Positions 1 to 64,000 of a stretch of DNA of 64,000 nucleotides are shown in pieces; the first letter of the stretch is position 1, and each line of letters opens with the position of its first letter. The notes under the pieces were generated by a model. That model saw only the letters and a program-made list of their open reading frames with translations, was not told the DNA's origin and did not search any database. The DNA comes from Syntrophomonas sp. (lineage in GTDB: Bacteria; Bacillota; Syntrophomonadia; Syntrophomonadales; Syntrophomonadaceae), in contig JAENYG010000016.1 in the NCBI GenBank assembly GCA_016841875.1, positions 1 through 64,000 on the forward strand. The letters run 5' to 3'. The position numbers and the translations under genes were made by a program.

Positions 1-1158
1 CAAAAGACCGTAGCTGCTTCCTTTGCCTTTCTCTTACTGGGCGCACTAATAGCAGTATGGCTGGGAGCACGGATAGCTAAACCAATATCTGCTGCTGCCG
101 ACTACAGCGAGCAACTAGCCCAGGGTGACCTTACCGTGGAAATTGCCCCATCTATGTTGAGTAAAAAGGATGAAATAGGCCATTTACTGCGCAGTATGGA
201 TAATATGATTAAGAATTTACGCCAGATGGTTATCGACATATCCCGCAATTCCCAGGAAGTGGCTGCATCCAGCCAGCAGCTCTCAGCAGCCAGCCAGAAC
301 ATCGCCACTGGTATGCAGGAGAATTCAGCTGCGGTAGAGGAAATATCCGCCGGAATGGAAGAAGTATCCGCAGCTACAGAAGAAATCAACGCGTCATCGG
401 AAGAAATCTCCGCTACGCTCACTCAGGCTAACAGCGAAGCCGAAAAGAGCCATCATGACTCTTTGGAAGTTGAAAAACGAGCCGGTTATACCAAGTCTGA
501 AACAGCCAAAATGCTGGATGAAACCACAAAAGTATATGATGCTATTCGACAAAAAGTGGAAGGGGCTATTGAAAAATCCAAAGTTATCAATGAAATATCC
601 GGGATGGCTGGAAATATAGCAGACATAGCCAATCAGACCAATCTGCTGGCTCTCAACGCAGCTATAGAAGCCGCCCGGGCTGGCGAACACGGCAAAGGCT
701 TTGCTGTGGTAGCCGAAGAAGTGAGGAAACTAGCCGAAGATTCTGCTAACACGGTCGATGCCATACAAGGCCTGACCCATCAAGTGCAGAATGCTATTGA
801 TAATCTAATAGGTAATACCGGTGAATTACTAGAGTTTATCAACAAGGATGTAACCCGGGACTATGGCCGCATGGCCGAAGCAGGAGCATTCTATGCTGAG
901 AACGCGGAATTGCTAACCAGGCTCACCGGCGACACCAGCAAGAGTATTCAGCAGATCATGGTAGCCATGCACGATGTATCCCGAGCTATTGAATCTACAG
1001 CTGCTACTATTGAACAATCCAATGCAGGATCTCAGGAAATAGCTCGACACACAGAAACTGCAGCCACCGCAGCCTTGGAGATAAACTCCACCGCTGCCCG
1101 ACTGGCCGAAAGTGCCGAAATACTAAACAACCTCATCCTCCAATTCAAAATTTCTTAA
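1..1158 (+). CDS. Methyl-accepting chemotaxis protein, 5' partial
   Basis: The reading frame is open from base 1, so the true start lies before the window; 385 residues are visible. The first 22 or so form a hydrophobic transmembrane helix, followed by a HAMP-like segment (about 23-75) and a long coiled-coil cytoplasmic signalling domain. The conserved hairpin tip is clear around bases 630-740 ([19 protein letters not shown], then [15 protein letters not shown]), which is the CheA/CheW contact region. The protein should relay an external signal to the chemotaxis kinase; its sensor domain is outside the window. The C-terminal half resembles the second chemoreceptor at 17.8 kb, so the two are probably paralogues. 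No C-terminal CheR/CheB tether pentapeptide is seen. Confidence 0.95.
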
Positions 1159-1159
1159 C

Positions 1160-1400
1160 TATAATGGGGACATTCCTGTGAAGCAGGTGTGTCCCCTGAC
1201 CTTGACTGGGACATTCCTTTCAAACAAGGTACTTCAAGGAAGGGGTGTCCCCGTTCCTTAACCAGGTGTGTCCCCTGACCTTGACTGGGACATTCCTTTC
1301 AAACAAGGTACTTCAAGGAAGGGGTGTCCCCGTTCCTTAGCCGCGACATTCCTGTGAAGCAGGTGTGTCCCCTATCCTTAGCTTCCATTGGACTCACAAA
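1160..1400. repeat. REP-like palindromic repeat cluster with 79-bp tandem duplication
   Basis: Fills most of the gap between the chemoreceptor and tspO. It holds hairpin units that begin GGGGACATTCCT and end AGGTGTGTCCCC. One segment is duplicated in tandem with a 79-bp period (1185-1263 and 1264-1342 start identically). No gene is seen here. The first hairpin follows the chemoreceptor stop by only about 8 bases and could act as a terminator. Confidence 0.85.
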
Positions 1401-1489
1401 GGGCGATCCATTGTTCTAGTCCCTGTCTCCATTGATAAGTAGGGGCAGCACATGGGTTCGCCCTACTCCATCTGCTCAGGTGTGAAACC

Positions 1490-1990
1490 TTATAACATGT
1501 TAAGAATCCATACACTGAAATTCAAAACCGTGGCAAAAGATACCCATAACACATAAGGAACCATCAAAAAGCCCGCTGCGCGATCTATCCTGAAAAATTG
1601 CCAGGTATTAATTACAATCAATGCTAACAATAACAGTATTTCGATAATGGCCAAACCTCTTAATTCCCAGCGAAAAAAAATCAAGGTCCAAAAAAAATTG
1701 AACACCAACTGCAGCAGATAGACCCCCAGGGCAGACCTGACGGATTTTCTGTCCAGACTGTACATAAATACACGATAACTGGCGATACCCATCATGATAA
1801 AAAGCAGAGTCCAGACCGGAGTAAATATCCAGCCCGGTGGCGCAAAACTCGGCTGCTGTAAAGCTTGATAAGCCTCAAAAGCATTACTGGATAAAATATA
1901 GCTCGCCCCGCCAGTCCCTAGAGAAAGTATCACAGCAGCAATAAGAGCAGGCCATCCTATAGTCCGCTTCACCCTCAAGAGATTTTTCAT
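1490..1990 (-). CDS. tspO: TspO/MBR family protein
   Basis: 166 residues, the usual length for bacterial TspO (tryptophan-rich sensory protein). Five hydrophobic helices are visible, and the family signature PSFAPPGWIFTPVWTLLF is present near residues 48-65. TspO proteins are membrane proteins that bind porphyrins and cholesterol-like ligands; their role in anaerobes is unclear. The start is an ATG preceded by GGGGGAG at good spacing. The gene stands alone between two repeat clusters, with no operon partner on its strand. Confidence 0.93.
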   Translation of the reverse strand: MKNLLRVKRTIGWPALIAAVILSLGTGGASYILSSNAFEAYQALQQPSFAPPGWIFTPVWTLLFIMMGIASYRVFMYSLDRKSVRSALGVYLLQLVFNFFWTLIFFRWELRGLAIIEILLLLALIVINTWQFFRIDRAAGFLMVPYVLWVSFATVLNFSVWILNML

Positions 1991-2029
1991 GCCAACTCCC
2001 CCTTTCCACTTAAGTTAATCCTACCATAT

Positions 2030-2320
2030 TATGGGGACATTCCTGTACTCAGGGACATTCCCTGGCATGGGGACATTCCTACAATCAGGAACATCAGGTA
2101 GGTGTGTCCCCGTTCCTTAGCCAGAGAATCTCATCCCCACTTCCTACCGTCCTCGAAAACCACTCAACTGACTCCGGGGTCCTCGACCAGGTGTGTCCCT
2201 GTTCCTTAGCCTGAGACTCTCATACTCACTTCCCACCATCCACGAAATCCACTTTGATAGCTCCGTGGTACTTGACCGGTGTGTCCTCTGTCCTTAGCCC
2301 CCCATTTACTGCTCCCATGC
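2030..2320. repeat. REP-like palindromic repeat cluster
   Basis: Upstream of tspO and downstream of the sirtuin gene. It contains GGGGACATTCCT/AGGTGTGTCCCC half-units and two diverged copies of a roughly 80-bp module (about 2126-2205 and 2208-2285). That module has a recognisable core of CTCACTTCCCACCATCC and ends in a CCGGTGTGTCC-like arm. The same module reappears at 28.88-29.04 kb. Short ORFs here lie within repeats. Confidence 0.8.
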
Positions 2321-2380
2321 CCCTTATTGAAGCTGAAAAGTTGTCAACAAGAACCGTCCCCGCTGACAACTTTGACCCTA

Positions 2381-3142
2381 TTAACAACCCCTGAGATCCA
2401 TCTGACGGTTTATTTCCTCCAGCATATCGCCCGTATGACCTCCATCAATTTTGACCAGGGCGGCATGATCTAGCTGGGTACGCCCTTTATTAATAATAAT
2501 CAAATCCTGGTAAAAAGTTGTAAATTCCTTAACAAAACCAGCCAGAGGGTATACAGTCAGCGATGAGCCTATAACCATTAAAACCTGAGCTCCCAGTATC
2601 ATATCCCGGGCCTCTACGTAATCTTTGATATTCTCACCAAACAGCACTACATCAGGCTTTAAAACGCTTCCACACTTCTCACAGTGCGGAACTACTTCTT
2701 CATATCTATCGACGTAATCCTGATCATAGACCCCCTGGCATCCCCGGTTTCGACAGATATAACGATCAGCCGTACCATGAATAGCGACAACTTTCCGGCT
2801 GCCTGCCTTTTCATGCAGACTGTCAATATTCTGGGTGACGATGCCCTTCACCCGGCCCTTTTTCTCCATATCGGCCAGCATCAGGTGTGCCTTACCAGGT
2901 TCTGCGGGGGGAAATGCAAAATGTTTACGATAGAAATCATAGAATTCTTCCGGATCACGATTAAAGGCATTGATATTGATGATATTCATCACCTTATTCT
3001 CTCCTAGTTTTCGGTAAATCCCATCTGCTCCCCGAAAATCAGGAATACCTGCCTCGGTGCTGATCCCTGCACCGGTTACAACTATGGTATTACGAGAATT
3101 AGCCAGAACACTAACAACCTGATCAACCGCCTTCTTATCCAT
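2381..3142 (-). CDS. cobB: NAD-dependent protein deacylase, Sir2 family
   Basis: 253 residues. The sirtuin signatures appear in order: GAGISTEAGIPDFRG (NAD binding, about 24-38), TQNIDSLHEKAG (about 103-114) and the catalytic histidine in IHGT (about 121). Four zinc-ligand cysteines follow, two in YICRNRGC and two in CEKCGS. Sirtuins remove acyl groups from protein lysines using NAD. In a beta-oxidising organism rich in acyl-CoAs, reversal of non-enzymatic acylation is a natural role, but this is inference. ATG start with GGGAGGG nine bases upstream. Single gene. Confidence 0.94.
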   Translation of the reverse strand: MDKKAVDQVVSVLANSRNTIVVTGAGISTEAGIPDFRGADGIYRKLGENKVMNIININAFNRDPEEFYDFYRKHFAFPPAEPGKAHLMLADMEKKGRVKGIVTQNIDSLHEKAGSRKVVAIHGTADRYICRNRGCQGVYDQDYVDRYEEVVPHCEKCGSVLKPDVVLFGENIKDYVEARDMILGAQVLMVIGSSLTVYPLAGFVKEFTTFYQDLIIINKGRTQLDHAALVKIDGGHTGDMLEEINRQMDLRGC

Positions 3143-3392
3143 TTTTCCATATCCCTCCCTTTCATATTAGATTATCTTCTATAAAACCCATTTCCAATCC
3201 TTCTAATAGTACGATACAGCTCTCCTGCCTACCTGCATATGCTTATGAGAACTGCTGCGCGAACTATCAGCGTTAACACCAGTCTGGCTTCAAAAATTTT
3301 TGCATTATTTTAGCACACCTTCCACGATTTTACATATCATATATCAGAAGTCTTAAACGAGGCTTCTAAAATCAGGGTAGGAGGGCCAATAC

Positions 3393-3617
3393 GTGGCAGT
3401 AACTACAATACCGGTAACCACCGAAATGGTATTGGTTATGGATAACGGCATAGGAGCGAGCGGACAGCAGTTAAAAAAGAATCGGGTCTACAAATATGTT
3501 AAAACCACAGCAGATAGCGAGGACGTTTTTTCAGTAGCCCAGAGCCTTTTAGGCCTGCAGGAAAAGACTAATCTTTCCATCCAACGCAATGACTCTAGTG
3601 AAATAGAAGAAGAATAG
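3393..3617 (+). CDS. DUF1659 family small protein
   Basis: 74 residues. It begins at a GTG preceded by GGTAGGAGG at 3376-3384. The sequence resembles DUF1659 proteins: small soluble proteins of unknown function in Firmicutes, usually encoded next to a DUF2922 protein, as here. No membrane segment or signal peptide is seen; the C-terminus is acidic. It very likely forms an operon with the next gene. Function unknown. Confidence 0.75.
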   Translation: MAVTTIPVTTEMVLVMDNGIGASGQQLKKNRVYKYVKTTADSEDVFSVAQSLLGLQEKTNLSIQRNDSSEIEEE

Positions 3618-3751
3618 CAGGCATCTAATAACCAAAGCCAGGGATGCATCCCCATATATTACCACCTTTCTTTCATCAGGGAAAAAGCTTAATTTACAGC
3701 GGTTTAGATGAAATTGTTCCGCTAAACCGCTGCCTAAGGAGGCAAAAATAT

Positions 3752-3979
3752 TTGAGCGAAACTACCAGAACCTTGGAGATGACATTCGCCACTGAACTTG
3801 ACAAAAAACATGTCATCCGCGTAGTAGATGCCAGGAGTGATGCAATTGACGCGGAAGTAACAGCAGCCATGGATAATATTATCGGCAAGAACATCTTTTC
3901 AGGGACCGGCGGAGAACTGGTCGAAAAAGTCAGCGCCCGGTTGATTACCACCCAGGTAGACGATTTCGATATCGTGTAG
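3752..3979 (+). CDS. DUF2922 family small protein
   Basis: 75 residues from a TTG start with a perfect AAGGAGG at 3736-3742, nine bases upstream. A longer frame opens at 3644, but its first 36 codons lack family similarity and a good ribosome site, so the TTG is preferred. The end of the protein (TTQVDDFDIV) and the terminator just after the stop recur as a broken copy at 15.47 kb. DUF2922 proteins pair with DUF1659 and have no known function. Confidence 0.75.
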   Translation: MSETTRTLEMTFATELDKKHVIRVVDARSDAIDAEVTAAMDNIIGKNIFSGTGGELVEKVSARLITTQVDDFDIV

Positions 3980-3988
3980 CCAACAGGA

Positions 3989-4020
3989 GGGCGGAGGTTG
4001 AAACCTCCGCCCATTTTTAT
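3989..4020 (+). terminator. Rho-independent terminator after DUF2922 gene
   Basis: A perfect 11-bp stem (GGGCGGAGGTT with AACCTCCGCCC, 2-base loop) is followed by ATTTTTATT. It begins ten bases after the DUF2922 stop. Confidence 0.9.
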
Positions 4021-4153
4021 TAGGAATATCCATAGTTCTGTTAAATTATTAGAAACTTATACATGACCTTACCGACGAATTCCCTGCTATGATTATTCAT
4101 GCATCGACTCTTTACATCTTAGTAAGTACCCGAAATTTACCCATGCAAAATTT

Positions 4154-4981
4154 TTATCTCATTACTTCCCCGCCACAAACACTCAAGGCTTGCCCGGTAA
4201 TATTTTTTGCTTCTTCTGAAGCCAGGAACATTACTGCATTAGCAATATCTTCTTCAGTCTGTTCTCTTTTCATCGGTATGTTGGCATTGACTGCAGCTAG
4301 GAAAACTTCACGCGAACTCATGCCTGAAAACTTTTGCGGAAATGCCTGGGCGATTTTTTCTCCCAAACTGTCCCATATGGGAGTATATATACGACCAGGA
4401 CATACTGCATTGACATTAATGTTATAAGGTGCCAGCTCTTTTGCTAATGCCTGGGTCAAACTGATTATACCTGCCTTGGCAGCTGAATAATGTGGTATCA
4501 TGGGGTTCGGATCTCTTCCAGTAATGGAAGACATGTTAATGATCTTGCCATGACCCTGCTTAATAAATAGATTATAAACTGCCTTACAGCAATAAAATGT
4601 GCCCCGGAGATTAATCTCGTAAGAAGTATCCCAATCGATCTTCTCAGTACGGGTAAAGGGAAGTCCCATATTGGGTCCGCCTTTTCCAGCGTTATTAACC
4701 ATGATATCTAGTTTGCCAAACGCATCCAGGGTGTTTTTGATCAAACCGGACACAGATTCTTCATCAGTTACATCGGTATATATAAATTTGGCATCAGGTG
4801 CACCTTCTTTTTTAAGGGCGGCAACGACTTGAAGACCCTTATCTTCCTGTATATCAGCAACTATAACCCTGGCACCAGCTTTAGCAAAACCCAATGCTAT
4901 AGATTCTCCAAGTCCACTGGCTGCACCGGTAACTATAACTACTTGATCCTGGTAATTGTATTTAAGGTTCTGTTGCGACAT
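4154..4981 (-). CDS. Short-chain dehydrogenase/reductase (SDR)
   Basis: 275 residues from the ATG at 4979-4981, which has TAGGAGGT just upstream; a longer frame reaches 5038 without a better ribosome site. Classical SDR features: TGAASGLGE nucleotide-binding glycine motif, NNAG, and the S...YSAAK catalytic triad (SSITG then YSAAKAG). It oxidises or reduces an alcohol/ketone pair with NAD(P)H. It lies 112 bases after the zinc alcohol dehydrogenase on the same strand and is probably co-transcribed from the sigma-54 promoter at 6164-6181. The pair suggests sequential oxidation of a diol or hydroxyketone; the substrate is unknown. Confidence 0.9.
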   Translation of the reverse strand: MSQQNLKYNYQDQVVIVTGAASGLGESIALGFAKAGARVIVADIQEDKGLQVVAALKKEGAPDAKFIYTDVTDEESVSGLIKNTLDAFGKLDIMVNNAGKGGPNMGLPFTRTEKIDWDTSYEINLRGTFYCCKAVYNLFIKQGHGKIINMSSITGRDPNPMIPHYSAAKAGIISLTQALAKELAPYNINVNAVCPGRIYTPIWDSLGEKIAQAFPQKFSGMSSREVFLAAVNANIPMKREQTEEDIANAVMFLASEEAKNITGQALSVCGGEVMR

Positions 4982-5093
4982 ATTTTTACCTCCTATTTTG
5001 ATTTTAACTACTGGAGCTGCTGGATTAACGACCATCAATCTAAATAACGTTTACCTGTGGTTAGTTTAATAATCCAGTTTACTCGTAAGTGCT

Positions 5094-6107
5094 TTATGGC
5101 TTGATGATTATTTTGACATCCGGATATTTACCTGAAGATAATTTTTCAAAAGCAGCCTGGACACCATCTAAACCAATAGTATCACTGATAAACCGCTCAG
5201 TTTTAAGGATCTGCTTGCTCATCAGGTTAATAACCATATCAAATTCCTGGTCATAGCCTATACTGCCCTTCAATTCAATTTCTTTGATAACCGCCATCAG
5301 ACCTGAAATGGGTACCGGAGCATAGTTTATACCCAGGAGCATCAGTTTCCCACCCTTTTTCAATGCCATAATACCAGTATTGATTACTGGAGCGATTCCA
5401 ACACAATCTATAAAGTAGTCAAAACCTCCTCCCGAAGCCTGGGCAAGTTTAGGAACCAGCTGCTCATCTGTCCCATCAAAAACTTCATCTACATCTCCCA
5501 TCTTTTTAGCATTTTCACCCCGCAGCGGATTTGCTTCCGTAAGTGCAATATATGAAGCTCCTGCGATGCGAGCGAAGGCAGCAGATAATAGTCCAATTAC
5601 TCCTCCTCCGGCTACCAGAACTTTGTCACCAGGTTTTACTCCAGCCATCCGTATCGCTCGCAAGGCTACCGCTGATGGTTCAATCAGAGTTGCTTCCTCG
5701 TCACTTATATTATCTGGAAGTTTCCTCACCATATCAGGACGAGCAAGATAATAATCTGCGTAAGCTCCTGGAGCTGTTATTCCAGGGCAGGCTGCCAGGG
5801 CATTTAAACATCCCTTGGAATTCCCCTTTTTACATGGCTCACACTCACCACAGGGATTTAAAGGCAAAACCGTAACCCGGTCTCCAATACTCAGGGAATC
5901 CTTCAGCGCCCCTGCATCAACCACTGTCCCACTGAATTCATGACCCATGATCAAACCCTTGCGCTGGCCTTGCTCCCAGATATGAATATCTGAACCACAT
6001 ATACCCACACTGGAAACTTTAATCAAAACCTTCTCTCCATCAGCCTGTGGGGTAGTTACCTCTGCCACCGCTAATTTACGTTTATCATCCAGACACACAG
6101 CACGCAT
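5094..6107 (-). CDS. Zinc-dependent medium-chain alcohol dehydrogenase
   Basis: About 337 residues, normal for the sorbitol/butanediol/threonine dehydrogenase branch. Catalytic zinc ligands lie in GICGSDIHIW and GHEFSG. Structural zinc cysteines lie in CGECEPCKKGNSKGC. The Rossmann motif is VAGGGVIGLLSA. Two ATGs are possible, 6113 and 6107; GGAGG at the proper distance favours 6107. It should oxidise a secondary alcohol or vicinal diol with NAD. It heads a leftward operon with the SDR and diverges from the thiN/ThDP-enzyme operon, with sigma-54 promoters in both directions. Confidence 0.92.
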   Translation of the reverse strand: MRAVCLDDKRKLAVAEVTTPQADGEKVLIKVSSVGICGSDIHIWEQGQRKGLIMGHEFSGTVVDAGALKDSLSIGDRVTVLPLNPCGECEPCKKGNSKGCLNALAACPGITAPGAYADYYLARPDMVRKLPDNISDEEATLIEPSAVALRAIRMAGVKPGDKVLVAGGGVIGLLSAAFARIAGASYIALTEANPLRGENAKKMGDVDEVFDGTDEQLVPKLAQASGGGFDYFIDCVGIAPVINTGIMALKKGGKLMLLGINYAPVPISGLMAVIKEIELKGSIGYDQEFDMVINLMSKQILKTERFISDTIGLDGVQAAFEKLSSGKYPDVKIIIKP

Positions 6108-6163
6108 ATTCATTTCCTCCTTTTAAATAATTTAAAGTATTCTGAAGTATTGAAATTTAATAA

Positions 6164-6181
6164 ATGCAATTCTTATACCAA
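6164..6181 (-). promoter_or_regulatory. Sigma-54 promoter for the alcohol dehydrogenase-SDR operon
   Basis: On the minus strand the site reads TTGGTATAAGAATTGCAT, with exact GG-N10-GC spacing and a TTGCA -12 element. It lies about 57 bases upstream of the dehydrogenase start. Confidence 0.75.
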
Positions 6182-6241
6182 TGGAAGGATGAAGCTACAG
6201 GCCTTTAAACGCGCTCCCTTAGTGTGCAAAATTACAGCACA

Positions 6242-6258
6242 TGTTACGTATCGTAACA
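6242..6258. promoter_or_regulatory. Putative shared enhancer (activator site) between divergent sigma-54 promoters
   Basis: A perfect inverted repeat, TGTTACG-TAT-CGTAACA. It lies between the two divergent sigma-54 promoters, about 72 bases from the left -24 element and 85 from the right one, as expected for an enhancer-binding activator site. The candidate protein is the AcoR-like activator at 9517-11487. Confidence 0.65.
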
Positions 6259-6332
6259 CCTTGAAATATAACAGCAGACCAAAAATACATTAAATATCCC
6301 GCAAAACATTTATTCATTAATTTGAAAATTTT

Positions 6333-6350
6333 TCGGCATCAATTTTGCAA
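6333..6350 (+). promoter_or_regulatory. Sigma-54 promoter for the thiN/ThDP-enzyme operon
   Basis: Reads TCGGCATCAATTTTGCAA, with GG at 6335-6336, ten bases, then GC at 6347-6348. The -12 element is strong; the -24 element has one mismatch (C for T before GG). Confidence 0.72.
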
Positions 6351-6422
6351 TAAGAATTATCTGAAACCAAATCATACAGATGCAGCTGTATGCAAATACT
6401 TTGAAAAGGAGGTATAACGGCT

Positions 6423-6971
6423 ATAGAACAATATGATCAATACTATGTTCTCGGGCAGCTTGTTCAGGCAGTAAATAAACTCGGCGCTGACCCCGACGTA
6501 AGTGATCTCCTGCCAGAGATCAGAAGCAACCTGGTCATGGCACTGAAACAAGCAACAAGTATTGAAGAAGTTGCTGGCATACCCGGCAGGTTAACGGAAG
6601 TTTTTGGCAGAGTTACTGCTGCTGCCTATCCGACCTGGGGAGCTTCCAAAAATACTGCTAAGATTTTGTTAGCCGTAATGAAACTTGATCCATCACGCAG
6701 AGCAGCTATGGAAATCAAATACTCAGAACAACTGGTTGATATCATCCGAAAACATGGATTTCATGTTGCTTTACTTAAGTCAGGATGTGAAACAATAAAT
6801 CAAACTATTCAGGCCTGTATGGTTGATAACCAACTACCCTCTATCATTTATACCGAGGGTGGTTTTGCCAGGGAAGGGGCAATTATTATTACTGCCGGAA
6901 ACGCCGTAGAAGTAGCAGATACTGTCATTAGCATAGCAGCCTGGTATAGCCAGGAGCAGGAGAACCGATAG
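6423..6971 (+). CDS. ThiN-like thiamine-phosphate synthase domain protein (stand-alone)
   Basis: The C-terminal part matches the ThiN family (thiamine-phosphate synthase domain normally fused to ThiD or to a helix-turn-helix): IPGRLTEVFGRV, YPTWGASKNTAKILL and RRAAMEIKYSE are typical. The first ATG in frame is 6537, which lacks a ribosome site and would cut off the domain start. The frame is open from 6405, with AAAGGAGG at 6405-6412 and an ATA codon at 6423 ten bases downstream, giving about 182 residues. So the start is either a rare non-ATG codon or a mutated ATG. It precedes the ThDP-dependent enzyme in one operon, which suggests local thiamine-phosphate supply or sensing. Confidence 0.72.
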   Translation: MEQYDQYYVLGQLVQAVNKLGADPDVSDLLPEIRSNLVMALKQATSIEEVAGIPGRLTEVFGRVTAAAYPTWGASKNTAKILLAVMKLDPSRRAAMEIKYSEQLVDIIRKHGFHVALLKSGCETINQTIQACMVDNQLPSIIYTEGGFAREGAIIITAGNAVEVADTVISIAAWYSQEQENR

Positions 6972-7073
6972 AGTTGGGGATAAACCAATCTAAAAAATTA
7001 AATATAAAATAACAGCAATACTTTTAGTTCCCAGCAGATGAAAAAATTTTGAACAACATAAGGAGGAATATCA

Positions 7074-8762
7074 ATGGCCAAAGTTAATGGTGGCAGATTG
7101 TTTGCCAGAGCTCTGAAAAAAGAAGGCGTAGAACAAATATTTGTTCTTTCCGGGGGACATATAATGCCTATATTTTATGGATGCCGGGCCGAAGGAATCC
7201 AAGTTGTAGACGTAAGGCACGAGATGGCCGGAGCTTATGCCGCTGATGCCTATGCCCGGGTATCCGGTAAAGCAGGAGTTGTTGTTACAACTGCAGGGCC
7301 GGGAATCACCGATACTATGACCGCAATGGCTGAAGCTTTAGCCCAGGGCGTACCGGTAGTCCATATTGGCGGAGCAGCCCCCCAGGGCGAAAGTGATTCC
7401 GGTCCTCTTCAAGGACAGGTAGATACAGTAAATGTATTAAGTACCGTCACCAAGTGGTCCAGGAAAATATATGATACTCATCGAATTCCCGAATATGTCT
7501 CCATGGCTTTCAGACAGGCTTATGGAGCCACTCCCGGACCGGTTTATATCGAATGTGCTTCAGATATCATGAAAACCCTGGTGGAAGAAGACGATATATA
7601 CTATCCCGAATTATACCGGACCGAGGCACAGCCTTTCGGAGATATGGCCCTTATCGAGCAGGCTGCTGATTTGCTGATCGAAGCTAAAAGCCCGGTCATG
7701 ATACTGGGAGATGCTGCCAGGTTCAGCGCGCAGTACCCGGAAGCCATCGCCGAGCTGGTTGATTATTTAAAAATACCGGTCATGTCACAGGTAATGTGCC
7801 GGGGATTATTTGCTGATGAATCCAATCCCATGTTCAAGATAGGCGGGGCCAGCCTGCCTGTAGCTGATGTTGTATTAATGCTATCGGTCAATAACGATTA
7901 TCGAGTCGGAAAAGCCAGACCTCCCCTGTTTAATCCGCAGGCTAAACTCATCCAGGTAAATCCTGACGTAAGCAGAATCGGTTACAATGCTCCTGCTCAT
8001 ATAGGTATAGTAGGCGGTGCAACCGGGGTAGCCAAACAAATCCTGGAGGTAGTAAAATCCAAAACCGCTAAAAAAGAAGACCTTACCTGGGTACAAAAAG
8101 CCGGTCAAAGGGCCCAGGCAGCTGCTCAACCCTATGTCGAAGGATTTACTTCTAACGAACTTCCCATGAATCCCGGCAGATGTGCATACGAAGTAGGCAA
8201 ATTCCTGGCTGCAGAAGGACAGGATTATACCGTGATCTGTGATGGGGGCGATGCGGCCCAGTGGATAAAAGCAGCAGTCGTAGCACACCGCCCGGGACAG
8301 GTAGTAAACTACGGCCCGATGGGTACCATTGGTACTGGTGCTGGTTTCTCCCTGGGAGCATATTTCGCTAGTAAAAAACCGGTCATTTATTATACCGGTG
8401 ACGGCAGCATGGGCTTCTATCCTATGGAGTTTGAAACTTTTCTCAGACAAGGCGTCCCGCTGGTATGTGTGATTTCCAACGATTCTTCCTGGGGTATGAT
8501 AAAACTTTCAGAGACTTTTGCTAATCCCGAGGAAGTCAAAAAGGGTCATATAGCTAATGAACTTACACACATGTTCCGTTATGACAAATTCCCAGATCTA
8601 TGGGATGGCTATGGCGAACTGGTAACTGATCCGGAACAAATCATCCCCGCCATAAAGAGGGGCTTCGAATCTGGCAAACCTGCTATCATTAATGTAGAAG
8701 TTGATAAACACAACATGAGCCCGATCACCAAGAGTTTTGGCGGTGCTCCTAAAAAAGAATAG
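7074..8762 (+). CDS. Thiamine diphosphate-dependent enzyme, acetolactate synthase-like
   Basis: 562 residues with the three-domain layout of the acetolactate synthase / oxalyl-CoA decarboxylase / 2-hydroxyacyl-CoA lyase superfamily. The ThDP-activating glutamate is at about residue 50 (VRHEMAGAYAADAYAR). The GDG...ND cofactor motif begins at about 442 (YTGDGSMGFYP) and ends near 470 (SNDSSWGM). ATG start with AAGGAGG upstream. There is no ilvN or ilv gene nearby. Its companions (alcohol dehydrogenases, aldehyde oxidoreductase, ThiN, ThiL) argue for a catabolic carboligase, lyase or decarboxylase that makes or uses an aldehyde. The exact substrate cannot be told from the sequence. Confidence 0.85.
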   Translation: MAKVNGGRLFARALKKEGVEQIFVLSGGHIMPIFYGCRAEGIQVVDVRHEMAGAYAADAYARVSGKAGVVVTTAGPGITDTMTAMAEALAQGVPVVHIGGAAPQGESDSGPLQGQVDTVNVLSTVTKWSRKIYDTHRIPEYVSMAFRQAYGATPGPVYIECASDIMKTLVEEDDIYYPELYRTEAQPFGDMALIEQAADLLIEAKSPVMILGDAARFSAQYPEAIAELVDYLKIPVMSQVMCRGLFADESNPMFKIGGASLPVADVVLMLSVNNDYRVGKARPPLFNPQAKLIQVNPDVSRIGYNAPAHIGIVGGATGVAKQILEVVKSKTAKKEDLTWVQKAGQRAQAAAQPYVEGFTSNELPMNPGRCAYEVGKFLAAEGQDYTVICDGGDAAQWIKAAVVAHRPGQVVNYGPMGTIGTGAGFSLGAYFASKKPVIYYTGDGSMGFYPMEFETFLRQGVPLVCVISNDSSWGMIKLSETFANPEEVKKGHIANELTHMFRYDKFPDLWDGYGELVTDPEQIIPAIKRGFESGKPAIINVEVDKHNMSPITKSFGGAPKKE

Positions 8763-8775
8763 TTCTGACTAAATT

Positions 8776-8817
8776 ACAGGAAGCTGGTCCCGACCGAACC
8801 GGCTTCCTGTTAATTTT
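8776..8817 (+). terminator. Terminator after ThDP-enzyme gene
   Basis: A 12-bp stem (ACAGGAAGCTGG with CCGGCTTCCTGT, one G-T pair) is followed by TAATTTT. It lies 14 bases after the stop. Confidence 0.8.
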
Positions 8818-8850
8818 GATCTAATCGCTTCTCTATAAGGAGTTATGCAC

Positions 8851-9528
8851 ATGAGATACTCAAAGAATATGAATGCCTTGAATCGAGAGGAAAATGAAGA
8901 CCTCCGAAATCGCCGGGTATGTATTGCAGGCTGCGGAGCACTGGGGCAATATGTTTTTGAAATGCTGGGAAGGTTGGGAGTAGGTAATCTTACTATAATA
9001 GATTCCGATATTTTTGATAAGACCAACCTGAACCGGCAGCTTTATTCTACGGTTGAAAACATAGGCAGCAGCAAAGTAGGTGCAGCTCAGAAAAGAATGA
9101 CTCAAGTTAATCCAGAAATAAAAGTAAATGCCATACATGCTAGAATAATGGCCGATAATGCTTCTATTCTGCTGCAAGGACATGATGTGCTGGTGGATGC
9201 ACTTGATAACCCGGCATCTAAAATCCTGCTGCAGGATATCGCAGAAGAATTAAAAACACCACTGGTTCATGGGGCTATTAGTGGATGGTTGGGGCAAGTC
9301 TGTACGGTTATGCCAGGTGATAATACCTTGAGGGCCATATATCCCCAAAATACAGAACAGCTGGATGAAGAACCAGGCAATCCCAGCTTTTCCCCAGCGT
9401 TAGTAGCCGCTATCCAGGTGAGCGAAGTAGTGAAGCTGCTCATAGGACGCGGAGAACTGCTCAGACACAAACTCCTATATATAGATCTGCTGGGGCAGAA
9501 TATTGCCTGCCTTAATTTAATCTCCTAG
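8851..9528 (+). CDS. ThiF/MoeB/HesA-family E1-like adenylyltransferase
   Basis: About 225 residues. The nucleotide-binding motif GCGALGQYVFEMLGRLGVG is followed by the E1 signature DSDIFDKTNLNRQLYS (Asp, Asn and Arg residues that bind ATP). ATG 8851 is preferred over 8845 because AAGGAG lies eight bases before it. The C-terminal CxxC zinc pairs and an obvious catalytic cysteine of full-length MoeB/ThiF are not seen, so it probably only adenylates its partner. The likely partner is the MoaD-like protein at 12.8 kb, which ends in Gly-Gly. It should serve tungstopterin maturation for the aldehyde oxidoreductase. Confidence 0.87.
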   Translation: MRYSKNMNALNREENEDLRNRRVCIAGCGALGQYVFEMLGRLGVGNLTIIDSDIFDKTNLNRQLYSTVENIGSSKVGAAQKRMTQVNPEIKVNAIHARIMADNASILLQGHDVLVDALDNPASKILLQDIAEELKTPLVHGAISGWLGQVCTVMPGDNTLRAIYPQNTEQLDEEPGNPSFSPALVAAIQVSEVVKLLIGRGELLRHKLLYIDLLGQNIACLNLIS

Positions 9529-11487
9529 GCTGTTCTGCCACGAACTCAAGTCAGTATCTATACCGAATTTTTTTAATTTTCTATATAAGGTATTACGTGC
9601 AACACCCAGGGCTTTAGCTGCCTGGGAAATATTACCTTCGTACTGCCGCAGAGAATTGATTATCGCAGTTTTTTCATATTCCTCCAGCTTGCCTGAGGTA
9701 TTTAATTCTACTGTTCCAGACTCAAAAATACTCCCGGGGAGATCTTGGGCGGATATAATGTTTCCTTCAGTGAAGATTACTGCATGTTCCATAATATTGC
9801 TCAGCTCCCGGGCATTACCCGGCCAGTCATATTTAGACAGCACTTTCATTGCGTCATCGGCAATATACATAGGTTGACGATTATGGTGTTCACAAAGCTC
9901 ATTAACCAGGTAATTGGCAATCAGCGGAATATCTTCCTTCCTCTCTCTTAAGGGCGGAAGCTCTATATTAATAACACTTAATCGATAGTAAAGGTCTTTT
10001 CTGAAGTTACCTTTAAGCATCTCTTCTTTAAGGTTACGGTTAGTAGCTGCAATAACACGTAAATCAATCTTCCTGGGTTGACTGCCTCCCACCCGGATTA
10101 ATGTCCTATCCTGAAGGAATCGCAGAAGACTGACCTGCATATCAAAGGGCATTTCCCCTATCTCATCAAGAAAGACGGTCCCCCCATGGGCCATTTCCAA
10201 TTTACCCATGCTGCCCCCTTTTCTGGCTCCGGTAAATGACCCATCCTCATAACCGTAGAGCTCGCTCTGAAGAAGTTCGCGGGGAATTGAGCCGCAATTA
10301 ATAGCAATAAATGCTCCTTTGCGTCCGCTGGCATTGTGTATGGCTTGAGCGAGAAGTTCCTTTCCGGTTCCGCTCTCACCTTCTATCAAGACATTCGAAG
10401 CTGTGGGAGCCGCCTTATGGGCCAGAGACTTGATGTTTATCCATTTTTCGCTGTCACCAATAAGGTGATCGAAATTTGACAGTAATGAGCCTCTTATAGG
10501 AACAACTGCCTGTCTGGTCAACTCTATTTTATTATCGTTATTGAACATTAGAACAATTTGCTTTCTCCCCTCAGGAACATTTATGGTATGTTTTTCCAAT
10601 AAACTGCATTTTATGATCTTATTACCTAAAGTAAAATTAATCTGACATGTGGAAATATTAGTTCCAGAAGATAGTAAGGAATCAAAACCTGGCTCACCTG
10701 CTCCAATATAATCACGAAGATGATTTCCTATAAATACCTGTTTGTTTTTTTCGCCCACCAGCTGCAAAAAATTATTGTTTACATTAATAATCTCCCCGGA
10801 TGTATCTACTAACAGCAGACAATCCTGGAATACATCAACAATAGAGGAACAGTTGCAGCGTATTTTCTGTAGTTCTAGTTTTTCAGCCCGATAACATAAT
10901 TGGTTCTCAACCAGCTTAACTCCTAATCCCAGCATCTTCAGGACATTTGTAGGCAAATCACCGAAAGGATTACTTATATCAATTACTCCTATTATAGAAC
11001 CATCATGATCATGTATGGGAGCAGCTGCACAGCTGAAAGTATGATATTTGCTGGAATAATGTTCATATCCTTTAAGTTCGATAGCACTCCCTTCAACCAG
11101 AGCAATCCCAATTGCATTGGTCCCCAGAGTCTCCTCACTCAATCGTAAACCCAGTGGCTGAGGATATTCCATATTACTTATTGTGTCCAATACATAACCT
11201 TCCGTGTCACAAAGCAGGACAAAATTCTGTTCTCCCAAACTACAAATATCCTTCATGATAGGATTAGCCACTTCTATTAAATCGCTGTATCTTTTACGCC
11301 GTGCTTTTAGATTACTGTCTGGCAGTACATCGAGCTTGATCTGCCATGGGTCTATTCCCCGGCTCCGCTGCCAGGAACGCGCCACCTCGGGCCGCAAGCC
11401 TTGTCCTGGCACAACACCTTTTTCCACGAACAAATGCCATAACTTATCGGAACTCTGGGTTTGCGTGGATAGTATAATTCCTCCCAT
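9517..11487 (-). CDS. Sigma-54-dependent activator, AcoR-like (GAF-PAS-AAA+-Fis)
   Basis: About 656 residues. The ATG at 11487 has a GGGGGT ribosome site; a longer frame to 11535 has none. N-terminal AcoR-type GAF region (RPEVARSWQRSRG), a PAS segment (about 220-310), an AAA+ domain with Walker A GESGTGKE and Walker B GGTVFLDEIGEMP, and a Fis-type helix-turn-helix (ISQAAKALGVARNTLYRKL). The sigma-54 contact loop reads GSFTGA rather than GAFTGA. Its 3' end overlaps the convergent E1-like gene by 12 bases. It is the best candidate to bind the 6242-6258 palindrome and switch on the surrounding alcohol/aldehyde genes in response to a small molecule. Confidence 0.92.
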   Translation of the reverse strand: MGGIILSTQTQSSDKLWHLFVEKGVVPGQGLRPEVARSWQRSRGIDPWQIKLDVLPDSNLKARRKRYSDLIEVANPIMKDICSLGEQNFVLLCDTEGYVLDTISNMEYPQPLGLRLSEETLGTNAIGIALVEGSAIELKGYEHYSSKYHTFSCAAAPIHDHDGSIIGVIDISNPFGDLPTNVLKMLGLGVKLVENQLCYRAEKLELQKIRCNCSSIVDVFQDCLLLVDTSGEIINVNNNFLQLVGEKNKQVFIGNHLRDYIGAGEPGFDSLLSSGTNISTCQINFTLGNKIIKCSLLEKHTINVPEGRKQIVLMFNNDNKIELTRQAVVPIRGSLLSNFDHLIGDSEKWINIKSLAHKAAPTASNVLIEGESGTGKELLAQAIHNASGRKGAFIAINCGSIPRELLQSELYGYEDGSFTGARKGGSMGKLEMAHGGTVFLDEIGEMPFDMQVSLLRFLQDRTLIRVGGSQPRKIDLRVIAATNRNLKEEMLKGNFRKDLYYRLSVINIELPPLRERKEDIPLIANYLVNELCEHHNRQPMYIADDAMKVLSKYDWPGNARELSNIMEHAVIFTEGNIISAQDLPGSIFESGTVELNTSGKLEEYEKTAIINSLRQYEGNISQAAKALGVARNTLYRKLKKFGIDTDLSSWQNSLGD

Positions 11488-11578
11488 AGTAAATACCCCC
11501 GATCTATGGTTGAGAACGACGTTATTTGCTGTCATGTTAAGACATTTATTTACTAAGAAAAAATTTCAGCCGGTTTTT

Positions 11579-12580
11579 CTAAAGAAAGTGATCAAAACCT
11601 TTAGGAGAAAGGGCTTTGAGTTGATCATCCTGCCTTATATAAAGTCCGGTTTGGTCAATAATCCTGCCAATAACATAGATATCATGTCCGTTCTGCTGCA
11701 TAAGCTCTTGAACTTGACTGAGTTTGCCTGGATCGACACAGGCCAGCAGTTCGAAGTCTTCCCCGCCGTTCAAGGCCCACTCCAGCACATCGCATCCCGC
11801 TGCGGCAGCTACGATCTTTGCCGGTGCAGCAATTGGCAGATCTTTTAGCTCAAGTATAGCACCTTTATTAGACGCTTTACATATCTTGTCCAGGTTATGA
11901 CTCAAAGAATCACTTATGTCCGTCATAGCGGTAACAGCTCCCGATCGCGCCAGGGTAGTACCCTTACCCCATGGTGGTTCAGGCTGCAGCTGTTTCTGCA
12001 GTACCTCCTGGACAGCTTCCGGTGTGTCAAGTGATATGTCATTCAGTACCAGGTGAAGTCCTGCCGCGGCAGCTCCCAGAGCTCCGGTAACTACTATATA
12101 ATCACCCTCCCGGGCACCTTCTCGGGTGGTAATATCCTCAGCTTTGGCTTCTCCAACAATGGTAAGGCAAATAGTTATAGGTCCCTGACAGTCGGATATA
12201 TCTCCCCCAATAGTTGAAATACCGCATACAGCGTTGGCAGCATATATTCCTTCATAAAGCTCTTCAATAAATTGTGCGGGGGTATCAGGTGGCAGCGACA
12301 GTCCTACCAGAAGAAACCTGCTGGCAGCACCCATAGCTTCAATATCTGCCACACTCTTGGTCACTCCCTTATAACCAATTTGGAACGGGGTTGATCTATT
12401 TAGAATAAAATGGCTGTTTTCAACTAACATATGGCAGGCATACAAGGAGAGAAAACCTGGTTTAGGATTTATAACTGCAGCATCATCACCTATTCCAATG
12501 ATGACTTGAGAATCTTCACCCTGGGAATGAGTCTTTATACAATTAAGGACACCGGTTTCTCCTAGCTCTTTGATTTGCAT
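11579..12580 (-). CDS. thiL: Thiamine-monophosphate kinase
   Basis: 333 residues, typical of ThiL (ATP-dependent conversion of thiamine monophosphate to thiamine diphosphate). Clear motifs: IGIGDDAAV near the N-terminus, SVADIEAMGA, and STIGGDIS. ATG start with GGGAGG upstream. It lies downstream of the moaD-like gene on the same strand, with a strong hairpin (12605-12638) between them. Its presence near a ThiN-domain protein and a ThDP enzyme suggests the locus secures its own cofactor, turning the ThiN product into ThDP. Confidence 0.95.
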   Translation of the reverse strand: MQIKELGETGVLNCIKTHSQGEDSQVIIGIGDDAAVINPKPGFLSLYACHMLVENSHFILNRSTPFQIGYKGVTKSVADIEAMGAASRFLLVGLSLPPDTPAQFIEELYEGIYAANAVCGISTIGGDISDCQGPITICLTIVGEAKAEDITTREGAREGDYIVVTGALGAAAAGLHLVLNDISLDTPEAVQEVLQKQLQPEPPWGKGTTLARSGAVTAMTDISDSLSHNLDKICKASNKGAILELKDLPIAAPAKIVAAAAGCDVLEWALNGGEDFELLACVDPGKLSQVQELMQQNGHDIYVIGRIIDQTGLYIRQDDQLKALSPKGFDHFL

Positions 12581-12604
12581 AGATCATCCTCCCGTATAAG
12601 GGCC

Positions 12605-12638
12605 AGCATAGGCCGGTATTCCGATACCGACCTATGCT
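12605..12638 (-). terminator. Hairpin between moaD-like gene and thiL
   Basis: A 15-bp stem with one mismatch (AGCATAGG-CGGTAT against ATACCG-CCTATGCT, 4-base loop). It lies in the 211-bp gap between two same-strand genes. No good U-run follows on the minus strand, so it may be a weak terminator, an attenuator or an mRNA-processing hairpin. Confidence 0.55.
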
Positions 12639-12791
12639 TATTTATGGCTAGCCTGTAACCGAGATAACTTGATTGTCATACAACTTCTGGTGCGGCTTAT
12701 TTCTTACCGCCCTTAATATAATTATATAGCAGGTTATACCCAAAGCAACCTAAATCTCAATAACCATTCTTTATACAGTTTATAAGAAGAA

Positions 12792-13070
12792 TCAACCTCC
12801 CGCTAGTGGAACAATAAACCATATCTCTTTCAGCATGCTCAGATCGTGATTGCTGTAGTCGACCCGCTTGCCAAGCTTGTCGCCGGATATTACATACTTG
12901 TGATTCATAAGCCCCTCACCATTGATATACTGGGGCTGAATTTCCTGTCCATATAAATCTATTATCTCCAGTTCTAACCGCTCCAGGCTTATCGAACCCT
13001 CAAATTCCATTTCTACATCTTTAAAGTCACCAGGAATCAAACCATAAATGTGAACCAACAGCTTAGCCAT
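12792..13070 (-). CDS. MoaD/ThiS-like sulfur carrier protein
   Basis: 92 residues with a beta-grasp-like pattern and the defining C-terminal Gly-Gly (ending VPLAGG). Such proteins are adenylated by an E1-like enzyme and then carry sulfur as a thiocarboxylate to build the dithiolene of molybdo/tungstopterin. The gene overlaps the end of the aldehyde oxidoreductase gene by 8 bases, so translation is coupled. The E1-like protein at 8851-9528 is the likely activator. A short insertion (about residues 45-65) makes it a little longer than standard MoaD. Confidence 0.85.
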   Translation of the reverse strand: MAKLLVHIYGLIPGDFKDVEMEFEGSISLERLELEIIDLYGQEIQPQYINGEGLMNHKYVISGDKLGKRVDYSNHDLSMLKEIWFIVPLAGG

Positions 13071-14904
13071 AAAGTTCTCCTATTACGAAATCAAGACCCA
13101 GCTCTTCTAATTTGGCCTGGGAAGGTTTTCCCGAGGCATTCCACCCCCTGGCCTGGTAATATTCTTCCATTTGTTCTTTAAAATTTGGCACCAATCCTTC
13201 TATCGGTCCGCCTATAGTAGAGGTAAGAACTCTGGGAGGTAAAACATCATCCGCGCTGGTGATTCCAAAGCGGTTATTAAAAGCTCTCTGGAGATTAAAT
13301 ATTCTTTCTCCAATTTTCAGAACATCTTCACCCGTGTATGATATTCCCGTTGCGGCACTCAGAGCTTGAGCCAAATCAGAAGCGCCCAGCGAATAAATGG
13401 TAAAAACACAAATAATTGAAGAATGAACTGCTGTTGATAAATCCTGCACCGCTTTGGTCAGAATGCCTTTTCCAGAAAGGGCATGGCGATCCTGTATTTC
13501 GTTGATTCCCGCTTCAGGAATAGTATTTCTGCCTTCAATTCCTCCTAGATACCCGTGACAGTGGCATGCGCCCCGTGGTGAGGTAGCATAAGTAGGACCA
13601 AAGCCGAAAAACGCCCGGGGATCATGCATAGGAAGTTCCATTCCTTTTACATGTACAGCAAAATCCTCCGAACCTTTACCGATCACCTGGGCAGCATTCT
13701 TTACTCCCTGGCCCAGAAGATCCCCTATACCTTCTTTGTTAAGAATAAGCCTTAAAACTGCCAGTATAGCTTCGATATTACCCCAGGTTAAATTAATGCC
13801 GCCAAGATCTTCTTTACTCAATAAGCCTTTTTCCAGTGCTTCCATGGCAAATGCAATAGCACTGCCGCTGGAAATAGTATCTACTCCATACTCGTTGCAC
13901 AGCAGGTTCATGTAGGCAATTGATTCTAAATCATCATTAAGAACCATGGAACCAAATGATCCCAGGGTTTCATATTCAGGTCCGCTCCCTTTCATGGCAT
14001 AAGGCCCTTCTTCGATCTCTATATAACGAGCACATTGAATAGGACATACATGGCATTCAGGAGAATGCTTGCGCAGTATGGTATTAGCCATAGTTATTCC
14101 GCTGATTTTGGCATAACCTTCCCAATCACCTATCTGCCAATTTTTGGTGGGGGCATCTCCTGATTGAGGAGCCATAGCCATAGCAACTCCAGTACCATAG
14201 GCTTTTAAGGTGTTGGTCAGCTCATGATCAACCACTTTACCAGTTAGTTCCCTGGTAACTTTACGCCAGGATTCTTTATCAGCGATGCTGACATCCTTAT
14301 CACCTGAAACAAAAATAGCTTTGAGTTTTTTCGATCCCATTACTGCGCCTGCACCGCCGCGCCCTGCAGCTCTGCCACCATCGTTAATCAAACAGGCAAT
14401 AGGTATAAGTTTTTCGCCCGAAGGACCAATAGCTGTAGTACTCCCTTTAACCCCACATTCCTGTTCAATAGCCTGGATGGATTCAGAAATTTTCTTGCCC
14501 CATATCGAAGAAGCATCTCTTATTTCGACTGAATCATTATTAATATAAAGGTAAACCGGCTGATCTGATTTGCCTTCGATTATTACAGCCATATAACCAG
14601 CCCGTCCCAGGTAGTAACCAAATTTGCCTGAAGAACTTGAATCAAGCCATATACCTGTCAGGGGTGAACGACAGGAAACATTATAACGCCCTGAAGTAGG
14701 AAAATTACTTCCATTCAACGGACCTATGGAGAAAAAAAGTTTGTTCTCTTCCCCCAACACTTCGCTGCCAGCCGGTATTTCATCATATAGATATTTAGCA
14801 GCCAGACCTGAACCGCCCAGATAATCACGAAGGTATGGTTCTGGGATTTGTTCCATGGTTATTTTTCTGTCAGTAAGATTTACTCTAAGTAATCTGCCTT
14901 CCAT
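13063..14904 (-). CDS. aor: Aldehyde:ferredoxin oxidoreductase, tungsten type
   Basis: 613 residues, normal for the AOR family, which oxidises aldehydes to carboxylic acids and reduces ferredoxin in the cytoplasm. The [4Fe-4S] cysteines sit in CHVCPIQC (about 284-291), with a distal cysteine in IICVFT (about 497). The conserved GPEYET and the GACHCHGYL histidine region are present. ATG start with AAGGAGG upstream (reverse strand). It heads the leftward aor-moaD-like operon, with a sigma-54 promoter about 225 bases upstream. It should act on an aldehyde made by the neighbouring dehydrogenases or ThDP enzyme. Confidence 0.95.
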   Translation of the reverse strand: MEGRLLRVNLTDRKITMEQIPEPYLRDYLGGSGLAAKYLYDEIPAGSEVLGEENKLFFSIGPLNGSNFPTSGRYNVSCRSPLTGIWLDSSSSGKFGYYLGRAGYMAVIIEGKSDQPVYLYINNDSVEIRDASSIWGKKISESIQAIEQECGVKGSTTAIGPSGEKLIPIACLINDGGRAAGRGGAGAVMGSKKLKAIFVSGDKDVSIADKESWRKVTRELTGKVVDHELTNTLKAYGTGVAMAMAPQSGDAPTKNWQIGDWEGYAKISGITMANTILRKHSPECHVCPIQCARYIEIEEGPYAMKGSGPEYETLGSFGSMVLNDDLESIAYMNLLCNEYGVDTISSGSAIAFAMEALEKGLLSKEDLGGINLTWGNIEAILAVLRLILNKEGIGDLLGQGVKNAAQVIGKGSEDFAVHVKGMELPMHDPRAFFGFGPTYATSPRGACHCHGYLGGIEGRNTIPEAGINEIQDRHALSGKGILTKAVQDLSTAVHSSIICVFTIYSLGASDLAQALSAATGISYTGEDVLKIGERIFNLQRAFNNRFGITSADDVLPPRVLTSTIGGPIEGLVPNFKEQMEEYYQARGWNASGKPSQAKLEELGLDFVIGELYG

Positions 14905-15128
14905 AAGTAGAAGTGCACCTCCTTATTTAATTAAATCGGGCCGCCGGTTGATGGCCAGGTTTAAATTTTTGAATTTTTGTGTGTTTATACTGTTTCTTGA
15001 TCACCACTAATTAATGGCTGTTGGCATAATATACGGACTATCAAACTTACCTAAAATGAAACCTTCGAGTTTTTCGGGCCTCCTTTCCAACCTTCTGGTA
15101 AGACTGCCGTTCACCTTGCATATATTTA

Positions 15129-15146
15129 TTGCAAGAACAATGCCAT
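15129..15146 (-). promoter_or_regulatory. Sigma-54 promoter for the aor operon
   Basis: On the minus strand the site reads ATGGCATTGTTCTTGCAA, with exact GG-N10-GC spacing and near-consensus -24 and -12 boxes. It is almost identical to the CoA-transferase promoter at 52930-52947. Confidence 0.82.
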
Positions 15147-15464
15147 AGCCCATGAATAATTTACTGCTTAAAAACACGCATTTATACGTTCATAAACACA
15201 ACTCCGTTGAAGGTTAAGAAAAACGAAGGTGTCTTAAAATGGAGCAATGCTATATTTAGATACACCGTAATTACTATTTATTGAGCAGGGGGCCCATTAA
15301 TAAACCCAATACCAGACAATTAATGAAGATAGCTAAACCCTTTCCTTATACTATTCTTTCCCCTATCCTTAACCTGAGACATTCCTGCGGAGACTTGGGG
15401 GGACGTTGGTTAAGCGATACTCCGCATCCCCATGTCTCTGCAGGTACTCCCAGCCGGTGTGTCC

Positions 15465-15500
15465 CCACCCAGGCAGACGATTTTGATATCGTTGCAGCCA
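15465..15500 (+). pseudogene. Remnant of the 3' end of a DUF2922 gene
   Basis: These bases nearly match the last codons of the DUF2922 gene at 3.75 kb (encoding TQADDFDIV against TQVDDFDIV). A mutated copy of the same terminator follows at 15507-15540. Left of the junction the sequence becomes REP-like (GGTGTGTCCCC), so the rest of the gene is gone. The stop codon is also altered. This is a broken duplicate. Confidence 0.75.
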
Positions 15501-15506
15501 CAAAAA

Positions 15507-15540
15507 GGGCGAAGGTCAAAAACCTCCGCCCCATCTTTTG
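15507..15540 (+). terminator. Degenerate copy of the DUF2922 terminator
   Basis: GGGCGAAGGT pairs with ACCTCCGCCC (one mismatch), followed by CATCTTTTG. It matches the intact terminator at 3989-4020 with a few substitutions. The rest of the 14.9-16.08 kb gap holds the aor promoter, a REP-like patch at about 15365-15465, and otherwise nothing I can assign. Confidence 0.7.
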
Positions 15541-16086
15541 TTAATTATTTCCATGCCATGCCTTTCCTGCCTCTTCTCCTCTGGCTGATGCTATCCTGCT
15601 GCAGGACCCTTTTACCGGAATTTGGCAATTCAAATTATCCCTCTAAGCTTTTGTTTAGTACCTCCAATTCCTCTCTTTACCCTAATATAAGACGTATCTT
15701 TTGAAGAGCGTCTGTCGCATTCCCAAAGGTGTAAATAATGCATAATTAATTTGGCAAATTGTATATCAATTCATTGTATTTTATATGCAAATAAAGTATA
15801 TTGGTTCTAGCCTATTGGACATATACAATAAATAAAAATTATACTAAGCAGAAAAAGTATAAATCAGGTATCTTCATCAAACCTGACTGCAAACCTGCAA
15901 ATCCATCGGATTTAATCCCCCTACTGGATAAGCAGATAATAAATTAACCTGGCTCACCTAAAGATGGGTCTGGAATCCAGGCGTCATAAAAACCTTACAG
16001 GAATTAATAGTGACGGCAGGAGCAGTTTTGCTTCTCTATCCGAACCAAAGATTTAGATAGACGATTCTGTGGAGGTACTAGTCCAA

Positions 16087-17550
16087 GTGCGTATATTATT
16101 GGTAGACCATGAACAGCAAAATCTTTGCCATGTAACAAGTTTCTTAATCGGTCTGGGCCATCAGGTTACAACAGCTGACAGCGGAAGCAAAGCTCTGGAG
16201 GAATACTATAAAAGAGATTACCAGCTAATATTGACTGATGTAAATATACAAGGCTTAAATGGCCTTGATCTGCTGGATAATATCAATCAGGCAAAACTCA
16301 ATATCAAACCCTATGTAATTCTATTTTCTGCCCATACTGATGCAGACTGTGTAATTCAAGCTTTACGCAGAGGGGCCTATGATTTTTTAAAAAAGCCTAT
16401 CAACTGGGAATATCTTGGTAATATAATCACTCAAGCCGCTGAACATCTAGATCAAATCAAAACTCCCCATAATCCAAGCAATTTGCAAAAACCTGGTTTA
16501 AAGGAGGTTTCCTCAGCTTCAGGAGATATACCCAATATTTTCATCGAGGGTATTGGCCCGGTATTTCTCAATTCTCCTGTTATCAAGCAGATTTATGAAC
16601 TGGCCCCGATACTGCATGCTGATCGTACTATCCCCATTCTCATCGAAGGAGAAACAGGAACCGGCAAAGAATTGGTCGCCCGACATATTCATTTTGCCAA
16701 TCACAGCGATGATACCTATCGTCCATTTATTGCCGTCAATTGTTCAACCCTTACCCATACCCTGTTTGAAAGCGAGATTTTTGGCTACGATGCCGGAGCT
16801 TTTACCGGTGCAGTGAGCAGCGGAAAAAAGGGTAAATTGGATTTAGCTGAAGGGGGTACTCTTTTCCTGGATGAGATAGCAGAACTGCCGCTAAAGTTAC
16901 AGGCCAAATTACTAAGAGTGATACAGGAGAAAAAGTACTATCGTTTAGGCGGATTGAAGCAAATACATAATGATATACGCATAATTAGTGCTACCAATAA
17001 AAACCTGGAAGAATTAGTTAATAGTAAGCGTTTTAGAAACGACTTATTTTATCGGGTAAATACCGTTTACCTGAAAGTACCTCCTCTTCGGGAGAGAAAA
17101 GCCGACATCGTTCCTCTTGCCCAGGTTTTCCTCCAGGAGTTCTCCAGAAAAAGAAAGAAAGACTTTGTCAATATAAGTGATCCAGCCGCCATACTGCTGC
17201 GTTCCCACCCCTGGCCAGGTAATGTCCGGCAGTTACGCAGTGTGATCAATTCAGCTACTTTACTTTATAACGATACCGTATTAAAGGTAAAACACCTGGA
17301 TGCTATCAGAGGCGATCCCCAGAACAGAAATAAAAATCCGGTACCCGTCCACAGCCCGGATTCTTCTATAAGATTTGATTTACACGCAGAGAGATTACCT
17401 CTTGAAAGCATAAATAAAGACGTAATCAAGCGAGTATTAGAAATGCATAATGGGAACATCAGTAAAACCGCCAGGTATCTTGATATTTCCACCCGATCTC
17501 TTTCCTACAAATTAAAGAAATGGGATTCTAGCAGCTCCAGCGATAAATAA
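16087..17550 (+). CDS. Sigma-54-dependent response regulator, NtrC type
   Basis: About 487 residues. Receiver domain (1-115) with the phospho-acceptor Asp in LILTDVNI, a Ser in LFSAH and a Lys in DFLKKPI; the usual acidic pair is D-H (LLVDHEQ), a departure from D-D/D-E. AAA+ domain with GETGTGKE, intact GAFTGA loop and GGTLFLDEIAELP. Fis-type helix-turn-helix at the end (ISKTARYLDISTRSLSYKL). GTG 16087 has GGAGG upstream; the frame also opens at a GTG at 16069 that overlaps this site. No histidine kinase lies beside it. The adjacent sigma-54-driven chemoreceptor is the obvious target. Confidence 0.92.
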   Translation: MRILLVDHEQQNLCHVTSFLIGLGHQVTTADSGSKALEEYYKRDYQLILTDVNIQGLNGLDLLDNINQAKLNIKPYVILFSAHTDADCVIQALRRGAYDFLKKPINWEYLGNIITQAAEHLDQIKTPHNPSNLQKPGLKEVSSASGDIPNIFIEGIGPVFLNSPVIKQIYELAPILHADRTIPILIEGETGTGKELVARHIHFANHSDDTYRPFIAVNCSTLTHTLFESEIFGYDAGAFTGAVSSGKKGKLDLAEGGTLFLDEIAELPLKLQAKLLRVIQEKKYYRLGGLKQIHNDIRIISATNKNLEELVNSKRFRNDLFYRVNTVYLKVPPLRERKADIVPLAQVFLQEFSRKRKKDFVNISDPAAILLRSHPWPGNVRQLRSVINSATLLYNDTVLKVKHLDAIRGDPQNRNKNPVPVHSPDSSIRFDLHAERLPLESINKDVIKRVLEMHNGNISKTARYLDISTRSLSYKLKKWDSSSSSDK

Positions 17551-17618
17551 TAACAATTTTGTAATACATAATTTGTTAACCTTACATTTTCGGCTGGCTC
17601 ATTTCAATCTTTTCTTAC

Positions 17619-17636
17619 TTTGTTAAAGATAACAAA
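17619..17636. promoter_or_regulatory. Putative activator-binding palindrome upstream of the chemoreceptor
   Basis: A perfect inverted repeat, TTTGTTA-AAGA-TAACAAA, about 50 bases upstream of the -24 box. A half-site-like ATTTGTTAAC lies further upstream near 17570. It could bind the NtrC-type protein encoded just before it. Confidence 0.5.
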
Positions 17637-17684
17637 ACTCCGCAATACCGGTAATAAATCATCTTCCACAACCCCTCCCCAGTA

Positions 17685-17702
17685 GTGGCATTATTATTGC
17701 AT
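17685..17702 (+). promoter_or_regulatory. Sigma-54 promoter for the chemoreceptor gene
   Basis: Reads GTGGCATTATTATTGCAT with exact GG-N10-GC spacing. It lies about 126 bases before the chemoreceptor start. A second AAAGGAGG-like stretch at 17730 is not followed by a usable frame. Confidence 0.82.
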
Positions 17703-17827
17703 ACCATGATAGTACTAAATTTTATGTTAAAGGAGGTATTTTAGACTATGTAAATATATATTTCAGATAATATGTCATATATAACCTTGGAATTCAAAAC
17801 AATTTACTAAACAAAAGGGGTTGAAAG

Positions 17828-19822
17828 ATGTTGCACAGTATCAATCAGCGTTTAATGGTCTATATCGGCATTATTGTATTAATTGTCTGTTCAGCACTGG
17901 GCGGAGTCTCATATTACAATTCCAGCCAGCTGCTGCAGACAAGTATTGAGGAAACCCTGCCGGGCAAAGCGGAGGACGCCGCCAAACTAATAGCCAGGGG
18001 AGTAAAGGCTCAATTAGCGGTTCTTGATTCTATAGCAGTACGTACTGAAATAACAGGAATGGATTGGGATGCACAGTTCCCAGTCCTGCAGGCCGAGAAT
18101 GAAAGACTCGGATATAAACTAATAGGAGTTGCCGCACTGGATGGAGTCTTGAAAACTATCGATGGTAACGTGGTTGATATCAGTGACCGGGACTATTTTC
18201 GTAAGGCTATATCAGGAGAGAGTTCCATGAATGATCCGATTATTTCCAAAATAGATTCCTCCCTCTTGATTCCCATCAGCTGCCCTATTGAAGATAACGG
18301 GACCATAACCGGAGTTCTGGTGGGCTGCCTGGATATTTCCGTATTAAGCACTATAACTAATGACATTGCCTTTGGCAGCACCGGCTATGCATATTTGCTG
18401 GATAGTAAAGGAACCAAACTTGCCCATCCTGATTACGCATTAGTTCTCGGGCAGGATAATACCATAGAAAAAGCCCAAACAGACCCGAAATTAGAGCCCC
18501 TGGCAGAACTTGAAACTCTTATGATTCAGGGAGAAAATCATTTTGGACAATATACTTCTAATGGTATTACCTACGAAATGGCATTTGCCCCCATCGAAGG
18601 CACTGGATGGTCAGCAGCTATCATATGCGACCGGAGTGAAGTGATGGCTGGTTTAGGCGGGCTAAAAACCACCTCTTTTATTGCATCCATAATGGCCCTC
18701 TTATTAGGATTGGGATTAGCCTTTTTCATGGGACGACAGATTTCCAAACCTATAGTCATGGCAGCAGAACATGCCCGGGTCATGGCCACAGGTGACTTCA
18801 GCGTGGATGTACCACCTGAATTTATGAAAAGCAAAGATGAGATCGGTGACTTATCCAGAGCATTCAACGAAATCAATGTAAAGATAAGAGAAATCATCCG
18901 AGGGATAGCAGCTCAATCCAATGACGTAGCTTCAGCCAGTGAAGAATTGTCCGCTTCATCTCAAAATATTGGGGCCAGCATGGAAGAAGTATCCGCGTCT
19001 ACAGAAGAAATAGCAGCAGGTATGCAGGAGGTATCTGCGGCTGCCGAAGAAATAAGTGCTTCCGGTCAGGAAATAGGAGCAGCCCTGGAACAGGTGGAAG
19101 AACAGGCCAAACTGGGCTACCAGCAGTCAAGCGAGATAGAAGCACGAGCTGTAATAGTCCAGCATCAGGCCCAGGAATCACGCATTCAGGCGGAAGGAGT
19201 ATACAGCGGAATTAAAGATGCCGTAATCAAGGCTATCCAGGAAGCAAAAGTAGTAGATGAAATTTCCAGCTTAGCTGAGAGCATAGCCGGCATCGCTGAC
19301 CAGACTAACCTGTTAGCTCTCAATGCAGCAATAGAAGCAGCCCGAGCCGGGGAACAGGGCCGGGGATTTGCAGTCGTAGCCGAGGAAGTAAGAAAACTGG
19401 CCGAGGATTCCTCCCAAGCGGTATTGAATATTCAATCCTTAACCAAACAAGTGCAGGTTTCCATAGGAAACTTAACCGAGCATTCCAATAAGCTGCTTTC
19501 TTTTATTAATGATGAGGTAATACCAGACTATGATCAAATGGTCAATATAGGATCACAATACAAAGAAGATTCGGATATTGTTGCTGACCTGGTACAAAAC
19601 GTGTCCAACAGTATTAAAGACGTGGCCAGCTCTGCTCAAGAAATCAACCACGCTATAAGCAATACCGCTGCCACCATTCAACAGACCGCAGCAAGTTCAC
19701 AAGAAATAGCAAAAGGCAGCGAACAAGCGGCCAGCGGAGCCATGGACATCAACACTGCGGCTAAAAAAATGGCCGAAAACGCTGAAAAACTAAATGAACT
19801 CATACAGCAATTTAAGATTTAA
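17828..19822 (+). CDS. Methyl-accepting chemotaxis protein with dCache sensor
   Basis: 664 residues. Transmembrane helix 1 (about 8-30), an extracytoplasmic double-Cache sensor (about 35-275; DRDYFRKAI and [14 protein letters not shown] are typical), transmembrane helix 2 (about 279-301), HAMP (to about 353), then a methyl-accepting coiled coil with the tip [22 protein letters not shown] start with GGGG upstream. It senses a small organic ligand outside the cell and signals through CheA/CheW. Its sigma-54 promoter ties it to the activator immediately upstream. The signalling half resembles the receptor at the left end of the window. Confidence 0.95.
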
Positions 19823-19839
19823 CCATTGGGGATTCTTCG

Positions 19840-20490
19840 GGTAATGGGGACATTCCTTCAATCAAGGTACTAAAGGAAGGTGTGTCCCCTGACCTTAACC
19901 GGGACATTCCCAGGAAACCGGGGGACTGTCCCATCTGTGTTGCGCTAGTGACACCGGGGGACTGTCCCCTCTGTGTTGCGCTAGTGACACCGGGGGACTG
20001 TCCCCTCTGTTTCCTGTTTGGCGTCAGCCAAACCAAGCATGTCCCCTGACCTTAACCTTGCCTGTCAAGAGGATAGAGGAACTGCCTATTAATCTAACCA
20101 ACGACAGGATCTCTCTCCCAAAACCCAGGGGGTACAGAAACGCACCCCCTGGGTTTCATAATGGGGACATTCCTACCACCAGGAACAACAAGGGTAGGTG
20201 TGTCCCCTGACCTTAGCCGGGACATTCCTGCCACCAAGCTCCCCAAGGGTAGGTGTGTCCCCTGACCTTAGCCGGGACATTCCCAGGAAACCGGGGGACT
20301 GTCCCCTCTGTGTTGCGCCAGTGACACCGGGGGACTGTCCCCTCTGTTTCCTGTCCTGCGTCAGCCGGACCGAAAACTTCCTTTACCCAGGGACATTCCT
20401 TCAAACAGGGAACTCCAAGGAAGGTGTGTCCCTGTTCCTTGACCCGGTGTGTCCCCTGCCCTTAACCCTGTCCCCTCTGTTTCCTGAGAA
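19840..20490. repeat. Large REP-like mosaic with 36-bp tandem units
   Basis: Fills the gap between the chemoreceptor and the PucR gene. Modules: GGGGACATTCCT/AGGTGTGTCCCC hairpins, GGGGACTGTCCCC palindromes, a linker that reads GTGTTGCGCTAGTGACAC repeated with a 36-bp period (from 19937), and the GTTTGGC-GTCA-GCCAAAC hairpin. A strong terminator-like stem (20121-20156) interrupts it. No gene is seen. Confidence 0.88.
20121..20156. terminator. Strong hairpin, terminator-like
   Basis: A perfect 13-bp stem (AAACCCAGGGGGT with ACCCCCTGGGTTT, 10-base loop). It lies inside the repeat-filled gap between convergent genes and could serve both directions. Confidence 0.65.
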
Positions 20491-20494
20491 TTAG

Positions 20495-21736
20495 TTAACT
20501 GTTTCTGGCTAAAAAGTGTTGTGATTTGTCTAAGATGGCAGTTACATCATAATCCCAAAATCCATTTAAATTACAGGTATCCCAAATTGTTATTGCCGAA
20601 TAGAGCTCTAACTGTGTATCAACTTTAGTTATTTCAACATTAAGTAATTCTTCGATCTTGTTTATCCTGTAATAAATGGTATTTGCATGTACAAACATGT
20701 TGTCAGCGGTAGTTTTTACCGCAAAGTTATTATCAACCAGATGCCTAAGCGTATTCAGTAATTCTCCCTTGGTTGACTCATCGTATTTAATAAGTTTCCC
20801 CAGGGTTTTTATACAGAAGGTGTTCAGGGTTTCAATATCCTGTGAAAATAATAGAGCATAGACACCCAGATCTGTAAATTGCTGAGCCAAATTATTTTTC
20901 CCTATAAGTTTAGGAAAAGTTAAGGCTATGCGGGCTTCTTTGAAACTTTCTTTAAGCTCTGACAATGGATACGTTCGGCCTTTTCCCTGGGATACAACTA
21001 TATGAAAATGTTTCTCGATCGATTCCTTATACTTTTCCAATTGTGACCATTCCGGATCTATTTTCAGGTAATCAATTCTCCAACGGGCTGGAATGATGGC
21101 TATAAGATAATTAGAATGAGCAAATGAAATAGTATCAATATTAATATTGCTCAGATATTGTTTTGAATAGATATTAATCCTATTTAGATCAACCCGATTG
21201 TTAACCTCATGGATTTCAGTTATTAAAGCATAAAAAGGTGAATTCATATCCAACTCTTTGTCGCTGAGTTTAATAATATTCTTAAAATTAGAATTGCTAT
21301 TGGAAAAGAGATATTTCGCCATTTCCTTTTCAAAATTTGCACTCGTTTTATGGGAATTACTCATAGTAGAAAAATGACATTTAATTGCCAGTTTGGCCTC
21401 ATTTAAAATACTAATTGTAGATGCCACCAGCTTGCGGGGAAGATTGGTAATGATTATGTAAGCAAATGTATCATTATATGAAATGGGAAAAACCAGCTTT
21501 TCGTCTGCTTCCAGGTAATGATAAATCTCATTGACAGAGCAAACTGAAATGCAGTTGAACAAATCATTAAACATAACCTGCTCATCTATCTTTTCTGGAT
21601 AATGAACAATCCCGTTTGGGTCCATTATTATAATGGATCGATTTAGTATTTCTTCTAGATATGAGGCTACAAAAAATAATCCTCCGTCAAGAACATCATT
21701 TACCAATTGATTTGCACTTCTTAGTAAACAGGTCAT
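20495..21736 (-). CDS. PucR/CdaR-type transcriptional regulator
   Basis: 413 residues. The N-terminal two thirds look like a ligand-sensing and GGDEF-like inactive region; the C-terminus carries the PucR helix-turn-helix (KTTADNMFVHANTIYYRINKIEELL). Such proteins act as substrate-responsive regulators of purine, sugar-acid or other catabolic genes. The start is an ATG with GAGAGGT upstream. It diverges from a sigma-54 activator 244 bases away. Its targets cannot be read from the sequence; the flavoprotein at 24.2 kb is a candidate by position only. Confidence 0.85.
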   Translation of the reverse strand: MTCLLRSANQLVNDVLDGGLFFVASYLEEILNRSIIIMDPNGIVHYPEKIDEQVMFNDLFNCISVCSVNEIYHYLEADEKLVFPISYNDTFAYIIITNLPRKLVASTISILNEAKLAIKCHFSTMSNSHKTSANFEKEMAKYLFSNSNSNFKNIIKLSDKELDMNSPFYALITEIHEVNNRVDLNRINIYSKQYLSNINIDTISFAHSNYLIAIIPARWRIDYLKIDPEWSQLEKYKESIEKHFHIVVSQGKGRTYPLSELKESFKEARIALTFPKLIGKNNLAQQFTDLGVYALLFSQDIETLNTFCIKTLGKLIKYDESTKGELLNTLRHLVDNNFAVKTTADNMFVHANTIYYRINKIEELLNVEITKVDTQLELYSAITIWDTCNLNGFWDYDVTAILDKSQHFLARNS

Positions 21737-21980
21737 AATACGTTACCTCTCTATCAGTTTAATTAGCTGATATACGTAATAGCAATAACCATGCCAGCCG
21801 GCAAATTGGATTTAATTGAGCTTTTTGGGCATCCACGGGGGAAGATGATAATCTCGATAATAAACAAAACAGTTCATCAACAGATACAAAGCACAATTAT
21901 GTATTATAATGAGAATAGAACTTGTCTTGTTACTACGTGAATATGAAGAAGTATTTTGAGGTGGCAGGAGATGAACTATT

Positions 21981-24053
21981 ATGGATAATATGCAGCAAAT
22001 ACTAAGTCCAATTATCAAAAATCGTGATGCAATTATTGATGAAAGCCAGGAAGAAGGCAGGTTGATCGATAAGATAATACAACAAAAAATGGATTTATTT
22101 GAAAAGCAGATCACCCCCTCCTTTATTGAGTCAATTCGTCCGGAAATCGCTCAATCATGGCTTAGATGTTACAATTACGGATTGGAGCCATGCCGATTTA
22201 ACAATGGCCCGGTTCTGGATGAACCTGCATTTGCAGAATTGACCCGGAAAGAAAGCTCATTTATTCAAGCTGTAGATCCTTATATTAATAAACTCAAGGG
22301 ATTATTATCTGAAACCAATTATTTGATTCTTGTTAATGATCCTAATGGAGTCTTTCTAAGAGTGATTTTTGGCAACAACAGAGTTATAGATCATGTAAAC
22401 AAAAAATTTAATCTGGGGCCTGCAGTCATATGGACAGAAGAAACAACTGGAACCTGTTCCAAGGAAATATGTTCTATACTGGATACTCCAATCCAATTAT
22501 GCGGTCCGGAGTTCTACTCCCACGTCTTTTATGATGCGGCATGCTCCTCCGCTCCTATCCACGATGTATTTAACAACTTAACTGGAACTATAACCATAGT
22601 TAGTCCATTTTCTCGCCAGCAAAACCCACATTCGCTAGCCCTTGCTGTATCCTCAGCATGGACCATTGAGAATGAATTGCGTTTGACCCTTAACAGAATA
22701 TTGTTGAATACTGCCATGGAATCTACCGATGAAGCTATCATTACCGTTAATAATTTAGGAAATATCATAAATGCTAATACAACAGCACGAAATATATTAA
22801 TCAAAACCGACCAAAATCATTTAAATCTTACGGACGTTTTGGGAGATCAACCGCTTATTCAATCTGCATTGGACACTGGAGAGAAAATTCTGGATACTGA
22901 TATTATGATTGGGGAAAGTCAAAGGTTGCATCTGCGTTTAGCTCAACCTGTGACAGACAAGCATGGTAAAATTTTTGGCTATATGTTTAACTTTAGAAAT
23001 ATTAAGCAAAAAAAATCAAAATTTGGCAAGGTAGGAAGAGGACCAAAGAAACAGATCACCTTTAATGATATTGTTGGTAACTTATCTTCCCTGGAACACT
23101 CAATCAAACTGGCTAAAAAATATGCCAGCCTGGATGGCAACATCCTTATTCAGGGTGAGAGCGGTACCGGAAAAGAATTGTACGCTCAGGCCATCCATAA
23201 CCAAAGTCGCCCTGACGGTCCTTTTTTCGCTGTAAACTGTGCGGCAATTCCCAAAGACCTGATTGAAAGTGAACTATTTGGTTATGAAGGCGGAGCTTTC
23301 ACTGGTGCTCAGCGCCAGGGTCAGCCCGGGAAAATCCAGATGGCTCATGGGGGTACTCTTTTCCTGGATGAAATTGGGGATATGTCACTAGAACTACAGC
23401 CTGTACTTCTGAGAGTATTAGAAGAAAAGATGGTAATCCGGGTTGGAGGCTGCCAGTATATTCCGGTTGATTTTCGCCTGATAACTGCTTCCAACAAGGA
23501 CCTGCTGGAATTAGTTCAAAAAAAGCAATTTCGGGAGGATTTATACTATCGATTAGCTGTATTCAACATAAATATCCCTCCACTGCGTGAAAGAGGTGCG
23601 GATATCATTAGACTGGCTAAACATTTTATTAATTCTATAGCAGACAAACAGCAAATATCGCCTCCTGCTTTAAGTGATGCTGCATTATACTGGTTATTAC
23701 ATTATAACTGGCCAGGAAATGTAAGACAGTTGGAAAATGTTATGCTCTCTGCCGTTAGTGTAGCAGCTGACGGGGAAATAAAACCCGGTGACCTGCCTGA
23801 AATAATTGTAGGACAGGTCGATGATTCCAGCCTTGGTGAGGATCATGTAGAACAAGGGAAAAAGCATTGTGATACAAATATTGGAAATGGTCTGTCCATG
23901 AAAGAGTTGGAAAAAATTACAATCATTCAGACTTTGATGCGTAATGGAAACAAGGTTAGTGAAGCCGCTAAAAACCTTGGGATGAGCAGAGCTACACTGT
24001 ATAGAAAGATAAAGGAATATAATATTTTTGAGGAAATACTGGGTAAAAAATGA
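21981..24053 (+). CDS. Sigma-54-dependent activator (GAF-PAS-AAA+-Fis)
   Basis: 690 residues. AcoR-type N-terminal sensor (RPEIAQSWLRC, then a GAF-like region to about 230), a PAS segment (about 240-335), AAA+ with GESGTGKE, intact GAFTGA loop (YEGGAFTGAQ) and GGTLFLDEIGDM, and a Fis helix-turn-helix (VSEAAKNLGMSRATLYRKI). It is a one-component ligand sensor rather than a phosphorelay protein. It converges on the Tat flavoprotein gene, with a shared terminator between. No sigma-54 promoter was found upstream of that flavoprotein, so its target may lie elsewhere. Confidence 0.92.
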   Translation: MDNMQQILSPIIKNRDAIIDESQEEGRLIDKIIQQKMDLFEKQITPSFIESIRPEIAQSWLRCYNYGLEPCRFNNGPVLDEPAFAELTRKESSFIQAVDPYINKLKGLLSETNYLILVNDPNGVFLRVIFGNNRVIDHVNKKFNLGPAVIWTEETTGTCSKEICSILDTPIQLCGPEFYSHVFYDAACSSAPIHDVFNNLTGTITIVSPFSRQQNPHSLALAVSSAWTIENELRLTLNRILLNTAMESTDEAIITVNNLGNIINANTTARNILIKTDQNHLNLTDVLGDQPLIQSALDTGEKILDTDIMIGESQRLHLRLAQPVTDKHGKIFGYMFNFRNIKQKKSKFGKVGRGPKKQITFNDIVGNLSSLEHSIKLAKKYASLDGNILIQGESGTGKELYAQAIHNQSRPDGPFFAVNCAAIPKDLIESELFGYEGGAFTGAQRQGQPGKIQMAHGGTLFLDEIGDMSLELQPVLLRVLEEKMVIRVGGCQYIPVDFRLITASNKDLLELVQKKQFREDLYYRLAVFNINIPPLRERGADIIRLAKHFINSIADKQQISPPALSDAALYWLLHYNWPGNVRQLENVMLSAVSVAADGEIKPGDLPEIIVGQVDDSSLGEDHVEQGKKHCDTNIGNGLSMKELEKITIIQTLMRNGNKVSEAAKNLGMSRATLYRKIKEYNIFEEILGKK

Positions 24054-24088
24054 TCATTCAAGGTTATTGCTGACATGATTCATTAAAA

Positions 24089-24123
24089 TACGAGAGAACC
24101 TTAGTATTCCAGGTTCTCTCGTA
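24089..24123. terminator. Bidirectional terminator between convergent genes
   Basis: A perfect 13-bp stem (TACGAGAGAACCT with AGGTTCTCTCGTA, 9-base loop) halfway between the activator and flavoprotein stops. Confidence 0.8.
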
Positions 24124-24159
24124 TAAGGAATAGATATAAAACTGCAAATTGTTAAAATG

Positions 24160-25920
24160 TTACACAGAGGCAGCATTTATCCCGGCCAGGCGGCCAAATG
24201 TTGCTGTACGTCCGAGTGCCAGACCGCCAAACATCTGGGGATAATTGTATGCAAAGAATGAGCCGCTGTCATTCCCAACTGCATATAAACCGGAAATAGG
24301 CTTATGATTGGTATCAAGCACTTGCAACTTTGTATCAATCCTCAGGCCGTTGATATTACACAACAGGGTACCTGAAAGCTTGGCTGCAAAGAATGGAGCT
24401 TTCTCCAGGGTAGATAATCTAAAAGCAAGCTTACCAAAATCATCATCTTTACCCATCTTGGCCAGCTCATTATATCTGGATACGGTTGCCTTAAAAGTGT
24501 CTGCAGAAACTCCCATCTGCTGTATGAGTTCATCAATCGTATCTGCCTGTATAATTAATCCATTCTTAATAAAATTCTCATACTCCTTCTCCACATAATC
24601 CAATCCATCTCGAGGTGGAGCTTCAGGATGCGGGACTACTCTGGAACAGATAGTAGTATGAAATCTCGTTATGTCTTCCTTCCAGTTGGCATCCCATACC
24701 TGCCACCAAACGTTTTCGGGTTCCATAATTGCAGCATCCCAGGCATAATCATAAGGAAGGTCTTCGTTAACAAAACGTTCGCCATTTACGTTTACGCGCA
24801 GGAATGGCTGACTGCCCGTACGTAGATAACCCCCAGTCCAGGGTGCTCCCAGTGTTCCACTATCTTTATTTATAACACCGCGGTCAAAGACCATTACCCC
24901 ATGAAGCGGATCCATCGCTGCTCCCACCCATAAGGCCATTTTAATACCATCACCAACATTTCCTGCCGGGGCTATTGAGGAACCACAGTACTTTGCCGTA
25001 GGACACAGAGCATTCAGCATTTCTTCATTGCGAATATATCCTCCCGTGGCCAGGATTACCCCTTTATTCGCATTAAACCTGGTATAATTACCCGGACTTC
25101 CAGCAATTATGCCGGTCACTTTTCCGCCATCTTCGCGTATTAGCTGTACTGCCGGAGTATCATAGATTATTTCCATTCCAAGAGCTTTTCCCTTATCTGC
25201 AAGAACAGGCATGTATAGAGATGCCCCATATTCACCAAGATGTCCGATCTCCGGTTTTGGATTGGGCACTACCACATGACCAACCGCATATGATTTGTAA
25301 TAACCTTCTTTGAGGTCTGTTTCCAGTATGGTTTGATACCCTGCCGCATCGACAATATCCATCATCCAGTCAAGCACTTCGCCACTCTTATTGGCCCAGA
25401 GATTAACCATTCTTTGGTCAACTATGTGGCCCCCATATCTGCAGATCTCTTCTACTGCTTCATTTATATCAATAGTTACTCCCTGTTCCTTTTGTAAACG
25501 GCTGTTTATCCCTGCCATCCACATAGGACCCGTATAAAGTTTTTCGCCCTTTTCCAGCAGTATGGTCTTGGCCCCTGCTTCTGCAGCAGATACCGCAGCA
25601 AACATCCCTCCGGAACCGCCTCCGATTACAACCACATCAGCGGTGACCGTATTTGTTATCTCGCTATCTGGAATAGGTGCAGGAGGCACATCAAAACTTG
25701 CTTGCTGTGAAGCGCCATCCTGTGGGGTATCGCCCTGTTCTGAAGAATTCCCTCCGCAGCCGATCAATAAACTGCTGGATGCAAGAGCCGCAGCACCAAA
25801 TGCAGTTCCTCTAATAAATGTTCTGCGGGTAATTCCTTTGGTCTCCGAATCTATTTCTGCCAGAGACTCATTCTGTTCAATGTTTACATCCATATTTATG
25901 TCCTTGTCATCTTTATTCAT
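24160..25920 (-). CDS. Tat-exported FAD-dependent oxidoreductase (fumarate reductase flavoprotein-like), lipoprotein
   Basis: 586 residues. After about 28 charged residues comes a twin-arginine signal (TRRTFIRG) and a hydrophobic stretch ending in a lipobox (LLIGCGG), so the mature protein should be folded, exported and lipid-anchored outside. The FAD Rossmann motif is VVIGGGSGGMFAAVSAAEAG (about 96-115). The catalytic/cap region is that of the flavocytochrome c, urocanate reductase and 3-ketosteroid dehydrogenase family, and the C-terminus ends with the usual FGGLALGRTATFGRLAG. No FMN-binding domain, haem motif or membrane partner is present, so its electron donor is unknown. It probably reduces an unsaturated acid or similar acceptor outside the cell. 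Confidence 0.9.
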   Translation of the reverse strand: MNKDDKDINMDVNIEQNESLAEIDSETKGITRRTFIRGTAFGAAALASSSLLIGCGGNSSEQGDTPQDGASQQASFDVPPAPIPDSEITNTVTADVVVIGGGSGGMFAAVSAAEAGAKTILLEKGEKLYTGPMWMAGINSRLQKEQGVTIDINEAVEEICRYGGHIVDQRMVNLWANKSGEVLDWMMDIVDAAGYQTILETDLKEGYYKSYAVGHVVVPNPKPEIGHLGEYGASLYMPVLADKGKALGMEIIYDTPAVQLIREDGGKVTGIIAGSPGNYTRFNANKGVILATGGYIRNEEMLNALCPTAKYCGSSIAPAGNVGDGIKMALWVGAAMDPLHGVMVFDRGVINKDSGTLGAPWTGGYLRTGSQPFLRVNVNGERFVNEDLPYDYAWDAAIMEPENVWWQVWDANWKEDITRFHTTICSRVVPHPEAPPRDGLDYVEKEYENFIKNGLIIQADTIDELIQQMGVSADTFKATVSRYNELAKMGKDDDFGKLAFRLSTLEKAPFFAAKLSGTLLCNINGLRIDTKLQVLDTNHKPISGLYAVGNDSGSFFAYNYPQMFGGLALGRTATFGRLAGINAASV

Positions 25921-26347
25921 ACTTTAACCTCCTATCTCAAAGTCAAACCTTTGTTCAATTTTTCAATCTTTCCTCCTCTCTCCCCTAATTGCAAGGGTTA
26001 AATAGATAAATAAACTGACAAAATTACCATTCAGCAAATACCTTTGGCAAGGCGCCCTAAAGTATTCTATCTAACTAAGCAAAGTATATCATCCGCCGTA
26101 TATTACCTCATTAGCACTCTTTATAAAATTATTTGTGCAAATTTCTAAATAGTCAGCTTGAGTCTCTTTTTTGAAATTATTGAAAGAGGAACCATATTGA
26201 TGTTACAACAATGAAACGAGATTATCTTTCCACAAGCCTGGTGATTTCCTCGTCTTCGGCCAGAACCGCAGTACACCATTTAGGATAGTTCTCTTAATTT
26301 TTCAAGAGCTATTGCGAAAATAAATTGCTTAAAGGAATTAATGATGT

Positions 26348-26369
26348 AATGTAAAAAACTATTGACATT
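26348..26369. promoter_or_regulatory. Operator O1 over the -35 box (AATGT-N12-ACATT)
   Basis: AATGT and ACATT separated by 12 bases, overlapping the TTGACA -35 box. Same architecture as O2, centred 44 bp away (about four helical turns). Confidence 0.6.
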
Positions 26370-26390
26370 TTAAATGATAAAGGCTAATAA
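26362..26390 (+). promoter_or_regulatory. Sigma-A promoter of the small membrane protein/XRE operon
   Basis: TTGACA at 26362-26367, a 17-base spacer, then TAATAA at 26385-26390. The rest of the 25.92-26.35 kb gap shows no gene or clear element. Confidence 0.75.
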
Positions 26391-26391
26391 T

Positions 26392-26413
26392 AATGTAAAA
26401 AGGTTTTTACATT
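26392..26413. promoter_or_regulatory. Operator O2, perfect 10-bp inverted repeat
   Basis: AATGTAAAAA-GG-TTTTTACATT. It lies immediately after the -10 box and touches the ribosome site, so a bound repressor would block transcription. The small XRE protein of the operon is the likely ligand. Confidence 0.7.
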
Positions 26414-26429
26414 TGAAGGAGTGAACAGC

Positions 26430-26648
26430 TTGCGCAAAATGGACGAAATGGAAATGAGCATAAACTTAAAAGCGGTAAAATCAGCCTGGGTTTATGCAGT
26501 TTTATTCCTGTTAGTATGGGTGTGGTATGACTGGGTAAAAATAGGATTATTCAATGAGATGGCGTTTATCCTTATGACATCTCAACTAGCGATTTACTGG
26601 GCGGTTCAGATATATCTAAAATGGAAATTAGGCAAAGATGAAAAATAA
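26430..26648 (+). CDS. Small two-helix membrane protein, unknown
   Basis: About 72 residues with two hydrophobic helices (about 19-37 and 44-64). TTG 26430 lies nine bases after GAAGGAG; a GTG at 26421 overlaps that site. The gene overlaps the start of the XRE gene by 11 bases. Pairing of a tiny membrane protein with an XRE regulator of this size is common in Firmicutes (DUF6442/YozG-like arrangements), and the membrane protein may modulate the regulator. Function unknown. Confidence 0.75.
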   Translation: MRKMDEMEMSINLKAVKSAWVYAVLFLLVWVWYDWVKIGLFNEMAFILMTSQLAIYWAVQIYLKWKLGKDEK

Positions 26649-26832
26649 TATCAAGGAACTGAGAAAAAAGTTTGGCTTCAGACAAGAGGATATAGCAACC
26701 ACCCTTGGCGTTACCAGACAAACAATCAACGCAATCGAAAATGAAAAGTACAACCCAACTTTAGAACTGGCCATGAAATTAGCTAGACTGCTAAATACTA
26801 CTGTAGAGGAACTTTTCCTGCTGGATAAATAA
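26638..26832 (+). CDS. Small XRE-family DNA-binding protein
   Basis: 64 residues, almost entirely a helix-turn-helix (FRQEDIATTLGVTRQTINAIE). It matches the short YozG-like XRE proteins that repress their own operon. It overlaps the preceding membrane protein gene, so the two are translationally coupled. The two AATGT-N12-ACATT operators upstream are its likely binding sites. Confidence 0.92.
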   Translation: MKNNIKELRKKFGFRQEDIATTLGVTRQTINAIENEKYNPTLELAMKLARLLNTTVEELFLLDK

Positions 26833-26851
26833 TATAACTTGACCTTTGTGG

Positions 26852-26881
26852 GAGAGGGTACTTGTTCCTTAGTACCCTCTC
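26852..26881 (+). terminator. Terminator after XRE gene
   Basis: An 11-bp perfect stem (GAGAGGGTACT with AGTACCCTCTC, 8-base loop) 20 bases after the stop. The U-run is poor. Confidence 0.7.
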
Positions 26882-26937
26882 GCTAGACTAAACAAAGACA
26901 ATTCTCCGGAAGAAAGTAGGAATTCCGCTATAAGTAG

Positions 26938-27381
26938 TTGAAGTATTTAATTATGTTTAAAAAACTTGTTCTGGTAGCCCTTCTCGCTACTACTCCCTGG
27001 GGGGAATGGGCTATAGCGATTCCGGCAGGATTATTGATTCAATTACCTTTTGGTCTTACTGTAGCTGCTGCCTTTGCCGGCAACCTGATACCGGTACTGG
27101 TCATCAGCCTGTTTGGTGACAAACTTAGAAACCGGCTGAGTCACTGGCAGGAGAAACGGCAAAATAAGGCGAGCAAATATCTTATGCGTTATGGTATACC
27201 CGGACTGATCCTCCTGGCTCCCCTGACTGTAGGAGTCTATGTATCCTCCATCATAGCATCATTATCCGGCATCACAGCACAGCGGAATATTCTCCTGCAT
27301 GTATTTGCCTTAACCCTCTGGGGGTCGGTTATATATATACTGTACATCCTAGGAGTGGAAGCCTGGACATTGTGGACATAA
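26938..27381 (+). CDS. Small multidrug export family membrane protein (COG2426-like)
   Basis: About 147 residues with four or so hydrophobic segments. The conserved motif ATTPWGEWAIAIPAGLL near the N-terminus is typical of the putative small multidrug export family (Sm_multidrug_ex). The start is uncertain: TTG 26938 or ATG 26953, neither with a strong ribosome site. Substrates of this family are not firmly known. The gene ends directly in a REP hairpin. Confidence 0.75.
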   Translation: MKYLIMFKKLVLVALLATTPWGEWAIAIPAGLLIQLPFGLTVAAAFAGNLIPVLVISLFGDKLRNRLSHWQEKRQNKASKYLMRYGIPGLILLAPLTVGVYVSSIIASLSGITAQRNILLHVFALTLWGSVIYILYILGVEAWTLWT

Positions 27382-27382
27382 A

Positions 27383-27572
27383 AAAGGGGACATTCCTACG
27401 GAGCAGGTGTGTCCCCTTTCCTTAGCCTGAGACTCTCATTCTTACTGCCTATACCCAGGGACATTCCCAGGAAACCGGGGGACTGTCCCCTCTGTGTTGC
27501 GCCAGCGACACCGGGGGACTGTCCCCTCTGTTTCCTGTTTGGCATCAGCCAAACCAAGCATGTCCCCTGACC
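27383..27572. repeat. REP-like repeat cluster
   Basis: Starts two bases after the membrane protein stop with a GGGGACATTCCT/AGGTGTGTCCCC hairpin that ends in CCCTTTCCTT and so could act as its terminator. A double GGGGACTGTCCCC module and the TTTGGC...GCCAAA hairpin follow. Confidence 0.88.
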
Positions 27573-27574
27573 TT

Positions 27575-28147
27575 CTATTCAATCATCATTACCATTTCCT
27601 CCAGCGGCTTTCTCTTCATTGAAGCCTCGGGCTGTACCGGATAACCTAGTATTATCATGCTTACAACATCAAGTTCTGCCGGTAGGTTCATAATTTCTTT
27701 AACCTTGCCGGTTTCATACAGCGTAAACCACAGGGTACCCAGTCCCGATGCATGTGCTGCCAGATGCATGTTTTGCACGGCGGCGCAGCATGAATAAGCA
27801 TACCCCTGACCGCGTCCGGGCAGAAATTGATCTGCCCCGGTTTTTTGTGGATCTCCTGCCACTACTATAATTACCGGCGCTTCGGTCATAAACTCCAGGC
27901 TGATTTTGCTGACCCACTTCCATCCGCTAGCCTCGTAGATTGTTTGCAGTGTCTCCTGACTGGCAGCTTTTAGTTTAGCTTTTACATCCGAGTTTTTAAC
28001 TACAAAGAACTTCCAGGGCTGCAAATTCATTACTGAGGGAGCCCATCGGCCTGCTTCCAGAATAGCCTGCAGTTTCTCCTCTTCAACCGGCTGGTCCAAA
28101 TAACTTCTATAAGACCGCCTCTCTTTAATGGTTTGAAAAACATCCAC
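27575..28147 (-). CDS. Nitroreductase-family protein
   Basis: 190 residues from the GTG at 28147, which has AAAGGAGGAG upstream; a longer frame to 28237 adds 30 residues without family similarity. Motifs of the FMN-dependent nitroreductase fold: RRSYRSYLDQPV (phosphate-binding arginines), AGRWAPSVMNLQPWKFFVV, and a C-terminal ILGYPV. It should use NAD(P)H and FMN to reduce nitro compounds, quinones or enones. Single gene, followed by repeats. The gap upstream (28148-28528) shows no gene. Confidence 0.93.
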   Translation of the reverse strand: MDVFQTIKERRSYRSYLDQPVEEEKLQAILEAGRWAPSVMNLQPWKFFVVKNSDVKAKLKAASQETLQTIYEASGWKWVSKISLEFMTEAPVIIVVAGDPQKTGADQFLPGRGQGYAYSCCAAVQNMHLAAHASGLGTLWFTLYETGKVKEIMNLPAELDVVSMIILGYPVQPEASMKRKPLEEMVMMIE

Positions 28148-28528
28148 ATTAACTCCTCCTTTTTTATCTCTATGTCTATAGTGTACAAAACTATTGGGAG
28201 GAAATTTGGTGAAATCGATACGGTAGGAATTAAACATATGATTAAGTACCTATTTTGTTAACCAGCATCTGGATGATTTTTCTGAATTTTTCATGCGTTT
28301 GAATGGCCATAGTGAGGTTGAACATTTCTAGATTTGTTTATCAGGAGCAACTCTGGACGAAGATAAAAATCTTAGCCCTTTATTTATTCAAACTATTGTT
28401 TAGTAAAACACAGGATATTATTCCATTATCCGGAAGAAGCTTCTGCCATCGAGGCCCTGCTTCCGGTTCATCATCTAAACTTTTGCTGAAAGCCTCCACT
28501 GTCCTTGACCAGGTGTGTACCCCAACCC

Positions 28529-28744
28529 TTAGTTTAAGGGCGTATCCTCCGTCCTATCTTCAGGTATGTCATCTGTCCTTACAACTCGAAGCAATTCCAT
28601 CATACTATCCAACTTCTTATTAATCTTTATCAATATCACCAGAATAGCCAGCGGAAGCAGATACATTATCAACTGCCCAAGTATAGTAATTAAAGCTAGT
28701 ATACTAAACGTAAATTCCGGCGTGTGTCCCGCAGGTCCAACCAT
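28529..28744 (-). CDS. Small single-helix membrane protein, unknown
   Basis: About 71 residues from an ATG with AAGGAGGG seven bases upstream. One long hydrophobic segment (about 17-43), then a basic stretch (KINKKLDSMMELL) that resembles a short coiled coil, and an acidic tail. It looks like the protein at 29045-29251 in layout, and both are flanked by REP repeats. Function unknown. Confidence 0.6.
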   Translation of the reverse strand: MVGPAGHTPEFTFSILALITILGQLIMYLLPLAILVILIKINKKLDSMMELLRVVRTDDIPEDRTEDTPLN

Positions 28745-28764
28745 CAAATTCCCTCCTTATATAT

Positions 28765-29042
28765 ACCCGGGGGAAACCGGGGGACTGTCCCCTCTGTTTC
28801 CCGTTTGGCGTCAGCCATATACCCAGGGACATTCCTTCAAACCAGAAACCCAAGGAAGGTGTGTCCCCTGTTCCTTAGCCCGAGACCCTCATACTCACTT
28901 CCCACCACCATGCGATCCACTCAGAAAACTCCTTGGTCTTACCCCGGTGTGTCCCTGTTCCTTGACCTGAGAATCCCATAGTCACTTCCCAGCGTCCACG
29001 AAATCCACTATGATAACTCCGTGGTCCTTACCCCGATGTATC
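28765..29042. repeat. REP-like mosaic between two small membrane protein genes
   Basis: Contains a GGAAACCGGGGGACTGTCCC module, a GGGACATTCCT/AGGTGTGTCCCC hairpin and two diverged copies of the CTCACTTCCCACC module also present at 2.1-2.3 kb. No gene is seen. Confidence 0.82.
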
Positions 29043-29044
29043 CC

Positions 29045-29251
29045 CTAACTTTCCTCTGAATTATTACTCTCCACCAATTTCTGCATCTCTGCTTCCATCC
29101 GCTTTAGACGGCGGTTCATCTTAACCAGCATGACGATACACACTATCGGAACTGCTATCAGCAGAGCCAACAACAAGAAGTTTATTAAGCTCCAGAGCAC
29201 CACATACATGTTACCTAATACCGGCGGACTACCTGCTGCATCCACTATCAT
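29045..29251 (-). CDS. Small single-helix membrane protein, unknown
   Basis: 68 residues. ATG start with GAGGTGA upstream. One hydrophobic helix (about 17-43) is followed by a charged coiled-coil-like stretch (KMNRRLKRMEAEMQKL). It shares the helix plus K-x-N-[KR]-[KR]-L pattern with the 28529-28744 protein, so the two may be distant paralogues duplicated together with the surrounding repeats. Function unknown. Confidence 0.6.
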   Translation of the reverse strand: MIVDAAGSPPVLGNMYVVLWSLINFLLLALLIAVPIVCIVMLVKMNRRLKRMEAEMQKLVESNNSEES

Positions 29252-29279
29252 ATCAATACTTCACCTCGTTTCCCGGATG

Positions 29280-29655
29280 TACTGGGGACATTCCTTTAAA
29301 CAAGGTACTTCAAGGAAGGTGTGTCCCCTGTCCTTACCCCGATGTATCCCCTGACCTTGACCCAGGCGTCAATTTTTTAAGCTGTCATTATTTTACATAT
29401 TTCTATACAAGATGGGGACATTCCTGCCTATACCCAGGGACATTCCTTTCAAATAAGGAATTCCAGGAAAGGTGTATCCCTGTTCCTTAGCCACTCCCAG
29501 CAGGTGTATCCCCTGACCTTAGCCGGGGGAAACTGGGGGACTGTCCCCTCCGTCCTGCGTCAGCGGGACCGGGGGACTGTCCCCTCTGTTTCCCGTTTGG
29601 CGTCAGCCAAACTAATAGGTCCCCTGCCCTTAACCCTGTCCCCTCTGTTTCTGTC
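29280..29655. repeat. REP-like mosaic
   Basis: Several GGGGACATTCCT/AGGTGTGTCCCC hairpins, the double GGGGACTGTCCCC module (with a GTCCTGCGTCAGCGGGAC linker) and the TTTGGC...GCCAAA hairpin. It separates a small membrane protein from the deacetylase gene. Confidence 0.88.
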
Positions 29656-29681
29656 TGATAAGCTTGCTCAATAGGAAAGAT

Positions 29682-30359
29682 TTATTCGGCAGGAGGATAG
29701 GAATTACGTTTTCTATAGCTCAAGTATTTAATCTCCTCAAATACCTTGCTCAACATACTTCCTACTGTAACAAATTCATAACCTTGATTCTTCAGTTCAG
29801 TTACAGCCAGATCAGAGGCTTCAGCAGTCCCCTGCCCCAGTACATTCATAAGAATAATCTCGCCGTTCCGGATATTATTTACAATCCTGTTCACAATACG
29901 ATCTGCCGGCAGCTGCTGATAATCCAGAGTTTCCCGGCTCCAATGAATGCAGTACTCATAACCCATCTCCCCCAGTACATCCAACACCCGGCGGCTGTAT
30001 GATCCAAACGGCAGCCTGAACAGCGGATAGGTATGCTTTCCGGTTACTCGGTAAATCGATTTGTCCGCTTCAGTGGCCTGTCTTACCAGCTCCTTCATAC
30101 TTATCCGGGTCAGATCCGGATGATCATAAGAATGATTTCCCACTTCATGCCCTTCATTGATGATCTTTCGGCAGATATCAGGATTGTTTTCCGCCCACTG
30201 ACCGGTAATAAAGAATGTAGCCAGAACTCCATGACCCTGCAGAACATTTAAAATCTCGACAGCTTTTCCCCGGTCTGCCCCACAATCATAGGTCAGGGCG
30301 ATCTGCCTGGAATGAATATCCCCCCTGGCAAATATGATAGAAGACTTATCATGCAGCAT
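29682..30359 (-). CDS. Polysaccharide deacetylase (NodB domain)
   Basis: 225 residues from the ATG at 30359, which has GGGGGAGA upstream. NodB motifs in order: IALTYDCGAD (catalytic Asp and metal Asp), HSYDHPD (metal histidines), RLPFGSYS, and the later MNVLGQG in the position of motif 5. The usual His after Leu/Ile in the last motif is replaced (LMNVLG). It removes acetyl groups from cell-wall sugars or related polymers. No clear signal peptide, so export is doubtful. Single gene. Confidence 0.9.
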   Translation of the reverse strand: MLHDKSSIIFARGDIHSRQIALTYDCGADRGKAVEILNVLQGHGVLATFFITGQWAENNPDICRKIINEGHEVGNHSYDHPDLTRISMKELVRQATEADKSIYRVTGKHTYPLFRLPFGSYSRRVLDVLGEMGYEYCIHWSRETLDYQQLPADRIVNRIVNNIRNGEIILMNVLGQGTAEASDLAVTELKNQGYEFVTVGSMLSKVFEEIKYLSYRKRNSYPPAE

Positions 30360-30496
30360 GGTTAATCTCCCCCAAATTGGCAATACTAATTTTGCCTTTA
30401 ATTACTTATTTTGTAATTGTCGATGTTTAAATCTTAGTTCACATATTGTTAACCGTCAAGGTTTTGTTTTATTGTCGTGAACATAATCTGGTTAGT

Positions 30497-30509
30497 TCAC
30501 AGCTTGTGA
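30497..30509. promoter_or_regulatory. Possible operator TCACA-GCT-TGTGA
   Basis: A perfect 5-bp-arm inverted repeat about 30 bases before the XRE-S24 gene. Further TTCACA / GTGAAC halves lie at about 30438 and 30477, so the upstream region has several copies of the half-site. Probably autoregulatory. Confidence 0.45.
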
Positions 30510-30537
30510 TATTGTTATTTTCAGGGAGGATTTCGAT

Positions 30538-31308
30538 ATGTCATTTGGTAGTAGATTACGTGAATTACGGGAAAATAGAGCGCTTAGACAAGAAGATTTA
30601 GGAAAGCTTTTTACCGTTGGCAAATCGGCAGTCTCTCAATGGGAAAACGATATACGAGTCCCTGATATAAATATTATTGTTCAACTCGCTAAATACTTTG
30701 AATGTAGCATAGATTACCTTTTCGGCTTATCTAATGACATTCATCATAACCCTAACCGTTCAAATATGGTTAAACTCCCTATCCTGGGTCGAGTCCATGC
30801 CGGGCTGACCCTGTTAGCCGCCGATAATATCGAAGAATACCTGTACATCCCGCAATACCTTTCTGCCGACTTCATACTGAAAGTCAGCGGCGACAGCATG
30901 ATCGGCGCAGGAATTCTGGATGGTGACCTGGCCATCTGCAGAGAATCCGAAGAACCTCAATCAGGGCAGATAATAGTAGTTAGAAGGAAACCATCTGGAG
31001 AATATTCCGATATCTCATTAAGGTATTACTTTAAAGAAGCCAGCCAGCCAGTATTAAAGTCCGCTAATCCCCACTATCCGAACTCAGACTATCAAGCAGG
31101 AGGATACAAGACCGTCGGACATCTAGTTGCTATCATAAGACGAGGTGCCCCAGACTATGAAATATATACTGATTATCTAACTATAAAAGATAATGAAGAA
31201 TGGCTGGGGGTTATAGAAACAGCAGCAGAATACGGCCTATCCCCCCAGGATATACTCAGCTCGGTAAACGTACAGGCCAAAATTTTGAAGAGATTGAAGG
31301 GGAAATAA
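30538..31308 (+). CDS. XRE regulator with S24/LexA-like C-terminal domain
   Basis: 256 residues. N-terminal helix-turn-helix (LRQEDLGKLFTVGKSAVSQWE), then an S24 peptidase-like fold. The serine of the cleavage dyad is present in KVSGDSMIGAG (about residue 121). The lysine normally found about 40 residues later appears to be arginine (ISLRYYF), so self-cleavage may be lost. A C-terminal extension of about 50 residues is unusual. ATG start with GGGAGG upstream. Such proteins often control prophage or stress genes; no prophage is seen beside it. Confidence 0.88.
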   Translation: MSFGSRLRELRENRALRQEDLGKLFTVGKSAVSQWENDIRVPDINIIVQLAKYFECSIDYLFGLSNDIHHNPNRSNMVKLPILGRVHAGLTLLAADNIEEYLYIPQYLSADFILKVSGDSMIGAGILDGDLAICRESEEPQSGQIIVVRRKPSGEYSDISLRYYFKEASQPVLKSANPHYPNSDYQAGGYKTVGHLVAIIRRGAPDYEIYTDYLTIKDNEEWLGVIETAAEYGLSPQDILSSVNVQAKILKRLKGK

Positions 31309-31309
31309 G

Positions 31310-31406
31310 GGGTACTGTCAGCTTCATTCTTCTGACCACACCCTGACATTAAAAATATTACACAAACCATAATCGATGCAATTATTCTAATCTTATTTTT
31401 CACCAT
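31310..31406 (-). pseudogene. Possible truncated lipoprotein gene (signal peptide remnant)
   Basis: Translation from ATG 31406 gives a textbook lipoprotein signal: basic start MVKNKIR, a hydrophobic core, and the lipobox LMSGCGQ, then about eight more residues. After about 31310 the frame runs into the antisense of the XRE-S24 gene and stops at 31173. Either the rest of the gene was lost or this is a 77-residue lipoprotein overlapping its neighbour. I favour a remnant. Confidence 0.4.
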
Positions 31407-31424
31407 TCTTTTAGTTCCATATCT

Positions 31425-32348
31425 CTAATCAACACCCAGCAGATGCATCCAAACAGCAAATGTGATGATCGATACTATCGTCGTACCCACAATTATACTG
31501 TTGGCCAGCTCAGAATCCCCATCCATCTCCACTGACAGGACATAATTCACCATAGCTGAGGGCGATGCCCCCATCAGGATTACGACTTTATCCCACAAAG
31601 CCAAGCTGCCATTTACCATATTCAATAATATGTAGGTAATAAGCGGGAATAATATGAGCTTCATAACTACCGCACTGCCAGTGGTTATAACATTTCCTCT
31701 TAATCCATTTATATTCATAGCTGCCCCCATAGCAAGCAGTGCCAGAGGAAGGGTTACCGAACTCAAGGTAGAGAGGGTACGCCCCAGGATATCATGCATC
31801 TGCCATCCACTCAGAACAAAGGCAATACCAGCCAGTGCTGCTAAAACAATCGGGTTACCCAGGACTTCTGCGAACAGGGTTTTTATCTTTATCTCACTTA
31901 ATCTGCCCAAATTCATAGTAATAATAGACAAAACATTAACCAGCGGTACTACAAAAGCCAGTAAAATGCTGGCAAGCGCCAGCCCTTCTTCCCCCAAAGC
32001 ATAAAAACATACCGGCAGACCTATATAAGCATAATTAGCCCGGAAAACATTATTAGTAAAAGTCGCAGCTGAGGCCGTCGGTATTTTAAGCATACGGGCA
32101 TACAAAAATCCCAGGCCACTCATGATCAATATCGTCCCCAGCAGAACACCAACCGGAGCAGGATTGAAGAGCTCGGTAAAATTGGATCGGGCGATCTTCT
32201 CAAACACCAGTACCGGTAAAAAGACATGATATATGAGTCGGTTAGCAGATGAGATAAAATCTCCATCCATCATCCCGGTTCTTTTAAGAACAAAACCAAC
32301 CGCCATTATAAGAAAAATAGGCATAACTATACCCAGGATATGTATCAT
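31425..32348 (-). CDS. AEC-family permease (auxin efflux carrier-like)
   Basis: 307 residues from ATG 32348, which has AAAGGTGA upstream; GTG 32360 is an alternative. About ten hydrophobic helices in two halves, with the typical LPVLVFEKIARSNF start and PSAMVNYVL near the end. Bacterial AEC proteins move carboxylates such as malate or malonate out of or into the cell; the substrate here is unknown. Single gene between a lipoprotein remnant and a terminator-like hairpin. Confidence 0.9.
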   Translation of the reverse strand: MIHILGIVMPIFLIMAVGFVLKRTGMMDGDFISSANRLIYHVFLPVLVFEKIARSNFTELFNPAPVGVLLGTILIMSGLGFLYARMLKIPTASAATFTNNVFRANYAYIGLPVCFYALGEEGLALASILLAFVVPLVNVLSIITMNLGRLSEIKIKTLFAEVLGNPIVLAALAGIAFVLSGWQMHDILGRTLSTLSSVTLPLALLAMGAAMNINGLRGNVITTGSAVVMKLILFPLITYILLNMVNGSLALWDKVVILMGASPSAMVNYVLSVEMDGDSELANSIIVGTTIVSIITFAVWMHLLGVD

Positions 32349-32386
32349 AGCTGCAATCACCTTTTTACGATATGCTAAATTACTTC

Positions 32387-32411
32387 AGCCCCGGGGACAT
32401 CCCCCGGGGCT
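32387..32411. terminator. GC-rich hairpin upstream of AEC gene
   Basis: A perfect 10-bp stem, AGCCCCGGGG with CCCCGGGGCT, 5-base loop. Probably terminates the leftward defence operon before the permease, though no strong U-run follows. The rest of the 32.41-32.72 kb gap has no gene. Confidence 0.5.
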
Positions 32412-32660
32412 TATAACGTTATTACTTCATTACCTATTATAGTAATATTATTCTATGTGGTCTACTGCACACCGATACCACCACTCCAACTCGGATTGGT
32501 TTTTCTTTCTCTCACCAGATGCTACTGAATTATTGTATGTTGGCCTGCTGGATGGACTCGCCTGAATAATTGAGTCCCAAAAGATTCCATCGACAATTCT
32601 GTGCTTTACCTTCTTTCTGCAAATTAGCTTTCCATAGACCCATCAGTGTACTAGATCAAA

Positions 32661-32693
32661 ACCACTGTGGTCTTCAAATAGAACCATTATGGT
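32661..32693. promoter_or_regulatory. Two palindromes 22 bp apart (ACCACTGTGGT, ACCATTATGGT)
   Basis: Two perfect 5-bp-arm palindromes with one-base centres, at 32661-32671 and 32683-32693. Their centres are two helical turns apart, which suits cooperative binding of a dimeric regulator. They lie just after the MazG-like gene and about 315 bases upstream of the AEC permease. Confidence 0.35.
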
Positions 32694-32721
32694 CATAGTG
32701 ATAACCACACCTGTATTTAGT

Positions 32722-33042
32722 TTATTCAGCAACCTCTACCAGGATTATCCCGCCATCAAATCCACCCCGCTCTCCCCTTTTTCCCAAACGCAAGGCTTCA
32801 AAATCCTCCAATGATATTCCTTTAGCCTGAACCAGAGCCAGAATAACCTCTTGAATATCAGCCAGTTCCTCTATATCACCGCTTTTCAGATATTCATCAA
32901 GCTCTTCCCCGAGCTTTTTATTAAGATAAGCGATATATTCTGCATCGTCATCAGCTACTCTTGTTATGGCTTTCTTGTTTGATTCTTCTATGATCTGTGG
33001 TATTAAATCACGGATTAGTTTATTGTATTTGATTGCAGACAT
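32722..33042 (-). CDS. Phosphoribosyl-ATP pyrophosphohydrolase-like / MazG-like protein
   Basis: 106 residues. YNKLIRDLIPQIIEESNKK at the start and EELDEYLKSGDIEELADIQEVI (E-E-x-x-E ... E-x-x-D metal-binding pattern) mark the COG4997-type all-alpha NTP pyrophosphatase family. It should hydrolyse an (d)NTP or related pyrophosphate. ATG with GGAGG upstream. It follows the DUF2357 nuclease gene by 41 bases on the same strand and so is probably the last gene of the restriction-like operon. Confidence 0.85.
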   Translation of the reverse strand: MSAIKYNKLIRDLIPQIIEESNKKAITRVADDDAEYIAYLNKKLGEELDEYLKSGDIEELADIQEVILALVQAKGISLEDFEALRLGKRGERGGFDGGIILVEVAE

Positions 33043-33083
33043 TACTTATTCCTCCGGTTTTAGTTTAACGGAAATACATTTTA

Positions 33084-35570
33084 TCAATCCTTTGATAACT
33101 TATTTAGGTATTCTATTACACTGGGATGTGACATATTAGTTTCGGTATTTCCTGTCTTTATAATAAATCCGGCTTTTCCGGCATAGCGAAGCCTACATTC
33201 GTTTTGCAGAACAAACTCCGTCCTGCCTTCCGGGTCATCTTTATCTATATATTTCGCTTTCCCTGGGGAAAGTCTAAAGCCAATTTCCATAGCCTTTAAA
33301 TCCTCATAAAGTCTCCATTCAGGTTCTGTTTCAAGAGACAGTTCCTCTATATTTTTAGCTCTCTCTAAACCCAATATTGTTGTCCATCTATGTAGAGTAA
33401 AACTACTCCCTTTTGTATTGTTAATTAAATGAGGTAGTTTTTTTATATCTTTAATATAATATAAAATCTCATGTTCATCGCTAGAACGTCGTGCTGTCCA
33501 AGGAGTATCTATCTTAGACCTTCTAATAATGTCGTAATCGGATATCTTGGCTTGATAAGCTACAGCACCTGGAGAACACAAGGGTTGCTGTAAATAGAAA
33601 ACAATGTCCCTTGTTACCGGTTGACGCCTCTGGGTTTTATAATAGGGCATGTAATACAATCCAGTTTCCTTTATCCATGCCCAATGTTCCGATGGATTAT
33701 TGCCCCGCAATGTAGCCACTAGCACCGGCTGCGCTGCTTTCTCCTTCCAATTTTGGGCTCGGTCATGGATATTATAGGCAATAGCTCGCTGAGATGTTGA
33801 AAACCCCCCCTGATTCAATACACCTCGCAGCCATTCTTGAACATACAAGGTATTGTCTGGCAGAAACGGGATCGCTCCTACTCCTATTCTATCCAACGCT
33901 TGCCATAGCTTACTATTATTAAACGAATCATTCTTATCATATTGCTGAGGAAAAACTGCCGCAGCTTGAATTACTGTTCTATAATGCACAGGCCCTTCTT
34001 CACTAATTTGCTTTTCAATAATTGCATCTCTGTAGCGATGCATAATATTTATAGCATCTTCTGGAGGACCTGCTGAATAATAACGTTTTTTATATTCCGG
34101 AGAGTTATCCACCCTATATTTTGCATCTAAGACCAGGTGTATCTTAGGCCAATTCTCATCAAGAAGACTAATTAACATATCTGGTTGTTGCGGGATAAGA
34201 ACATCTTCTCCTTGAAAACGCGGGTTATAGGTAACACTAATCTTGCGTCCTTCATTAGCCTCGAAAACTGCTTTTTGCTCACGTCCTTTTTGTAATAATA
34301 CTTGTAATCCATATTGCTGTATTGAAAAGATTTTATCAGGAGCGATTTCTTGCCCGGTTTCTTCAGCAATAATACGAAGTAAAGCTAAATAACACCAGTA
34401 TTCATATAATAAATTCAAATCCTTAACAGATAGTTTAAGAGGACCACCTTCAATTCGCAAACCCAACGATAATACTAAACATGATTTGTATGCTTCCCGA
34501 TAACCGGGAGCACCTAGAAGCTGAAGTGAAACAAAACCATATGGGACCTCACCCTTAGCCTCCATTATAGGTTCTAATTTAGTCAAATTGGCAATGCGAT
34601 ACTCTAAAGATTTTATTTCATTTAGAGCTTGTTTGCGCCTATCGGTTTGATGGCGAGCATCTTTATTCCAAATCTCAAACTCTTTACTATATAAACTGCT
34701 TAATTGTCGTAATATAGCTTTAAGCTGATTAGCTAACCAGCGGTGTTCCATGGTATCCAATGTTGACCGGGTGCGACATTCGGTAAGTTGCTGTTTTAGT
34801 TGTATATTGTTTCTTAGGGTTATAAAGTCACCCTTTCCATATCCGCAGCGTACTGCTGAACGTACCGAGCTATCTATTTTTTTTATTTTTTCGGCTCGCT
34901 GTACTACATTTTCCCTCTGCAAACTGCGAATTGGTCGTTTGGCAATATAACGTATAGCCTTATCTAATTCATCAATTATATTCCTTAGTAATAACAACCA
35001 TTCTAATTGGCCCGGTTTATTACCGGATATATTGCCCCACTGGTAAGTGGAACGCAAATACTCCATGGCTAAGCCAGTTAGAATATCTTGGACATCAGCT
35101 AATATTTTTTCATAATCAGATCTATAATCTAACTTACTAGGGAATACCTCTACTACAAAGATAAATTCCGGTTTGGCATCTACCCATACTATGAACTCAC
35201 TTAATCCCACTTGAGACTTAAAATTGATTGATCCATAGACAGTTTTACCTCCATTAACCTCATCCATATCCTTTAATAAAACTGGATCACGGTGTGTTAT
35301 TTTCACTTTTTCATTCCCATTTGATTGTAAGAAAAGTTTATATACCTTTTCTTCAAATAGTTTAGGTCCTCCCATGAAATCCGGAAATTTAGCTACCTCA
35401 CCTGGTACATCTCGCCATATCTCTACAAATTTTAAATCCTTTCTTAGTGGCCTAAGTTCCATATGAGCAAGCTCACCATTATCTTCAATATACGAAGTAT
35501 TATTAACTTGCCAACTTTTACTAAGTCGTAGGCTTATTTTATCTGTTTTAACCAATAATAGATCTTCCAT
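33084..35570 (-). CDS. McrC-like DUF2357 nuclease, PD-(D/E)XK
   Basis: 828 residues. A large N-terminal part resembles DUF2357 (COG1700), followed by a PD-(D/E)XK nuclease core: PDMLISLLDE at about 462-471, and IHLVLDAKYRVD with the D-x-K at about 478-480; GPPEDAINIMHRYRDAI follows, as is usual in this group. About 300 further C-terminal residues are of unknown fold. Start ATG 35570 lies six bases after the McrB-like gene stop, so translation is coupled. In such pairs the AAA+ partner moves on DNA and this protein cuts. The C-terminal extension is not standard McrC. Confidence 0.85.
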   Translation of the reverse strand: MEDLLLVKTDKISLRLSKSWQVNNTSYIEDNGELAHMELRPLRKDLKFVEIWRDVPGEVAKFPDFMGGPKLFEEKVYKLFLQSNGNEKVKITHRDPVLLKDMDEVNGGKTVYGSINFKSQVGLSEFIVWVDAKPEFIFVVEVFPSKLDYRSDYEKILADVQDILTGLAMEYLRSTYQWGNISGNKPGQLEWLLLLRNIIDELDKAIRYIAKRPIRSLQRENVVQRAEKIKKIDSSVRSAVRCGYGKGDFITLRNNIQLKQQLTECRTRSTLDTMEHRWLANQLKAILRQLSSLYSKEFEIWNKDARHQTDRRKQALNEIKSLEYRIANLTKLEPIMEAKGEVPYGFVSLQLLGAPGYREAYKSCLVLSLGLRIEGGPLKLSVKDLNLLYEYWCYLALLRIIAEETGQEIAPDKIFSIQQYGLQVLLQKGREQKAVFEANEGRKISVTYNPRFQGEDVLIPQQPDMLISLLDENWPKIHLVLDAKYRVDNSPEYKKRYYSAGPPEDAINIMHRYRDAIIEKQISEEGPVHYRTVIQAAAVFPQQYDKNDSFNNSKLWQALDRIGVGAIPFLPDNTLYVQEWLRGVLNQGGFSTSQRAIAYNIHDRAQNWKEKAAQPVLVATLRGNNPSEHWAWIKETGLYYMPYYKTQRRQPVTRDIVFYLQQPLCSPGAVAYQAKISDYDIIRRSKIDTPWTARRSSDEHEILYYIKDIKKLPHLINNTKGSSFTLHRWTTILGLERAKNIEELSLETEPEWRLYEDLKAMEIGFRLSPGKAKYIDKDDPEGRTEFVLQNECRLRYAGKAGFIIKTGNTETNMSHPSVIEYLNKLSKD

Positions 35571-35576
35571 ACCTAA

Positions 35577-37856
35577 TCACATCCAATAGGAAGTAAAGCC
35601 TTCTTTATTCAATCGTTCCCACATCAAGCATAACCTAGCTGCAGTTCTCGGAAATGCGCTATTACCATATGATGCTGAACGTCCAAGTTTTATCCATTCG
35701 TCTAACATCGCATTTGCATCATTTTCTTCTATCTTAGCCCGTAGACTAGCCCAGCCTAAAAGATCTAATAATACCTGTCTTACAGGAGCACTTCCTCCAA
35801 TAATTCGAGGTAATACTTTCATCTGAATAGCCAAATCTAATGGATCAACACTATCCCCGGCAGAAGTAACAAAGGAGTCTTTGCCCTCATCTGCATGTAA
35901 AACAAAAAGCGATATTTCATCCCGAGTACGATAAGCAACCTGCAACTGGGCCTGAATCAATATCTTGTTGATTTCCTCTAAGGCCTGAATAACCGTTTGT
36001 ATTTTTCCTCTATCATCATCACTAATATCTTGTAACATATTTAATCTTATAGCTCGGGGATACCAAGCATTTACCGGCCATTTAGATAATTCTTCTATTG
36101 TTATTGGTAAAGACTCCCAACTACTCAGATTAATATCAGAAAACTCAATGGTAAATGCCCTATCAAGCACCTTGCGGCTGAACCCATAAGCACTTTCATC
36201 CATATTAACTGTACCAACTATAGCAAAATTACCTGGAATCACTTGCTTGGCCCATTCCGTTTCCTCTTCATCTAACAACTTATTTATCAACACACCGCTA
36301 CAAAAGCCTCCATTAGCATCTGGATAGCGATTTTCGATTTGGCTTAATACTTCAGCAAAGTAATGCTCTACCCGAGCTAGGTTCATTTCATCAATAATAC
36401 CCACAAAATGTTTGTCGGGATTATTTGAAGCTTGATTAAACCATGTTAACAAGGAGCCAGGGCGAAACTCTCCCTGTAAATCACAATATCCCAAAACATC
36501 TGAGCTATCTGTCCAATCCGGTCTTACTGGTAAGAGACAACACTCTCCCCCGGTAGCTTCAGCCACCAGCTGAGGCAGTTTGGATTTGCCCGTACCTGAT
36601 ACCCCGGCCAAAATCACAAACGGCTTAGTTCTTAAGGCTGTTATGTAAGCAGCTATCTGCCAAGGCTCGAAAGAATAGCCTTTAGAGGAAATATTTTTTA
36701 TTAATTCTCTCACTCTTTGGTTCATAGAAATATTTTCAACCCTTAACCTATCAGGTGTGTCCTCCGGATCATTTGGGACTGTGCCATTTTGAGTCGAAGT
36801 CGAATTGATATAGGATGCGTATACTTGTAAAAGATTAGATATATCCCTACTAATGAATTCATCCGAAGGCAAATCATTCGTTTTATAATATTTGTAGGCA
36901 ATGGTACCATACTCATAGTCAGTTCCAAGTTGGGTGTTCGTATGAAGATTGACCTCATTATCTAATCTAAATCCAAATTTTTTAAGAATAGAAAAGTTCA
37001 TTCGTAAACGTTCCGATTTATTTCTTAAATTAGCTCGTGCTTGTGACCTTCGAGTTTCTGTATTTTCAATTGTATCTGTTACCCCTTGCATAAGGGTTAG
37101 ATAAATACCACTCATGTCTTCGCAAAATAGAAATACTACATATACTCCTTTTCTCGTAGTTGTTGTTTCACGTGAATCCAAAAATGCTAACCATGGAACA
37201 CTAGCCCAATTACCTTTTCCGACACTCCACTTAGTAATTATGTCTTGAGATGCTATTTTGCTTCTGTTTATGTTTTCCTCAATATTTGAAAAAATATCTC
37301 TAATAGATTGATTACCTCCAAAAGGTTCTTTCTGCCTTGTTAATACATATTGATTAAGTATTGTCTGTAAATGCTGATGTATATTCTTAATAGTTGGATA
37401 CGGATTTATAATTTCTAATCGATATTCAAACGGATTACCCGTATCATAAAAATCTATATAAGAAGCAATTTGATCGGGCACTATTATGTTTCCAGCCCCA
37501 CCAGCCTCTTGTTTTCTTTGTCTTTGTTCAACTACATAGTTATATGTCGTTGACAGTCTATCCTTGAGAACTTCCTTGAGACTAGAAGAAAACCTTATTT
37601 GCACAGTGTCTCCATCATACCCATTCCTGTCCATGTTAAGCAAATTTGCATCGTATATATCATTTTCCAAAACCAGTGTAACCGATTGTTTTTCTCCTGT
37701 TCCTAAACGCACTCCACCATTAGCTTGTTCAAAAAAACCAATAAATTCGTGAGGAACATGACTACCATCCCTAAAAATAGACCAATCCACTTTTTTTCTT
37801 CCAATTAAATCAGGTATTCCCTCTAGTTTGGACCAACTTCGCACTTCTAAAGCCAT
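35577..37856 (-). CDS. McrB-like AAA+ NTPase with MrcB N-terminal (DUF3578) domain
   Basis: 759 residues. The N-terminal region (about 1-200) is unassigned. A DUF3578/MrcB_N-like domain follows (about 200-345; WASVPWLAFLD, GVYVVFLFCEDMSGIYLTLMQG). The McrB-type AAA+ domain has Walker A GVSGTGKSK (about 417), Walker B VGIIDEMNLARVEHY (about 480) and the McrB signature GTVNMDESAYGFSRK. ATG with GGAGGG upstream. It belongs to the McrBC type IV restriction class, which cuts modified DNA using GTP or ATP. It lies between an SRA-like protein and the nuclease. Confidence 0.9.
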   Translation of the reverse strand: MALEVRSWSKLEGIPDLIGRKKVDWSIFRDGSHVPHEFIGFFEQANGGVRLGTGEKQSVTLVLENDIYDANLLNMDRNGYDGDTVQIRFSSSLKEVLKDRLSTTYNYVVEQRQRKQEAGGAGNIIVPDQIASYIDFYDTGNPFEYRLEIINPYPTIKNIHQHLQTILNQYVLTRQKEPFGGNQSIRDIFSNIEENINRSKIASQDIITKWSVGKGNWASVPWLAFLDSRETTTTRKGVYVVFLFCEDMSGIYLTLMQGVTDTIENTETRRSQARANLRNKSERLRMNFSILKKFGFRLDNEVNLHTNTQLGTDYEYGTIAYKYYKTNDLPSDEFISRDISNLLQVYASYINSTSTQNGTVPNDPEDTPDRLRVENISMNQRVRELIKNISSKGYSFEPWQIAAYITALRTKPFVILAGVSGTGKSKLPQLVAEATGGECCLLPVRPDWTDSSDVLGYCDLQGEFRPGSLLTWFNQASNNPDKHFVGIIDEMNLARVEHYFAEVLSQIENRYPDANGGFCSGVLINKLLDEEETEWAKQVIPGNFAIVGTVNMDESAYGFSRKVLDRAFTIEFSDINLSSWESLPITIEELSKWPVNAWYPRAIRLNMLQDISDDDRGKIQTVIQALEEINKILIQAQLQVAYRTRDEISLFVLHADEGKDSFVTSAGDSVDPLDLAIQMKVLPRIIGGSAPVRQVLLDLLGWASLRAKIEENDANAMLDEWIKLGRSASYGNSAFPRTAARLCLMWERLNKEGFTSYWM

Positions 37857-38025
37857 CGTATTCCCTCCAACAGTACAAATAACAACCTTACTACATGTAT
37901 TAATCTATATGTTAAATTTGAAATCATCCAAACGGACTACTTATGGCACTTGCGGTTTGCCCTCTCAATCAACGCTTTTCCTATATAAGTAATGCATTAT
38001 CATAGCAAACAATTCTCGATAGTCA

Positions 38026-38442
38026 TTATCCGGTTATCTTCAACGGAAAAATCCATACATTACGCATCTGCCCTTCAGTGTCAGGTTGCCTATCCTTATA
38101 TGGCCGTCCGACTAATTCCACCCGGCCTTGGAAAGTATATTTTTTAGGTTTAAAGACCTCAAATAAGTATACTCTTACACCATTACTTGCTGATTGGGCT
38201 AAGGTTTTATTCTGCTTATAATATAGACTTTGATCACCCGTTAAACCCATGCCTGTATAATGGAAGATATCTCCCATCCAACGGTCCTCATATACATTAC
38301 CACGTGTGTGGTCCGATATAATAACTAAACTATTAGTCTTAAGAGATCTTCTCATTCCACCTTGAGGACTAACTTTAAATATATCAACTAAGCCTTTATT
38401 ATCAATAACATCTCCGGGCTGCAATCCATTTAAAAATGCCAA
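38026..38442 (-). CDS. SRA-like (ScoMcrA-type) modified-DNA reader protein, stand-alone
   Basis: 138 residues from TTG 38442 with AGGGGA upstream. The sequence is recognisable as the domain usually found in front of HNH nucleases of the ScoMcrA type: GGMRRSLKTNSLVIIS, YEDRWMGDIFHYTGMGLTGD, then VYLFEVFKP and GRVELVGRPYKDRQPD. In those proteins it reads modified bases. Here it is alone and first in the operon with an McrB-like motor and a nuclease, so it may be the recognition subunit. No catalytic residues are evident. Assignment rests on my recollection of family motifs. Confidence 0.7.
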   Translation of the reverse strand: MAFLNGLQPGDVIDNKGLVDIFKVSPQGGMRRSLKTNSLVIISDHTRGNVYEDRWMGDIFHYTGMGLTGDQSLYYKQNKTLAQSASNGVRVYLFEVFKPKKYTFQGRVELVGRPYKDRQPDTEGQMRNVWIFPLKITG

Positions 38443-38654
38443 ATAAGTATCCCCTCTCGCTCAAAAACCAATATATTTACATATTCTGCTATATTATAGG
38501 AAATTCCTCCCAAAGGCTGAGTTTTATAGTTAAAGAGTTAAATCATTATTTAGTTATTAGAAAAATGGGGGTGATAAATTTGGTTTTATTGGCGGATAAT
38601 TGCACCTTTCTATCCGGGAGCAAATGTTAATTCTTTTTTGTAAATGATTATCGG

Positions 38655-38770
38655 AAATAAGGTCAGGGGACACACCCGATCAAGGGACATGTACATTAGT
38701 TTGGCTAACGCCAAACGGGAAACAGAGGGGACAGTCCCCCGGTTTCCTATAGGCAGGAATGTCCTCATTA
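38655..38770. repeat. REP-like repeat, reversed orientation
   Basis: AAGGTCAGGGGACACACC, the TTTGGC...GCCAAA hairpin, and GGGGACAGTCCCC with GGAATGTCC. The modules are those of the 1-30 kb region but inverted. This fills the gap between the SRA-like gene and the XRE gene. Confidence 0.85.
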
Positions 38771-38786
38771 CATTGCAGTCCCCGCA

Positions 38787-39503
38787 TCATGTGCTTGAGT
38801 GTCTGGATAATGATTGTATGGAAGCAGCATTTATATTGATATATTTAACGGTGGGTAAGGGCATGAATTTGCCGGTCTGCAGTACTCCTTTTACTATCCC
38901 GATGACTCTTTTGATCTGGCTGCTCTGCAGCTTTAATTCCCGGGCTTCTTTCTTGAACTGCAGGTATTCTTTGAATTTTTCTATGGTGTAGCTAGTCTCT
39001 TGTCTGCCCTCCTCGGGTATATATTCTTTGTTTTCCACACAGACCAGGTCTTCTGTTTCCGGACTGCCCCCTTTCTTTAACAGGTACATGTTCATGCTTT
39101 CTTTATTACCGGTGGCGATAACGTAGTCTGCTTCTTTAGCGGCTACTTCCGGGAAAGGCAAGAGCCGCTGTCCTTTGAGATCCATGCCGTTCAATCCTTC
39201 GAATCTGAGCCGGGGGATGGTGGGCAGGTATCTGGCATCAGCCAGTATGCCGGCCAGGGAGGCCAGGTGGTTTTCGATCCCAACCACTGACGGTACCTGC
39301 CCCAGGTGCGGGTACAGACTGCTTTTCAGGGCCTGTTCCAGTGCCTGCAGGTGATGCAGGGGGATGCGTTTCCTCCCGGTCTCATAGTTGGCCAGGGTGG
39401 CCCGGGGTATGTTTATCATCTCCCCCAGCTTCTTCTGGGTCAGCTTCCGCTGCTTCCTTACTTTTTTTATCCTCAAAGCGATATCGCTATATATTTTTTC
39501 CAT
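38787..39503 (-). CDS. XRE regulator with degenerate S24-like C-terminal region
   Basis: 238 residues. Clear N-terminal helix-turn-helix (LTQKKLGEMINIPRATLANYETGRKRIP). A middle stretch (VAAKEADYVIATGNKESMNM) resembles the S24/LexA ADYVL.V.GDSM motif but lacks the serine context, so it is probably a non-cleaving repressor; a charged C-terminal tail follows. ATG with GGAGG upstream. It lies upstream of the McrBC-like operon on the same strand, separated by repeats, and could control it. Codons here are more GC-rich than in the restriction genes, which points to different histories. Confidence 0.8.
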   Translation of the reverse strand: MEKIYSDIALRIKKVRKQRKLTQKKLGEMINIPRATLANYETGRKRIPLHHLQALEQALKSSLYPHLGQVPSVVGIENHLASLAGILADARYLPTIPRLRFEGLNGMDLKGQRLLPFPEVAAKEADYVIATGNKESMNMYLLKKGGSPETEDLVCVENKEYIPEEGRQETSYTIEKFKEYLQFKKEARELKLQSSQIKRVIGIVKGVLQTGKFMPLPTVKYININAASIQSLSRHSST

Positions 39504-39510
39504 GTTAAAT

Positions 39511-39740
39511 CCTCCGAAAAATTTTTTCCTGCTTCATTTTTTTAAAATGCTCTCCTTTAATTTTATGGAAGATTATGGTTTTGTGTGCCCAAGGAACGAA
39601 TATTACCCATATGTGTTTTGGGGGCACATGATTTGCTAAATTATTATTGGTGATTTTTGCGGAGGAAATTTTTTTCGACCGATTTTATTTTTGTTTAAGA
39701 GCTGCAAAATAAAATCAGAGGTGAGGAAATTTTTTCGAAA
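39511..39740. promoter_or_regulatory. Three GGAAA-TTTTTT-CG motifs and an inverted repeat upstream of XRE gene
   Basis: A motif of the form GAGGAAATTTTTTCGA occurs at 39723-39738, with an extra T at 39661-39677, and inverted at 39512-39529. An 11-bp inverted repeat, GATTTTATTTT (39681-39691) with AAAATAAAATC (39706-39716), lies between two of them. These could be operators of the XRE protein. Confidence 0.4.
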
Positions 39741-39754
39741 GGAGTTTATAAGGT

Positions 39755-39958
39755 CAGGAGACATGTTCCTTAGTTTGGCTGACGCCAAACGGGAAACAGA
39801 GGTGACAGTCCCCCGGTTTCCCGGCTAAGGTCAGGGGACACACCTACCCTACCCTGATGTGGGCAAGGAACGGGGACACACCTATCGGCTAAGGTCAGGG
39901 GACACACCTGCTGGGAGAACTTTGATGCAGGAATGTCCCCATCACGGGTCCCCATTAC
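39755..39958. repeat. REP-like repeat cluster, reversed orientation
   Basis: AAGGTCAGGAGACATG, the TTTGGC...GCCAAA-type hairpin with GACGCCAAAC, a GACAGTCCCC module and three AAGGTCAGGGGACACACC-type units ending GGAATGTCCCC. No gene is seen. From 39958 to 40227 I see no further element. Confidence 0.85.
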
Positions 39959-40227
39959 GGCCTAATCAGCCTGATAATGACATTTATTTGGTGGGCTGTC
40001 GATATATTTGTTATTTTATGGCAGGACTGAAATGGGCATTAGTCCCCTTTTTTTCGGCAACCAATGCGGGACTATGCGCTTGGCCGCCCGTGACATTATT
40101 CACACATTTCGACGTAAAATTCCTTGGATGTTTTGGTATAATATGGTTTAAGAATTAATGTCCTTAATGATGAGGCTAAGGTGAATTTGGCGAGTGAGTT
40201 ACAGATTCTTTATCTGGAGGTGGCTTT

Positions 40228-40596
40228 ATGTTGGATACCAGTGAATCCGTTAACCGGGCCAATGGCGGGATGCATTATGCGGATGCAGTTTACCGCAAAC
40301 ATGCACCAACTGCTAATTATGTAAGATATATAGTAAAATTGATAAACCAGAACCTGTTTGATGGCGAAACATCTCTCATAACTTATCCCATAAAAAATAA
40401 GCTTCGTATTAACTACAAGGGAGAGTACTTTTTACTGCTCGGCCTGGGTTGGGTGGAAAACTTTCGAACAATGAGGGCTACTGCCCTGGAAGGATATATC
40501 ATACAGCAGCTAAAGCAGAAAGGTATCAGGTTTGACAGAAGTTCTTTCTACTATCGCACCTGGATTCTGGAAGAGAACAAACAGCTGATCAGGTAG
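40228..40596 (+). CDS. Hypothetical protein, 122 residues
   Basis: Not recognised. ATG start with TGGAGGTGG upstream and ordinary codon use, so probably real. Soluble, basic, no signal peptide or membrane helix; aromatic-rich middle part (YKGEYFLLLGLGWVENF). It is flanked on both sides by repeat clusters. The C-terminal half could be a small DNA-binding or nuclease-inhibitor fold, but nothing in the sequence proves it. Confidence 0.65.
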   Translation: MLDTSESVNRANGGMHYADAVYRKHAPTANYVRYIVKLINQNLFDGETSLITYPIKNKLRINYKGEYFLLLGLGWVENFRTMRATALEGYIIQQLKQKGIRFDRSSFYYRTWILEENKQLIR

Positions 40597-40599
40597 ATT

Positions 40600-41065
40600 A
40601 GACTTGGGGACGGGTGCCCACCTCCGGGTCAATGTCATGGTTTCTGTGAGCTAAGGCCAGGGGCCACACCTGAGCTAGGACTAAGGTGATAGCTTAGTGA
40701 ATTAAAAGAAGGTGGGACATTATTGTGAGATTCTCTGGTCAAGGAACAGGGACACACCTTCCGCTAAGGTCAGGGGACACACCTACTTAGGGTTCCGTGT
40801 TGTAGGAATGTCCCCATTACATGTGGCTGACGCCAAACGGGAAACAGAGGGGACAGTCCCCCGGTTTTCCCGGCTAAGGAACAGGGACACACCTGAGCTA
40901 GGACTAAGATGATAGCTTAGTGAATTAAAAGAAGGTGGGGCATTATTGTGAGATTCTCTGGTCAAGGAACAGGGACACACCTTCCTTGGAGTTCCTTGTC
41001 TGAAGGAATGTCCCGGCTAGGGTTAGGGGACACACCTGCTCCGCAGGAATGTCCCCATTATAGTT
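40600..41065. repeat. REP-like mosaic with two copies of a 100-bp element
   Basis: An element containing AGCTTAGTGAATTAAAAGAA and ATTATTGTGAGATTCTCTGG occurs twice, offset by 223 bp (40663-40763 and 40886-40986). Its reverse complement occurs twice at 57.64-58.02 kb. Between and around are GGGGACAGTCCCC and GGGGACACACCT modules. No gene is seen. Confidence 0.88.
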
Positions 41066-41084
41066 TTTTGTTGGATGGTGAATT

Positions 41085-41492
41085 ATGGATAAGTATCGTT
41101 TGGTTGAGACGTATGCCCAGGTGGTTAAAAATATTGCTCGTTTTAACTCGAGTCTACCTGCTAGTGATGAACTGCAGAAAAGGCTTCCGGCTTTCTTGCA
41201 TTGGTATTACTCGCCTGAAGTGAATGCTCTGGCACCGGCCAGATTCATAGCTTACCAGGATATGGACAGCAGCCTTTACCTGGCTATGAAGGATTCCGAC
41301 AAAGACAGCCGGGAGGCTGTAAAATGGCTTTGTCACTGGTTCAAGCCGGCGGAAGAGCTTGAACTGGATAGTTTGAAAAAACATCTGATCATAATGACTG
41401 CGAATTTTAATAAAACGCCGCATAAACTTGTTCGTGTTTATGAACCGATAAACTCTATCCGCCTTATCAAGGAACCGGTATTCCTGCATTAA
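41085..41492 (+). CDS. Hypothetical protein, 135 residues
   Basis: Not recognised. ATG start with GGATGGTG upstream. Soluble, mixed charge, helix-rich, no motif that I can name. It is convergent with the queuosine-precursor transporter gene 25 bases away. Codon use matches its neighbours, so it is likely a real gene. Confidence 0.65.
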   Translation: MDKYRLVETYAQVVKNIARFNSSLPASDELQKRLPAFLHWYYSPEVNALAPARFIAYQDMDSSLYLAMKDSDKDSREAVKWLCHWFKPAEELELDSLKKHLIIMTANFNKTPHKLVRVYEPINSIRLIKEPVFLH

Positions 41493-41517
41493 GCCGCTAT
41501 CGGAACCGGGTAGTTGT

Positions 41518-42204
41518 TCAGGATATTCCAAAGGGGTTATATTTAACATCCCGGTCAAAGGTATCCATACCTTCTTTTCTTTTCAGCCAACCTACAAAAA
41601 CATAAGTCAGTGGAGTGGCCAGTATTTCGTAACCGACTTTCCAGAGGTACTGTCCCATAACCATGGCCATAAAGACCGGCAGGGCATAGGTTCCTCCAAA
41701 GGCTATGAACATAAAAACCAGGGTATCCACCCCCTGCCCTACCAGGGTCGAACCTATAGTCCGGGTCCAGAGCCAGCGTCCTTCAGTCCATACTTTCATA
41801 CGGGAGAGAATCATGGAATTGGAGAATTCGCCTACAAAGTAAGCGGCTAGAGACGCGATAACCAGGCGTGGGGTAAATCCTAAAACGGTGTTGTAGGCAT
41901 CGTTGAATTCCCAGAATTCCGGATAAGGCAGATTAATAATGAATATGAAAAACAGGGCCATCAGCAGATTGGCTCCAAAGCCCATCCAGATAGTTAAGCG
42001 GGCCCTCTTAAATCCATATACTTCTGTAAGCACATCTCCGAAAATATAAGTGATGGGAAACAGAAACAGATCTGCCGTTAAAGGGATACCCATGAATTCT
42101 ATCAGCCTTCCGGCTGAAATGTTGGTGATCAATAGACAGGTTACAAAAAGACTGGTGATAATAAGAAATAATACTGATAACTGTGGTTTTTCTGACTGCT
42201 GCAT
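41518..42204 (-). CDS. yhhQ: Queuosine precursor transporter (YhhQ/VUT family)
   Basis: 228 residues with six or so hydrophobic helices. Family features: FPITYIFGDVLTEVYGFKRAR, an EFSNSMILSRMK loop, and TRTIGSTLVGQGVDTLVF. YhhQ proteins import preQ0/preQ1 for queuosine tRNA modification. ATG start; its AAGGAGG ribosome site is part of a preQ1 riboswitch (42216-42250), which independently supports the function. Single gene. Confidence 0.95.
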   Translation of the reverse strand: MQQSEKPQLSVLFLIITSLFVTCLLITNISAGRLIEFMGIPLTADLFLFPITYIFGDVLTEVYGFKRARLTIWMGFGANLLMALFFIFIINLPYPEFWEFNDAYNTVLGFTPRLVIASLAAYFVGEFSNSMILSRMKVWTEGRWLWTRTIGSTLVGQGVDTLVFMFIAFGGTYALPVFMAMVMGQYLWKVGYEILATPLTYVFVGWLKRKEGMDTFDRDVKYNPFGIS

Positions 42205-42215
42205 TTAGCATTCCT

Positions 42216-42250
42216 CCTTGTTTTTTTGAGGCGGGTAGGCTGCGACCGCC
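42216..42250 (-). ncRNA. PreQ1-I riboswitch, translational
   Basis: On the minus strand: stem GGCGG, loop TCGCAGCCTAC, stem CCGCC, an A-rich tail TCAAAAAAAC, then AAGG of the ribosome site. The loop CCT can pair with AGG to form the pseudoknot that hides the ribosome site. The TCGCAG loop and A-rich tail match the Thermoanaerobacter class I aptamer as I remember it. It lies 11 bases before the transporter start. Confidence 0.9.
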
Positions 42251-42321
42251 ATTCTTTTTAATTCAAAAGCTATTATACCATCTATGCCTCGTTTAGCACA
42301 GACTTTGTTAAAGATAATTTA

Positions 42322-43290
42322 TTATTCGCTCAGAAAATGGTTGAATCCAAATATCTCCGGGCATCCGCCGGTCGCCAGGAAGAGAATTTTTTCTCCCTTT
42401 TTAAAGTATCCTTTTTCAATCAGATCCAAAAGCCCCACCATAGCCTTGGCACTGTATACCGGGTCCAGGAGCACACCTTCGCTGGAGGCCAGCAGTTTAA
42501 TAGCATTTCGCACTTTATCGTCAGGAATCGCGTAGCCGCTTCCCATATATTCATCAAAAACAATGATTTGATCGGCACTGGAAGGTGCTGTGCCCAAAAA
42601 GCTTTCCGCCAGGTTAGAGAGACGAGTGATCTCGGCCTGACACCATTCCCGGTCACCCAGGCCGACTCCGATCCCGACGATTTTGGTTTTGTCCCCCGCC
42701 ATTCGGGCACCCACATTTAATCCGGCACAGGTAGAACCGGTTCCAACGGCCATCACTATGGCATCAAATTCCAGCGGATACTGCTTTTTTATTTCCTGGT
42801 ATGCATCCACATAGGAAATAATACCTGGCATACAGCTCCCACCTACTGGAATCACATAGGTGTTCTGACCTTTACTGGTGTTTTCGGCTACCAGCTGATC
42901 GATCTGCCTATCTACTTCTTCCGCCTTCACACAGTAGGTTTCGGCTCCCATCAGGTAGTCCAGCAGGAAGTTGCCCTGCCGGGTTTCGGGTTCATCGCCG
43001 GATAAAACCAGCTGGCATTTTAATCCCAGGGCAGCGGCCGCTCCGACGGTTTGCCGGGCATGGTTGGAGGTAACAGCCCCGGTGGTTATTATGACTTCAG
43101 CTCCTCGATCAAGGGCCTCAGCCATTATATATTCTAATTTTCTGACCTTGTTGCCACCCAGGGCCAGGCCGGTGTAGTCGTCTCTTTTTATATATATCTG
43201 TGGTCCGTTCAATATCTGCGTAAGATTTTTCAATTGATGCAGAGGTGTAGGGAAAAAACCCAGGGATACTCTTTCCAGACTTGATTTCAT
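42322..43290 (-). CDS. D-cysteine desulfhydrase / ACC deaminase family PLP enzyme
   Basis: 322 residues. The PLP lysine is in GGNKVRKLEY; the phosphate-binding loop is in GTGSTCAGLNVG; TGAVTSNHARQTVGAAAALG is the family signature. Members include D-cysteine desulfhydrase (D-cysteine to pyruvate, sulfide and ammonia), 1-aminocyclopropane-1-carboxylate deaminase and L-cysteate lyase; the sequence alone does not choose between them. ATG with GGGAGTGG upstream. It follows TrkH on the same strand by 50 bases but a functional link is not obvious. Confidence 0.9.
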   Translation of the reverse strand: MKSSLERVSLGFFPTPLHQLKNLTQILNGPQIYIKRDDYTGLALGGNKVRKLEYIMAEALDRGAEVIITTGAVTSNHARQTVGAAAALGLKCQLVLSGDEPETRQGNFLLDYLMGAETYCVKAEEVDRQIDQLVAENTSKGQNTYVIPVGGSCMPGIISYVDAYQEIKKQYPLEFDAIVMAVGTGSTCAGLNVGARMAGDKTKIVGIGVGLGDREWCQAEITRLSNLAESFLGTAPSSADQIIVFDEYMGSGYAIPDDKVRNAIKLLASSEGVLLDPVYSAKAMVGLLDLIEKGYFKKGEKILFLATGGCPEIFGFNHFLSE

Positions 43291-43340
43291 TATGTGCCAC
43301 TCCCTTTCTATACTGTCTAATCGACCTTATATACTATTCT

Positions 43341-44786
43341 CTATCTTTTCCAGAACAGCGGATAGAACAATACTAAAAGCGGGAATATCTCTAACCTGCC
43401 CAGCAGCATCAATATGGATAAGATGAATTTACCTGCATCAGGTATAAAAGCAAAGTTTAAGACCGGTCCTATCGCCCCATATCCCGGACCAATATTACCC
43501 ATGCAGGTGGCTGCTGCTGTAAAACTGGTAAGAATATCTATGCCCATTGCTGCAAGCAGCAGCATCCCGATCAGTACCAGAATCATATACAGGAAGAAAT
43601 ACAACAGCACATTTATGACCAGGGAATCGCTGATAACATTTTGATCTAAACGCTGGGATATGACTGCCCGGGGATGAATTATTTTCCTCAGTTCTATTTT
43701 TGCTCTCTCCAGCATAACCAGGTGTCGGCCTGCTTTTATACCTCCTGCGGTAGATCCGGCACTGGCACCTATAAAAAACAAGATCAGCAGGATACCCTGG
43801 GAAAGCATGCTCCACTGGACATAATCCGCGGTAGCAAAGCCGGTAGTAGTCAATATTGAAATGACCTGGAAAAAGGCAGTTCTAATTCGGTATTCTCCGA
43901 TTGGAAGATGACCCAGACCTGCAAAGACCAGTATGGATGCAACAATAATCAGCAGCAGATAGAATTTCCACTCCCGATTACGCAGGTAAACTCCTAAATC
44001 TTTTTTAATAAAGGCTAGATAATGCAGAGAATAATTAGTTCCGGCCAGGAACATAAATACGATTATAGTCCACTGTATAGCTGGACTGGAGTAGTGGGCG
44101 ATGCTGGCATTCCAGGTGGAAAAACCACCGGTAGCCATGGTGGTGCAGGTATGACAGAAAGCATCAAACAGGCTCATTCCTTCAACCCACAGTAGGAGCA
44201 GCAGTATTATGCTCAGGCCCACATAAGCTCGCCAGAAGTTTTTAGCGGTATCCCGGGCTTTAGGATTAACTTTTCCGGCAACAGACCCACCCGCAATTTC
44301 TGCCCGGTATATCTGGTTGGCACGTACCCCGATAACCTGGATGAGGGCGATAAATAGAACCATTATTCCCATGCCGCCCAGCCACTGGGTAAGACTCCTC
44401 CAGAACAACAGTCCCCGAGGCAGCACTTCGATATCAGTCAATATGGTGGATCCGGTGGTAGTAATTCCGGAAACCGTTTCAAAAAAGGCATCTATATAGG
44501 ATGGAAAGCAGCCGCTTAGAGCAAAGGGCAGGGAACCATAGATACAGGCAGTTAACCAGCCCAGAGCTACGATAGCAAATCCCTCTTTATAATTAAGCTC
44601 ACTGGAATCTCCAATACTAAACCAGAGAATGAATCCGCTGATCAGAGTTATAAGCGTAGCAAGTAATAATTGTCTGTAAACTGCTTCATGATAATATATT
44701 GAGCATAATACGCTGGTAGCCATAGCCAGGCCGATGATGACCAGTATCTTCCCCATGATACCGAGTATAACGTTTATTCTAATCAA
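43341..44786 (-). CDS. trkH: Potassium uptake protein TrkH/KtrB family
   Basis: 481 residues with many transmembrane helices and the four pore repeats typical of TrkH/KtrB: SGITTTGST, CTTMATGGFST, SILTTTGFATADY and ATCMGNIGPGYG carry the selectivity-filter glycines. The start is TTG 44786 with AGGAGTGA upstream. TrkH forms the K+ (or Na+) channel and needs a TrkA/KtrA RCK partner, which is not in the window. The gap upstream (44787-45045) shows no gene. Confidence 0.95.
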   Translation of the reverse strand: MIRINVILGIMGKILVIIGLAMATSVLCSIYYHEAVYRQLLLATLITLISGFILWFSIGDSSELNYKEGFAIVALGWLTACIYGSLPFALSGCFPSYIDAFFETVSGITTTGSTILTDIEVLPRGLLFWRSLTQWLGGMGIMVLFIALIQVIGVRANQIYRAEIAGGSVAGKVNPKARDTAKNFWRAYVGLSIILLLLLWVEGMSLFDAFCHTCTTMATGGFSTWNASIAHYSSPAIQWTIIVFMFLAGTNYSLHYLAFIKKDLGVYLRNREWKFYLLLIIVASILVFAGLGHLPIGEYRIRTAFFQVISILTTTGFATADYVQWSMLSQGILLILFFIGASAGSTAGGIKAGRHLVMLERAKIELRKIIHPRAVISQRLDQNVISDSLVINVLLYFFLYMILVLIGMLLLAAMGIDILTSFTAAATCMGNIGPGYGAIGPVLNFAFIPDAGKFILSILMLLGRLEIFPLLVLFYPLFWKR

Positions 44787-45045
44787 TTATCATTCACTCC
44801 TGCATGTTTAAAGAATATATCGATATCATTAAGGTCAAAATCTACCATACCAACTAAATTTTCCACTGACGGTCGGGCTTAATGGGTCAAATCCCTGGCC
44901 TGACCTTAATTCAATATGACTTTAAAGATCGATTTGAGATATCATACATCACCTTGAATCGAATGACTACATTCTATCATTTTTTTACTAAAAGTATTAA
45001 TTTATTTATTTTCTCAAACCAAGAAATATCACTCTAAACAGAAGA

Positions 45046-45085
45046 GGGCGGTTCCAGTATTACTCAATAGAACCCGGAACCGCCC
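45046..45085 (-). terminator. Terminator after acyl-CoA dehydrogenase gene
   Basis: A perfect 10-bp stem (GGGCGGTTCC with GGAACCGCCC, 20-base loop) 55 bases after the dehydrogenase stop, then TCTTCTGTTT on the minus strand. Confidence 0.8.
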
Positions 45086-45140
45086 TTTGTTGATCTACTT
45101 TTCCAGCAGAATATTTACTCAAAATATAGGACTGAAATTT

Positions 45141-46982
45141 TTAATAGTCGAATGCTTCAATAGGAATATCGAGTGCAGATGTATCCCCATCTTCTACCAG
45201 TTCTGCAACTGCCCATACATTTGGCACCACGTTTCTCAAATAGTACCTGGCTGCAGCTACTTTACCTACATAGAAATTATGATCATAATGGTCTTTACCC
45301 AGTTCTTTAGCTTTTTGATCAGCTATTAGTGCCTGCTCCAGGATACACCTGCCGCAAAATAGCTGGGAGGTAGCGGTCAGGATGCGATGCGAGTTCAGCG
45401 GCAGCATGCCGAATTTCTTCTGCCCCATATATCCCATTATAGTTTTTTGGGTCTTCCCGTAGGATTCCAGGGCTCTGCCCAGATTGGCAAATTCTTTTTC
45501 AAAGCTTTCCGCATTCTTATTGCTTTCGTAAAAATCTTTCATTTCCTTGAGGAACCTGCCAAAAGTAGCGCCTTTTTCCATAGTCCATTTGCGTCCTACC
45601 AGGTCCAGGGATTGAATGAAATTGGTTCCTTCCCATATAGAGTAAATCTTCACATCCCGGGCAATCTGCGCCACCGGGTACTCTTCACAGTAGCCATAAC
45701 CGCCATAAGTCTGAATAGCCTCTCCGATCAGCCACCAGGCTTCATCTGAAGGATAAGCTTTGCACAGGGGAGTAGCGACCTCGATAAGATCATTGGCTGC
45801 TGCCCTTTTCTCAGGATCAGGATCATATTCGCGAACATCGAAAGCAAAGCTGACTTTATACATCATAGCTCTTATAGCTTCCAGATGAGCTTTACCCATT
45901 AAGAGAGTTCTTTTGATGTCTTCATGATTGATAATGTTTACCCGGCCACCTTTAGGATTAGTCAAAGCATGTCCTTGTATTCTATCTTTGGCATAATCGC
46001 GTGCATTATAGAAGGCATTAGCTATACAAGACCGGGCAGCCCCCCCTGTTTGCATACGAGCTCCGTTCATCATCTGGAACATCTGGGCCATACCTTCACC
46101 TTGACCATCGTTCTCCATGGGGTTGGTACCCAGGAGAAAACCACGGCATTCATTATTTTCACCAAAGGCCAAAGATGCAGTACAGGAGCCATTTTGCCCC
46201 AGTTTATGTTCAACTCCAGTGGTCTGGACGTCATTCAAATCGCCCACACTGCCATCTTCGTTCACCCAGTATTTAGGAACTATAAAGAGGGATATGCCTT
46301 TGGTTCCCTCTTTGGCACCTTCTACCCGGGCCAAATACAGGTGAATGATGTTTTCGGTAAAATCATTATCTCCACCGGTGATGAATATTTTATTGCCTTT
46401 TATTTTAAATATACGCGGATCATCGGTGGGATAAGCCTTGGATAAAATATCCCCCACATCGGATCCGGCCGTAGGTTCGGTCAAACACATAGTACCAGAC
46501 CAGTTTCCATCCATCATTTTGGGAAGGAAACGCTCTTTAATCTCATCCGGAGCATACGCTTGAATCAAATTGGCTGCACCACTGGTTAAAGCAATATATG
46601 GAGAAAAGGAAGGGTTGGCAGCGGTAATCATTTCCCACACCGAGGAAAATAGAATCTGGGGCAATACCATGGCATCTTCTGATTTGTCTATATTAGAGCT
46701 GCCCCAACCCTGTTCCTGCAGCTGCCGAAAAAGAGGCCCAAAGGATTTAGGCAGTGTAACCCGGCCATTCTCAAACTTCACTGGGTTTTTATCGCCATCA
46801 TCATTGGTAGGTTCTATTACCTCTTTACACATCTTCAACATTGGTTGTAAAACTGACTTCACGTCATCTTTGGAATAATAGTCGGCAAACCTGGGATAGT
46901 TAAAAATTTGTTCGGTAGGCAGCCATTCCTGTAATATAAACTCCAGGTCTCTAGTATTCAAATATGCAAAATTAGCTGACAT
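45141..46982 (-). CDS. Acyl-CoA dehydrogenase, long (about 600-residue) family
   Basis: 613 residues, the longer DmdC/AidB-like branch with a C-terminal extension domain beyond the usual 380-residue core. FAD and substrate motifs: MCLTEPTAGSDVG, ITGGDNDF, and the catalytic Glu in YSIWEGTN. It should oxidise an acyl-CoA (butyryl-CoA or a related substrate) and pass electrons to electron-transfer flavoprotein, which is not in the window. ATG with AGGAGG upstream. It diverges from hbd-thl, with sigma-54 promoters facing both ways, so the beta-oxidation genes share one control region. Confidence 0.94.
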   Translation of the reverse strand: MSANFAYLNTRDLEFILQEWLPTEQIFNYPRFADYYSKDDVKSVLQPMLKMCKEVIEPTNDDGDKNPVKFENGRVTLPKSFGPLFRQLQEQGWGSSNIDKSEDAMVLPQILFSSVWEMITAANPSFSPYIALTSGAANLIQAYAPDEIKERFLPKMMDGNWSGTMCLTEPTAGSDVGDILSKAYPTDDPRIFKIKGNKIFITGGDNDFTENIIHLYLARVEGAKEGTKGISLFIVPKYWVNEDGSVGDLNDVQTTGVEHKLGQNGSCTASLAFGENNECRGFLLGTNPMENDGQGEGMAQMFQMMNGARMQTGGAARSCIANAFYNARDYAKDRIQGHALTNPKGGRVNIINHEDIKRTLLMGKAHLEAIRAMMYKVSFAFDVREYDPDPEKRAAANDLIEVATPLCKAYPSDEAWWLIGEAIQTYGGYGYCEEYPVAQIARDVKIYSIWEGTNFIQSLDLVGRKWTMEKGATFGRFLKEMKDFYESNKNAESFEKEFANLGRALESYGKTQKTIMGYMGQKKFGMLPLNSHRILTATSQLFCGRCILEQALIADQKAKELGKDHYDHNFYVGKVAAARYYLRNVVPNVWAVAELVEDGDTSALDIPIEAFDY

Positions 46983-47140
46983 TTAGTATCCTCCTTATTT
47001 TTCAAGCCTTTTAACTGCTATCATTCTACACATGCGATGTTCCCCTTTACATTGATAGCTGAGATATCGTCCTTTATCTTCTGCATCCCCTCCTTTGTTT
47101 TCAGGTAGCAAGATCCTTTATTTCGTACTCCTGCCATATG

Positions 47141-47158
47141 GTGCAAAAATAATGCCAG
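47141..47158 (-). promoter_or_regulatory. Sigma-54 promoter for acyl-CoA dehydrogenase
   Basis: On the minus strand it reads CTGGCATTATTTTTGCAC, exact GG-N10-GC with near-consensus -24 and -12 boxes, 160 bases upstream of the gene. Confidence 0.82.
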
Positions 47159-47366
47159 TTCATCAACACCCTCCAACCAGGTATTGAAACGGGTTATTAA
47201 CTCCAGAAACCCAATGGGTGATTGAGAAAGATCATCCTAAATCATAAATAATCAGAAAATTGTGACATTTTGACTTTGCTCAGGCAATGTTTTAATAAAA
47301 GGCATTAAATGAATAAAAATAATACATCTGTCTGTTGGCTACCCACGAATTAATCGCTGCTATGGA

Positions 47367-47384
47367 TTGGTATCATTTTTGCAT
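47367..47384 (+). promoter_or_regulatory. Sigma-54 promoter for hbd-thl
   Basis: Reads TTGGTATCATTTTTGCAT, GG at 47369-47370, ten bases, GC at 47381-47382. About 155 bases upstream of hbd. A small ACCCA-A-TGGGT palindrome (47208-47218) and a CCAGGTA (47177-47183) lie between this and the divergent promoter as possible activator sites. Confidence 0.8.
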
Positions 47385-47538
47385 TTAATCAGGGCAGTGG
47401 CACTCATATCGAAGATTCCAAAAATTTGGATGCCGGCTGAACACAACTATCTGATAGTTATTGCCGTTGAAGGGAGGGAGAATATTTTAGCCGGGCCAAA
47501 TAGTTTTCCAGGATTGATTTACATAAGGAGGTAATATT

Positions 47539-48432
47539 ATGAGTATAAAAAAAGTAGGCGTTATCGGGGCTGGAGCTATGGGTCTGGGGATTGCCCAGGC
47601 TTGTGCTCAAGCGGGAATAAGCGTAGTTCTAAATGATATTAATCTGGAATTGGTAGAAAAAGCAGTCAAAAGAATGGATAAAATGTTGGGTAAAGCGGTT
47701 GCTAAAGGCAAACTGACCGAGGAGGCTAAGGCTGGGACAATAGGGCTGATCGTAAAGAGCAGCGACCTGCAGGATGCTGCTGATTGTGATGTAGTTATCG
47801 AAGCTATCGTGGAGAACATGGAAATAAAGAAAAACCTGTTTAAGCAATTGGACAGCATCTGCAAGCCGGAAACGATTCTAGCCAGTAATACTTCATCTCT
47901 TTCGGTATCCGAACTGGCTAATGCAACCGGGAGGCCTTCTCAGTTCATCGGCATGCACTTTTTTAACCCGGTGCAGATGATGAAATTGGTGGAGGTAGTT
48001 AGACCCCTGCAGGTTTCAGCGGAAACTGAACAGGCCATAATGGATCTGAGCCGCAAGTTGGGTAAAGAACCGGTTCCGGTTAAAGATTCACCGGGCTTTG
48101 TAGTAAACCGCATCTTAACTATGGGAAGTGGAGAAGTACCATTCATGCTGCAGGAGGGTGTAGCTAACCCCGATGCTATCGATAAATGTATGAAACTGGG
48201 AGCAAACTGGCGTATGGGCCCCTGTGAACTGGGAGATTTTGTGGGCTTGGACATCAGCCTGGCGACCAGATTGACTCTTTACCGGGAGTTTGGAGAGGAT
48301 AAATACCGCCCCTGCTTATTTACTACCCAGATGATCAGAGCTGGATTCCTGGGTCGCAAAACTAGCAAAGGCTATTACATATATGACGCTGAAGGGAATA
48401 ATCTGGGAAATAACCCGGCTTTATTTAAATAG
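47539..48432 (+). CDS. hbd: 3-hydroxybutyryl-CoA dehydrogenase
   Basis: 297 residues. NAD-binding motif VIGAGAMGLGIAQACAQAG; catalytic region SNTSSLSVSELA and GMHFFNPVQMMKLVEVV (catalytic His); KDSPGFVVNRIL links the two domains. It oxidises 3-hydroxybutyryl-CoA to acetoacetyl-CoA in butyrate beta-oxidation (or the reverse). ATG with AAGGAGG upstream. It is first in a two-gene operon with the thiolase, 14 bases away, behind a sigma-54 promoter. A slightly odd point is GSGEVPFMLQEG where most homologues have an E-A pair before the EG. Confidence 0.95.
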   Translation: MSIKKVGVIGAGAMGLGIAQACAQAGISVVLNDINLELVEKAVKRMDKMLGKAVAKGKLTEEAKAGTIGLIVKSSDLQDAADCDVVIEAIVENMEIKKNLFKQLDSICKPETILASNTSSLSVSELANATGRPSQFIGMHFFNPVQMMKLVEVVRPLQVSAETEQAIMDLSRKLGKEPVPVKDSPGFVVNRILTMGSGEVPFMLQEGVANPDAIDKCMKLGANWRMGPCELGDFVGLDISLATRLTLYREFGEDKYRPCLFTTQMIRAGFLGRKTSKGYYIYDAEGNNLGNNPALFK

Positions 48433-48446
48433 AAGGGGAGATAGAA

Positions 48447-49745
48447 ATGAAAGAAGTATTTGTAGTAGAGGCAGCTCGTACTGCTGTTGCGCGAGCCGGA
48501 AAACAATCCTGGTTTATGAATGTTCGGGCCGATGATCTGGCGGCTATCGTAATGAAGGATTTACGCAGAAAAATTGGAATAAGTGAAGATTGGGAAAAAC
48601 AGAAGATAGTCGGAGATATATACTGGGCAGCTACTGCTAATGCCTTTGGGGAGCAGGGCGGCAATATGGGCCGTAATGCGTGGCTTCTTTCCGGCGGTTC
48701 CTATGATGTTCCGGGCATGACGGTGGATCGTTTTTGTGCTTCCAGCCTTACAGCCCTGGTTACAGCTACTGCTACCATGGGAGCAGGATGGTCGGGCGAA
48801 GTAGCATTTGCGGGTGGAGCCCAGCATATGACCCATATCCCTATGGGCGCTGGTTCGGACCGCAATCCAGAAGGAGCCAAGTATTATAATCCTATGTCGC
48901 CGATGATGGGCTGGACAGCTGAACAGGTGGCCCGGAAATATAATATCAGCCGGGAGATACAGGATCAATTTGCCTATGAAAGCCATGCAAAGTGCGCTGC
49001 TGCGCAGGATGCCAATGACGGACTGGGTAAAACCAAAGACGTTGTAGTTCCCATTAAGTGTAAAGTACCGGTTAAAAGCGCTTATAAATCAGATAAAACA
49101 CCGGAAGCATTATATACTGCTCCGGAAGGCCTGGCCAAGAAGAGAATCGAAGAGGGTATTACGGATGATGTCGAGATGGTAGTCTGGCAGGACCAGGGGC
49201 TGCGCCGTGACACCACTATCGAGGGACTGGCTAAAATGCCGGCGGTGTTCATGAAGGACGACCAGGCGACGGTTACCGCCGGGAACTCCAGTCAGATCAA
49301 TGATGCTGCGGCCGGTTTAGTTTTAGCTACCTCAGAAGGCTGCAAGGCTCTGGGAGTAAAACCCCGCATGAAGCTGATTAGTTCGGCCGTTGTCGGCGTA
49401 GATCCTCAAATAATGGGTGTTGGTCCATCCCTGGCTATCCCGGTAGCTTTGAAAAGAGCTGGATTAACTGCCGACCAGATTGGATTGTGGGAAGTAAATG
49501 AGGCTTTTGCCTCCCAGGCCTATTACTGCTGCCATGATGCCCTGAAACTTCCTATGGATCGGGTTAATGTATGGGGTTCGGGTATATCTATAGGACATCC
49601 TCTAGCCTGCACCGGGGCTAGAATTGCCTGTGACATAACCGCCCTGTTTGATGACCCTGCTTATTCTGATGTAGAATACATTGTGGAATCAATGTGTATC
49701 GGAATGGGTATGGGTGCTGCTGCGGTCTGGCAGCGAGTTAAATAA
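48447..49745 (+). CDS. Acetyl-CoA C-acetyltransferase (thiolase)
   Basis: 432 residues, a little long for a thiolase. Active-site Cys in DRFCASSLTALVTA (about 92), His in SGISIGHPLACTGAR, and the second Cys in CIGMGMGAA at the end. It cleaves acetoacetyl-CoA with CoA to two acetyl-CoA, the last step of butyrate oxidation. ATG with AGGGGAG upstream. Co-transcribed with hbd and closed by a strong terminator. The extra length lies in the loop at about 190-260. Confidence 0.95.
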   Translation: MKEVFVVEAARTAVARAGKQSWFMNVRADDLAAIVMKDLRRKIGISEDWEKQKIVGDIYWAATANAFGEQGGNMGRNAWLLSGGSYDVPGMTVDRFCASSLTALVTATATMGAGWSGEVAFAGGAQHMTHIPMGAGSDRNPEGAKYYNPMSPMMGWTAEQVARKYNISREIQDQFAYESHAKCAAAQDANDGLGKTKDVVVPIKCKVPVKSAYKSDKTPEALYTAPEGLAKKRIEEGITDDVEMVVWQDQGLRRDTTIEGLAKMPAVFMKDDQATVTAGNSSQINDAAAGLVLATSEGCKALGVKPRMKLISSAVVGVDPQIMGVGPSLAIPVALKRAGLTADQIGLWEVNEAFASQAYYCCHDALKLPMDRVNVWGSGISIGHPLACTGARIACDITALFDDPAYSDVEYIVESMCIGMGMGAAAVWQRVK

Positions 49746-49750
49746 ACAGC

Positions 49751-49792
49751 TGGGAGAGTTGGAAGTGCCTAACAGGCCCTTCCAACTCTCCC
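49751..49792 (+). terminator. Terminator after thiolase
   Basis: A long stem (TGGGAGAGTTGGAAG with CTTCCAACTCTCCCA, plus GCCT/AGGC inside) six bases after the stop. Confidence 0.85.
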
Positions 49793-49921
49793 AATTCTAA
49801 TCATGTTCAGGATGAAGCAGTATAATTTGTTTATACATCAAGAAAATCAATGCTCTGCAGTCTGTTAATTAGGGAATCTAATTAATAATAAGTTCTGATG
49901 ATGAAGGAGATGGGCAATATT

Positions 49922-50725
49922 ATGGAAATAGGTAAACTTATACTGGATGGACTGGTTTTGTTAAATATTAAGGAAAACGGGGTCGCTACCATAACATTGA
50001 ATCGACCTGAAGCATTTAATGCCCTTAATGATGATACGGCTGATGCTTTTTCTGCCGCACTTGACGAAATAGATAGAAGAGCCAACATCAAGGTAATAGT
50101 GTGGACTGGTAAAGGAGAAGCTTTATCCGGTGGAGGCGATATCAGAATGCTCCAATCCCTGGATAAGGTTAGTGATGCGCGCAGAATATTTGAACGGGCC
50201 TACATTCAAACCAAGAGATTTTATGATTTACCCATGCCCGTTATTGTGGCAGCTAATGGGATCATTGCCGGAGTTGCTACCGGCAGGAGCCTGGCGGCAG
50301 ATATTTTGATCGCTTCAGAGAAAGCCAAGTTTGCAGCTAATTTCATCAATATAGGGCTTCTGCCTGATGGCGGAACTTCTCATTTCTTATTCAAAAAATT
50401 GGGGCATCACCGTACGGCAGAAATATTATTTAACGGTAAAATGCTGAGCGCCGCCGAATGTCTCGATTTGGGTATATTCAATAAAGTCGTACCTCATGAA
50501 GAACTTTATCCCACCGTGTATGCTATGGCAGATAAGCTTGCTAATAGCCCTACCGTCGCTTTGAAGTATGCTAAACAGATTTTACGCTCTTGTGTTAATA
50601 ATGATTTTACGGCTATCGCCAGCATGGAAGCAGGGGGACAGATTCAATGCTGGAGTACCGAAGATTTTCAAGAAGGGGTGGCTGCTTTTTTGGAGAAACG
50701 TAAAGCTAAATTTAAAGGCTGTTAA
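49922..50725 (+). CDS. Enoyl-CoA hydratase/isomerase family, PaaG-like
   Basis: About 267 residues from ATG 49922; the frame also opens at ATG 49898. Crotonase fold with the oxyanion-hole segments (GEALSGGGDIRML and NGIIAGVATG). Both catalytic glutamates of true enoyl-CoA hydratase appear absent: the first position is Gly in GVATGRS, the second Phe in ANFINIG. The GLLPDGGTS aspartate typical of PaaG-like enoyl-CoA isomerases is present. So it is probably an isomerase or another crotonase-fold activity, not the butyrate-pathway hydratase. It follows the thiolase terminator without a sigma-54 promoter of its own. Confidence 0.88.
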   Translation: MEIGKLILDGLVLLNIKENGVATITLNRPEAFNALNDDTADAFSAALDEIDRRANIKVIVWTGKGEALSGGGDIRMLQSLDKVSDARRIFERAYIQTKRFYDLPMPVIVAANGIIAGVATGRSLAADILIASEKAKFAANFINIGLLPDGGTSHFLFKKLGHHRTAEILFNGKMLSAAECLDLGIFNKVVPHEELYPTVYAMADKLANSPTVALKYAKQILRSCVNNDFTAIASMEAGGQIQCWSTEDFQEGVAAFLEKRKAKFKGC

Positions 50726-52617
50726 TTCTTTGACAATAGTTTCATCTGTTCGATCTTCCTGTACAGGGTACTGCGGGTTATTCCCAGGGCTCGGGCGGCC
50801 TGGGATATATTGCCGTTATGTTCTTCTAAAACCTTATTAATGATGTGCAGTTCCTGATTCCTTAAGTCATTAGATTTCTCGGCCAGATTGATCTGGAAAA
50901 AACGCTGGGGCAGACAATCGGCGGTGATGGTTTGACCTTCTGCAAATACTACTGCATGTTCTATAACATTGCGCAGTTCCCTGACATTACCTGGCCAATT
51001 ATAGCCCTGCAGTATGGTTAAGGTTTCATCGCTTACCCGCTGTATGCCCTGATTGTCACTGCCTCCCAACTCTTTGATTATGCTGTCAACTAACAGGGGG
51101 ATATCTTCTTTTCTCCACCGGAGCGGAGGCAGCTTGATATTTATAACATTAAGACGGTAATATAAATCTTCCCGGAACATACCTTTACTGATGGCATCCT
51201 CTAAATCACGATTGGTGGCAGCTATTACCCGTATATTTACTTTTTTGCCTTTACTGCCGCCTACCCGGATAACCATCCGGTCCTGCAGAAATCTCAATAA
51301 GCTCACCTGCATATCAGTAGGCATCTCCCCTATTTCATCCAGAAATACCGTACCTCCATCTGCCATTTCGAATTTGCCGATGGCACCGCCCTTTTTGGCT
51401 CCGGTGAAGGCTCCCTCCTCATATCCAAAAAACTCACTCTGCAGCAATTCTTTAGGTATTGCACCACAGTTTATGGGTATCAATGGCCCCCCGCGTTGGC
51501 TGGCCCGGTGAATAGCCTCGGTCAATAATTCTTTGCCGGTTCCGCTTTCCCCCATGATCAAAATGTTGGAATTAACTTTGGCTGCTTTCCTTCCTAATTC
51601 CTTGACCTGCACCCATGCAGCACTTTCACCTATCAATTCATCAAAGGAAAATAAATCATGGTTCGGGGCAGTTTGAAACACCTTACCTTGAGGCTGGTTG
51701 TTATTAAAATCAAATGTAAACAGTACCAGAGTAGGCCCCTGATTCCCCGAGACTTTTAATGGTTCCTTGATGCGTAAAGAGCAGGTAATGTTTCTGTGGC
51801 CATTATTGATTTTGAATTCATATTTATCCTGTTTCTCATCCAACAATATTTTTAATAGTTCCTGATCACCAGGGATATATGCTCCTATGGGCTTGGATAT
51901 GACCTCATCTCTATCGTTAACTCCCAGTAATTCAATGGATTTCTTGTTTAAATTGATTATGGTTCCTTTTCCGTCCACCACAAAAAGCCCATATTGTACA
52001 CAATCCAGTATGGAATCTATCTTGGTCTTCCTGGTAATTCCCATCCCTATGGTGGTCGCTGCGTATTTTACCAGTTGGATAATCTCCGGGGTCAAATCAT
52101 GAAAAGGATTCATCACACTGAGTACCCCCATAATATGAGAATCAGCTTTGATGGGCACCCCGATACTGCTGAAAAAATGGAGACAATGTCTAAAGTGCTC
52201 AAAGGCGCTGATTTCCAGGGATTTACCTTCTATTAAAACTGTCCCTATACAATTAGTACCAACCACGTTTTCCTGGCAGCAGATACCTACCGGCAGCAAT
52301 TCATTATTGCCGATAACCTGTAAAACAAATCCTTCCGCATCGGATAAAAGTACTATACTCTTATCAATAACTGCACCTAATTCCTTCATAATCGGCCGGG
52401 CAATTTTTATCATCTCAATATTCTGACTCTGCCGGAACAGCAGCTTCTCATTTGATAAACCAGGTTTGCCTTCCTCAAAGGGTTCTATTAAGTTCCGGCA
52501 TCTCTCCCAGGACCTTAATATCTCAGGCCGTATTACGTCTTTTGTTACTGTGCCATCATTAATAAAACTAAACCAGGATTCCTTAATATTCACTTGTTCA
52601 GCAGTCAAATCAAACAA
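50722..52617 (-). CDS. Sigma-54-dependent activator, AcoR-like
   Basis: About 631 residues from TTG 52617, seven bases after GAGGTG; the frame extends to 52632. Sensor region with RPEILRSWERC and a GAF-like part, PAS (about 205-300), AAA+ with GESGTGKE, intact GAFTGA loop (YEEGAFTGAK) and GGTVFLDEIGEMP, and a Fis helix-turn-helix (ISQAARALGITRSTLYRKI). Its stop overlaps that of the enoyl-CoA family gene by 3 bases. It diverges from the CoA-transferase gene. It is the best candidate to drive the acd, hbd-thl and CoA-transferase sigma-54 promoters. Confidence 0.93.
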   Translation of the reverse strand: MFDLTAEQVNIKESWFSFINDGTVTKDVIRPEILRSWERCRNLIEPFEEGKPGLSNEKLLFRQSQNIEMIKIARPIMKELGAVIDKSIVLLSDAEGFVLQVIGNNELLPVGICCQENVVGTNCIGTVLIEGKSLEISAFEHFRHCLHFFSSIGVPIKADSHIMGVLSVMNPFHDLTPEIIQLVKYAATTIGMGITRKTKIDSILDCVQYGLFVVDGKGTIINLNKKSIELLGVNDRDEVISKPIGAYIPGDQELLKILLDEKQDKYEFKINNGHRNITCSLRIKEPLKVSGNQGPTLVLFTFDFNNNQPQGKVFQTAPNHDLFSFDELIGESAAWVQVKELGRKAAKVNSNILIMGESGTGKELLTEAIHRASQRGGPLIPINCGAIPKELLQSEFFGYEEGAFTGAKKGGAIGKFEMADGGTVFLDEIGEMPTDMQVSLLRFLQDRMVIRVGGSKGKKVNIRVIAATNRDLEDAISKGMFREDLYYRLNVINIKLPPLRWRKEDIPLLVDSIIKELGGSDNQGIQRVSDETLTILQGYNWPGNVRELRNVIEHAVVFAEGQTITADCLPQRFFQINLAEKSNDLRNQELHIINKVLEEHNGNISQAARALGITRSTLYRKIEQMKLLSKN

Positions 52618-52761
52618 AAGACAACACCTCAAATATGGTATAAATTATTAGTTTATTATACCACAAGACCAAAATCAACAGTCCTGGATGTTAACATAAA
52701 AAGTAATATACTATACCCTAACATGCTAACCTTATGTACTAGATGATCGCCAGATTTGCAG

Positions 52762-52784
52762 TACCTGGCAGAGGTGTCCAGGTA
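52762..52784. promoter_or_regulatory. Putative activator site TACCTGG-N9-CCAGGTA
   Basis: A perfect inverted repeat with 7-bp arms, 148 bases upstream of the CoA-transferase -24 box, in the divergent region shared with the activator gene. One arm (CCAGGTA) recurs in the acd/hbd control region at 47177. Confidence 0.6.
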
Positions 52785-52929
52785 TGATACAAGGTAATGT
52801 ACAATAATAATGCGCCTGGTTTTGACTATACTGTTATCTCTGGATAGATGATTCAAGAATATATTTGGAAGATCGCTAATTCTCCCTTCATTTAAGTTCC
52901 CCGAACAGGCAAATCTAAATTCTCTCCTT

Positions 52930-52947
52930 ATGGCATTGTTTTTGCTA
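52930..52947 (+). promoter_or_regulatory. Sigma-54 promoter for CoA-transferase
   Basis: Reads ATGGCATTGTTTTTGCTA, exact GG-N10-GC, close to consensus, 150 bases upstream of the gene. Confidence 0.85.
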
Positions 52948-53098
52948 TTTAAACTAGGCAGGCAGCTGCATTTTACCGGTCGAAAGGACACTCTGTCTTT
53001 AAAGTCAGTAAATAGTGGCAATTTGCAAACCCTCTGGCAGCCAGACATCGTTCTAGGGTACATAGCAGGGGTAATAATAAATTAGGAGGAATGTGAGC

Positions 53099-54445
53099 AT
53101 GAGTACATATGCAAGCGAATACAAGAGTAAACTGCGTACTGCAGATGAAGCAGTAAAGGTTGTCAAATCAGGTGACCAGGTTTCTTATGGCCATTTTGCC
53201 ATGGCTCCCAAAGCATTAGATGCAGCTCTGGCTAAAAGAGCGGGTGAGGTAAGCGATGTTAGGATCAAAGCTGTTATGCCGCTTTTTGTACCCCAACCAG
53301 TTCTAGCCGATCCACAGAAAAAGTCTTTTACCTATTCTAGCGGACATTTCAGTCCTTTCGATAGGAAACTAGCGGAAAAGAGCCTTTCCTACTATGTTCC
53401 CAGCAACTTCGGATTCACCCCGTTTATTGCCAGAAGAGGGTGGTCTAAGCCTTCTGATGTATTGATGATCATGACCACGCCCATGGATAAGGATGGTTTT
53501 TTTAACTTCAGTACCTCTTGTTCAGAGACTATGGCTTTGTGTGAAATGGCTCAGCATATCATCGTTGAAGTCAATGAAAAAGCTCCCCTGGCTTTAGGAG
53601 GGGAACAAAATTGCATTCATATCTCCAGGATTGACGGTATTGTAGAAAATACCGAACCAATATTTACCCTTCCAGCAGAGTTCGAAGCTTCAGAAGAAGA
53701 GAAAAGAATCGCCGAGCATATAATCTCCAAAATCGAGGATGGAGCCTGTCTGCAATTTGGTATCGGTGGTCTGCCCAGCGTGATAGGTAAATTGATCGCT
53801 GAAAGTGATCTCAAGGATTTAGGCATCCATTCAGAAATGATGGCTGATTGTTTCGTTGATCTGTATGAACAAGGAAAGATAACCGGTAATAAAAAGAATG
53901 TTGATAAAGGCAGAATGACCTATACCTTTGCAGTAGGGTCTCAGAGATTATATGATTTCATAGACAATAATCCCGCTTGTGCATCTTATCCGGTAGATTT
54001 GATCAATATGCCGGCCAGGATTGCCATGAATGACAAACAGATAGCTATTAATAATGCGGTGCAGGTAGATCTTTATGGTCAGGTAAATTCAGAATCATCC
54101 GGGTTTAAAAATATTTCGGGAACTGGTGGACAGCTTGAATTTACGCTGGGGGCTGAATGGTCCAAAGGCGGCGCCTCCTTCATATGTATGACATCCACGA
54201 CTATTAAAGGTGGAGAAAGAGTATCGAGAATTGTTCCCTATTTCAGCCCGGGTACTATAGTTACATGTCCCAGAGGCTGTGTATCCAATATAGTAACTGA
54301 GTTTGGCATTGCTAATATGATGGGTAAACCGACTTATGAGCGGGCAGAACTGTTGATCGATATAGCCCATCCAGACTTCAGGGATGATTTGATTAAAGCA
54401 GCCAGCGAGCAGAGAATATGGACCAGAACTAATAAGATAGGTTAA
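53099..54445 (+). CDS. Acetyl-CoA hydrolase/transferase family CoA-transferase
   Basis: 448 residues from ATG 53099 with AGGAGG nine bases upstream (GTG 53093 also possible). The family motif [12 protein letters not shown] and the catalytic Glu in [10 protein letters not shown] are present, as in 4-hydroxybutyrate and butyryl-CoA:acetate CoA-transferases. It probably activates butyrate with acetyl-CoA as CoA donor, the first step of syntrophic butyrate oxidation. Its sigma-54 promoter, plus the adjacent activator and the nearby acd, hbd and thiolase genes, makes a coherent butyrate regulon. Substrate specificity is inferred. Confidence 0.92.
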
Positions 54446-54527
54446 AAGACTACCTGATTGTTCTTTTTAATAAATCCTGCGGCAGATCTCATTGATCAGC
54501 TGTACTCGTCATGTGGAAACAAACCAA

Positions 54528-54557
54528 AACCCCGGAGCAAAAGCTCCGGGGTTTTTA
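54528..54557. terminator. Bidirectional terminator between CoA-transferase and MBL gene
   Basis: A perfect 11-bp stem (AACCCCGGAGC with GCTCCGGGGTT, AAAA loop) with T-runs on both sides (GTTTTTA to the right, GGTTTTGG-like on the other strand). Confidence 0.92.
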
Positions 54558-54567
54558 GCCTTTGTGG

Positions 54568-55482
54568 TTAGGCCTGCCGGAAGATATCTGGCTGTATCTC
54601 TACTACTGCTCCCAATTCCATTAAATGCTGCAGATGATGATACATGTATATTCTTTCCCATAAATCTTCCCAAAAAAATATCCTCCGATTAAAAGACAGG
54701 TGATACTGGGCCAGCTGCTCTAAAGTATGAGGTTCCTTCAACAAATCATATATCTGCTCTTCCCGGTCCAGCATAACCCGCAGATAGGTATCCAAACTCT
54801 GTCCGATGTTCTCAGTCAACGGCCGGCGATGAGATGATGCGAAGATGTGAGGATCAATTTCTTTTATAAGCTGCACCGAGTTAATGAACTGCCCCACATT
54901 TGAGCAAACATCTCCATACCATGGGCCGCCCCGGGTAGTATCAATATCACCTGCAAATAGTATTCCTTCTTTTTCGAAGTAGAATCCATAATGACCCATA
55001 CAATGTCCCGGCAGGTGCACCGCCGTAAACCGTATTCCCCGTCCTAGATCGAATTGCTGCCTATCAGTAAATGTTCCAGCTAGATCTAATTTTACGAAGC
55101 CAGGCCGTCCGGGAATATCCTTAGAGATTGGTAATGTATTATTTTCAGGCAGCGCCTTATCTCCCATAAATCTCTTCCACAAACTAAGTCCCCTTAGCTT
55201 TAAATAATTTTCCTCACTGCGATATGATTGTTCCTCTTCCTGGCCTGCATAGAGCCGAGTATCATTAAAAAGTACCCCACAATGGGTATGATCAGGATGG
55301 TTATGAGTAAGCATTCCAATATCTACCGAGTTCTTATCGATTTCTTCAAAGGCTTTGATCCCAGCTCCAAAATCTATGACAGCCCTTTGCTCTCCCTCTA
55401 TGTACATACATATACAATAGGGGAAAAAGTTTGGCGCATCTGGCATTAAAACTGAAATTCCTTGTGCCAAAGGCATCAACAT
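54568..55482 (-). CDS. Metallo-beta-lactamase fold hydrolase
   Basis: 304 residues. The zinc signature is LTHNHPDHTH, with further ligands in LPGHCMGHYG, LFAGDID and ASSHRRPL. ATG with GAGGGGGC upstream. The C-terminal helical extension (about 230-300) resembles lactonase/thioesterase-like members that act on CoA esters or lactones. The substrate is unknown. It converges on the CoA-transferase gene. Confidence 0.9.
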   Translation of the reverse strand: MLMPLAQGISVLMPDAPNFFPYCICMYIEGEQRAVIDFGAGIKAFEEIDKNSVDIGMLTHNHPDHTHCGVLFNDTRLYAGQEEEQSYRSEENYLKLRGLSLWKRFMGDKALPENNTLPISKDIPGRPGFVKLDLAGTFTDRQQFDLGRGIRFTAVHLPGHCMGHYGFYFEKEGILFAGDIDTTRGGPWYGDVCSNVGQFINSVQLIKEIDPHIFASSHRRPLTENIGQSLDTYLRVMLDREEQIYDLLKEPHTLEQLAQYHLSFNRRIFFWEDLWERIYMYHHLQHLMELGAVVEIQPDIFRQA

Positions 55483-55671
55483 CTTTATTGCCCCCTCACA
55501 AAATTATATTATTAAGTTTATTCAAAAAAAAATGCTTTTTACGTAATATTAATATTTTATCATTTATTAACGCGGTGTTGCGGGTATAATATAAATTTTT
55601 TCTCTAAAAATTGTCAAAAAAGTATCCCTGCTGATTAGAGGGATGAGGTTAAACTCTTTTCGTTAGTATGA

Positions 55672-56097
55672 TCAATCGTCGTGACTATGGTCTAATAGGT
55701 TTAACATATGTTCATAGGGTCTGCGGCGGCTATTTCTCAATACTTCCCCTAGCTGGGATTCAATGCTGTGGACCTTTCTGATAATCCTGGCTATTTCAAT
55801 GGTCCTGATATCAATACTGCTGATCTGCCTGCTGTTATCCAACAGGCTCTCCAGGTTGGCATCCATTTCAAGCAATCTCATGTCGAGCAGCCTATGGACT
55901 TTTTCGACTGCTGCCGTATTGCTTTGAACCTGTGATATAAGTTCTCTATTTATGGTTTGGATTTCAGTCCTGGATATTCTGCGCAGCTCATGGTACTGCT
56001 TATTGGCCCAGGCATCAACCAGCTTAATAATGACTATACTACAGCCAATCAGGGCCAGAACAGCAATAGCTAATTCCTGCCAGTTAATCTCGGTCAT
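55672..56097 (-). CDS. Single-helix membrane protein with coiled coil, unknown
   Basis: About 141 residues from the ATG at 56097 (GAGGAG nine bases upstream); the frame extends to 56190 without a better start. One N-terminal hydrophobic helix (about 8-25), then a long charged helical stretch with heptad character (about 35-125). Not recognised. The layout resembles small membrane-anchored coiled-coil proteins. Confidence 0.65.
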   Translation of the reverse strand: MTEINWQELAIAVLALIGCSIVIIKLVDAWANKQYHELRRISRTEIQTINRELISQVQSNTAAVEKVHRLLDMRLLEMDANLESLLDNSRQISSIDIRTIEIARIIRKVHSIESQLGEVLRNSRRRPYEHMLNLLDHSHDD

Positions 56098-56332
56098 GTT
56101 CCACAGCTCCTCTTCCATTATTTTACACAACACATTATATTCTGGGAGCTTCCTGATTGGTACTCGAAAAAGAAAAGACCGGTTGTCCATCCCGATCCCA
56201 TTAAGAATAACTTCCTATGTTTTTGCACATTATCAACAATTTATCCACAACCTGTGACTTTGTTCATGTTCTTTTTTGCTCCTAAGGTCACGTTAAGTCA
56301 TGAGGACGTTTCTGTTGACACACCCATGCACC

Positions 56333-57346
56333 CTAGTGAGCCTGATCCAGGTCACCTGGCGTGAAGGAAGACTCTAATATCTCAACTGCTTTACTATAAT
56401 CTTCAGATTTATCTTTAGGGTAAGAGAAAATAAAGGTATTCTGACTCTCGGCGCCGGCAAAGCTCTTCTGGTAATATACTGTATCATCTTCCAGCCAGGA
56501 TAATACAAAATAGTTATCTTCCAGTACGGTATAAGTTATTTCTCCTTCTATGGTATTCATCCAATCTAAATAAAGATCTTTGATCTCTTCTTCTAACACC
56601 AGGTTGGAGCCGAATACCGTCAGGCTTATTACACCATCATTAGAGGTAAAGGCCTGTCCGTCGCCATTGGCCGGCATCCGATTAGGGTTCAATTCCTGCG
56701 GGTAATATATATAGAAGCCATACCTGCTGTTGGTGTAAACATAATACCCTTCATATCCAGGCGCAGCTTCTCTATTCATAAAATACACCTCTGGTTCTCC
56801 GGTATCTTCATCCGCTGTGAGCTGCCCGGTCAATGTATTAGTTTCGCTGCTGCTTTGAAACATATTATCTCGATCTCCCAGGAGTATACACCGATTAAAT
56901 ATACCCAGCACTTTAACATCACCCAGAATTGTATTTTCATAGATGCCAAAAATATGATAATTCCTGTAAACCGATCCTGAGTCGATAATACTTTCTGGAA
57001 CTATAGCTGCCATACCTTTTGAAATGGGGTTATTCTCACTGGCCTGAACCATCTGCTGTTTGGTATAGTAGATAAAATCTTCTCTCCCTGGATTAGTGAA
57101 GAACATCAGCATTAATATGAGCGGAATGACGGCCGTAGATGCCCATAAGCTGCCCTTGATATATTCACCGCTTTCTCTTTTTTCCTCTTCCGCGGTATCG
57201 TCAACCCGTATCCCTCGTTCATTTAAAACCATCCCCACCGCTTTTATAAGCTCCTCCGGGTAATCATTCCGATTGCCCTGGTATATCAAAATGAGCTCCT
57301 CTTCAGGCTTATCCTTAATTTTTTCATATATCTCTTCAAAATCCAT
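56333..57346 (-). CDS. Membrane protein with DUF4359-like and PsbP-like parts, unknown
   Basis: 337 residues from ATG 57346 with GGGGGTG upstream. A cytoplasmic N-terminal region of about 65 residues, one transmembrane helix (about 70-90), then an extracytoplasmic part: first a DUF4359-like stretch (FFTNPGREDFIYYTKQQM), then a C-terminal beta-rich segment beginning RYGFYIYYPQELNP, like the lipoprotein/PsbP-type domains common in Clostridia. Function unknown. It probably exposes the C-terminal domain outside the cell. Confidence 0.7.
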   Translation of the reverse strand: MDFEEIYEKIKDKPEEELILIYQGNRNDYPEELIKAVGMVLNERGIRVDDTAEEEKRESGEYIKGSLWASTAVIPLILMLMFFTNPGREDFIYYTKQQMVQASENNPISKGMAAIVPESIIDSGSVYRNYHIFGIYENTILGDVKVLGIFNRCILLGDRDNMFQSSSETNTLTGQLTADEDTGEPEVYFMNREAAPGYEGYYVYTNSRYGFYIYYPQELNPNRMPANGDGQAFTSNDGVISLTVFGSNLVLEEEIKDLYLDWMNTIEGEITYTVLEDNYFVLSWLEDDTVYYQKSFAGAESQNTFIFSYPKDKSEDYSKAVEILESSFTPGDLDQAH

Positions 57347-57394
57347 ACTTATGCACCCCCTTTGTATATATTCGTCCCCGCCCACTACATTCCT

Positions 57395-58060
57395 GCTCTA
57401 TACGGGGACATTCCTATATTCAGGGACATTCCTGCAACTAAGTTCTCCCGGCAGGTGTGTCCCTGTTCCTTAGCTGCAGGTGTGTCCCCTGTCCTTGACC
57501 GGGGAAACCGGGGGACTGTCACCTCTGTCCTGCGTCAGCGGGACCGGGGGACTGTCCCCTCTGTTTCCCGTTTGGCGTCAGCCAAACTAATATACCCAGG
57601 GACATTCCTGCAACCAAGTTCTCCCAGCAGGTGTGTCCCTGTTCCTTGACCAGAGAATGTCACAATAATGCCCCACCTTCTTTTAATTCACTAAGCTATC
57701 ACCTTAGTCCTTAGCGGAAGGTGTGTCCCCTGTCCTTGACTACTTCAGGAAGGTGTGTCCCTGTCCTTGACCGGGGAAACCGGGGGACTGTCACCTCTGT
57801 CCTGCGTCAGCGGGACCGGGGGACTGTCCCCTCTGTTTCCCGTTTGGCGTCAGCCAAACTAATATACCCAGGGACATTCCTGCAACCAAGTTCTCCCAGC
57901 AGGTGTGTCCCTGTTCCTTGACCAGAGAATGTCACAATAATGCCCCACCTTCTTTTAATTCACTAAGCTATCACCTTAGTCCTTAGCGGAAGGTGTGTCC
58001 CTGTTCCTTGACCAGAGAATCTCACAATAATTGCCCCACCTTCTTTCTTGAAGGAAATAG
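57395..58060. repeat. REP-like array with a 240-bp direct duplication
   Basis: Two nearly identical copies of about 240 bp, 57491-57734 and 57763-58006 (offset 272). Each holds two GGGGACTGTC palindromes, the TTTGGC...GCCAAA hairpin, a GGGACATTCCT/AGGTGTGTCCC hairpin and the AATTCACTAAGCT element that is inverted at 40.7-41.0 kb. ORFs within it are repeat translations. No gene is seen. Confidence 0.9.
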
Positions 58061-58170
58061 CAACTTGGAGTTGAATATTTAAAAGCAACAGATAAAAAAG
58101 ATAATCCTCACCTGAGATGTTAAAATATGGTAGCAGTCGATAGAATAATATGGTTAAGAGGTACGACGAT

Positions 58171-60060
58171 ATGCCAACAGTTCAAAAACATATGCTATCT
58201 TATCAACCTAAAAGAATAAGTTCGGATGGCATTATTAAAGTCTCTCTCATTCAAGAGCAATACCCTAAACAGCTTATCGGCAGACGGGCGGGAGAGGGGC
58301 TCTATGTAGGGAGGATCAACATTGGTGATAACCCTCAAGAATCCCGGGAATTTGTTCGCAAGATGATGGACAATATTCCCATGAATACAGATATCGCAGT
58401 TGTATCTGAACACCCTGGCAATTCGGCTTCTCTAGATCTTTTTCAAAAACAGTCTGATGAACACAAACAGTTAATTATTGCTCGGTTGGGCTATCATTTG
58501 CATGAAGCTAGCCATCAGATATATAATTCCGTAGCGGTAGTAATTCCTGATCACCAACCCATCCTGGTTGACCAGATTTCCTTTTCTGCCGAAGACCTCA
58601 AATTTCAAGCCGAGGGCACCCTACATCGGGGTACAGATATACACGTCTTTTCAACCCCTGTGGCAAATATTGGCGTAATCAGCTGTCACGACTATACTCA
58701 TGCAGATATCCTAAAGAAACTTTTTGAACACCATATCGAAGTTCTGATCGTATCTTCATTTAATCCGGCTACTCGATTATTTATGCAGTATGCTCTGGCA
58801 GATATCCACCGCTTTTCCTGTTTTGTTATCCTATCTAATATTGCTAACTACGGTGGAAGCGGTGTTTTTGCCCCATTCCGATATAATGGGCCTAGACGTG
58901 CTTCCATGACCCTGGGTGGAGCCCTGGCCTATACCCAGGGTCAAACCAGGGCTTACCTGGAGGTAGATCTTCCTATTACCGATCTGCGGAAACTTCGTAA
59001 TGGCGAAAGCAGCGGGACTGATGTCTTCGAAGATGCTATGACCTGGACTCCGATTTACCCCAGCGAAGAATATCTAGCTCAGGGGGAACCAGATTTCAAA
59101 CAGAAGCTGGAAGCGGATCACTTCTTGGAGACTATTGATCTAGAAAAGGCTGGTTATGTCACGGCCGCTCAAGATGAGCTGCAGATCGGTGTCGCCCATC
59201 TGCAATCGATGGATAAAGAAGACTATATTGACAACTATTACTGCATTTCCTGTTCCAGCAATGCTCCTGATTTTATCAAAAAGATACAAGCCCATCTGCA
59301 ATTTCTGGTTGAAAAATTGGAGCGCACCGGTCAAAGGATTGATTTTCTAGTATTCCCGGAACTTTTTCTGCCTCTGACTGTGGAGACTGACTTGATGGCT
59401 TTTGCCAGAAGGTTTAACACCATTATCATAGGTGGAGTGGAATTTGACCCTCAACCCAATGATCTGGAAAGCCCGGAAATGGCCCAGGGAGTTAATCGAT
59501 GTTTTATCTACGTCCCTACTAAAACGGGAGATGTCAGGCGCTTCCAGTACGATAAACTGACCCGCTCCCAGTATGATGCACGCACTCCTGCAGTGGGAGA
59601 TAGTGGATGGGGATATTTTAAGATGACCCGGGGCAATAAGCTTATTCGTTTTGCCTGTGGTGATCACTGGTCCTTTGGTGTATTAATTTGTTATGATTAC
59701 AGTCATTTTGATATTATCCATCGAATAAACCGGGATGCTGCATATCAAATGCCTCTAGAGATGTTGTTTGTCGTGGCCAGTAATCCAGACAGCCAGCTCT
59801 ATGAACGCTGCTGTATTGCCGATAGCCATCGTTATTATCAATATATTATCATGTCTAATGTCAGCCAGTATGGTGGTAGTGGTGTTTTTGCCCCTATAAA
59901 AACTCAAGGCCACAGGCAAACTCTGTTCAGCGCAGGCATAGGAACAGAAGGCCTGTCTATAACAACTCTGGCCTTAAAGAATTTACAGGAGGCTAGAAAG
60001 GCCCAACAGATTTCACCCAGCAGTGATTTCCAGCACAAACCAGGCATTTTTCAAGCGTGA
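58171..60060 (+). CDS. Tandem carbon-nitrogen hydrolase (nitrilase-fold) protein
   Basis: About 629 residues from ATG 58171 (AAGAGGT upstream; ATG 58150 also in frame). Two nitrilase-like domains. The second (about 345-610) has the full catalytic set: Glu in FLVFPELFLP, Lys in YDKLTRSQYD, Cys in VLICYDYSHFD. The first (about 30-300) has Glu in VVSEHPG and Cys in VISCHDYTH, but the lysine position appears to be Gln (VDQISFSAED). Both end with a shared YGGSGVFAP motif, which suggests an internal duplication. One domain probably hydrolyses an amide or nitrile and the other is structural. No obvious partner gene. Confidence 0.8.
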   Translation: MPTVQKHMLSYQPKRISSDGIIKVSLIQEQYPKQLIGRRAGEGLYVGRINIGDNPQESREFVRKMMDNIPMNTDIAVVSEHPGNSASLDLFQKQSDEHKQLIIARLGYHLHEASHQIYNSVAVVIPDHQPILVDQISFSAEDLKFQAEGTLHRGTDIHVFSTPVANIGVISCHDYTHADILKKLFEHHIEVLIVSSFNPATRLFMQYALADIHRFSCFVILSNIANYGGSGVFAPFRYNGPRRASMTLGGALAYTQGQTRAYLEVDLPITDLRKLRNGESSGTDVFEDAMTWTPIYPSEEYLAQGEPDFKQKLEADHFLETIDLEKAGYVTAAQDELQIGVAHLQSMDKEDYIDNYYCISCSSNAPDFIKKIQAHLQFLVEKLERTGQRIDFLVFPELFLPLTVETDLMAFARRFNTIIIGGVEFDPQPNDLESPEMAQGVNRCFIYVPTKTGDVRRFQYDKLTRSQYDARTPAVGDSGWGYFKMTRGNKLIRFACGDHWSFGVLICYDYSHFDIIHRINRDAAYQMPLEMLFVVASNPDSQLYERCCIADSHRYYQYIIMSNVSQYGGSGVFAPIKTQGHRQTLFSAGIGTEGLSITTLALKNLQEARKAQQISPSSDFQHKPGIFQA

Positions 60061-60231
60061 GGGAAGAAGCAAAAAGCATCTGCCCCCCCCGTTATGCAGG
60101 GATGAGAGTACCGGAAATAATGGGATTAGCACGTTGAACGAATTGGGGGAATCTCATTAGATGCGAAAAAGAGCTGAAAGATTTCGCAGGTAATATCATC
60201 TGCTATATAGGGGTCAGTACCGACATTACTG

Positions 60232-61572
60232 CTAGTCATCTTCCCTCTCGGCAGCATTCTCCAGCCACCTGGCAGCGGCTTCCAACAAGCTTGCTTTTTG
60301 ATTGGCCTCCGGTTTCCCTAGAACTATATCCAGCAGCCTATTGAGAACCGTACCGATCTCTTTTCCCGGCTGATATCCAATAGCTATAAGGTCATTGCCA
60401 TTCACAGCCAGGTCTTTGATGCTCAGAGCATTCTCGCTGGCCAGGATTTTCTCTGCCAACTGTTGGGTTCGGACAATGGCCGTGGTGCTGTAAGGTGCAG
60501 CCCCGGCTAAGATGTCTGCTCTCTGCAGGGTAAAAAGCTGGTCCAGGACCTCTTCCCCCACTCTGGCGATAAGCCTTCGAACAGCTCCTGGAGTCGGCTG
60601 CTCCAGCCTGCTCATATGCTCACTTACCAGGCGGGTGACCTTGCTTACCGTACTCCGGCTGAACTTCAGTCTGCTGAGTACCTGCTCCGAAATATGGGTG
60701 CTTTCCAGCTGGTGTTGATAGAAGTGACCGATGCCTTCTTCACTGCAGGTAAAGGTAGCTGGTTTACCAATGTCATGCAGCAGTGCCGCCAACCTGATCT
60801 CCAGATGGGCCGGCACCTGGTCCAGTACTGCCAGAGTATGGCTGAAGACATCGCAGGTATGAGCAGGATTTTGCTGATCAAAACCTACGGTTGCCAGGAT
60901 TTCTGGAATTATATATTCCATCAAGCCCATATCCACCAGCATTTTTATCCCCTGTCCAGGTCGATCCGAGAGCAGTATGCCCGCCAGTTCCTCCCGAATT
61001 CGCTCCACAGCGACGCCCTCCAGCAGAGGCCGGCAATCCGTTATGGCCCGGGGAAGATTTTCCCCTAATGTGAAATCCAGCACCGTGGATAGACGAACAG
61101 CCCGCAGCATACGCAGGGGATCTTCCTGAAAGCGTGCTACCGCTTGGTCCTGGGGCGAGCGAATCACTTTTCTTTTTATATCCTGCTTCCCGCCAAAGGG
61201 ATCAAACACCTGCCCATCTGCATCGATGGCCATAGCATTTATGGTAAAGTCCCGCTGCAGCAGATCGCCCCGCAAGGAGCTCAACCAGTCCTCGTCACTT
61301 ATGCAGCCGTCTTTACACCGACTAACTTCTACTTTTTCCTCATCCAGGAATACTACTACCGTTCCGTGTTTCTCTCCCAGTGGGAGAACTCTGGCAAAAT
61401 AACCCATAATGTCCTGAACCTCCGCAGAACTCACCAGGTCAAAATCGGTGGGAGTACGACCCATGACCAGGTCACGAACCGCTCCACCCACGATACTGGC
61501 CTGCTGACCATGAGACTGAATTTCCTGGAGGACAAAGTCAACATAATGAGGTATAGCATGTTTTATATCCAT
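60232..61572 (-). CDS. cca: tRNA nucleotidyltransferase / poly(A) polymerase family, HD domain
   Basis: 446 residues. Nucleotidyltransferase motif GGAVRDLVMGRTPTDFDLV (with catalytic D-x-D), RRA-like nucleotide recognition region LRMLRAVRLSTVLDF, and a C-terminal HD domain (LLHDIGKP). It repairs or adds the 3' CCA of tRNAs; the same fold also includes A-adding and CC-adding enzymes, which cannot be told apart by eye. ATG with GGGAGACG upstream. Single gene. Confidence 0.92.
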   Translation of the reverse strand: MDIKHAIPHYVDFVLQEIQSHGQQASIVGGAVRDLVMGRTPTDFDLVSSAEVQDIMGYFARVLPLGEKHGTVVVFLDEEKVEVSRCKDGCISDEDWLSSLRGDLLQRDFTINAMAIDADGQVFDPFGGKQDIKRKVIRSPQDQAVARFQEDPLRMLRAVRLSTVLDFTLGENLPRAITDCRPLLEGVAVERIREELAGILLSDRPGQGIKMLVDMGLMEYIIPEILATVGFDQQNPAHTCDVFSHTLAVLDQVPAHLEIRLAALLHDIGKPATFTCSEEGIGHFYQHQLESTHISEQVLSRLKFSRSTVSKVTRLVSEHMSRLEQPTPGAVRRLIARVGEEVLDQLFTLQRADILAGAAPYSTTAIVRTQQLAEKILASENALSIKDLAVNGNDLIAIGYQPGKEIGTVLNRLLDIVLGKPEANQKASLLEAAARWLENAAEREDD

Positions 61573-61762
61573 GTATTCGTCTCCCTGATACTAATTAGTG
61601 TTTAGGCAGCTTGACTTAATTTTGTTTATAGAATACAAAAGGATGGTTGAAAAGAAAGACAATTTGCTTAATTTGAAGAGTCCGAGCAGGAATCTTAAGT
61701 GAAAATAGGTAAACTAAAAACTTATAGGCTACAAGGCTGATATTGGATTTCCCAGTATCAGT

Positions 61763-62011
61763 CTAGGTTACTTTCTGCTGCATATCCGCAAAACAACTAT
61801 CACATATGAATTTACCCTTATAGTTCTGTACCCCCTCTACATTGCCACAAAAAATACACCCCGGTGAATACTTCTGCAGTACAATTTTCTCACCGTCGGT
61901 AAGTATCTCCAGAGCATCTCTATCATCTATCCCCATCGTTCTGCGCAGTTCTATCGGAATCACTATCCGTCCCAGTTCATCGATTTTCCTTACCACACCA
62001 GTTGATTTCAT
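61763..62011 (-). CDS. AbrB/SpoVT-type regulator with zinc-finger tail
   Basis: 82 residues. The swapped-hairpin DNA-binding motif VRKIDELGRIVIPIELRRTMGI is classic AbrB. Two CxxC pairs (CIFC and CDSC) follow, a zinc ribbon seen in some clostridial members. ATG with AAAGGAGG upstream. A hairpin with stem GGCTGATA/TATCAGTC overlaps the end of the gene (61737-61764). AbrB-type proteins act as transition-state regulators. Confidence 0.93.
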   Translation of the reverse strand: MKSTGVVRKIDELGRIVIPIELRRTMGIDDRDALEILTDGEKIVLQKYSPGCIFCGNVEGVQNYKGKFICDSCFADMQQKVT

Positions 62012-62193
62012 GCTTCAAACCTCCTTTTCACCCCGAGTATTCCAAAGAATATTGACCTTACAAGCAAGTTCACTTAGCATGTTCCATATTATGGCTGTAT
62101 ATATAAAATATACCAATTTTTTTTAGGATTAGCAATATAGTGACAAATAGAAGTACAATATGATTAAATCGAGGTTTTGTACAGGGGAATGTT

Positions 62194-62793
62194 ATGAATA
62201 AACTGCAAGGATTTTACGAACTTAAAAAAATCGGAATTCCATCAGTTCCGTGGCAAGCTTTCACAGCCAACACGCATTTAGATTCGGACCTGCTTTGGAC
62301 TATAAGAGTTGCAGCAGCAGAAGGAAACGACTTCAATCTCCCACGAGCGGTGGGAGTTTCTGCCCGGGAGGCTGTGAATAAAGGCCTGGAATTCCTTAAC
62401 GCTTTCCAGGAGCCAGATCTGGTAATATATTACCCATATTTCATTGCGCTCAAAAGCGGCACCATAAGCATACAGGAACACCGAACTATCATCGAAGCGG
62501 TCAATGAGGACCTGTGGAATTTGACAACCTCAGGCCGCCGTGATGTTACCATAATCATCGACCATAGCTCTGGCCAAATATCTAAATATGGTGATACCGC
62601 GTTTTTGGATGAAAACGAACTTGCAGAACTATTTAAATATCAAAGAATAATCCGGGCTCAAAATAAACAGCACCTGATTGGCAATACCACGATCATGGTC
62701 GAATGGAGTTATGCCATGAACTCCAGTATCGATCGGCAGCCCCGGGGGGATAAATACCTGGTGTTTTATGAATACCGGGTCTTAGCATACTAA
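62194..62793 (+). CDS. Hypothetical protein, 199 residues
   Basis: Not recognised. ATG start with AGGGGA upstream. Soluble, alpha/beta composition, no signal peptide. The opening (LKKIGIPSVPWQAF) recalls ATP-grasp-like starts but no ATP motif follows. Codon use matches the neighbourhood. The next gene starts 120 bases later on the same strand. Confidence 0.7.
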   Translation: MNKLQGFYELKKIGIPSVPWQAFTANTHLDSDLLWTIRVAAAEGNDFNLPRAVGVSAREAVNKGLEFLNAFQEPDLVIYYPYFIALKSGTISIQEHRTIIEAVNEDLWNLTTSGRRDVTIIIDHSSGQISKYGDTAFLDENELAELFKYQRIIRAQNKQHLIGNTTIMVEWSYAMNSSIDRQPRGDKYLVFYEYRVLAY

Positions 62794-62912
62794 GATGGCA
62801 AATCGCAGAGTTGGATAAGATATTGATAATCTACGGTTTGACCATAAGCATTTATTTACTATTGACCTTTCCCTTGGGTAATAGTCTACCATGGTCTTTG
62901 GGGGTGGTAATA

Positions 62913-63170
62913 ATGAAGATAAGTGAAGTCATGAAAGTAACTGGACTCACTAAAAAAGCAATATATTACTTCGAAGATGAAGGATTGATAAGTCCCCAAA
63001 AAGACATCGAAAACAGTTATAGACGATATTCGGAAAAAGATCTGCATCGACTTGTTCAGTTCGTATTATCACACCAGACAATATTTGAAGACATGGATAA
63101 ATACATGGTGATATTGAGCAGCAGATTCCAAAAATATAGAGCTTTGTTAACTTCATCAGGGTTGGCATAA
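62913..63170 (+). CDS. Short MerR-family protein
   Basis: 85 residues from ATG 62913 with GGGGGTGG upstream; the frame opens at 62811 but the extra part is a membrane-like stretch without a good start. MerR helix-turn-helix (MKISEVMKVTGLTKKAIYYFEDEGLISP, RYSEKDLHRL) is clear. The usual long dimerisation helix and effector domain are absent, so it is either a minimal MerR protein or a truncated remnant. Confidence 0.75.
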   Translation: MKISEVMKVTGLTKKAIYYFEDEGLISPQKDIENSYRRYSEKDLHRLVQFVLSHQTIFEDMDKYMVILSSRFQKYRALLTSSGLA

Positions 63171-63300
63171 TTGCTATATTCACCTGCCGAAGTACCAGAA
63201 AGTGAGCTGCTCACCAGGATCGTAATGCCGACAAAATAAATAAGTTATACCAGCAGGAAACCCTGGTATTAGATTGGCATTGGACGCCGGTATGGGAATT

Positions 63301-64000
63301 CTACTGCCACAAGGCTTTTAACTCAATGGATAACCCTGCAAAACTTGGATGTTCAACAATGTCTTCGTCCAGTCCGGCTGCAACCAGGGCGTATACCCCA
63401 TCTCGAAGTGAAAAGCATTCCAGAGTTTTTTCCTCCGGATTGACCAGCCAATAGTGCTGCACCTGGACCCCCTGGTAAATCCGCAGTTTTTGCAGCCGGT
63501 CCCTGCGGCGGCTGGAAGGAGACAGAACTTCAACCACCAGGGTAGGCGGGCCGTCGATCCGGGTATCTTTTACAATCACTTTTTGTTCACCGCACACATA
63601 GAACAGATCCGGCTGGACTACGGTAATGTCATGGAAGGTCACATCTAACGGCGCGTCAAAGATTTCACCTTCGGGATCAACCTGCCAAAAATAGTCTTCC
63701 AAAATGCGCTGAAGCCGCCGGGAAACCCGCTGGTGTATTACATTAGGAGATGGTTCTTTGATCAACATACCCTCCAGAATCTCGTAATGGTAACCCGGTT
63801 CCTCCGGCAGCAGCAGATAGTCTTGATAAGTAAGTTTTTTGGGTGGTTGGGCTTCGTACCCAGCTGCCTTTTCCTGAACAGTTGAAGCTGTAAGCGCACT
63901 GATTACATCGGCAAGTTTATAGCGGTACTGCTTGCTGCCCAATTCAATATAGGGTATCTTTTTCTCCCGGGTATATCTCCAGATGGTTTCCACCGAAAGA
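63301..64000 (-). CDS. Uma2-family (DUF820) endonuclease with excisionase-like N-terminus, 5' partial
   Basis: The frame is open to the end of the window, so the start lies outside. Visible residues begin LSVETIWRYTREKKIPYIEL, the C-terminal part of an excisionase/MerR-type helix-turn-helix. A Uma2 nuclease domain follows: LLPEEPGYHYEILEGML, VVQPDLFYVC and PTLVVEVLSPSS carry the PD-(D/E)XK residues. Uma2 proteins are abundant in some bacteria and of uncertain role; a fused DNA-binding head is less usual. Confidence 0.85.
   Translation of the reverse strand, partial: LSVETIWRYTREKKIPYIELGSKQYRYKLADVISALTASTVQEKAAGYEAQPPKKLTYQDYLLLPEEPGYHYEILEGMLIKEPSPNVIHQRVSRRLQRILEDYFWQVDPEGEIFDAPLDVTFHDITVVQPDLFYVCGEQKVIVKDTRIDGPPTLVVEVLSPSSRRRDRLQKLRIYQGVQVQHYWLVNPEEKTLECFSLRDGVYALVAAGLDEDIVEHPSFAGLSIELKALWQ

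Follow-up and report, generated by a model that had tools for sequence, protein, structure and literature searches.

A variable McrBC-containing segment between stand-alone SRA and MazG-like genes at a putative type IV defence site of Syntrophomonas

Genes at the locus

Four open reading frames were located on the minus strand of the window, i.e. the whole stretch of 64,000 nucleotides of Syntrophomonas sp. DNA that was analysed. As described in the initial annotation, they are separated by gaps of 169, 6 and 41 bp. The domain identities proposed there were upheld by Pfam for the McrB and McrC products, by relatives and predicted fold for the SRA protein, and by a residue pattern and a sub-threshold Pfam match for the MazG-like product. 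The genes may be co-transcribed; a scan of the locus for promoters and terminators gave no signal clearly above that of shuffled sequences. An XRE-type regulator gene lies upstream (38787..39503, minus strand, Pfam HTH_3). According to blastn, it is present at the site in genomes G000 and G020 and absent from genome G021; it is probably outside the unit. Short dispersed intergenic repeats were observed in the window at about 20157-20446, 28772-29616, 38664-38748, 39763-41061 and 57423-58046, and one copy contains the palindrome GGGGACTGTCCCC. They occur in sister species too, and some of them flank the defence site.

The SRA gene (38442-38026, minus strand) starts with TTG and encodes a protein of 138 aa. 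No match was obtained with any model of Pfam, NCBIfam or PADLOC, or with PDB sequences. The relatives retrieved by sequence search were mostly SRA-HNH nucleases or fusions. An AlphaFold model built with 25 sequences reached a pLDDT of 90.5 and a pTM of 0.84. Its top Foldseek match was the SRA region of ScoMcrA (E 2.3e-6), followed by SUVH, MspJI and UHRF1, and the 17 PDB matches with E ≤ 0.001 came from these same proteins. The VIA-align Z values were 14.5 for ScoMcrA, 13.3 for SUVH5, 11.9 for TagI and 10.7 for residues 803-941 of SauUSI. As modelled, the protein has an SRA fold. The stretches YED, YTGMG and NKTL are conserved, and binding of a flipped modified cytosine is predicted.

The dN/dS value of the SRA gene between the window and G021 was 0.055, with a dS of 0.81; the dS of flanking genes was 0.66-0.72 (n=2). 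As judged from this pair of sequences, the gene is under strong purifying selection. Such a low value between two species shows that the open reading frame is neither a chance one nor a pseudogene. Together with a dS near that of the flanking genes, it points to a stand-alone reader that is functional and has been inherited along with the surrounding DNA. An HNH remnant was sought in the protein and in the DNA downstream, both in the window and in G021, and none was found. A scan of genome contigs with the SRA protein gave two loci only, the phage collection contained no SRA relatives, and a class-level search around G158 yielded no additional SRA genome.

The second gene (37856-35577, minus strand) encodes a McrB-type protein of 759 aa. 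It matched MrcB_N with an E value of 1.5e-48 in Pfam, as anticipated by the initial annotation, and AAA_5 as well. The motifs GVSGTGKS, IIDEMN and NMD are present. The last one is part of GTVNMDESAY and represents an NxD variant, the canonical NxxD motif being absent; GTVNMD is common to all McrB relatives that are paired with this McrC type. Proteins of the NxD kind are treated as a branch of McrB, of which no member had been characterised by 2024 (PMC11090510). Among PDB sequences, E. coli McrB was the nearest one for the reader and the GTPase parts alike. Residues 1-165 (window 37362-37856), which precede MrcB_N, matched no family and may form a further DNA-binding domain.

Only 6 bp further on, the third gene (35570-33084, minus strand) encodes a McrC-type protein of 828 aa with DUF2357 (E 4.7e-55) and PDDEXK_7 (E 1.3e-43) domains in Pfam and the nuclease motif LVLDAK. 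No match was found among PDB sequences. As this McrC belongs to the DUF2357/PDDEXK_7 type, the McrBC profile PF10117 found no match in the window's own genome. McrB accompanies McrC in nearly all of the 27 relatives.

The fourth gene (33042-32722, minus strand) encodes a putative MazG-like, all-alpha NTP pyrophosphohydrolase of 106 aa. Its match to PRA-PH in Pfam was weak (E 0.008; 17 bits, the cut-off being 21.3). The protein carries the ExxE...ExxD metal-binding pattern of all-alpha NTP pyrophosphohydrolases (E47-E50, E59-D62), which is kept in four species, and three other species have an orthologue at this site.

Exchange of the segment between SRA and MazG

Among named relatives of the locus, Syntrophomonas sp. 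BL5_bin.17 (G021, also L021) is the nearest; it belongs to the window's genus. In this genome, SRA (87% nucleotide identity) and MazG (79%) have kept their chromosomal position, and the flanks on both sides are syntenic. In blastn, the homology between both sequences ends at 38036 and restarts at 33055. This is an exact replacement, from the SRA stop to the MazG start, and 33056..38035 is thus delimited as an exchangeable cargo segment. Instead of McrBC, G021 has a 14-kb cassette with genes for a TerB-like protein, PbeA, PbeC, a small protein, GmrSD, DndE, DndD, DndC, DndB and an HNH protein; the DndB/C/D/E, Pbe, GmrSD and HNH genes lie between SRA and MazG at L039:1551-15850. Since SRA and MazG bracket Dnd, Pbe and GmrSD genes in this sister species, McrBC is regarded as swapped cargo.

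The site was also inspected in two other species. In G020, it contains the XRE gene, type I RM genes, a Septu-like ATPase and its partner, a GNAT-like gene, a homologue of the HNH gene that has no Pfam match, and MazG, and SRA is missing. In G018, a helicase of 759 aa follows MazG almost directly, and SRA is missing as well. McrC was sought in G020 and G021 and was not found. Across the four species, MazG is therefore constant (4/4) and SRA is present in 2/4.

Neighbours of the SRA, McrC and MazG genes in other bacteria

The survey of McrC comprised 27 other loci of this type within the phylum. SRA was found beside McrBC in none of them, and MazG in three: about 42 nt upstream in L074, divergent in L085, and downstream with one gene between in L095. 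In a further locus (L090), a Nudix gene overlaps McrC. In the 299-genome sample used for MazG, both McrC and MazG were present in four further genomes (G068, G113, G164 and G274) and were neighbours in two of them. The proportion of random genes expected at most 3 kb from McrBC was roughly estimated at 0.4% (11 kb of 3 Mb). The window was excluded from the adjacency count because it had been picked for its gene order. The genome samples behind these counts are partial, the neighbours were called with home-made profiles, and the MazG matches come from one query.

A separate SRA gene in a McrBC operon was found in one environmental contig of the viral collection (L166:2229-7409). It encodes McrB, McrC (PF10117, 3.7e-92) and an SRA protein whose gene overlaps McrC by 4 nt; a second protein behind it has a Pfam SRA domain (1.5e-8). 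The first SRA protein extends C-terminally past its SRA domain. The McrBC type is a different one, but the contig shows that a McrBC operon can include SRA as a separate gene. The description of the window's SRA as a separate protein lacking HNH is upheld by this independent operon, the missing HNH remnant and the constraint on the gene. At L136:8986-12623, on a plasmid of Mesobacillus foraminis, an SRA domain forms one protein with a Septu PtuA-type ATPase; a PtuB-type gene adjoins, and BREX genes are close by. This fusion protein, an 'AAA family ATPase' by name, had at first been suspected to be McrB.

These data bear on two readings of the locus. A fixed four-gene system, in which McrBC cannot do without SRA as its reader and MazG is built in as a subunit that acts on nucleotides during defence, would agree with the common strand and the short gaps, with the McrB-McrC-SRA operon of L166 and with the MazG-McrBC neighbours in L074, L085 and L095. 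It is nevertheless improbable, as the sister species has SRA and MazG without McrBC and SRA is lacking at all 27 other McrC loci. The initial proposal was not borne out in this respect. A literature search, mostly outside subscription papers, gave no description of the SRA-McrB-McrC-MazG gene order. In another reading, the SRA-only protein arose by truncation of an SRA-HNH nuclease and turned into a blocker or protector, covering modified sites or competing with nucleases. HNH is present in most relatives, some SRA-only relatives resemble broken SRA-HNH genes (L025), and the SRA gene persists beside different nucleases. We consider this very improbable in view of the missing HNH remnant, of a clean SRA end that is common to two species and strongly constrained, and of the SRA proteins in the McrBC operon of L166 and the PtuA fusion of L136.

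Elsewhere, SRA-HNH genes habitually have a pyrophosphohydrolase gene of the Nudix (MutT-like) kind as neighbour. In the viral collection, 20 of 32 SRA(-HNH) loci (L141-L172) have a same-strand Nudix gene no more than 60 nt upstream, overlapping or abutting, and one more locus is a fusion (L167). When near-identical SRA sequences were removed, the pairing was seen in 11 of 22, the fusion counted. Eight chromosomal loci also have Nudix upstream of SRA(-HNH), seven within 30 nt and one at 144 nt (L023, L024, L029-L032, L034 and L035), and three SRA-HNH-Nudix fusions were found (L017-L019).

As for MazG, the gene adjoins an SF2 helicase in 15 of the 25 loci read outside the genus, a count that includes the near duplicates L189 and L190. 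The pairing was noted at L180, L182-L185, L188-L190, L196, L202, L203 and L208-L210, at several of them with a HIT-family gene between. The helicases that were scanned mostly have a PLD domain. PADLOC type IV models were matched by two of the helicases beside MazG and by the helicase of G018.

MutT homologues beside SauUSI homologues have been mentioned in passing (PMC7641849), and MazG has been listed among unvalidated predicted defence domains (PMC13092281). Members of both the MazG and the Nudix superfamilies have been reported to act on modified dNTPs (PMC3855555, PMC4491611, PMC7152754). The link of NTP pyrophosphohydrolases to modification-dependent restriction, as implied by the initial annotation, is supported by its recurrence in the form of Nudix with SRA-HNH, MazG with PLD-helicases, and MazG or Nudix with McrBC; the role suggested there for the enzyme is conjectural. 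From this recurrence and the enzymes for modified dNTPs, we infer that MazG itself may be a nucleotide sanitiser. In the literature search, which mostly left aside subscription papers, the coupling with a pyrophosphohydrolase was nowhere found described as a rule.

Interpretation and comparison with known systems

The explanation that we favour, with a probability of about one half, is a type IV defence hotspot at which the nuclease genes are exchangeable cargo and an SRA reader and a MazG nucleotide sanitiser are resident. The effector would be the NxD-branch McrBC pair, as exchangeable cargo between two older in-line residents. MrcB_N would read modified cytosine, the AAA+ GTPase would translocate, and the DUF2357-PD-(D/E)XK subunit would cut. 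For the stand-alone SRA protein, the most likely function is to bind modified bases that are flipped out and, acting in trans, to provide a further reader to whichever nuclease is installed, possibly within a physical complex. MazG most likely removes modified dNTPs, which would keep nucleotides set free from cleaved phage DNA, or synthesised by the phage, out of the host DNA. Once incorporated, they would make that DNA a target. The whole set may protect the cell against phages. The fact that the residents stay while the cutting genes change suggests that the destruction of modified phage DNA and the clean-up of modified nucleotides go together.

The main rival of this explanation takes SRA and MazG for bystanders at a hotspot, old residents with unrelated jobs, next to an ordinary two-gene type IV system formed by McrBC. 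It is a realistic possibility. The change of cargo while both residents stay is in line with it, and a second reader is not needed, because McrB has its own reader domain. Moreover, 169 bp separate the SRA gene from mcrB, SRA does not occur beside this McrBC type at the 27 loci elsewhere, and it is missing at two of the four Syntrophomonas sites. Against bystanders, every cargo in the same slot is related to defence, and much of it to modification. In addition, both SRA and MazG recur in other bacteria as neighbours or fusion partners of modification-dependent nucleases. An extension of the hotspot reading goes further. It depicts the fixed SRA reader, acting in trans, and the sanitiser as a plug-in socket which serves whichever nuclease cassette is installed, McrBC or Dnd/Pbe/GmrSD, and holds that modification-dependent restriction routinely needs a dedicated MazG or Nudix pyrophosphohydrolase to bar modified nucleotides from host DNA. 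We regard this extension as rather doubtful.

If the hotspot reading is right, type IV restriction has an extra layer, in which a co-encoded MazG or Nudix enzyme removes the nucleotides of destroyed phage DNA. Such modified nucleotides would endanger the host, whose own DNA they could mark as a target. It would also mean that a modified-base reader can be a separate and strongly constrained protein, kept while the adjoining nuclease changes. For both the sanitiser and the separate reader, small constructs in laboratory strains offer a test.

The locus was compared with known systems. The SRA fold is shared with the SRA-HNH and SBD-SRA-HNH nucleases TagI and ScoMcrA, the latter being the best structural match. 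These enzymes carry a C-terminal HNH domain, whereas the SRA domain of the window stands alone. With E. coli McrBC, the locus shares the MrcB_N/DUF3578 reader joined to an AAA+ GTPase and a separate McrC with DUF2357 and a PD-(D/E)XK nuclease. It differs by the NxD motif in place of NxxD, by the large DUF2357/PDDEXK_7 McrC and by its additional SRA and MazG neighbours. The NxD motif and the DUF2357 McrC are found in NxD-branch systems, including the CoCoNuTs (Bell et al. 2024, PMC11090510). CoCoNuTs are defined by long coiled coils and also have RNA-targeting domains; the main text of that paper is silent on SRA and MazG. From these systems the window differs by the MrcB_N reader of its McrB and by a McrC that retains the nuclease domain; Pfam showed no RNA domain. 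The Dnd/Pbe phosphorothioate systems fill the slot between SRA and MazG in G021 and are absent from the cassette of the window. Finally, as to the SauUSI-type PLD-helicase enzymes, an SRA-like domain is present in SauUSI, MutT homologues have been mentioned beside its homologues, and some PLD-helicases beside MazG match type IV models of PADLOC. In contrast to this type, the window has no helicase, and McrBC provides the motor and the nuclease.
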